In this document: positions 1 to 25,036 of the stretch, in pieces
Position numbering within the stretch: the first letter of the stretch is position 1
How the letters are laid out: every line of letters starts with the position of its first letter
Source: a virus
Direction: 5' to 3' (one strand)
Virus record (IMG/VR): IMGVR_UViG_3300007735_000520
Span: 1-25,036 of that record
DNA length: 25,036 nucleotides
Translations under genes and position numbers: made by a program
Notes under the pieces: generated by a model
What the model was told of the DNA's origin: nothing
What the model saw: the letters and a program-made list of their open reading frames with translations, nothing else
Databases searched by the model: none

Positions 1-14
1 GTTTTGCGCGCCTC

Positions 15-32
15 TGTGTAAGATTTTACACA
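15..32. repeat. Inverted repeat at the end of the HNH gene
   Basis: TGTGTAA (15-21) and TTACACA (26-32) form a perfect 7-bp inverted repeat around a 4-base loop, and it contains the HNH stop codon. No T-run follows on the minus strand, so it is a poor intrinsic terminator. It lies at the extreme window edge, between HNH and (if the ends join) TerS, so it may belong to the packaging-site region. That role is inferred. Confidence 0.4.
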
Positions 33-334
33 CCGTACGGGTCGGCGTGCCGCTCCTTTGCAGACTTTGAGGCATGGCATGAATTACACAAGGGCTGTAA
101 GTTGTCGCGGTCCCAGAAGTCGCCGCCTAGTCTCACTGGGTTTTTGTGGTCCACCATTTGCGCTAGTGTTATAAGTCCAACCTCTTCGCAGGCTTTGCAT
201 AGTGGCGAGTCTTGAAGTATTAACGCCCTGACATTACGCCACTGCTGGGTATTGTAACGCGGTTCTTTATAGGCGCCTTTGGTGTATTCTTTGCGGGCTT
301 GTTTGCCGCGCTTAGACTGGTTAATACTAGGCAT
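26..334 (-). CDS. HNH endonuclease, likely packaging-associated
   Basis: Predicted 102-residue HNH nuclease that would cut DNA with a metal ion. Visible motifs are a CxxC pair (C46, C49), the D62-H63 of the HNH core, N78, and a second CxxCH (C83, C86, H87). The two Cys pairs are typical of zinc-stabilised HNH folds. I chose the ATG at 334 because it overlaps the upstream stop as TAATG; the frame stays open to 355 but that start would lie inside the neighbour. In many cos phages with HK97-type terminases, a small HNH protein sits beside TerS and helps cleave cos. Here TerS is the next gene on the same strand if the window ends join. It could instead be a free-standing homing-type HNH, but its size and position favour packaging. 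Confidence 0.85.
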   Translation of the reverse strand: MPSINQSKRGKQARKEYTKGAYKEPRYNTQQWRNVRALILQDSPLCKACEEVGLITLAQMVDHKNPVRLGGDFWDRDNLQPLCNSCHASKSAKERHADPYGV

Positions 335-1077
335 TAGTCTGCATTGCAAAAACATTCAAAAGAAGGGTCGCCATCCCATAAGCTTAACTGGCTCTGCGCC
401 TTGGCTCTAAGCGTGTTGTATGTTATTTCCTTTTTAAAACGGTGCCCGCTTGTCTCTTCGACATTTACCCACCAATTAAATAACTCTGGCTTCTCTTTTG
501 CTATAATAGCTAACTTGCCTTTCCCTTTTAAAAAACAACAGTCGCAATTCCCGTAAGGCTCATTTAATTTTAAATTAAAGTCTTGCTGTGCCCAAAAGCT
601 TAGGACCTGCAATTTGTCTACTTTCCATTTAACAAGTGGTAACTCTACGCCTAACTCCTTGGCCTTTGCCCAGCGTCTAGGTTCGTCAAACCTTATACCG
701 TTGTAACTTACATAGTCATTAATGCCAAGGCTCTTTAAATAGCGTCTAAGCGTTTCTATTTTAAGTTCTAGAGTGCAGTAGCGAAATTGCTGGTTAGGGA
801 TGCTGGCGGGCCTTTGTTTGAGCAGTTGGTTAAATGGTTCGCCGTTCCTGCTTGCTGTCTCGTATGTCACTACTTCAAAGGTAGCAGGCTGCCTATATTC
901 TAGCCAAACTATGCCTAAATTCCAGCGCTTGTCACACTCGTTAACAAAGTCTAAAGTCGCTGGCATTTCTTTGCCAGTGTTTTGAAATGTAATTAAATAC
1001 TCGCCCCCTTCGTCTATTAATCGCTTAGCCATATAAGCAGAAGTTCTACCCCCACTAAAGTTTATAACATTAGGCAT
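334..1077 (-). CDS. PAPS reductase / DndC-like PP-loop protein
   Basis: A 247-residue member of the PP-loop ATP-pyrophosphatase superfamily (phosphoadenosine phosphosulfate reductase-like). The N-terminal strand leads into SGGRTS (residues 8-13), the nucleotide-binding PP-loop. An R-Y-C-T motif lies near residue 100, and a Cys cluster (C178, C180, C181) could hold a metal or iron-sulfur centre with C101. Such genes are common in phages; proposed roles include sulfur metabolism and DNA modification resembling DndC, but few are tested. It overlaps the end of the DnaB gene by 8 bases and touches HNH by a TAATG, so it is translationally coupled in the replication operon. No DndD/DndE partner is present. 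The superfamily call is firm, the substrate unknown. Confidence 0.8.
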   Translation of the reverse strand: MPNVINFSGGRTSAYMAKRLIDEGGEYLITFQNTGKEMPATLDFVNECDKRWNLGIVWLEYRQPATFEVVTYETASRNGEPFNQLLKQRPASIPNQQFRYCTLELKIETLRRYLKSLGINDYVSYNGIRFDEPRRWAKAKELGVELPLVKWKVDKLQVLSFWAQQDFNLKLNEPYGNCDCCFLKGKGKLAIIAKEKPELFNWWVNVEETSGHRFKKEITYNTLRAKAQSQLSLWDGDPSFECFCNAD

Positions 1078-2308
1078 TGGTATTCTCCTTGTATAGTGTT
1101 AGTTGCCCCTCGAATGTCGTGGGAATTGTAACGCACTCGCCGTTTCGGTTCTTGCCTATAATTAGCTCAGCCTCTTCTATAACTGGCTTCTCGTCTTGGT
1201 AATATGCTGGACGAAATGGGAATAGCACGCTGTCTGCATCCTGCTCTATTGCGCCTGACTCCCTTAGGTCGCTAAGTAGTGGGCGCTTGTCTTGCCGTGA
1301 CTCACTGGCCCTGCTTAACTGCGCTAGAATTATAACTGTTATGCTTAACTCCTTAGCCAATAACTTTAGGTTTCTGCTAATCTCGGCCACTTCTTGCTCT
1401 CTGTTTTGCTTAGTCCCCTTAACTAACTGAATGTAGTCTATTACCAGTAAGTCTAGCCCGTGCTTGCCTTTGTGCAGTTTAACCTTGGCTTTAATGTCCG
1501 CTATTGAAGTCTCGGCGTCGTCGTCTATGTAAAAGTTAATTGTCTGGCTGTTGGCAATGTTACAGAGTTTGTCTATGTCCTGCTCCTTTAGCGCTCCGTT
1601 ACGCACCTTGTAGTTGGGTATAGAGCCAATGAGGGAAAGGTAACGCTTTGCCAGTTGCTCATTGCTCATTTCAAGGCTTAAAAATAACGCTTTGCCCCCA
1701 GTTGCTGCAAAGTCTTTTGTAAGGCTTAAGGCTAAGGCTGTTTTACCCATTGCTGGGCGTCCTGCTATTACGATTAAGTCGCCACCATTATAGCCTCCTA
1801 AATACTTGTCAAGGAATAACCAGCCAGTAGGTTTGCCAGTTAGGCGCTGCCCTTTCTGTATGTTTTCTACTATTTTGTCTACTACTTTGTTAGTTTCGTT
1901 TACTATGCTGTTAGGAGCCTTAGCGCTGCTAAATTGTGTGCTGTCTAAAAGCTGCTGTACTTCCTGCATTAAACCGTTAAGGTCTTTGTTTAAATTTAGG
2001 TTGCCAAGTCGGTCTATAAACTGAGTGTGCAGGTAATTGTACTCTAATTCTCGCAAATAAGGGCTAATAGAGGACTTATAAGCGACTTTTTGCTGTATGG
2101 TAAGGGTTTCTATTAACTCAGCCCCTTTTAGTGCCTTAGAGAGCCTTATTAACTCAAACGGTGTTCCCTCCAAGTAAAGGGCGGTCATGAGGTTAATTAA
2201 CTTTTGGTGTAATGGCTTTGTAAACCATTGGGGTTTAACCTTGGGTAATTGGTGGTGAAACTCTGGGTAAAAGAGCAACTGGCTTATTATGTGGGTTTCG
2301 GTTTCCAT
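1070..2308 (-). CDS. dnaB: Replicative DNA helicase, DnaB family
   Basis: A 412-residue DnaB-type helicase expected to form a hexamer that unwinds the fork on the lagging strand. A short N-terminal DnaB domain (about 1-100) is followed by the RecA-like motor. Walker A is GRPAMGKT (183-190), SLEMS follows at 211-215, Walker B is around 286-293 (LLVIDYIQL), the ILAQLSR motif is at 328-333, and the DLRESGAIEQDAD arginine-rich motif is at 348-359. It is slightly shorter than bacterial DnaB (about 450-470), mostly at the N-terminus, which is usual for phage copies. It follows the initiator-like gene and the 54-residue gene in the same operon, so a loader-helicase pairing is likely. No primase was seen, so the phage probably uses the host DnaG. 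Confidence 0.95.
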   Translation of the reverse strand: METETHIISQLLFYPEFHHQLPKVKPQWFTKPLHQKLINLMTALYLEGTPFELIRLSKALKGAELIETLTIQQKVAYKSSISPYLRELEYNYLHTQFIDRLGNLNLNKDLNGLMQEVQQLLDSTQFSSAKAPNSIVNETNKVVDKIVENIQKGQRLTGKPTGWLFLDKYLGGYNGGDLIVIAGRPAMGKTALALSLTKDFAATGGKALFLSLEMSNEQLAKRYLSLIGSIPNYKVRNGALKEQDIDKLCNIANSQTINFYIDDDAETSIADIKAKVKLHKGKHGLDLLVIDYIQLVKGTKQNREQEVAEISRNLKLLAKELSITVIILAQLSRASESRQDKRPLLSDLRESGAIEQDADSVLFPFRPAYYQDEKPVIEEAELIIGKNRNGECVTIPTTFEGQLTLYKENTNA

Positions 2309-2309
2309 G

Positions 2310-2474
2310 TTAGTTATAAATTAGTTTTAAGGTGTGGGCTTTTCTAAACGCTGCCTGCTTGGTAGGGTGCTCACTATGCAGCTGCTGCTTAAGGTACACC
2401 CTCCAGACTTCTTTTTCGTTTACTGTGGCTTTAACTATTCTTATGTCGTGGTTAATGTTTACGCTATTCGTCAT
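2310..2474 (-). CDS. 54-residue protein of unknown function in the replication operon
   Basis: A small reading frame that fills the otherwise empty 155-base space between the initiator-like gene and DnaB. ATG at 2474 overlaps the end of the upstream gene by 11 bases, and the TAA at 2310-2312 ends one base before the DnaB start codon. That fit on both sides is the main support for it. The product begins MTNSVNINHD and ends LKLIYN, and is rich in charged residues with KEVWRVYLKQQ in the middle. It has no membrane segment or Cys pair, and I do not recognise the family. From its position a role as a helicase or initiator accessory is possible but not shown. Confidence 0.65.
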   Translation of the reverse strand: MTNSVNINHDIRIVKATVNEKEVWRVYLKQQLHSEHPTKQAAFRKAHTLKLIYN

Positions 2475-3081
2475 TTAAAGAGGCTTTAACGGGTTTAACT
2501 GTTGTTTGTGGTGTGTTGGTATTGTAGTTGCTTTTCCAAGTCCTTACAGCGGCTTTCCAGTCCTTCATTTTGTTTTTACCAATTTGCCAGCCTTTGGCCT
2601 CGTAGAAGTTTACAAACTTTTCGCTCAGGTCCTCCATGCCTTGCTCTTGCATGTAGGCGTTAACCTCTAAGGCTGTTGGTGGGGTAAACCTTGCCGCTTT
2701 TTCTTTTATATTTTCTTTTATTATTACATTGTCATTTACATTTACATTTACATTTACATTGTCAGCTTTTTTGGGTTTTTGAAAAAAGGCTTGGGTTTTT
2801 TGGGTTTCTTCTAAAAAGGGTTGGGTTTTAGGTCTGCCTCCTTTCCTGCCGTTCTCTTTTTGCTTGTCTATGTAGTTCTCATACTTCTTTAAATCCCGCT
2901 TTAATTGGGTTTTAATAGACTCAAAGGCAATGGTTAGAAGCAAGTCGTCGCTCTCTGGGTCTTCGTCGTTTACATAAGCAAAAATGTGCTTAATTAGTTT
3001 GCCTGCCTGCTCGTCTGGTAGCATGTTAAAAACGCCTTGCTGGTCGCAGTACAGAATAAATGATTTTTTGTCTTTAGCCAT
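2464..3081 (-). CDS. Replication initiator / helicase-loader-like protein (DUF6291 + DnaT-like)
   Basis: A 205-residue protein whose N-terminal half (about 6-65: SFILYCDQQGVFNMLPDEQ, then helices) resembles DUF6291. Its C-terminal part (about 150-183: KFVNFYEAKGWQIGKNKMKDWKAAVRTW) resembles the DnaT/DnaD-type C-terminal motif of phage replication proteins. A basic linker (GRKGGRPK at 78-85) and a low-complexity Asn-Val stretch (108-119) connect them. DnaB follows almost directly, which suits a primosome or helicase-loader role; that is inferred from family and context. Its ATG at 3081 is preceded by a structured leader with its own promoter, so this gene probably opens the replication operon. 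Family assignment is by recognition, not search. Confidence 0.75.
   Translation of the reverse strand: MAKDKKSFILYCDQQGVFNMLPDEQAGKLIKHIFAYVNDEDPESDDLLLTIAFESIKTQLKRDLKKYENYIDKQKENGRKGGRPKTQPFLEETQKTQAFFQKPKKADNVNVNVNVNDNVIIKENIKEKAARFTPPTALEVNAYMQEQGMEDLSEKFVNFYEAKGWQIGKNKMKDWKAAVRTWKSNYNTNTPQTTVKPVKASLNDE
2733..2760. repeat. Hexanucleotide tandem repeat (CATTTA)n inside a gene
   Basis: About 4.7 perfect copies of the 6-base unit CATTTA in tandem. On the coding (minus) strand they encode alternating Asn-Val in the linker of the initiator-like protein. Six is a multiple of three, so gain or loss of units by slippage would change linker length without breaking the frame. The flanking sequence contains degenerate further copies. 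Confidence 0.9.
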
Positions 3082-3177
3082 AAAATTAAAGCCCCACCAA
3101 AAAGCCGCGGGGGAGCGCAGGCCTCTTAGCAGGGCAAATTTCTTTTAACCTTTACGAGGTCTCCCCACCTCAGTTAA
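3082..3177 (-). ncRNA. Candidate structured leader RNA upstream of the replication operon
   Basis: The roughly 95 bases between a TAnnTTTG box and the initiator ATG carry several pairings that are strong for their length. GAGGT (3171-3167) pairs with ACCTC (3160-3156), leaving the 6-base loop GGGGAG (3166-3161). That loop is exactly complementary to CTCCCC (3115-3110), so a pseudoknot or long-range pairing is possible. The same C-run can instead pair as CCCCGC (3112-3107) with GTGGGG (3097-3092), a hairpin ending about 10 bases before the ATG and followed by CTTTAATTTT. A third hairpin lies at 3135-3121 (GCC-T/A-GGC with one bulge). Two mutually exclusive folds over the start region are what a riboswitch, attenuator or protein-bound leader would show. 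I do not recognise a known RNA family. Confidence 0.5.
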
Positions 3178-3182
3178 CGCTA

Positions 3183-3190
3183 CAAATATA
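3183..3190 (-). promoter_or_regulatory. Promoter -7 box TATATTTG for the replication operon
   Basis: TATATTTG matches the Bacteroidetes TAnnTTTG element exactly and lies just beyond the stop of the gene ending at 3199. Transcription would start near 3177 and give a leader of about 95 bases. No clear TTTG -33 element was found at 19-21 bases upstream, so the call rests on the -7 box and on the structured leader that follows. Confidence 0.5.
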
Positions 3191-3198
3191 GCAAAGTT

Positions 3199-3423
3199 TT
3201 AGTTTTTGTCATTACGGGCGACAAGTTGACCGTGGTAAAACTCAAAGCCTTTGTTAAACCAGTGCTGGTGTTCTCGCTTCTCAGCGTCTAGGCATTCGTT
3301 TTTTAACCTGAGCACTTCATTTACTAGGCCGTCGTCTGTTAATTGTTTACGCCCGTAAGCCATGAGCAACTCAATGACTTTAACAGCGTAAGTTTCTACT
3401 GGTGTTAATTGTTCTGTATTCAT
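3199..3423 (-). CDS. 74-residue protein of unknown function
   Basis: A soluble, charged protein starting MNTEQLTPVETYAVKVIELL, predicted to be mostly helical. It is the last gene of the leftward early operon, 8 bases after the preceding gene. The next block downstream appears to have its own promoter. No catalytic motif, Cys pair or membrane segment is visible and I do not recognise the family. Its start has no alternative nearby Met, and the A/T-rich bases upstream fit the other starts here. Confidence 0.7.
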   Translation of the reverse strand: MNTEQLTPVETYAVKVIELLMAYGRKQLTDDGLVNEVLRLKNECLDAEKREHQHWFNKGFEFYHGQLVARNDKN

Positions 3424-3431
3424 ATTGTTAA

Positions 3432-3656
3432 TTATTCAAGGGTTAAATTGTGGGCGCTCATGGTTATATGCAGCTCGTCCCGCATTTTTTGCAAGGCGTT
3501 TATAACCGCCTGCGGCGTGTCGTCAGGGGCGTGCTTAATTTGTGCCCTAAGCAGCGCGTCCATTCTCTGACACACTAAAAACCAATTCACGCCATTAACT
3601 GCGTAGTTAAACTGTTCGCGCTCAGTGTCGAGTTCGTATTCTAAAATTGCTTTCAT
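3432..3656 (-). CDS. Conserved-looking small phage protein, unknown function
   Basis: A 74-residue protein beginning MKAILEYELDTEREQFNYAV. The pattern of an acidic N-terminal strand, then EQFN.AV and a helix with a long basic region (LLRAQIKH), resembles small proteins I associate with replication regions of many phages. They have no assigned activity that I know of. It overlaps the upstream gene's stop by 4 bases (3653-3656), which suggests translational coupling. No metal-binding or nuclease motif is visible. Confidence 0.7.
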   Translation of the reverse strand: MKAILEYELDTEREQFNYAVNGVNWFLVCQRMDALLRAQIKHAPDDTPQAVINALQKMRDELHITMSAHNLTLE

Positions 3657-3847
3657 TCTTTTATTGCATAAGTTACTTGGATGTCGTGGGCCTTCTCGCC
3701 TAGCACTGTCTGTTTAAACGCCTTGCGCATTTCCTTTACCCAGTTAGCCTGCGGGCTTCCTATTTGTGCTACAAACTGCTGCACTTCTGGGCGCTCAAAA
3801 GTTTTGTCCGTGTGTTCTATTTCTATTGTTATTATAAATGTTTTCAT
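3653..3847 (-). CDS. 64-residue protein of unknown function
   Basis: Starts MKTFIITIEIEHTDKTFERP, giving an apparent beta-strand followed by a helix (PEVQQFVAQI). It is probably a small alpha/beta domain. The ATG at 3847 overlaps the preceding stop by 4 bases, and its own stop overlaps the next start, so it sits in a tightly coupled run of small early genes. I see no catalytic motif. Early operons of small, coupled, variable genes in phages often encode host-takeover or anti-defence proteins; that is only a contextual possibility here. Confidence 0.65.
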   Translation of the reverse strand: MKTFIITIEIEHTDKTFERPEVQQFVAQIGSPQANWVKEMRKAFKQTVLGEKAHDIQVTYAIKE

Positions 3848-4089
3848 TCTCCAAATGTTTCGTTGTAGTACTCTTCCCCATCCATATGTCTTGTGTGAAT
3901 AGGAAATCCATCAACTGCATTAACTATTTCTACCTTGTGCATTGCTTTGGCTTTTATTTTTAGTTCCATGTACTCGCTTACATCTATTGAGATATTAACT
4001 CTGCGAATACTTGTATTTTCCCAAGCATCGCCTTTTTCTTCAAGTTGCTCAATGAATAACTCCACGCTACTTTGTTTATTGTTGCTCAT
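3844..4089 (-). CDS. 81-residue acidic protein of unknown function
   Basis: An acidic protein starting MSNNKQSSVELFIEQLEEKG. A middle helix (MELKIKAKAMHKVEIVNAV) leads to a C-terminal GEEYYNETFGE. That ending (G-E-x-Y-Y-N-E-T-F) is one I recall from many small Bacteroidetes phage proteins of unknown role. It overlaps the DnaA-domain gene by 14 bases and the next gene by 4 bases. No enzymatic motif is seen. Confidence 0.7.
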   Translation of the reverse strand: MSNNKQSSVELFIEQLEEKGDAWENTSIRRVNISIDVSEYMELKIKAKAMHKVEIVNAVDGFPIHTRHMDGEEYYNETFGE

Positions 4090-4546
4090 TGTTTTTCATG
4101 GCCTCCAGTACCATTTTATAGAGTTTAGTTTCGCCCTTGTAGCCAAGGTTTAAATAGTTTGCAAACTGCTGGGCCCCGTGCATTGCACTGGTGTGGTGAC
4201 GGTCAAGTAGGCGCGTCATTTTTGCCCAGCTCAGGTTATACTCATGGCGTGCAATGTACCAGAATAAATGCCGTGCTATTACAATGTTACGCTCACGGCT
4301 TTGGCTCATTAACTGGCCCGCTGTCGTGTTAGTAGCCTTGCAAACCTCTAGCAGTAACTCATTTATTAACTCCTTTTTGGTAAAATTTAGTTTGTACTTA
4401 GGGTTATTAAGTTCTGCTTTTAGCATTTCGACTTCTACATTGTGGCGGCTAATAAGGCGCTCTATTTGTGCCTCGAGCGCCTTTACCTTTTGCCGTGTTT
4501 TGCCGTATAGTATTAAGTAGTCTACCTCAGTTTTTGCCTGCTGCAT
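4076..4546 (-). CDS. DnaA domain IV-like DNA-binding protein
   Basis: A 156-residue protein with an N-terminal coiled coil (about 15-47) joined to a region like DnaA domain IV (about 58-130). In cellular DnaA this domain recognises the DnaA box at the origin. The matching features are the VCKATNTTAGQLMSQSRERNI helix pattern, ARHLFWYIAR, the LSWAKMTRLL helix and RHHTSAMHG (116-124), which corresponds to the DHTTV signature. The AAA+ ATPase domain III is absent, so it cannot act as a full DnaA. It may bind the phage origin, or host DnaA boxes to interfere with or redirect host initiation. It lies in the early operon upstream of the initiator-like and DnaB genes, and overlaps both neighbours. 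Fold assignment is confident; role is inferred. Confidence 0.8.
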   Translation of the reverse strand: MQQAKTEVDYLILYGKTRQKVKALEAQIERLISRHNVEVEMLKAELNNPKYKLNFTKKELINELLLEVCKATNTTAGQLMSQSRERNIVIARHLFWYIARHEYNLSWAKMTRLLDRHHTSAMHGAQQFANYLNLGYKGETKLYKMVLEAMKNNEQQ

Positions 4547-4904
4547 TTTTAGCCTCCCTTCTTTTCCGCTCGCAGCGTCTCTTCTGCTCTCTAACTCTGT
4601 GCATAAACTGCTCTGCTTGGTAAATTTGTAAACGCATGGCGTCCAGTTCTCCAGCGTGCACCCTTGTTAAATAGTTTAGGTCCTCGGCTGCTTCGTGTGC
4701 TACTTTTGCCCATGTCATTTTTGCGTCAGTCGTTTCGCGCAGCTTAGCCTTTAGGTCTAGTGCTTCTAATTGCAAAGCGTGGGCCTTGCGGCTCTCCTCT
4801 TTGTAAATTTGTTTCAGGCCCCTAATATGTGCAATTTGTGCTTTTATTGTGCCAATGCTAATAACAGCGGCTAGGCCCAGTGCGGTGTAAAATATATAAA
4901 TCAT
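4527..4904 (-). CDS. Membrane-anchored coiled-coil protein, unknown function
   Basis: A 125-residue protein with one N-terminal membrane segment (about 3-19, IYIFYTALGLAAVISIG). A long charged helical stretch (about 20-105), rich in Glu, Lys and Ala, is probably a coiled coil. It ends in a very basic tail containing RRCERKRREAKNAAGKN. The ATG overlaps the previous stop by 4 bases (ATGA). The layout is superficially like an i-spanin, but its place in the early operon, far from the lysis genes, argues against that. A membrane-tethered early protein, for example in host takeover or exclusion, is possible but unsupported. Confidence 0.65.
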   Translation of the reverse strand: MIYIFYTALGLAAVISIGTIKAQIAHIRGLKQIYKEESRKAHALQLEALDLKAKLRETTDAKMTWAKVAHEAAEDLNYLTRVHAGELDAMRLQIYQAEQFMHRVREQKRRCERKRREAKNAAGKN

Positions 4905-5191
4905 ATGTCTGTTGTTTTAATGCCATACTTATAACCTACATCGCTTTTGGCTGCATCCTCGCCGCTTCTAAATACTTCGGCAAAGTAGTGACTGCCCCAG
5001 CAAGGACCGCCCGCAGCATTGTAAGCCTCGGCTATGCAGTCGGCCTCCTCTTGTAGTCTTTTTTCAATTAGCTTCACAGCCTTTTTAACGGCGTCGCTTG
5101 CGTTAGTTTTGCCTCCGTGGCGCTCGGTAAACTCATAGTGCTCAACCAAGTGCAGAAGGTCTAAAATTGTGTTTTCAAGTGGTGTATTCAT
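4901..5191 (-). CDS. 96-residue protein of unknown function
   Basis: A soluble protein starting MNTPLENTILDLLHLVEHYE. It has a helical N-terminal half and a central stretch (CIAEAYNAAGGPCWGSHYF) with two Cys and several aromatic residues, then a basic-acidic C-terminus ending KTTDI. I do not recognise the family. It starts 3 bases after the preceding stop and overlaps the next gene by 4 bases, so it is part of the same early transcript. Confidence 0.65.
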   Translation of the reverse strand: MNTPLENTILDLLHLVEHYEFTERHGGKTNASDAVKKAVKLIEKRLQEEADCIAEAYNAAGGPCWGSHYFAEVFRSGEDAAKSDVGYKYGIKTTDI

Positions 5192-5194
5192 AGT

Positions 5195-5413
5195 TTATTT
5201 TATTTTGCCTTTGTACATGCGCTTAATTTCCTTGCGCTGGTGTTTCATTGCCTCGTTGAAGTTTGGCAGGAACTGGTCCCGCTCAAACTCGTAAGGCGTC
5301 GCCTCGGGTAAGTTGTTAAAGTGTTGAACTTGCTGCTTTACACAGTGGGCGCCATACATTACCGCAATGGTAACGGGCGTCGCAATAATTAAATAAATTA
5401 GGTCTAGTGCCAT
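5195..5413 (-). CDS. Small single-pass membrane protein, unknown function
   Basis: A 72-residue protein starting MALDLIYLIIATPVTIAVMYG, an N-terminal membrane segment (about 3-20) followed by a charged cytoplasmic or periplasmic tail with a basic end (KEIKRMYKGKIK). I chose the start at 5413, 22 bases after the preceding stop. The same frame is open to 5518, but the longer start would overlap most of the upstream gene's 3' end and adds a segment that looks like out-of-frame translation. No family recognised. Early expression is inferred from position. Confidence 0.6.
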   Translation of the reverse strand: MALDLIYLIIATPVTIAVMYGAHCVKQQVQHFNNLPEATPYEFERDQFLPNFNEAMKHQRKEIKRMYKGKIK

Positions 5414-5435
5414 AGTCGTATAGTTAAGGGGGCGG

Positions 5436-5648
5436 TTAGGCCCCCATTTTGTTTTCTTTGTACCAAGCCAAACAATTTTGACATACATGTGAGTCGTTAG
5501 TCGATTTCCAAAATTCAAAAAATGCTTTTGACTTAAAGGCCATAGTGCCGTGATTGTTTGCCCACATTCTTCGACCGCATTGCATGCGATTAGGGTTTAA
5601 CTTGTTGTTGCCTAGGCTTTGGAATAGATGTGCTTTGTAGTCTGCCAT
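5436..5648 (-). CDS. First gene of the leftward early operon; possible zinc-binding protein
   Basis: A 70-residue protein starting MADYKAHLFQ. It has C24 in RMQCGRRM and a CxxC pair (C56, C59) preceded by H54 in HVCQNC, so a small zinc-binding fold is possible, but the spacing is unusual and no known finger is matched. I chose the ATG at 5648 over one at 5681: the extra 11 residues (MLSLNSQTTNN) look like untranslated leader, and the putative -7 box would fall inside them. As the first gene after the operator-like palindrome it may be among the earliest expressed. Confidence 0.65.
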   Translation of the reverse strand: MADYKAHLFQSLGNNKLNPNRMQCGRRMWANNHGTMAFKSKAFFEFWKSTNDSHVCQNCLAWYKENKMGA

Positions 5649-5669
5649 GTTGTTCGTTGTTTGTGAATT

Positions 5670-5700
5670 CAAACTAAGCACATAGTTTTCACATATGCAA
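5670..5700 (-). promoter_or_regulatory. Weak promoter candidate for the leftward early operon
   Basis: TAGTTTG (5676-5670) is one base short of TAnnTTTG. It lies 21 bases downstream of a TTG (5700-5698) that could be the -33 element. Transcription would begin near 5665, giving a short leader before the ATG at 5648. The match is imperfect; its place between a terminator and the first gene is the stronger argument. Confidence 0.35.
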
Positions 5701-5704
5701 GCAC

Positions 5705-5724
5705 TTTGTAAAAATTTTTACAAA
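5705..5724. promoter_or_regulatory. Perfect 20-bp palindrome, candidate operator
   Basis: Half-site TTTGTAAAAA (5705-5714) is followed directly by its exact reverse complement (5715-5724). It lies between the terminator of the helix-turn-helix regulator and the leftward promoter. Related TTTGTA (6010-6015) and TTTGTAAA (6018-6025) sequences occur at the rightward promoter. A shared half-site at both promoters next to a small helix-turn-helix gene suggests operator sites; this is inference. Confidence 0.5.
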
Positions 5725-5730
5725 AAAGTT

Positions 5731-5764
5731 AAAAAAAGAAAAACCCCTCAGCATAACCAAGGGG
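5731..5764 (-). terminator. Intrinsic terminator after the helix-turn-helix regulator
   Basis: On the minus strand an 8-bp stem CCCCTTGG / CTGAGGGG (two G-T wobbles) closes on the 5-base loop TTATG. It is followed at once by TTTTTCTTTTTTT (5743-5731). It lies about 50 bases after the regulator's stop and insulates the leftward early promoter from regulator transcription. The plus strand has no T-run, so it should act in one direction only. Confidence 0.85.
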
Positions 5765-5815
5765 CTCCAACATGAAAACAGAATGCTATAAACTAACAAA
5801 TAGCACGCAAATATA

Positions 5816-5989
5816 CTACTCCAGTACCTTTTCTATTGCTCTTATTATTTGCAAGGTCTTAGGCTCACGCTTTTCCCACTTTGTTAGCAGGCCTCGGCTT
5901 ATGCCTACCTCCTCGCAAACTTGGTTTAAACTGGTGTTCTTTTCTATGCAGCGCTTACGCCATTTAACTACTAGGTTCTCGTCATTCAT
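5816..5989 (-). CDS. 57-residue helix-turn-helix transcriptional regulator (Cro/XRE-like)
   Basis: A small DNA-binding protein starting MNDENLVVKWRKRCIEKN. Residues about 19-40 (TSLNQVCEEVGISRGLLTKWEK) form a clear helix-turn-helix: helix, EVGIS turn and recognition helix ending in W-E-K, as in XRE/Cro proteins. It continues with PKTLQIIRAIEKVLE. There is no C-terminal oligomerisation or peptidase domain, so it resembles Cro or a minimal repressor, not a full CI. It is divergent from the recombination operon, shares a 37-base promoter region with it, and ends before a strong terminator. TAAATTTG lies 4 bases before its ATG. Control of both early promoters is inferred from position and from repeated TTTGTA motifs. 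Confidence 0.8.
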   Translation of the reverse strand: MNDENLVVKWRKRCIEKNTSLNQVCEEVGISRGLLTKWEKREPKTLQIIRAIEKVLE

Positions 5990-5993
5990 TGTG

Positions 5994-6001
5994 CAAATTT
6001 A
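5994..6001 (-). promoter_or_regulatory. Promoter -7 box TAAATTTG for the regulator
   Basis: An exact TAnnTTTG match ending only 4 bases before the regulator's ATG at 5989, so the transcript would be leaderless or nearly so. It overlaps an 11-base inverted repeat, ATTTA-C-TAAAT (5997-6007), which could be an operator for self-repression. No convincing -33 element was seen. Confidence 0.5.
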
Positions 6002-6013
6002 CTAAATAGTTTG

Positions 6014-6021
6014 TATTTTTG
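6014..6021 (+). promoter_or_regulatory. Promoter -7 box TATTTTTG for the recombination operon
   Basis: An exact TAnnTTTG match on the plus strand, 5 bases before the exonuclease ATG at 6027. It is flanked by TTTGTA (6010-6015) and TTTGTAAA (6018-6025), which resemble half of the 20-bp palindrome at 5705-5724. A TTG at 5989-5991 could be the -33 element but is 22 bases away. The mRNA would have almost no leader. Confidence 0.55.
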
Positions 6022-6026
6022 TAAAC

Positions 6027-6797
6027 ATGAAAACAGAACATATTTTGAGCAAGTCCAGACTGGACCTAATTAACAAAGCCCCGAGCCTCTACAAACGCAA
6101 GTATATAGACGGCGTTAATGAGCAAGTAGAAACCCCTGCACTGGTGTTAGGCAAGGCATTGCACTGCCGAGTTTTTGAGCCAGCCGAATGGGGGCTGCGT
6201 TACACCATAGCGCCAGACATTGACCGCAGAACCAAGGACGGAAAAGAACGCTGGGCTGAGTTTCAACAGCAAGCCGAGGGCCTAACAGTTGTAACGCGTG
6301 AGCAAGACGACGCCATTGAGCGAATGAATGCAGCTATTTACAGCCACCCTGCTGCGCGTTACTTATTACGGCAAGAGGGGGACACCGAGTTAATGGTTAA
6401 CTGGACAGACGAAGTTAGCGGCATTCCCTGCCGTGGTATTTTTGACCGCCTAACGCTTAGTAACATTGCAATAGACTTAAAAACAACAGACGACGCCAGC
6501 CCGAAAGGCTTTGCTAGAAGTTGCCATAAATACCGCTACCATGTGCAGGCAGCATTTTATACAGACGGCCACTTACAAGCCACTGGAGAGCCTTTAGAGG
6601 GCTTCTTTTTTATTGCAGTTGAAAAAAGCGAGCCTCACCTAGTTGCCGTTTACTATTTAACAGCCGAAGACATACAGCGAGGCCGTGAGCAATACCGCGA
6701 CGACATTAATAAATTTAGCGCATGCCTAGCAGCAGACGAATGGCAGGGCTATGGTGACGGCGTGCAGGAATTAACACTATTTAATCATGGAAAATAA
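6027..6797 (+). CDS. Exonuclease VIII (RecE)-like PD-(D/E)XK nuclease
   Basis: A 256-residue nuclease of the PDDEXK exodeoxyribonuclease VIII group, expected to chew one strand of double-stranded DNA so that RecT can anneal the remaining strand. Visible motifs: LGKALHCRVFEP (about 41-52, conserved Gly and His), E121, D140 in GIFDR, the D150-x-K152 core in AIDLKTTDDA, and Q174 with Y178 in YHVQAAFYTDG. These are the usual RecE/lambda-exo-type active-site elements. It is the size of RecE's catalytic part and not the giant E. coli RecE. It overlaps RecT by 11 bases. This operon is on the opposite strand to everything else in the window and has its own promoter. Confidence 0.88.
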   Translation: MKTEHILSKSRLDLINKAPSLYKRKYIDGVNEQVETPALVLGKALHCRVFEPAEWGLRYTIAPDIDRRTKDGKERWAEFQQQAEGLTVVTREQDDAIERMNAAIYSHPAARYLLRQEGDTELMVNWTDEVSGIPCRGIFDRLTLSNIAIDLKTTDDASPKGFARSCHKYRYHVQAAFYTDGHLQATGEPLEGFFFIAVEKSEPHLVAVYYLTAEDIQRGREQYRDDINKFSACLAADEWQGYGDGVQELTLFNHGK

Positions 6798-7365
6798 AAC
6801 AGAACTAACACAAACAGCAGCGCCGTTGTCGGCGTTTGAAACAGCACAGAGACAAGCGAAGGCATTAAGCGCCAGCGACTTGGTCCCGCAGCAGTACAAA
6901 AACAATGTAGCTAACACCTTAGTAGCCTTGGAAATTGCAAACAGAATAGGCGCCTCGCCGCTTATGGTAATGCAAAACCTTAATATAATACATGGGCGTC
7001 CAAGTTGGGGCAGTTCGTTTATTATAGCGGCTATAAATGGCTCTGGCAAGTTCACCGCCCTGCGCTTTGTTGGCGACTTGGCCAAAGGTATTAAAGCGGT
7101 TTGTCAGGAAAAGGCGACTGGTGAAACGCTAGAAGGTCCTACCGTTACTATGGACATGGCAAAGGCTGAGGGCTGGGTAGACAAGGCAGGCAGCAAGTGG
7201 AAAACTATGCCCGAGTTAATGATGCGCTACCGAGCAGCCGCATTCTTTGGCCGTTTATACGCGCCTGAAATTACCATGGGCATGCACAGCACCGAGGAGG
7301 TTATAGACATACAGCACGAAGAGCCCAAGGCGGTTGCTGCAATTAACGAAGCTATTAAAAAGTAA
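6787..7365 (+). CDS. recT: RecT-family single-strand annealing protein
   Basis: A 192-residue RecT-like protein that would bind single-stranded DNA produced by the upstream nuclease and anneal it to a complementary strand. It would serve phage recombination and concatemer formation. Recognisable elements are the LVALEIANRIGASPLMVMQNL helix region, IHGRPSWGSSFIIAAINGSG, the KAEGWVDKAGSKWKTMPELMM segment and RYRAAAFFGRLYAPEITMGM. These are typical of RecT in phages of Bacteroidetes and Firmicutes. It is shorter than E. coli RecT (269 residues), mainly lacking flexible ends. The start overlaps the exonuclease gene, and its TAA overlaps the next start as TAATG, indicating one coupled operon. Confidence 0.9.
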   Translation: MENKTELTQTAAPLSAFETAQRQAKALSASDLVPQQYKNNVANTLVALEIANRIGASPLMVMQNLNIIHGRPSWGSSFIIAAINGSGKFTALRFVGDLAKGIKAVCQEKATGETLEGPTVTMDMAKAEGWVDKAGSKWKTMPELMMRYRAAAFFGRLYAPEITMGMHSTEEVIDIQHEEPKAVAAINEAIKK

Positions 7366-7715
7366 TGCAGTTCAATAACGACTTTGCGTTTGACTTAATT
7401 GTGGGGCAAATGGCCGAAAAAGAACTGGCTGCCGTTCTGCAAGACAAACGCATAGAAGTTAAGAGCGACAAGCTAGCGCATAAAACTGGTAATGTATTTG
7501 TAGAATACGAGAGCCGAGGCAAGCGCTCAGGCATTGCAACTACGCAAGCAGACTACTATTGTTTTGAGGTGAAGGGCACCTACATATTAATTAGCGTGCC
7601 CCGCCTTAAAATTATAGCGCGTAAACATATTGGCACCGACAAGGACATAAGAGGCGGCGACGAGAATACTAGCAAAGGCATTCTGCTGCCTATTTTAGAC
7701 TTGCTTAATGCGTAA
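7365..7715 (+). CDS. Small PD-(D/E)XK-like nuclease
   Basis: A 116-residue protein with a likely nuclease core: RIEVKSD (E31-x-K33) followed by TGNVFVEYES (41-50) and GIATTQADYYCF (56-67). The E-V-K-S-D / G-N-V-F-V-E / TT-x-AD pattern is one I associate with small phage endonucleases of the PD-(D/E)XK superfamily, some of which resemble Holliday-junction resolvases. It is the third gene of the recombination operon and starts on the RecT stop (TAATG), so resolving recombination intermediates is a reasonable inference. The specific substrate is not shown by sequence. Confidence 0.65.
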   Translation: MQFNNDFAFDLIVGQMAEKELAAVLQDKRIEVKSDKLAHKTGNVFVEYESRGKRSGIATTQADYYCFEVKGTYILISVPRLKIIARKHIGTDKDIRGGDENTSKGILLPILDLLNA

Positions 7716-7724
7716 AAAAGCCGT

Positions 7725-7753
7725 CACTATTATACGCTTTTGGGTATAATGTG
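7725..7753 (-). terminator. Hairpin between convergent operons, probable leftward terminator
   Basis: ATTATAC (7729-7735) and GTATAAT (7744-7750) pair perfectly around an 8-base loop. The stem is extended by CAC/GTG (7725-7727 and 7751-7753) past one bulged base. Reading leftward, the hairpin is followed after 5 bases by TTTTTT (7720-7715), so it may end lysis transcripts. It is A/T-rich and has no T-run rightward. A separate perfect 12-bp palindrome, GTATTATAATAC, lies at 7785-7796. The rest of the 84-base gap shows nothing else. Confidence 0.45.
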
Positions 7754-7799
7754 TAATAAAACGGACTAAATTATATGTTTTGGCGTATTATAATACCAG

Positions 7800-8357
7800 T
7801 TACCGCGTAAAGTCGCTAGAATTAATTAGCGTATAGGTAAAAGAGTTGCCCCATTTTTCGGCAGCTATTTCACAAATTGCCATAAATTTGTTAAAATCCT
7901 GAGTGCGTTTAAATACTTGGCAGCCTTCGCTCCAGCGGTCCACTCTCACAGAGTCTAGCCCTGCCTTATGTATGTTAATGCCAAACACGCCGCGCTCGGT
8001 TCTGTCCTCTTGGTAGACGCCATCGTTTTTAAAGTCTCTGTAAACCACCACTGGGCCGCATTGCCTTAAGGCTTTATACTTGCCTTGGTGTATGCCTAAC
8101 ATGTAAGCGCCTCTGTACTGCCCCGCTTTTAAGCGTGCCGTGCCTGCGCCGTTGTCAGTAGTAAACTTATAGGTTAACAATTCCCAGTTGTCTTTAACCT
8201 TATAGGCTAAAATAATGTCATCGTCAAAGGCATTGGTAACTTTTAGGCCAGTGCTGGAATTTCGCACGCCTATTATATTAAGGTTGTAGTCGCCCGTCTC
8301 AAACCATTTGTAACCCAGTGCAGTAATGGTCCGCTTTAACTGTGCTATATTATACAT
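7800..8357 (-). CDS. YkuD (L,D-transpeptidase)-like cell-wall enzyme, candidate endolysin
   Basis: A 185-residue protein whose C-terminal half has FGINIHKAG, then a spacer and WSEGCQVF (His, then S-E-G-C about 17 residues later). This resembles the YkuD/L,D-transpeptidase catalytic pattern H-x(14-17)-S/T-x-G-C, with Cys as nucleophile. A tract with AGQYRGAYMLGIHQGKYKALRQCGPVVVYRD precedes it, like the strands of that fold. There is no signal peptide, so release would need a holin. It is the last gene of the lysis region, after the phosphoesterase, spanins and holin-like genes, which favours a peptidoglycan-acting endolysin role; no other lysin is present in the window. The reaction (cleavage or transfer) is not decided by sequence. 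Confidence 0.65.
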   Translation of the reverse strand: MYNIAQLKRTITALGYKWFETGDYNLNIIGVRNSSTGLKVTNAFDDDIILAYKVKDNWELLTYKFTTDNGAGTARLKAGQYRGAYMLGIHQGKYKALRQCGPVVVYRDFKNDGVYQEDRTERGVFGINIHKAGLDSVRVDRWSEGCQVFKRTQDFNKFMAICEIAAEKWGNSFTYTLINSSDFTR

Positions 8358-8359
8358 GC

Positions 8360-9211
8360 TTAATTTGTTTTGTAGGTGTAGGCAGTTACACTATAACTCT
8401 GTTTCCCGCCTATTTTCTCAGTTACTGGGATTAACACTAACCAGCGCCCGCCTAATGGCTTTGGAGGTGCTCCGCGTTCTACATGCCAACCACCCTTCCC
8501 GTCGTTATACTCCTCTTTGTAGGCAGGTGTCCTAATCATTAGAATGTCCTTAAGTTTTATAGAATTGTGACGGTCTACGCGTTCTACCGTATAGGTTAAC
8601 TCTGTGCTCTCATGTACATGCCCCATCCAAATAGCGTCCGCACCTTCTACGGCTGTCGCCATTCGGTTGTATTGTATTACGCCCTTGGTAACTGGACCGC
8701 CACCGCCTGAGCCGTGAAAGTATTTTAATTTATAACTTATATTAACTTCGGTAGACTTACAGAACTGCCATATTACCCAGCCACCATAGCCGCCAACTTG
8801 TATAGTGCTACCAGTAACGGCGTTTAAGGCACTTACAAAGCGCTCTATAACATCCGTTTCACAGTGGCGTAGTATACTAGTCTCGTGGTTGCCGTAGCCT
8901 ATTACCTTAATGTTTTTGGCGTAAGGTTTGAACCATTTTACTGCTGTCTCTATAACCAAGTCTAGGTAGCGGCTGCCGTTATGCTCTGGTCTTATGTCCG
9001 ACTTGCTACGGCGCCCGTCATATTTGCCCTGCATTAAACAGAATAAGTCCCCATTTATAAAAATGTCGTGCCCTCCGTCTACTGCCTCCTGCATGTGTTT
9101 TGCCAGTAGCTCGCGGTCACAGTGTGGATTGTCCCAGTGGCAGTCACTAATTAAAAGCGTTTTGCTCTCGACAAACTTAGAGCGGGTTATATAAACATTG
9201 TTAGTTTTCAT
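8360..9211 (-). CDS. Calcineurin-like metallophosphoesterase
   Basis: A 283-residue phosphoesterase with all the usual metal-binding motifs in order: D-x-H at D23 and H25 (LISDCHW), GD at 54-55 (FINGDLF), GNHE at 107-110, a lone His at 166 (KYFHGSGG) and GHVH at 197-200. A dinuclear metal centre hydrolysing a phosphomonoester or diester is expected. I chose the ATG at 9211 because it overlaps the preceding stop as ATGA; an in-frame ATG at 9253 adds 14 residues inside the upstream gene. It sits between spanin-like and YkuD-like genes, an unexpected place. Possible substrates include nucleotides, DNA ends, second messengers or proteins (lambda has a protein phosphatase of this superfamily). It ends 2 bases before the lysin gene. 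Confidence 0.88.
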   Translation of the reverse strand: MKTNNVYITRSKFVESKTLLISDCHWDNPHCDRELLAKHMQEAVDGGHDIFINGDLFCLMQGKYDGRRSKSDIRPEHNGSRYLDLVIETAVKWFKPYAKNIKVIGYGNHETSILRHCETDVIERFVSALNAVTGSTIQVGGYGGWVIWQFCKSTEVNISYKLKYFHGSGGGGPVTKGVIQYNRMATAVEGADAIWMGHVHESTELTYTVERVDRHNSIKLKDILMIRTPAYKEEYNDGKGGWHVERGAPPKPLGGRWLVLIPVTEKIGGKQSYSVTAYTYKTN

Positions 9212-9513
9212 AAAAGCAGGGCCACAATAGTAACCGCCGCTAAAATAGTGCATAGGTTTTTAAAGCGCGTTACCTTTTTGTCTCGGTCCTGCAACTCGTC
9301 CAATAGTTTAGACTGTATTTTGCCCTGCTCTGCAATTACCGCGCTGTCAATTTTGCGGTATTCACGGCAAAGCGCTAACTGCTCGCGAGCCTCAGCCCCC
9401 TTAAGCAAATAGTAATTACTTGCCGCTAGAGTCGAGGAGTCTGTGCATTGACAAAAGGCGGCGGGTTGCTGAGCAGCTAGTGTCACCAGCAAGCACAATG
9501 TAAAGCGTTTCAT
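9208..9513 (-). CDS. Spanin-like protein with signal peptide and C-terminal membrane segment
   Basis: A 101-residue protein with an N-terminal signal sequence (MKRFTLCLLVTLAAQQPAAF) reaching Cys at 21. A central charged helix follows (about 35-85), then a C-terminal hydrophobic stretch (about 87-101, LCTILAAVTIVALLL). It overlaps the preceding i-spanin-like gene by 98 bases in another frame, the arrangement of Rz/Rz1 pairs. The topology of exported N-terminus plus C-terminal anchor also resembles a unimolecular spanin. The residues before Cys21 (A-A-F-C) are not a canonical lipobox, so lipidation is doubtful. Role in outer-membrane disruption is inferred from position and topology. Confidence 0.6.
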   Translation of the reverse strand: MKRFTLCLLVTLAAQQPAAFCQCTDSSTLAASNYYLLKGAEAREQLALCREYRKIDSAVIAEQGKIQSKLLDELQDRDKKVTRFKNLCTILAAVTIVALLL

Positions 9514-9727
9514 ATTTAGTATTTAAAATTCGCTGGGTGTCTCTTAATGTTTTGTATTTCAGTTTAACGCGTTCTAGCGTGTCGTGCTGCAATGAAATGC
9601 TGTTTACATATATATACTGCTCTCGCTGTTTTCTATTCGTTTTAACGACAAATAAAAGAGCGTAAACTGCAAAGGCTATGCAAGCCAGTAAAAACAAGTC
9701 TACCGCAAAGTCTTTAAGGCGTTTCAT
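9416..9727 (-). CDS. i-spanin (Rz)-like protein
   Basis: A 103-residue protein with one N-terminal membrane segment (about 8-28, AVDLFLLACIAFAVYALLFVV). A periplasmic helical region follows (about 30-75, RKQREQYIYVNSISLQHD then ERVKLKYKTLRDTQRIL) with coiled-coil character. This is the layout of Rz inner-membrane spanins. I chose the ATG at 9727 because it overlaps the end of the upstream holin-like gene by 14 bases; the earlier in-frame ATG at 9757 adds out-of-frame-looking residues. Its 3' end overlaps the next spanin-like gene. It likely acts after the endolysin by linking inner and outer membranes. The family is too diverse for a sure call by eye. Confidence 0.6.
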   Translation of the reverse strand: MKRLKDFAVDLFLLACIAFAVYALLFVVKTNRKQREQYIYVNSISLQHDTLERVKLKYKTLRDTQRILNTKYETLYIVLAGDTSCSATRRLLSMHRLLDSSGK

Positions 9728-9923
9728 CTGTAAAGAAGTTAGTAACAAATTTACCAACAGCCCCCGCTATTCCGCAGGCCAGCATAAGTTTTGGGTGGTC
9801 AATGTTTAACCCAGCCACAAACAAAGAAGCAGCGGCTATACTGTCCCCCAATACTCGTAACCGCTTTGGCGTAGGTGCAAAGTAGTTCTTAAACTTTAGC
9901 CTTGGCCTCTGCTTGGTTTGCAT
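9714..9923 (-). CDS. Small two-helix membrane protein, holin candidate 2
   Basis: A 69-residue protein with a strongly basic N-terminus (KQRPRLKFKNYF and PKRLR). Two hydrophobic segments follow (about 24-40, VLGDSIAAASLFVAGLN; about 45-64, KLMLACGIAGAVGKFVTNFF), then an acidic end (TDETP). Two membrane helices in a protein this short, next to spanin and lysin genes, suit a class II-like holin or antiholin. It overlaps the tiny basic gene upstream by 28 bases and the i-spanin by 14. With another small membrane protein just upstream, one may be the holin and the other an antiholin; sequence alone does not say which. Confidence 0.55.
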   Translation of the reverse strand: MQTKQRPRLKFKNYFAPTPKRLRVLGDSIAAASLFVAGLNIDHPKLMLACGIAGAVGKFVTNFFTDETP

Positions 9924-10018
9924 GACTTATGCTTGTTAATGTGCTTAGTATGTCTGCGCAGTTTCTTTTTGGGCTTAGGGACCCAAGCAGAAGCGGTGCT
10001 AGTTTTTGCCTTTGCCAT
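9896..10018 (-). CDS. 40-residue highly basic nested gene, unknown function
   Basis: A tiny frame starting MAKAKTSTASAWVPKPKKKL and ending KPSRGQG. Sixteen of 40 residues are Lys, Arg or His, and there is no acidic residue. It fills the 75-base gap between the two holin-like genes, overlapping the first by 20 bases and the second by 28, each in a different frame. The pattern MAK..., a Trp-x-Pro-Lys-Pro-Lys-Lys motif, basic body and terminal R-G-Q-G resembles small basic proteins I recall from Bacteroidetes phages next to lysis or tail genes. That conservation, if confirmed, would show it is real. It could bind nucleic acid or membrane phosphates; no function is known to me. Confidence 0.65.
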   Translation of the reverse strand: MAKAKTSTASAWVPKPKKKLRRHTKHINKHKSCKPSRGQG

Positions 10019-10196
10019 CGAGCCTATTTATTTTTTTGCCCCAGTACACCACCGCAAGCACGCCCGAAATAATACCGAGAATACCCACGCCAAAAGTAAC
10101 AACTGGCTGCCAAGTTTGAGTAAAAGTAATGACGGCCGATGAGCCGCTAATAGCCGTAGCAATGGCCGCGCTGGTGTCATTGTTAAAGTGCTTCAT
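9999..10196 (-). CDS. Small membrane protein, holin candidate 1
   Basis: A 65-residue protein with a polar N-terminus (MKHFNNDTSA) and an Ala/Ser-rich helix (about 9-28). A strong membrane segment follows (about 31-52, PVVTFGVGILGIISGVLAVVYW), then a basic tail (GKKINRLDGKGKN). Size, topology and place at the head of the lysis region fit a holin. It starts 1 base after the preceding gene's stop region and overlaps the 40-residue basic gene. Holins share little sequence, so this is a topology call. Confidence 0.6.
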   Translation of the reverse strand: MKHFNNDTSAAIATAISGSSAVITFTQTWQPVVTFGVGILGIISGVLAVVYWGKKINRLDGKGKN

Positions 10197-10197
10197 T

Positions 10198-10425
10198 TTA
10201 AACTACGGGCGGAAATGGTGGTGGTGGGGGTGGTACATACTCGCCTTCGGGCAAATCTAAAATCCATGACCACTCGGTTGTGGCAACAACTTGTTTGTCC
10301 TCGTCCGAGAGGAATAAGAACCAAACTCCGTTAATATCTTGAACGCAATTAAAGAATTGATAAGGCGCGTAGTATTGACCTTGAATCAAATCCTTTTCTT
10401 CGGGGGTGCAAATGTATCCTATCAT
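10198..10425 (-). CDS. Small tail-fibre-associated protein with polyproline tail
   Basis: A 75-residue acidic protein starting MIGYICTPEEKDLIQGQYY. It contains DINGVWFLFLSDEDK and ends EGEYVPPPPPPFPPVV. I recall the I-x-G-x-W-F / E-Y-x-P-P-P pattern from small proteins placed directly after tail-fibre genes in Bacteroidetes phages. That suggests a fibre-assembly or virion accessory role, which is inference. The start codon overlaps the fibre-like gene's stop by 1 base. The run of six prolines would stall ribosomes unless EF-P assists. Confidence 0.65.
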   Translation of the reverse strand: MIGYICTPEEKDLIQGQYYAPYQFFNCVQDINGVWFLFLSDEDKQVVATTEWSWILDLPEGEYVPPPPPPFPPVV

Positions 10426-11213
10426 TATACTTGTCTGCTTAAAGTCGTTTGAAATGCTTGTACTGCGGTGTAGAAGTTTGATGCTTGGGTGTTTGTGAAT
10501 GAATCACATATAAAAGCAAATGCATATTGTGTATCTCCAAAGTTGTTATTTAATGGAGCACATGCTAAATAATAATAAGCATTAACAGTATTTGAAACTG
10601 TTGCACTGAATGATTTTAAGATACTACCATTTAAAAAAAGGTCTGCGCTTGTTGAATTACTTCTTGCAATCCAAAGTCCTTTTGATGTATTTGATTGCCC
10701 TATATTATCTCCTTGCGAATTTATACGATAAATTTGAAATGTTCCTAAGCCGATATAATCTTGTCCTCCGTCTGAATTGTTAATTGACCCAATGTGTACA
10801 ATGCCATTTGTGTTTGTATTGTTGTAAAATCCAAAACTCCTTTGATTCCCTAATATTAAACGACCATTTAACCCAGTATCCATATAGGCACTCGTTCCAT
10901 TAGGAGTTGCACCCGTACTCGCAAAAGTCCAACCACTTGTAAATGTACCCGTAAAACTTGAACTCTTTAAGTTCTGCGCACACGCTGCCGCACTCGCCCC
11001 AACCATTGGGTAAACGGCTTTCATTGCTGACCAAATACCCGCACTTTTCATATCCAACACAAGTTGGTTGGTTGCGTTCTTTTCGGTGGTGGTTAGTGTT
11101 CCACCCGCAGTTGTTACGCGGTCAAAAAATGCCTGGGCATCCGTGTCGTAACCGCCCGCGGCTGCAACCGCTTGACGCAATCCAAGCCCCAAACCCAATC
11201 CGATACGCGGCAT
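10425..11213 (-). CDS. Receptor-binding / tail-fibre-like protein with mosaic composition
   Basis: A 262-residue protein beginning with a MPRIGLGLGLGLRQ glycine-leucine repeat. A conserved-looking stretch (about 22-85) includes DAQAFFDRVTTAGGTLTTTEKNA, DMKSAGIWSAMKAVYPMVGASA and a FTGTFTSGWTFASTGATPNG segment. The remainder (about 95-250) is Ser/Asn-rich and beta-like, with patterns reminiscent of LamG/concanavalin-type lectin folds (SADLFLNG, IVHIGSINNS). I associate this architecture with Bacteroidetes phage tail or receptor-binding proteins. The DNA for the N-terminal part is G/C-rich, while about 10450-10950 is clearly A/T-rich, as if the distal domain had been exchanged. It follows the tail-tip-like and small 92-residue genes. 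Host-surface binding is inferred. Confidence 0.7.
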   Translation of the reverse strand: MPRIGLGLGLGLRQAVAAAGGYDTDAQAFFDRVTTAGGTLTTTEKNATNQLVLDMKSAGIWSAMKAVYPMVGASAAACAQNLKSSSFTGTFTSGWTFASTGATPNGTSAYMDTGLNGRLILGNQRSFGFYNNTNTNGIVHIGSINNSDGGQDYIGLGTFQIYRINSQGDNIGQSNTSKGLWIARSNSTSADLFLNGSILKSFSATVSNTVNAYYYLACAPLNNNFGDTQYAFAFICDSFTNTQASNFYTAVQAFQTTLSRQV

Positions 11214-11214
11214 A

Positions 11215-11493
11215 TTAGTAAGCGATTACAGAACCTGACGAAGTAACAAACCCCGTAATTTTCAAACCTTTGCCAGCGGGCAAAAATGCGCCCTGCTTAA
11301 AAGTTATTCCGCTCATTCCGCGGGCTGTTAATACATTGGTTGCCGTTCCGTTTTCAGCGGTAACGGTGAACGAAGTAAAAACGGTGTCCTCTTGTGGTAT
11401 TACCGCGTCATAGCTTACGCTAGTAACGGTTGCGGCTCCGTGTCTTACGAAACCCTGAGAGCCTGCTATAATATCTGCGCTAGGTTGTGCCAT
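11215..11493 (-). CDS. Small beta-rich virion protein, unknown function
   Basis: A 92-residue protein starting MAQPSADIIAGSQGFVRHGA and ending PAGKGLKITGFVTSSGSVIAY. It has alternating beta-type strands with many Thr, Val and Gly, no membrane segment and no Cys. The I-P-A-G-K-G-L-K-I-T / S-G-S-V-I-A-Y ending recalls small proteins found near tail-fibre genes of Bacteroidetes phages. It lies between the large tail protein and the fibre-like gene, ending 1 base before the latter's start, so a structural or decoration role in the tail is plausible. Function not established. Confidence 0.65.
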   Translation of the reverse strand: MAQPSADIIAGSQGFVRHGAATVTSVSYDAVIPQEDTVFTSFTVTAENGTATNVLTARGMSGITFKQGAFLPAGKGLKITGFVTSSGSVIAY

Positions 11494-11538
11494 AATGAGT
11501 GCAATTTACAAACACAATAGAGCCAACTCGTTAACAAA

Positions 11539-13953
11539 TTAAACGCTTGCTATAATGTACCACTGCGCCCCGTCGCTTATAATTGTTTTGCTGCCGTAAT
11601 GGTTTCCTATTGTAGTAGTTGGGCTTCCGCTAATGTTATACCCATTCCCGCTAATTGTCACTACGTTGCCGCTATTAGTTTTTACAAAATAATACTTTTT
11701 GCCCTTGCTCTCGTTTGCTGGCGGCAAGTTTACAGTTACGTTGCCGTCCGTGCTATTACATAAGATTAACTCGTAGCCGTTTGTAATAGTGTGAGTGCCG
11801 TTAGTGTAAACCACAGAAGCGTTATGCTCTTGTATATGCCAGTATAGCGTTTCGGTGCTGTCCTTGTATTCCAGCATAACTTCCCAGCGCGTGTTAAGCG
11901 TGGGCTGTGTAGTCGGTGCCCCATCGGCGTAGTTAACTAAGTGCTCTACTAGTCTGTCTGGTATAGCGCTGGTCTCTAGGTTTAATTTAGTAATTGCAAA
12001 CTCATGGTAATTTAGTCGCTCGCGTATGGTCCGCTCTCCAGTCCTAGGGTTATACTCCCCACTGCCGCCTCCATTTGCTAGCGTGTAGTCAGGCGCAAGC
12101 CCTAGCCATTCACCCTGCCAACTTTCCGAGCGTGGGTAAAAGGTGCCCCCGTTAAACAGCCATTTAGTAGAGTCAAAGTTAAGCGACTTAATAGCCGTCA
12201 AACTTCCAGCGTCGTGCCATGTACCCTGCACAACTGGCACAAATTTATTATACATTCCACCAATGCGCTTGCCCAGAATAGTGCCTAGGTCGTCATGCAC
12301 TGCCGAGGCATAGCCGCTGTACCAATCCGAACTCACAACCCATGTACTGCCGTTGTAAACAAAAATAGTCCCGAAGCCATAGAGCCCCTCGTCGTCATAG
12401 TAAGCGGGCTCAAGTTCTATAAGTTGGCTGTTGCCGCTGGCACCCGTTACGCTTACAGTCTGCTTAGTGGTGTGCTGAAAGTCTGGGTTCTCTATTGACC
12501 CGTAAGGCTGCGCTGCTGTAATGGTTCCCCAAAAGTTAATCTGGTTAGTCGTGCTGCTGGCCCAGTTGTTAGGCGCCACAAATAAACCCTGCTCAGCTTC
12601 TATGTAGTAGTCTACAAATAGACGCGTATAGCCAGTAGGTACTTGCGGCATTACAAAGTCCATTACATGAGTGTTCCAACTGTTACGGGCGTTAGTTACT
12701 GTTAGCTCTTGGGTTTGCCAAACGGGCGTAGCAACTGTATTAAAAGCGTTTGTAATTGGGCTGTATTGTGAAACTGTGCCGCCTGAGTTTTTAACATAAA
12801 TGCGGTAGTAAAAAAGGTAACGCTGGTAACGCTTGGCGCTGCTTGCGCTAAGTGCTACATAGGAGTCGTCAAACCACTTGCACAGCATGCGGACCCGTGT
12901 AGGTTTGCTGGCTTGTATTGTCTTGTCAACTATTGACAACTCGATGCTGTTATTGTCTGGCTCTGTCCTTAAAACAAAAATAGCATTTTGCCTTTCCTCT
13001 ATAACATCCACGGCCCTAACTGGGGGCTGGTAAGTTAGCGTCGGCTTGGCTTCCCATTGTGGCCTAACATTAGCAGCAAGGCTAACGGCGTGCGGTGTGC
13101 TGCCAGTGCTTTGGAAAGTTCCCGCAGCGTTATAAATTCTAGTAGTTAAGTTAGTAGCATTATAGGCGTCGTCTGGTAAAATCCAAAACGCCCCGCTCTC
13201 TAATGTAATGCGGCTGCCGTAAATGCTTAGCACTTGCTCTATGGCTTGCTTGCATGTTAGCAAGTCTATATTTGTACCAGCCTCAAAGGGGTCCGTGGTG
13301 TCAATAAATTGAACATCGGCGAATGGGTCAAAACTTTGGTAAAAACTAAGCAGGTTAAACTTAGTATTGGCTAGCCCTTTGTAACTTGCCTGCGCGGTGT
13401 CATACATTGTAACCCCGTCGCGTAAGTAGGTCGTTTCACCCAAGGCGGTCCAGTAGTCATCAAGTCCGCAAAGTTCTAAAGACTTGCGCACTATGTCCAA
13501 GCCCGTAGCCAATGAGTCAGTAAACCAGTCGGGACTTACAAAGAAGCCCTCTAACAAGTTTAAGGAGTCAACAGCCACCAAGTCAAACACTGGCGCGCCG
13601 TTAATGCTCTCGCGTAAGTAGTCTGCTTGGTCCGCAACTACTCGGCCCACATAGTAAAGCGCGTCTGCTCTATAAACTATAATAGCATAGCGGTTCTCTT
13701 CGCTGTTTGCTATTGCTATAAAGGCATTACGAACGGCGTCGCTAGGCATAACCCAACTAGTGGTTATTCTGCTGGGCCTAACAAAATTTTGGTAATAAGT
13801 GTCGCCCTCGCCTTGGCGTTCAATGGTAAAGCCGTTGCCTGCTAGGGTTAATTCGGTGCCCCCAGTTGACGAACCGCTTGGGCCGTCCCAGAGCTCTACT
13901 CTATACTCTATATTTTCTATGCTCAAAAACGAGCCGTAATATTTGCGTGCCAT
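11539..13953 (-). CDS. Large tail-tip / baseplate-like protein
   Basis: An 804-residue protein directly after the tape measure (start overlaps its stop as TAATG), the usual place of distal tail and tip proteins. The N-terminal part (about 1-270) has a regular beta-rich pattern (MARKYYGSFLSIENIEYRVELW, then many short strands) like Bacteroidetes siphophage tail proteins. The middle is rich in Tyr, Trp and Asn. The last 70 residues (TVNLPPANESKGKKYYFVKT, then VTISGNGYNISG and ISDGAQWYIIA) form a beta-repeat domain known from phage fibre and tip C-termini. A combined tip and adhesin role is inferred. No peptidase or lysozyme motif was seen. Confidence 0.75.
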   Translation of the reverse strand: MARKYYGSFLSIENIEYRVELWDGPSGSSTGGTELTLAGNGFTIERQGEGDTYYQNFVRPSRITTSWVMPSDAVRNAFIAIANSEENRYAIIVYRADALYYVGRVVADQADYLRESINGAPVFDLVAVDSLNLLEGFFVSPDWFTDSLATGLDIVRKSLELCGLDDYWTALGETTYLRDGVTMYDTAQASYKGLANTKFNLLSFYQSFDPFADVQFIDTTDPFEAGTNIDLLTCKQAIEQVLSIYGSRITLESGAFWILPDDAYNATNLTTRIYNAAGTFQSTGSTPHAVSLAANVRPQWEAKPTLTYQPPVRAVDVIEERQNAIFVLRTEPDNNSIELSIVDKTIQASKPTRVRMLCKWFDDSYVALSASSAKRYQRYLFYYRIYVKNSGGTVSQYSPITNAFNTVATPVWQTQELTVTNARNSWNTHVMDFVMPQVPTGYTRLFVDYYIEAEQGLFVAPNNWASSTTNQINFWGTITAAQPYGSIENPDFQHTTKQTVSVTGASGNSQLIELEPAYYDDEGLYGFGTIFVYNGSTWVVSSDWYSGYASAVHDDLGTILGKRIGGMYNKFVPVVQGTWHDAGSLTAIKSLNFDSTKWLFNGGTFYPRSESWQGEWLGLAPDYTLANGGGSGEYNPRTGERTIRERLNYHEFAITKLNLETSAIPDRLVEHLVNYADGAPTTQPTLNTRWEVMLEYKDSTETLYWHIQEHNASVVYTNGTHTITNGYELILCNSTDGNVTVNLPPANESKGKKYYFVKTNSGNVVTISGNGYNISGSPTTTIGNHYGSKTIISDGAQWYIIASV

Positions 13954-15965
13954 TAACCCCTTTTGCTGTCTTTATTATAACGCTCTAAAACTATTGCCAA
14001 GTCTCTGCCTGCTATGGTTGTGCTTGCCACAAAGCCGCTGCTGCTGTCCCCAGTTTTTAGCATGCCCTTAAGTTTGTCTAACGGTGCTATAACCTCTGGG
14101 TTATTACGAGCGTTTGGGTATTCACCAACTAAGCCCAATGTAGGGCCGCTAACTATACCACCCTCAGCGAATGCCGTGGGCTGTGGTCCTTTCTTAAGCA
14201 TGCCGCTAATTACTGCCGAGCCTGCCACCAATGCAACACCCGCAGCAGCTGCTAGTACTGGGTCCTTAATTAGCAACTCTTTAAAAGCCTTAGACGCCGT
14301 AGCCGTTGCAATAAGTGCAGAACCAAAGGCCCGCATAAACTGAGCAACAGAACCCAGCAAGGCTTTGCCAAAGTCGTCAAAACTAGTAATTTGCCCGCTC
14401 AGTATGCCGCCAATCATGTCGCCGAATGCCTCAACCCCCTCCGCTGTCATGGTGTTAAAAGCATTATTTATAGCTCCCGCTGCCTCTGTCATTCTCTTCT
14501 CGTAGTCGCTCATTATAGCAATCTGCTCGCCAGTGGCTTGTTTTAAGACTGGGGCATATTGTTTCATTGGGCCAGTGACGGCAGCAAAGGCTTCAATAGT
14601 TGGAGCGCCTGCGCCAAACTCAGCAGCGCCTAAAGTTTTGCTAAGGGTCTGCTGCTTTTGCGCTTTAGTTAAACCCTCTACCGCCTTGGTCTGTTCATTT
14701 ATTGCAGTAGTGGTTTTAGTAACGGGCGTAATGCTTAAGCCTTGCGCGTTACTCATGTTTATAATAGCGTCAATTTGCGCCTGAATTTTAGCCGCGTTTT
14801 GGTCTGCTATTGCGCCTACATTCTTTTGGCTCTCTATAAACTTTTGCACCTGAGACGAAGTAGCGCCAGTTGCATAAAGTCTATTTATTTCGGCTTGCGT
14901 AGAAAGTTGAGCCTGCTGTTTTCCTAGTTCGTATTCCAGCATTTTGGCGCTGAGTTCCTGCAACTTTGTAAATGCAGCCTTTGCTTTTGCCTGCTTGTAA
15001 ATTTCGTTTGTTAAATTAGTAGTCGCAGTTTTTAACTCTTCGCTGCTTACTTTGTCTAGGCTTTGGTTTGCTAAAAAGTCTGGGTAAATTTTCTGTATTT
15101 CAGCCAGTGCATTTTTACGCTCGCGCATGCTGGCGTTATGGTTATTGACTACGGCCAACAAACCGCTAACGCTCTTAACTTCCTCCTCAAAATTCTTTTG
15201 CGTTTCGCTATTTATTTCGTTAAATAACTTTTGCTGTTCTGCGGCTTTCTTTATTCTCTCTTGGTAATTGCCTACCGCTATAACAATGGCAGCCAATGCT
15301 GTGGCTGCTAATGCCCAAGGCGCTGCGGCCATGGCTAAGTTAAACGCCCTTTGCACTCCCGTGGCTGTACCTACTGCACTAGCGTAAGCGGTTTGCGCTG
15401 CTGTTAGCACCGTGGTCCGCAAAGCAAGTAAGCCCTGCATGGCTGCGCTCTCCTCTTGTAGCAATGTTTGAATTTCCTGCAAGCCAGTTACTACCGCCAT
15501 TGTGGCTTGAAGTTTAACTAGCGTTTTCTGCAAGTTCTCGCTCTCTACACCCATTAAAGCAGTGGCGCCTTCTACAACTGAATAAGCCCCAGCAACTGCT
15601 TGCACCGTACCTATTACAGCGTCAAGCCTTCTAGTGTCACTAGCAAAGTATGAAACCTCAGCGCGGGCGTCGCCTATGGCGTCCTTAATTTTACCCGCTT
15701 GCTTTATAATGTCATTAGCTACATTTTGAAACTCAGGGCCTAAGGCTCTGGCCTCCATTGCCAAGTTAGTTAACTGCCTAACAGTGCCAGCCGTGGGGTT
15801 CTTGGTTGAAATTGCAGCCAGTTTCTTTTCTATTTCAGTTGCAGCCTTTGCAGTTTCTGCGCTCATTTTAGAGCCGCTCGACTGAATAGCCACAATGGCT
15901 TCCTGCAAACCTTTGCGCAGCTTCTCTATGTCTGCACCTATAACAATGTTTAACGAGCGTGCCAT
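13953..15965 (-). CDS. Tail tape measure protein
   Basis: A 670-residue protein rich in Ala, Lys, Gln and Thr helices. It has a coiled-coil-like N-terminal part, a hydrophobic segment (about 210-232, LAMAAAPWALAATALAAIVIAVG) and long helical repeats (about 235-450). A C-terminal Gly/Ala-rich hydrophobic region (about 560-600) precedes FAEGGIVSGPTLGLVGEYPN, NPEVIAPLDKLKGML. That last motif is characteristic of tape measure C-termini. Start and stop each overlap neighbours as TAATG. At about 0.15 nm per residue, a rule known for siphoviruses, the tail would be around 100 nm. The hydrophobic segments may insert in the host membrane during DNA entry. Confidence 0.9.
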   Translation of the reverse strand: MARSLNIVIGADIEKLRKGLQEAIVAIQSSGSKMSAETAKAATEIEKKLAAISTKNPTAGTVRQLTNLAMEARALGPEFQNVANDIIKQAGKIKDAIGDARAEVSYFASDTRRLDAVIGTVQAVAGAYSVVEGATALMGVESENLQKTLVKLQATMAVVTGLQEIQTLLQEESAAMQGLLALRTTVLTAAQTAYASAVGTATGVQRAFNLAMAAAPWALAATALAAIVIAVGNYQERIKKAAEQQKLFNEINSETQKNFEEEVKSVSGLLAVVNNHNASMRERKNALAEIQKIYPDFLANQSLDKVSSEELKTATTNLTNEIYKQAKAKAAFTKLQELSAKMLEYELGKQQAQLSTQAEINRLYATGATSSQVQKFIESQKNVGAIADQNAAKIQAQIDAIINMSNAQGLSITPVTKTTTAINEQTKAVEGLTKAQKQQTLSKTLGAAEFGAGAPTIEAFAAVTGPMKQYAPVLKQATGEQIAIMSDYEKRMTEAAGAINNAFNTMTAEGVEAFGDMIGGILSGQITSFDDFGKALLGSVAQFMRAFGSALIATATASKAFKELLIKDPVLAAAAGVALVAGSAVISGMLKKGPQPTAFAEGGIVSGPTLGLVGEYPNARNNPEVIAPLDKLKGMLKTGDSSSGFVASTTIAGRDLAIVLERYNKDSKRG

Positions 15966-16372
15966 TACCTAGTGTAATTAATTATAAAGTCCTGAGAAAC
16001 TTGGTAAACCCCAGCAAAGGCCGCCTCGTCGTCGGTTAACTGTACTTCGCTGTCTAACTCTATTGCTTGGCATTTAACGCCGTTAAAAGTTGCTGGCAAT
16101 GTAGCCGCCTCAAACGCTGCCCTAACTTGCTCAGCGACTGCCGTAGCGCTTGCGAAAGTAGTGCCAAACGAATTAACCTGCACCCGTGCAAAGTCTGTGC
16201 GGCTGTGGCTAGTGTTCGTGGGGCTGGCAATTACGCTAACAAGGTTGTAACTAATGGCTGGGAATGCGCTCTCTTGCGGAATGCGCAAAGGGTTTAAGCG
16301 TGTACTAACTAGAGCAGTAAGCCCCGAGTAGTTGCTAAGTATGTTGTAGGCTATTTTTATAGGGGCGCTCAT
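15965..16372 (-). CDS. Tail completion protein, DUF3168-like
   Basis: A 135-residue protein with the DUF3168 pattern: an N-terminal helix (IAYNILSNYSGLTALVSTRLNPLRIPQ), FPAISYNLVS, FARVQVNSFGTTFASATAVAEQVRAAF and a C-terminal YQVSQDFIINYTR strand. Members (SPP1 gp17 and HK97 gp10-11 region) join the tail to the neck. It overlaps the frameshift product by 4 bases (ATGA) and the tape measure by 1. Its place after the chaperone pair, not before the tail tube, is unusual. Confidence 0.7.
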   Translation of the reverse strand: MSAPIKIAYNILSNYSGLTALVSTRLNPLRIPQESAFPAISYNLVSVIASPTNTSHSRTDFARVQVNSFGTTFASATAVAEQVRAAFEAATLPATFNGVKCQAIELDSEVQLTDDEAAFAGVYQVSQDFIINYTR

Positions 16373-17039
16373 GCTTTGGCGTCTGGGGTTAACTTGTCAA
16401 AGACATGCGAATATAACTTAACTGCCTCCTCTATACTAATATAGTCGCGCTCCTCCCATGGAAAAGTTAACAAGCGTTTGGGCTCTATTGGTTTTTTCAA
16501 GTGAGGCGCCATAGAAGTAGCAACCGCCCAGCGCATAATTTCCCATTGGTTTCTATACTCTTGAGTCTGCGCGGACCGCATGCCCTCAAGTTTTAACCGC
16601 CAAAAACGCGGCGTGCATTTCCAAAACTCGGCCTCACTTAGCCCAAGTTCTCCATAACTAATGCGCTCTATTTTGCGCCAAGTAAGCGGGGCGCTGTCGC
16701 CCTTGGCTGTTACTTTCCCTCTGGCTCGTCGCTAGAAAAGAAGTCAGTAACCGCAGCAGTAAAAGCGTCGAGTGCAGGGGCTAACTCGGAAAACTTCCGA
16801 ATAGCTGCGCCTAATTTGTCAACTGTTTTAAACGGTGTTTTTTCGCCCTTGGCTTCGTAGCCTTCTAGAATGCCGTAGAATGCGCAGGCTAGTGCAAAGT
16901 CCATAGACTTGGCTAAGTCCTTCTGCATGTTTAAGTCTGCAAAGTTTTCCATGCCAGCCAACTGCATAACATTTTTAAGGCTATTCATGTTAAACAAAAG
17001 GGGGTGACTAGCACCCCCGATTTTAATTTCTGTGCTCAT
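16369..17039 (-). CDS. Tail assembly chaperone, gpGT-like -1 frameshift product
   Basis: A longer form of the chaperone made by a -1 slip at GGGAAAG. The zero frame (109 residues) ends at a TAA right after the slip site. In the -1 frame a further 114 residues run without a stop to 16369, total about 223. The added part reads VTAKGDSAPLTWRKIERISY and continues with GLSEAEFWKCTPRFWRLKLEG, the G-L-S-x-x-E-F-W-x-x-T-P-x-x-F pattern of T-type chaperone extensions. Without the slip, 16582-16709 would be unexplained; with it, the frame is continuous and ends overlapping the next gene (ATGA). In lambda, gpG and gpGT coat the tape measure and recruit tail tube subunits. Frameshift efficiency is unknown. 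Confidence 0.85.
16678..16706 (-). promoter_or_regulatory. Stem-loop stimulating the frameshift
   Basis: Six bases (TAACAG) after the slip heptamer, CCAAG (16706-16702) pairs with CTTGG (16682-16678). Inside it GGCG (16701-16698) pairs with CGCC (16693-16690) around an ACAG loop, leaving 7 unpaired bases on one side. A 5-9 base spacer followed by a stem is typical for stimulators of -1 frameshifting. A pseudoknot was not searched. Confidence 0.5.
16710..17039 (-). CDS. Tail assembly chaperone, gpG-like short form
   Basis: A 109-residue protein starting MSTEIKIGGASHPLLFNMNS, mainly helical, with NSLKNVMQLAGMENFADL and ALACAFYGILEGYEA and an acidic end (SSDEPEGK). Its position between tail tube and tape measure and the frameshift at its end identify it as the gpG-type chaperone. 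I chose the ATG at 17039; an in-frame ATG at 17078 would overlap the tail tube gene by 17 bases and adds a poor N-terminus. A TATATTTG box lies 5 bases before this ATG. It should be made in excess over the fused form and is not expected in mature virions. Confidence 0.85.
   Translation of the reverse strand: MSTEIKIGGASHPLLFNMNSLKNVMQLAGMENFADLNMQKDLAKSMDFALACAFYGILEGYEAKGEKTPFKTVDKLGAAIRKFSELAPALDAFTAAVTDFFSSDEPEGK
16713..16719 (-). promoter_or_regulatory. -1 frameshift slippery site GGGAAAG
   Basis: The heptamer is in the right phase (G GGA AAG in the zero frame) and is followed immediately by the zero-frame TAA. GGGAAAG is the same heptamer used by lambda for gpG/gpGT. After slipping, tRNAs re-pair on GGG and AAA and translation continues at GTA. 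Confidence 0.85.
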
Positions 17040-17044
17040 GGGCA

Positions 17045-17052
17045 CAAATATA
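17045..17052 (-). promoter_or_regulatory. TAnnTTTG box before the tail chaperone
   Basis: TATATTTG lies in the 22-base gap after the tail tube stop and ends 5 bases before the chaperone ATG. It is identical to the box at 3183-3190 and shares the longer CTATATTTGT with it. It may be an internal late promoter giving a leaderless mRNA, or chance in an A/T-rich gap. Confidence 0.35.
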
Positions 17053-17061
17053 GTAAAAGAA

Positions 17062-17499
17062 TTAAGCAACTGTGCCAACAGTCAAAGCGCCAGTACCTTG
17101 CAAGGTTCCAGTAAAAGTTGCTTTGTCGTTATTGGGTGCGCTCAATGACAAGCTGCTAAAGAATGCAGCGCCAGTCATTTTTTGGTCTCCAGTGCTGTTA
17201 GTAGTCATTACAACAGTTACAGAAGTGCCAGCCAACAAGTCGGCCAGAATGTCTTTAAAAGACTGCCCGCTAGTGCTTACGCTTGCATCCTCTTCAAAAA
17301 TTCCCTCTACATTTAAAGTGTAGCCATACTCGCCCGCAATAAATTCTTTAGCGCCTGCGCTGTCTTTGTTGGTAACATCAATCATGTCCTTAGAGATGTC
17401 AATGCTGTGAGAAGTCGCGTTAGCGATTTTAGTTAATGTGCCGCTAACATCCTTATAGATGCTAATGAGCGTGCCGTTTACTGGTCCAGTAGTTGCCAT
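17062..17499 (-). CDS. Major tail (tube) protein
   Basis: A 145-residue protein starting MATTGPVNGTLISIYKDVSG, with TSHSIDISKDMIDVTNKDS followed by FIAGEYGYTLNVEGIFEED and GTLQGTGALTVG at the end. This beta-rich pattern (S-x-x-I-x-I-S-x-D-x-I-D-V-T-x-K) matches the TP901-1/HK97-type tail tube family, which stacks as hexameric rings. It lies between the neck gene and the chaperone pair, as expected. The A/T-rich upstream region (taatatataaataacc) is a typical Bacteroidetes start context. Confidence 0.85.
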   Translation of the reverse strand: MATTGPVNGTLISIYKDVSGTLTKIANATSHSIDISKDMIDVTNKDSAGAKEFIAGEYGYTLNVEGIFEEDASVSTSGQSFKDILADLLAGTSVTVVMTTNSTGDQKMTGAAFFSSLSLSAPNNDKATFTGTLQGTGALTVGTVA

Positions 17500-17501
17500 G
17501 G

Positions 17502-17951
17502 TTATTTATATATTAAGTTATTTTTCTTTGCTAAGTCGCGCAGCATTTTGTCTACGCCTTTAATTACTTCGTCTGTTACATTAGACGCGTTTCTGTCTAG
17601 GGCTGGTCTCATGAATGGACGAGGCGCTAGGCTTCCCGTATAGCGTCCGTTTGACTGGATGCGGGGCGCTGTGCCGTATTCAAACATGACACCAAGGTAG
17701 TTGTTATAGTATTCTTTGCGCAAGCCTATTAGTGTCTTGTCTAGGTTTGTGCTGTCCTTGCTAGTAATAAACCCAATAGAGTCGCGCAGGTCGCCCGTGT
17801 TAACTGGCACTAAACTCTTAGCCGTTGCTATAATTGGCTCGGCGCTTTTGCGCAGCAACTTCTGCAACTTAGGGCTTTTAATGTCTACACCAATAGCCTC
17901 TAGCGCGTTAATTACTTCGCCCATGCCCTCTATGTTTTTGTCGCTAGCCAT
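17502..17951 (-). CDS. HK97 gp10-like neck / tail-completion protein
   Basis: A 149-residue protein with the HK97-gp10 family pattern: an N-terminal helix (MGEVINALEAIGVDI), KSAEPIIATAKSLVPVNTGDLRDSI (about 36-60), a strand region, YLGVMFEYGTAPR (about 84-97) and APRPFMRPALD (about 108-119). The P-V-x-T-G-x-L-R-x-S-I and E-x-G-T motifs are diagnostic. It would link the head connector to the tail tube. Its start overlaps the head-closure stop by 1 base. Confidence 0.85.
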   Translation of the reverse strand: MASDKNIEGMGEVINALEAIGVDIKSPKLQKLLRKSAEPIIATAKSLVPVNTGDLRDSIGFITSKDSTNLDKTLIGLRKEYYNNYLGVMFEYGTAPRIQSNGRYTGSLAPRPFMRPALDRNASNVTDEVIKGVDKMLRDLAKKNNLIYK

Positions 17952-18271
17952 TACAGTGTAACTTCAGTTTGTAATTTCAAATATAAGTTTCGCTGCAAGT
18001 TGGCTATGTTAACAATGTTATGGGCTATGCCCTCCTCTACTACTCTGTGCTTAACGCTGACGCTGCCATTGTAACGAATGGTGTAATTTACTATTTGCTT
18101 ATGCTCTCTGCGGTCCGCGTTTACATTCTCAGTGCCAGCCTCGGCTTCTACACGCTGCGCCCATGCGGTTGCGTATTCGGTCCAAGTCTGCAACTTCTCG
18201 CCCGTGTTGGTGTCTATTGTCTCGGTGTAGCTTTGTAGGCTTACTAAGACATCCATAGCCCCTGCATTCAT
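17951..18271 (-). CDS. Head closure / head-tail adaptor protein
   Basis: A 106-residue protein starting MNAGAMDVLVSLQSYTETID. The order of D-V-L-V-S-L-Q, W-T-E-Y-A-T-A-W-A-Q-R-V-E, a basic H-K-Q-I-V-N-Y-T-I-R-Y segment and V-x-H-R-V-V-E-E-G-I-A-H matches the phage head-tail joining family (SPP1 gp16 / lambda gpFII-like). It sits between the connector and the HK97 gp10-like gene with 1-base overlaps on both sides. An in-frame internal Met (M6) is an alternative start. Confidence 0.85.
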   Translation of the reverse strand: MNAGAMDVLVSLQSYTETIDTNTGEKLQTWTEYATAWAQRVEAEAGTENVNADRREHKQIVNYTIRYNGSVSVKHRVVEEGIAHNIVNIANLQRNLYLKLQTEVTL

Positions 18272-18930
18272 TAGATTAACACTTGTATTTTATAAGGGTC
18301 CAACAAGTAATGAAACCCAAACTCTAACGGGCTTTGTATAGTTCCAGTAACAATAGCCTGCCTATTGTCGTAATACTGAGCAATTAACAAAAGTGCAGCG
18401 TGCTTTATTGTCATTGGGAAAATTGTGTCAGGGTCTACGCTAGTAGTGCCAACTGGGTTAAAGCCCTCTGTTACTTCTACTATGTATTTAATCCCGTCGT
18501 CTGTTACCAATGTCGGCGCAGTTTCTATAAAAATGTTACGGCTATATAGGCCCATAGGCTCAGGGCTAGCAATCCAATCCTGCGAGTCGTAGGCTGTAAT
18601 TGCGTTAGCGTCACTAATGTAGTAAACATTTGTTACAGACAAACAGCGCGTATTTAAACGCAAGTAGTTGCCGCTAGGTATATTGGTCCCGTTAAGCGGG
18701 TTAACAAGCGCAGGCTGGCCCGTAAAGCCGTCAAAGCCATAGCGTACCGTCGCCTTACGAATTGAATAGCCAAGGTAATTACTGCAAGCCTCCACAGCCA
18801 TAGCAATGAGCCCACCTATATAGGTGTCGTCTGCGGTGCTAGTAACGCGCAGGTGCTGTTTAGCCTCTGCTAAAGTTATGTAGTCAGTAGCGGCATTGGT
18901 GTAGGTGGTATAGTGGCGTGCAATAAACAT
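18271..18930 (-). CDS. Head-tail connector, gp6-like
   Basis: A 219-residue protein with the gp6-like connector pattern near its start: ITLAEAKQHLRVTSTADDTYIGGLIAMAVEACSNYLG (about 18-55), two helices with L-A-E-A-K-x-H-L-R. A beta-rich middle and a C-terminal helix (MTIKHAALLLIAQYYDNRQ) follow. These proteins form a ring below the portal. It is longer than HK97 gp6 (about 110), as is usual for the longer connector subgroup. It follows the 66-residue capsid-adjacent gene by 4 bases. Confidence 0.85.
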   Translation of the reverse strand: MFIARHYTTYTNAATDYITLAEAKQHLRVTSTADDTYIGGLIAMAVEACSNYLGYSIRKATVRYGFDGFTGQPALVNPLNGTNIPSGNYLRLNTRCLSVTNVYYISDANAITAYDSQDWIASPEPMGLYSRNIFIETAPTLVTDDGIKYIVEVTEGFNPVGTTSVDPDTIFPMTIKHAALLLIAQYYDNRQAIVTGTIQSPLEFGFHYLLDPYKIQVLI

Positions 18931-18934
18931 AGCT

Positions 18935-19135
18935 TTACTCTGCGTCTAGTTCGGTCTCTGGGTTAACTGGCTTGCCCTTTTTCACTGGCTTGCTAGAAGT
19001 AAGCGCTGGAATTTCAACTGCTACGCCTGCCTCAATTAAAAGCATGGCCTGCTTAGTTTCCATTATTACCTCCTCGCCTGCGTTGTAGGAAAGGTTAAAC
19101 ATCCCAGAAGGGTTAGCAACAAATTTAATTTTCAT
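18935..19135 (-). CDS. Small capsid-adjacent protein, unknown function
   Basis: A 66-residue protein starting MKIKFVANPSGMFNLSYNAG. It resembles small proteins I have seen next to capsid genes: K-F-x-x-N-P-x-G-x-x-x-L-x-Y-N-A-G-E and an L-I-E-A-G-V-A-V-E helix/strand, then a charged tail. It may be a small SH3-like or decoration-like virion protein. It starts right after the paired hairpins that separate it from the major capsid gene. Confidence 0.65.
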   Translation of the reverse strand: MKIKFVANPSGMFNLSYNAGEEVIMETKQAMLLIEAGVAVEIPALTSSKPVKKGKPVNPETELDAE

Positions 19136-19143
19136 ATTAGCCC

Positions 19144-19196
19144 GAGGGCGGCGCAGTCAAGGCCACCCTCAGCACTCGGTCTTTAATGACTCCGAG
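19144..19196 (-). promoter_or_regulatory. Two tandem hairpins after the major capsid gene
   Basis: Reading leftward, hairpin 1 pairs CTCGG (19196-19192) with CCGAG (19179-19175). Hairpin 2 pairs GAGGGTGGC (19170-19162) with GCCGCCCTC (19152-19144), 9 bp with one G-T around a 9-base loop. It is followed by GGGCTAAT and the next ATG, with no T-run, so it is not a standard terminator. It may slow transcription, mark RNA cleavage or protect the capsid mRNA's 3' end. Confidence 0.55.
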
Positions 19197-19207
19197 CAGT
19201 CAAGTTA

Positions 19208-20521
19208 TTAGGCCACAATGTCCTTACAAACTGCGAAGGCAGTAGGCTGCAACAAGTTGCAATCCAAGTAAGCGTTCAATACAACATTGGTCAAGCCAGC
19301 AGTTGCTCCGCTATAAGGGTCAACTGTCAACTCCATACCACCCCAAGAGGCAATAGCCATTTTGCTGAAGTCTCCAAAAATCATAGCAGACAAAGTGCTG
19401 CTAGAACCTTTAGACAAGTTGCTAGGCACCAAAGTTGAAGTAGCCACTGGGTAGCCGTTCAAGTCGAAGCCACCAGCAGGCCAGATGAAGTTACCTTCTA
19501 CACCAGAAGACTGGCGGGGAATAGTTTGCAAAGCAGCTTTTACTTTAGGGTTAGTCAAGTAAGCAACACCCTCGCCGTTGGCGTTCTCAACAGCCTTCAT
19601 CAAGTTAACAACATCCGCCCAAACTGGAGCAATACCGTTAGCGTTGGTAGCGTTAGAAGTAGCGCCGCCTGCAAAAGTTACATTTACAGAAGAGTTGGCA
19701 ATAATACCAGTAGGCTCGTTAGAACCTCCGCCTTTAATAGCAGCAGTTTCCAAAGACTGAGCCATAGCATTCAAGAGCCAGTTTCTTACATAAGCGTCAA
19801 TGCTATTAGAAGATTGCAACATCAACTGGTTAGAAACTTGAATGTAAGCAGCCAAACGCTTAGGGCTAAAAGTAATTTTAGAGAAGGCAGGGCTCTTTTC
19901 AGTAGCAGAACCATTCTCAGTATTCCAGCCAGCAGAAGGCACAGTGCTAGCGGTTGGCATGTCCAAGTTACCCACCAAGCCAGACAACTGCTGTACACCC
20001 AAACCGCGCAAAACAGTTTTAGGCAACAATACATCGATGATTGAACCAACAGAAGTTTGAACATTCACGCCACCCTCAGAACCTGAAGTACCGCCAGTTA
20101 CTGACATGTCGCGTTTGAAAACTTCGCTAGGAACTTTCATTGAGTGAGCAGAAACAGAAACCCCAGAGCGCTGGAACTCAGCAGCAGCCATAGAGTTAAA
20201 TTCAGCCTCTACGCCTTCACGACGGCCAGTAATAGCCATTTCCATTGCACGCTTAAAGGAATAAGTTTCCTTCATGTTTTCTTTTTCCTTCTCTTCGCTA
20301 CGGCTAGCGGCATGACCAGCAGCCTGAGCGGCCAAGTTTTGCAACTTTTCCAAGGTTTCAACCTCAGCCTTAATGGCACCCAAACGGGCTTCAATTTCGG
20401 CCAAGCGGTTTGTTTCACTGTCAGCCATAGAGCGGGCTTCCTTCTCGATGGTGGTTTGCAAGGTAGACAACTCGCCGAGCAAGCGTCCACGCTCTTCTTT
20501 CAATGCTTTAATTTTATTCAT
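19208..20521 (-). CDS. Major capsid protein, HK97 fold
   Basis: A 437-residue HK97-type capsid protein. Residues about 1-80 are a charged coiled coil (KIKALKEERGRLLGELSTLQ and on to LEKLQNLA) acting as the internal scaffold or delta domain, which the upstream protease would remove. The shell part contains LPKTVLRGLGVQQLSGLVG, MPTASTVPSAGWNTENGS, FSPKRLAAYIQVSNQLML, and a C-terminal AFAVCKD. These match the P22/HK97 capsid superfamily's phage_capsid family. The A-rich bases before the ATG (aaaaaaacc) suit strong expression in a host that does not rely on Shine-Dalgarno pairing. A 17-base gap follows the protease gene. Confidence 0.93.
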   Translation of the reverse strand: MNKIKALKEERGRLLGELSTLQTTIEKEARSMADSETNRLAEIEARLGAIKAEVETLEKLQNLAAQAAGHAASRSEEKEKENMKETYSFKRAMEMAITGRREGVEAEFNSMAAAEFQRSGVSVSAHSMKVPSEVFKRDMSVTGGTSGSEGGVNVQTSVGSIIDVLLPKTVLRGLGVQQLSGLVGNLDMPTASTVPSAGWNTENGSATEKSPAFSKITFSPKRLAAYIQVSNQLMLQSSNSIDAYVRNWLLNAMAQSLETAAIKGGGSNEPTGIIANSSVNVTFAGGATSNATNANGIAPVWADVVNLMKAVENANGEGVAYLTNPKVKAALQTIPRQSSGVEGNFIWPAGGFDLNGYPVATSTLVPSNLSKGSSSTLSAMIFGDFSKMAIASWGGMELTVDPYSGATAGLTNVVLNAYLDCNLLQPTAFAVCKDIVA

Positions 20522-20538
20522 GGTTTTTTTGTTTTGTT

Positions 20539-21150
20539 TTATAAATTTTCGTAACGCAACAGCGCAAGTTTCAAAATGTCGGCAGCCGCTTGGCTTTGCT
20601 TGGCGTTTTCTATTTCGCGCTCTTCGTCTCTCATTGCAACTATGCTACGGGCGTCGGCTTCAGTGTCAGCGTAAGCAGGGTAAGTAACGGGGCTAACATC
20701 ATACAAATCCTCTATTACAGTTATAGTTCTTTTGCCCATTGTGCCGTATTTAGTAGAGTCGCTCCACTTCTGCTCCTTAATGGTAAAAGCAAAACTGCTT
20801 TGGGTAATGTCGCCGCGCATAATGCTTCTAACTACTGACATGTGCGTAGGGTTCTCGTAGTCAGGGACCCAAGTATATTCCAAATTTCCATCGGCGTTTA
20901 CAAATACATTGCAAGTGCCTGACAAGGTACGCCCCAGAATTAGCTCGGCTTCGTGGTTAAATAAACAGCGAATGTCATACTCCTTGCTTAGGGCGTAGTC
21001 AAACGCGCCGCGCTCTATAACCTCCTCAAAATAACCGAGGTCAGTAACTGAGTTAATAACGGCAGCAATGCCGCCAATTTCTTTAGGCATGTTTTCGCCT
21101 TCGCTTCTCGCTATGACGGTGCCCGTAAATGTTCTGCGCTCTTGTTTCAT
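20539..21150 (-). CDS. Prohead protease, HK97 family (U35)
   Basis: A 203-residue serine protease that would cut the capsid delta domain during maturation. Visible are the N-terminal beta region (RRTFTGTVIARSE, GGIAAVINSVTD), EEVIERGAF (about 43-50), the catalytic-His motif LFNHEAELILGRT (His66) and the Ser motif ITQSSFAF (Ser118/119). The length fits family members (about 190-230). It begins on the portal stop (TAATG) and precedes the capsid gene, the classical order. Confidence 0.92.
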   Translation of the reverse strand: MKQERRTFTGTVIARSEGENMPKEIGGIAAVINSVTDLGYFEEVIERGAFDYALSKEYDIRCLFNHEAELILGRTLSGTCNVFVNADGNLEYTWVPDYENPTHMSVVRSIMRGDITQSSFAFTIKEQKWSDSTKYGTMGKRTITVIEDLYDVSPVTYPAYADTEADARSIVAMRDEEREIENAKQSQAAADILKLALLRYENL

Positions 21151-22430
21151 TATAATACTTCGGTGTTATTAACTCCGTCTGGGTTATTGTTTTTGTCTGC
21201 GGTGCTCATGAGCTGCGCTATTTTGGCGTCCATATAGGCGTTAATCTGGCTGCTTGGCATTAGGTTGCTTTCAATTAAATACTCGTCGCCGCCGTCGAAG
21301 CCGTTAGCGTCTTCAAACATTCGCGCCTCGTTTCTCGAGAGCCAGCCGCCGCGGATGCCTTTGTTATAGTAGTCTGCGCGCTCGTTGGCGGAAGCTCTCA
21401 AAAGTGAGTTAAAGTTAAATTTAAAATAATAAGTTAACTTGTCGCTTTCGGTTAACAACTTGCGGGCCAGTTCCTGCTCAATGTTAATAGCATAACTTGC
21501 CAATGTGCGAGCGTAGAAGTCTTGGTACTCTTGTTCCACGCTAGACTTAATGCCGCCCGCTGCCCCAATCATGGAAGCAGGCACGCCAAAAATACGGGCT
21601 ATTTCCTCTGCGCTAAATTTGCGAGTTTCTAAGTATTGAGCCTCCTCTGGGCTTAGGCTCAGCTTTTCCATTTTAATGCCGTTAGGCAATACGGTAGAGC
21701 GACTGGCCCCGTCTATAACATCGTCTAGACTTTTCTTTAAAGGCACTGCTTGCTCTGGCTTTATTTGCGCGTCGCTTGTTAGCAAAAACTTGAGCACGCC
21801 GTTTTTATAAACGCCTGCGCTTTGGCTAATTGCTGCTAAGTCAATACCCAAGGTTTCAGCGTGCACAACAATAGGCGACAAACCTACAAGCGGGTCATCG
21901 CCGCAAAGCCCTTTAAAATGCAGCATGTCGGTAGCAGGCACAATAGAGGGGAAGCCCTTGAGGTTTATTTTGTAGAATAGTTGCCCGTCCTGCATTACTG
22001 GCGTTACATAGTCAGGGGCAATAGGGTGCAACTCTACGCCAATAAAGCGAGCGTCACGGTTAATAAAAGCGTAAGCATTACCCTTAAGCGCCAAGTGGCT
22101 TACCATGTACTTAGTAAAGTCGTATTTAGTTTGGTAGGGGTTAGGCTCGTTAATTAATGCCGTGCTATAATGTATTATAATTTGGTCGCGGTTTATGCCG
22201 TCGTCTTTGTAAAGTTTCAAAGAGAGGCCCGCTATACCGTCTGCAATTACCCTGACGCAAGCATGCACAGAGGCAATGCTTAAAGCCGTGCGGTCGTTTA
22301 CTGCTTGGCCGCTTTTAGTCTGGTAGCCAAAAACATTGTTTAAGGTATTTATAAACCAGTCAGCAGGCTGCGACAAACTCGAGCGCTTCTCTTTGCGGGG
22401 CTGCCAAAACTTTAAATTCATTGGGCGCAA
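21150..22430 (-). CDS. Portal protein, HK97 family
   Basis: A 426-residue portal subunit; twelve copies would form the DNA-entry ring at one capsid vertex. Matching segments are ASVHACVRVIADGIAGLSLKLY (about 52-73), the HHL-like GNAYAFINRDA, LHFKGLCGDDPLVGLSPIVVHAE and RKFSAEEIARIFGVPASMIGA (about 278-298), the last being strongly typical of this family. ATG codons at 22430 and 22421 are both possible; the first leaves a 26-base gap to the upstream gene. Length is normal for the group (about 400-440). Confidence 0.93.
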   Translation of the reverse strand: MRPMNLKFWQPRKEKRSSLSQPADWFINTLNNVFGYQTKSGQAVNDRTALSIASVHACVRVIADGIAGLSLKLYKDDGINRDQIIIHYSTALINEPNPYQTKYDFTKYMVSHLALKGNAYAFINRDARFIGVELHPIAPDYVTPVMQDGQLFYKINLKGFPSIVPATDMLHFKGLCGDDPLVGLSPIVVHAETLGIDLAAISQSAGVYKNGVLKFLLTSDAQIKPEQAVPLKKSLDDVIDGASRSTVLPNGIKMEKLSLSPEEAQYLETRKFSAEEIARIFGVPASMIGAAGGIKSSVEQEYQDFYARTLASYAINIEQELARKLLTESDKLTYYFKFNFNSLLRASANERADYYNKGIRGGWLSRNEARMFEDANGFDGGDEYLIESNLMPSSQINAYMDAKIAQLMSTADKNNNPDGVNNTEVL

Positions 22431-22456
22431 ATTACAACTAGGTTAAATTTGTTGTG

Positions 22457-22645
22457 TTAACATTTGTTTCGCCCTTGTGCAAGCCAGCGAGAAAGTGCTG
22501 CCCTGAAAACATCGTAGGACTTGTAACGCTTTACGCCAAACTTGCTAACATATTTTTCCTCTGTTGCGTTGTAGGCGTCCTCGTAGGTCTTGTACTTCGG
22601 CAGGTTGTTATAATACTCCTGCATGTAGTCGTCTAAAAATTTCAT
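22457..22645 (-). CDS. 62-residue protein between terminase and portal, unknown function
   Basis: A small charged protein starting MKFLDDYMQEYYNNLPKYKT and ending RWLAQGRNKC, probably helical. It is rich in Tyr and Lys, with YEDAYNATEEKYVSKFG in the middle. I chose the ATG at 22645 because it overlaps the TerL stop as ATGA; an earlier ATG at 22699 lies deep inside TerL and adds non-matching residues. Its position suggests a head or packaging accessory. The family is not recognised. Confidence 0.65.
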   Translation of the reverse strand: MKFLDDYMQEYYNNLPKYKTYEDAYNATEEKYVSKFGVKRYKSYDVFRAALSRWLAQGRNKC

Positions 22646-24267
22646 ATGCTTAAAAACCAAAATTCGCTGTTTTGCTCTTTGGCAGCATCCTGCATGCAAG
22701 TGCCTAAAGCCATTACTATACTTACGGGGCCGTCCACTTTGTCACCGCTTTTGGCCTTGTTTATTTTAATGTTTCCCGCTGGGTCCTGAGTTAACAATAT
22801 ATTGCCCATCATCCAGCGCGTCACTGGGTTGCCAGCGTGCCGTAGCATTCTGTCTTTAACTAAGCGCTCTAGTTCTTTAGTCGGTGCCGACATACTAACA
22901 AAGCCCTGCCCAAATGGGAACATTTGCAGCCCCTCGTTTTGTAACTCAATTACCAACTGCGAAGCGTTAAAGCGGTCGAAGGCTATGTCTTTAATGTCGT
23001 AACGCTGCGCTAGTTCAATTATTCGGGCCTTAATAAATGCGTAGTCAGTTACATTGCCTTCCGTTAATTCTATAAAGCCCTCGGCTGCCCATTGGCGAAT
23101 AGAAGCGCCCGCAGCGTCCTTACGCTTAAATGCGGTTTCACTCGGTAGCCAGTACCAAGTCCTAACAGCGTGCAGGCTTGGAAAGTATAATGAGAATGCG
23201 CAAAAGTCGCCCGTGCTTGCTAAGTCCAAACCGCCGTAGCAAACCTCGCCCTCTAGTTCGTCGTCGCCGTCGCATGCCTTCCAAAGACTGTCACTAATCC
23301 AAGTCTGGGCCGTGTCGGTCCAAACATTGAGCAACTTAGTTTTAAACTCAACCTCTTTATGCACAAACTCTTTAGCCTCGGTTAGCGCCTGCTCTAATTG
23401 CCTAGGGTAAACGCTTACGCCCCAGTTAGGGTTAGCCTTTGCCCACACTGCTGGGTCGGTCCAGTCGTCGCCTTCGTCCAAGGTGTATATAACAGAGAAT
23501 AGCGCATCGTCCTTAATTGCACCGTTTAAAACATTGGCACAATATTGCCTGTGTTTGTAGCATGGCGCTTCTCGGTTAAAGCCTGCTGTGGTAATTGTAA
23601 AAAGAAGCGGCTGCCTTCTTGCCCCCATAGAGTTGCGAATAACATTATACAGCTCGTCATTCGGGTGCGCGTGGTATTCGTCAATGCAGGCAAAATGTGT
23701 ATTAAGCCCGTCCTGCTTGTTTGGGTTCCACTCTAGTGGCTTATATAAACTTTGGCCGTAAACTATGCGGCGGTTATTTACAGAGTTGTTAACAGTTAAC
23801 TCTTCGTTTAGCCATGGCAAATTCTGGCACACTCGCACCGACTCCCCGAAGACCATCATGGCTTGGTCTAACTTTGTAGCCGCGCTGTAAACCTGAGCCG
23901 CTGGCTCGTCGTCTGCTATAAGTCCATAAAGCATAACGGCGCTGGAAAAAGTAGACTTGCCATTTTTACGCGGGACCTCTACATATGCGCGAGTGAAGCG
24001 ACGGCTGCCGTCCTCGTTTAGAAACCCAAATAGGTTATAAACTATAAACGCCTGCCAAGGCTCTAGCGTAAAGTTACGCCCTGCATAGTCGCCAGTCGTG
24101 TGCACTAGCTGCTCTATGAAGTTTAAAGCATGCTCCGCTAGTTCGTCACTGAAGCGCCATCCGTTTGCACGGTCCTGCTCATAACGAGCCACCGCGTTCT
24201 TAACATGAGCGCAGGCAGCAACTTCGCCGCTGTTAATTTTCTTTATGTAGTCGCTTACAATTTGCAC
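22642..24267 (-). CDS. terL: Terminase large subunit (packaging ATPase/nuclease)
   Basis: A 541-residue TerL. The ATPase domain has LEPWQAF (about 68-74), Walker A VPRKNGKST (98-106), Walker B FACIDE (192-197) and a TITTAG coupling motif (about 225-230). The C-terminal RNase H-like nuclease begins at YGGLDLAST (344-352, catalytic Asp348), with FDRFNASQL downstream. It powers DNA into the prohead and cuts concatemers. The K-N-G-K-S Walker A and length match the Terminase_1/HK97-type group, commonly cos-cutting. It overlaps the preceding small gene by 13 bases. Confidence 0.95.
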   Translation of the reverse strand: MQIVSDYIKKINSGEVAACAHVKNAVARYEQDRANGWRFSDELAEHALNFIEQLVHTTGDYAGRNFTLEPWQAFIVYNLFGFLNEDGSRRFTRAYVEVPRKNGKSTFSSAVMLYGLIADDEPAAQVYSAATKLDQAMMVFGESVRVCQNLPWLNEELTVNNSVNNRRIVYGQSLYKPLEWNPNKQDGLNTHFACIDEYHAHPNDELYNVIRNSMGARRQPLLFTITTAGFNREAPCYKHRQYCANVLNGAIKDDALFSVIYTLDEGDDWTDPAVWAKANPNWGVSVYPRQLEQALTEAKEFVHKEVEFKTKLLNVWTDTAQTWISDSLWKACDGDDELEGEVCYGGLDLASTGDFCAFSLYFPSLHAVRTWYWLPSETAFKRKDAAGASIRQWAAEGFIELTEGNVTDYAFIKARIIELAQRYDIKDIAFDRFNASQLVIELQNEGLQMFPFGQGFVSMSAPTKELERLVKDRMLRHAGNPVTRWMMGNILLTQDPAGNIKINKAKSGDKVDGPVSIVMALGTCMQDAAKEQNSEFWFLSI

Positions 24268-24497
24268 CGCCTAAAGTATGCCAAGGACTCAAACGCTAGT
24301 TTTTCGTTTCGGTATGTAAACACCTGCCCAATGTCTTCGGCTTGCTGTCCTTGCTTATTGCAGGGCACGCCATCAATGCAAACTACAAAGCGCTGGCCCA
24401 ATGGCTGCACGGTATAAATTGGTTCTGCTTGCATTTTTACTGTGGTCGTCTCAAAGGCTTTTGTATGTACTGCCTTTGTAATTACTTTTTTGCTCAT
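24255..24497 (-). CDS. 80-residue protein between TerS and TerL, unknown function
   Basis: A soluble protein starting MSKKVITKAVHTKAFETTTV with YTVQPLGQRFVVCIDGVPCNKQG in its middle and a basic end (FRRCKL). Its start overlaps the TerS stop by 4 bases (ATGA), and its stop lies inside the TerL start region, so all three are coupled. Three Cys are scattered without a clear metal-binding pair. It may be a packaging accessory; no family recognised. Confidence 0.65.
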   Translation of the reverse strand: MSKKVITKAVHTKAFETTTVKMQAEPIYTVQPLGQRFVVCIDGVPCNKQGQQAEDIGQVFTYRNEKLAFESLAYFRRCKL

Positions 24498-24964
24498 GCT
24501 GTTTTTGGTTTTTTAAATAAGTCTAATTTACTAACGGGTTTAACTACGGCTGCGCTAATTCTGCTGCGAGCGCTTGGCGTAATTCCAAAGAGTTGACCCA
24601 ACTGAGTTGCCTGCTTAAGGCTGTCACACTGCACGCGGTACCAAGGGTTAACAACTTGCTCACCATGACGGCTTACAGTTACTAGCCCTTCTTTTTTAAC
24701 CATTACGGTGGCCTCAACAAATTGGTTTAACAAAATGCAGTAGCCCTGCAAAAGTTCTAAGTCACAACTGGCAAGCAAGCCATTGCGTTTCAGTTCGCGA
24801 CAAACCCCGTCCCAAATTTTAACAGTCGCCGCGTTAAAACTTTTTGGCGCCTCAGGCAGTTCGTCCATTGGCAGCACTTTCATTTCGTTCTCGACTAGCC
24901 AGCGCTTGTCTTCGGTCCCTTGCAGTTTTTTTAATTCGGTTGGTAATTTTGGCCTTCCTCTCAT
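24494..24964 (-). CDS. terS: Terminase small subunit, P27-like
   Basis: A 156-residue small terminase. The N-terminus (MRGRPKLPTELKKLQGTED) and the A-P-K-S-F-N-A-A-T-V-K-I-W-D-G-V segment followed by L-L-A-S-C-D-L-E-L-L-Q-G-Y-C match the P27 family. The NPWYRVQCDSLKQATQLGQLFGITPSARSRI stretch (about 107-137) carries the family's conserved tail. It would recognise the packaging site and direct TerL. It is the first gene of the late operon; a TATGTTTG box lies upstream at 24986-24993. Confidence 0.9.
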   Translation of the reverse strand: MRGRPKLPTELKKLQGTEDKRWLVENEMKVLPMDELPEAPKSFNAATVKIWDGVCRELKRNGLLASCDLELLQGYCILLNQFVEATVMVKKEGLVTVSRHGEQVVNPWYRVQCDSLKQATQLGQLFGITPSARSRISAAVVKPVSKLDLFKKPKTA

Positions 24965-24985
24965 GTTTTTATAGTGTTTTCAGTA

Positions 24986-24993
24986 CAAACATA
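24986..24993 (-). promoter_or_regulatory. Promoter -7 box TATGTTTG for the late operon
   Basis: An exact TAnnTTTG match 21 bases before the TerS ATG. Transcription would start near 24980, giving a short A-rich leader. No good -33 element is seen. It lies in the 72-base region between the window end and the first late gene, so it is the natural start of late transcription. Confidence 0.5.
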
Positions 24994-25012
24994 CAAATTT
25001 TCTGTTAACTTA

Positions 25013-25035
25013 TTTTCTCACGGGTGTGAAGAAAA
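25013..25035. repeat. Inverted repeat at the right window end
   Basis: TTTTC-TCAC (25013-25021) and GTGA-a-GAAAA (25026-25035) form a 9-bp stem with one bulged base around the loop GGGT. It is the last structured element before the window end. It may be a terminator for the operon crossing the end, or part of a cos region with twofold symmetry. Neither is proven. Confidence 0.45.
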
Positions 25036-25036
25036 G

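Follow-up and report, generated by a model that had tools for sequence, protein, structure and literature searches.

A conserved kissing-loop leader with a terminator-like hairpin, a putative transcription attenuator ahead of phage replication and early genes

The window, i.e. the complete 25,036-nt stretch of the IMG/VR virus record IMGVR_UViG_3300007735_000520, carries on its minus strand a leader RNA in which a hairpin at the predicted start site and a terminator-like hairpin directly upstream of a phage gene pair with each other through their loops. The structure consisting of the two hairpins (H1 and H2) and their kissing loops, as well as the existence of a family of such leaders, can be regarded as essentially certain. 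As had been predicted, this is a conserved, structured regulatory leader, its layout recurring in relatives in which the pairing letters have changed in step. Judged from its sequence, the element probably acts in cis as a transcription attenuator, in the form of a kissing-loop terminator.

Anatomy of the leader in the window

Inspection of the sequence revealed a leader of about 97 nt ahead of the ATG at position 3081. The following features were assigned, all of them on the minus strand:

3183 to 3190, minus strand: -7 promoter box TATATTTG, matching the Bacteroidota primary sigma consensus TAnnTTTG
3178, minus strand: predicted +1, the first G of GTTAAC, inferred from the -12 to -5 spacing (PMC9723704)
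3155 to 3172, minus strand: hairpin H1, 5'-terminal in the RNA and with a 6-nt loop, assigned by folding and by covariation in relatives
3161 to 3166, minus strand: loop L1, GGGGAG, one kissing partner, assigned by sequence and by covariation of the kiss in relatives
3136 to 3154, minus strand: linker of about 19 nt including the conserved GTTAAAAGANNTTT, assigned by alignment
3091 to 3135, minus strand: terminator-like hairpin H2 of about 19 bp, from the MFE fold and conserved in type A relatives
3110 to 3115, minus strand: loop L2, CTCCCC, the other kissing partner, an exact complement forming 6 bp with L1
3082 to 3090, minus strand: U-tract TTTAATTTT, abutting H2 on its 5' side and the ATG on its 3' side, with a T-rich tract also in relatives
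2464 to 3081, minus strand: DUF6291 gene (205 aa; PF19808, E 2.8e-27), the first gene after the leader
1070 to 2308, minus strand: gene of a DnaB-like replicative helicase (DnaB_C, E 6e-86), part of the same run of genes

The TAnnTTTG box named in the original prediction is present as TATATTTG (3190-3183, minus strand). In Flavobacterium psychrophilum this box occupies positions -12 to -5 relative to mapped start sites (PMC9723704), and the same promoter spacing places the +1 at 3178, in agreement with the expected transcript start near 3177. Relatives of type A (see below) likewise have a G at this position, a letter that was fixed by the search pattern. The host probably belongs to the phylum Bacteroidota, judged from the promoter type alone.

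The 5-bp stem of H1 (GAGGT/ACCTC, 3171-3167 with 3160-3156), its six-base loop GGGGAG (3166-3161) and the exact complement CTCCCC (3115-3110) were all seen in the sequence as described earlier. The complementarity of the loop to a downstream segment is therefore real; however, CTCCCC is not free but forms the apical loop of H2 (3135-3091), which reads GCCCTGCTAAGAGGCC TGCG [CTCCCC] CGCGGCTTTTTGGTGGGGC. The pairing had been taken for one between a loop and a single strand because H1 and the complementarity were noticed while H2 was missed, and it is actually a kissing interaction between two loops. An alternative pairing of CTCCCC with GTGGGG (3097-3092), which had also been proposed, is imperfect with one wobble and one mismatch and involves the 3' arm of H2. 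Nor is it conserved, as in none of the 161 elements described below could loop 2 pair over 6 nt with the 3' arm of its hairpin. The idea of two mutually exclusive folds gating the start codon was not supported, since the kiss and H2 stand in a loop-loop relation and do not represent competing arms.

The NCCC end of the linker motif GTTAAAAGANNTTT already constitutes the beginning of H2, and the conservation of this motif was in part imposed by the search pattern. The MFE fold of 107 nt has an energy of -43.9 kcal/mol (z -3.55), and none of 200 shuffled sequences was as stable.

The leader precedes a replication operon, as was stated in the original prediction, the DUF6291 gene being followed by the gene of the DnaB-like helicase. 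The helicase gene run also includes a gene (4076-4546, minus strand) predicted to encode a small protein of the phage that contains the C-terminal (HTH) domain of DnaA, which suggests a phage-encoded origin recognition. Positions 5740-5820 (minus strand) contain a further TATATTTG box, behind which lie a small hairpin and then a strong terminator with a T-run (GCCCC..GGGG), but loop complementarity is absent. This arrangement is conserved in the loci L002 and L008 and is probably an ordinary terminator or small RNA.

Relatives, covariation and distribution of the leader

Relatives were collected from IMG/VR loci with proteins similar to the DUF6291 gene product. These loci have the same upstream layout, and their loops are different yet matched. 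Furthermore, two DNA patterns, in which promoter and linker were fixed and the pairing loops were left free, provided 96 and 76 stretches, most of which contain the element. The layout common to the related phage contigs comprises the -7 box, H1 at the start site, the linker, H2 with the U-tract and the ATG.

Two structural types could be aligned well. The window belongs to type A, whose H1 has a 7-nt loop and whose linker reads GTTAAAAGANNTTTNCCC; in H2 a bulge separates about 16 bp from a further 3 bp that are capped by a 7-nt loop. In type B the H1 loop contains an 8-bp kiss and then ACATTATA, the linker reads AAAGNNNTTATT, and H2 has an internal loop UGAA/GGAU. The conservation of the fixed letters in both types is partly due to the search patterns which imposed them; members found by protein similarity show ACACTATA, ACACCATA, ACAATATA and so on. 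A short leader peptide in H2 of type B (ATGAA...stop) was considered and rejected, as it was not conserved on inspection.

More subtypes were obtained by further protein-anchored searches using a ParB-like/MT-A70 protein and a type B DUF6291 protein as queries. One of them carries GUUAGUA..kiss..CCGAAAGC in H2 (L325, L384, L394, L429, L436). In another one (L333, L334, L335, L339, L360) H1 is longer and is separated from H2 by an additional hairpin, approximately TGAAACAA..TTGTTTCA, with the kissing layout being kept. Loops, stems and linkers differ between the subtypes, and only the architecture is common to all of them.

Free variation of the pairing in homologous leaders without compensating changes had been named beforehand as the finding that would refute the prediction; the pairing was found to be kept with compensating changes. 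In the alignment of 31 type B sequences 95.1% of the cells are paired compared to 67.0% in shuffles, 22 of the 26 pairs have changed on both sides, and the covariation score amounts to 0.763 vs 0.210. Double changes affect six of the eight pairs of the type B kiss, and slid controls collapse. All 13 aligned sequences of type A preserve the 7-bp kiss (100% of cells paired), which does not contain any GU pair and shows changes on both sides in six of its seven pairs, with a type A covariation score of 0.509 vs 0.219 for these 13 sequences. For H1, changes on both sides were detected in all five pairs in the relatives. The covariance models R1 and R2 were built without the kiss and returned about 130 elements, many of which barely differ from one another, and in every parsed element the two halves are complementary over a stretch of at least 6 nt. 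The median energy of the kiss duplex is -9.4 kcal/mol.

The breadth of the family was assessed across all collected loci with a strict detector requiring the promoter box, H1 near the start, H2, a U-tract (at least 5 T in 8), a kiss of at least 6 and a score of at least 40. It identified 161 elements among 3955 distinct -7 boxes and none in dinucleotide-shuffled DNA at the same score. About six of the 161 elements were counted twice owing to tandem boxes, and a few elements lacking a subsequent ORF (L381 minus, L019 minus, L031) are likely to be false positives, leaving about 150 real elements. There are 79 distinct kiss sequences among the 161 elements; 73 elements with 56 kiss sequences originate from loci found only by protein similarity. 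The strict detector replaced two kiss finders, a loose one which was useless alone (195 real vs 156 shuffled) and one applied to gene-upstream windows which was still positive in 10-17% of the shuffles.

A DNA search of isolated phages (INPHARED) did not give any real match. The type A pattern had 40 chance matches in 84,980 genomes, none of them with the structure, which doubles as a negative control. In 395 Bacteroidota genomes neither the type B pattern nor the covariance-model search, which was of low sensitivity with only 10 candidates scored per genome, detected an element.

A same-strand ORF follows H2 in 156 of the 161 elements, its ATG being located 7-48 nt downstream. The distance between H2 and the ATG is type-specific (mostly 7-15 nt in type A and mostly 17-29 nt in type B), which indicates a leader and not a stand-alone RNA. 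The first genes are predicted to encode DUF6291 proteins, other replisome-organiser-like proteins, Lin1244_N, ParB-like proteins with MT-A70, HTH and GIY-YIG proteins as well as many small ORFs. Since these are unrelated, the unit is not tied to one gene product. Besides the DUF6291/DnaT-like genes named in the original prediction, many unrelated genes are preceded by the leader, too.

About nine contigs contain two elements each, often in tandem on one strand and then with a promoter and a kiss of their own; the two kisses always differ. In these contigs (L298, L300, L245, L360, L428, L114, L132, L294/L297) the elements are often located upstream of a ParB-like/MT-A70 gene and a replisome-organiser gene. 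The close relatives L004 and L006 (94% nucleotide identity in the DUF6291 gene) do not have the leader, and their ORFs are separated by 3 nt compared to 117 nt in the element-bearing relatives. According to its absence from these two loci the leader behaves like a discrete cassette. L004 and L006 together with their element-bearing relatives constitute a natural presence/absence pair in which the function of the leader could be studied.

Termination, proposed mechanism and rival explanations

H2 is followed by a T-rich tract throughout, most elements having 7 T in 8, a statistic that is partly built in because the detector demanded at least 5 T in 8. In type A the U-tract runs into the ATG and position -3 is a T in 36 of 41 cases; among 890 other ORFs in these contigs the same position is an A in 485 cases and a T in 123. 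Translation in Bacteroidota is favoured by A at -3, -6 and -11 to -15, and Shine-Dalgarno sites are absent (PMC7366714). The U-tract is therefore kept where translation should suffer, which indicates that it has another job, most simply intrinsic termination. H2 is predicted to have a median energy of -24 kcal/mol in type A and of -17 kcal/mol in type B. As in transcription attenuators, a terminator hairpin and a U-tract are present between promoter and gene according to the sequence anatomy, and an attenuator role of the leader is likely. A classical antiterminator competing for the terminator arm was found in none of the 161 elements, the conserved long-range pairing being the one with the loop.

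The host RNA polymerase would start at 3178 from the Bacteroidota-type promoter and synthesise H1 first. About 40 nt later it would produce H2 and the U-tract, by anatomy an intrinsic terminator directly before the start codon, and the H1 loop would pair with all or nearly all of the H2 loop. H2 is presumed to terminate transcription, so that the gene would be expressed from the leader promoter only by read-through. With less certainty, the kiss may set the read-through ratio while the RNA is being made: loop 2 would dock onto H1 on emerging, the closure of the lower H2 stem would be strained or delayed and read-through would be favoured.

The direction of this effect was judged by geometry. 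A straight rod of H1, kiss and H2 would measure about 92-98 Å, and the linker has a median length of 17 nt in type A and 13 nt in type B. The required extension of the linker (median 5.1 Å per nucleotide in type A and 7.2 Å in type B) equals or exceeds what single-stranded RNA can span, so that the rod would have to bend or the lower H2 stem to open, although this geometry is rough and the conflict would disappear if bulges, or in type B the internal loop, bent the rod. Since the linker is short relative to the rod, docking was judged likelier to hinder the closure of the lower stem than to strengthen the terminator. The kiss is therefore considered more likely to favour read-through, and a tightening of the terminator as the less likely effect. 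The position of H2 within the ribosome footprint in type A may furthermore affect the translation of the read-through RNA, and a trans factor may act on the leader.

The same parts could also serve a promoter-proximal terminator that is bypassed by a loaded protein antiterminator in the style of lambda Q, 21Q or AlpA, the kiss only tightening the default terminator. Although the AlpA and Q targets have the same order of promoter, intrinsic terminator and gene (PMC9371919) and H2 is strong, we consider this unlikely, given that the -7 box is the sole DNA motif common to all subtypes, that a candidate antiterminator gene was not identified and that the loop complementarity would be left unexplained. 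The product might instead be a small RNA that is stable, about 95 nt long and ended at H2, with the gene being expressed by leakage or from upstream promoters. Such a product would agree with the 5'-terminal hairpin, the 3' terminator hairpin and the compact kissed fold, which are typical of stable small RNAs, and with the upstream same-strand genes in the window; leaky read-through could also explain strong terminators directly before a gene. However, the 156 of 161 elements abutting a same-strand ORF at a type-specific distance are leader-like and the variability of 79 loop kinds is ill-suited to a trans target, making a small RNA quite unlikely.

An RNA-only processive antiterminator comparable to HK022 put, where the leader rides the polymerase and terminators including its own U-tract are ignored, seems improbable. 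The put RNAs are about 70 nt long, consist of two stem-loops and occur early in phage operons, putL just after the promoter, but their structure as described does not involve loop-loop pairing (PMC9378689), and a processive element would not need the tandem copies seen on one strand in several contigs, which have a promoter and a kiss of their own. The fact that the loops are the most variable part yet always mutually complementary, and that two elements in one contig never have the same kiss, would suit a control similar to P4 immunity or antisense regulation. In that case a short RNA of a resident phage would pair via its loops with the leader of an incoming phage and force termination, the loop representing the group identity. 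This seems very improbable, since no prophage with the element was found (84,980 genomes with the type A pattern, 395 Bacteroidota genomes with the type B pattern) and antisense -7 boxes are not in excess. Only nine of them were seen where 21.6 were expected, and an antisense promoter was rejected due to this depletion.

Returning to the kissing-loop attenuator, we tentatively suggest a broader reading, which is possible rather than probable: the leaders might form a widespread, undescribed class of RNA gates in Bacteroidota phages, in which the start-site hairpin captures the apical loop of the terminator and decides co-transcriptionally on the transcription of replication and early genes without an aptamer or a competing arm. 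If so, promoter, start-site hairpin and intrinsic terminator would be fused within about 110 bp and, as the kiss sequence is free to vary, each copy would be orthogonal to the others. Gene timing in Bacteroidota phages is poorly understood, and a leader before about 150 genes with very strong covariation provides a concrete handle on it. It makes testable whether tethering of the terminator loop helps or hinders termination. Should the mechanism be true, it would represent a new control of intrinsic termination by capturing the terminator loop instead of competing for its arm, and the freely rewritable kiss would offer orthogonal programmable switches for Bacteroidota.

Comparison with known systems

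The original prediction did not assign the leader to any named RNA family, in accordance with the Rfam scan, which at gathering thresholds had no match in the window or in 12 relative loci. The best sub-threshold score (13.2 bits vs 80 required) indicated a resemblance to Spot 42 that was dismissed as chance. A description of such an element was not found in the main text of open-access journal papers. The suggested metabolite riboswitch did not gain support, as the subtypes have the architecture alone in common and no ligand-binding aptamer core is conserved across all of them; a type-specific ligand is possible, given that the linkers are conserved within a type only.

In ColE1 RNAI/RNAII the 7-nt loops are fully paired in an intermolecular sense/antisense interaction. 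The leader resembles this system in its fully paired loops and differs from it in that both loops belong to one transcript.

In the cobalamin riboswitch the L5-L13 kissing loop joins the aptamer and the regulatory hairpin (PMC10907184). The leader likewise contains a kiss between one of its hairpin loops and that of a regulatory hairpin; however, it has no aptamer, four-way junction or known ligand. The regulatory hairpin of the cobalamin riboswitch is an RBS hairpin, whereas that of the leader is terminator-like with a U-tract. Moreover, the kiss of the leader is fully Watson-Crick, while ligand dependence of the cobalamin riboswitch relies on a bulged kiss.

HK022 put forms an RNA triplex (stem I) and contacts the beta-prime zinc-binding domain, and loop-loop pairing was not reported for it (PMC9378689). 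With putL and putR the leader shares two stem-loops, a length of about 70-95 nt, an early position just after a phage promoter and the occurrence of one or two copies per genome; unlike put it has a kissing pair, freely varying loop sequences and a subsequent U-tract.

The targets of AlpA, lambda Q and 21Q likewise have a promoter and then an intrinsic terminator before the gene (PMC9371919), but they need a protein and a DNA element, and conserved loop-loop pairing is not described there. In Tn916 the intrinsic terminator T1 overlaps the start region of a DNA-processing gene and is antiterminated by canT (PMC11658703). The terminator of the leader adjoins the gene start in a similar way; however, in Tn916 a distinct stretch of RNA of about 450 nt serves as the antiterminator, whereas promoter, H1 and terminator of the leader form one unit of about 110 bp. 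Each of the nearest known systems is thus without a defining part of the kissing-loop terminator leader.
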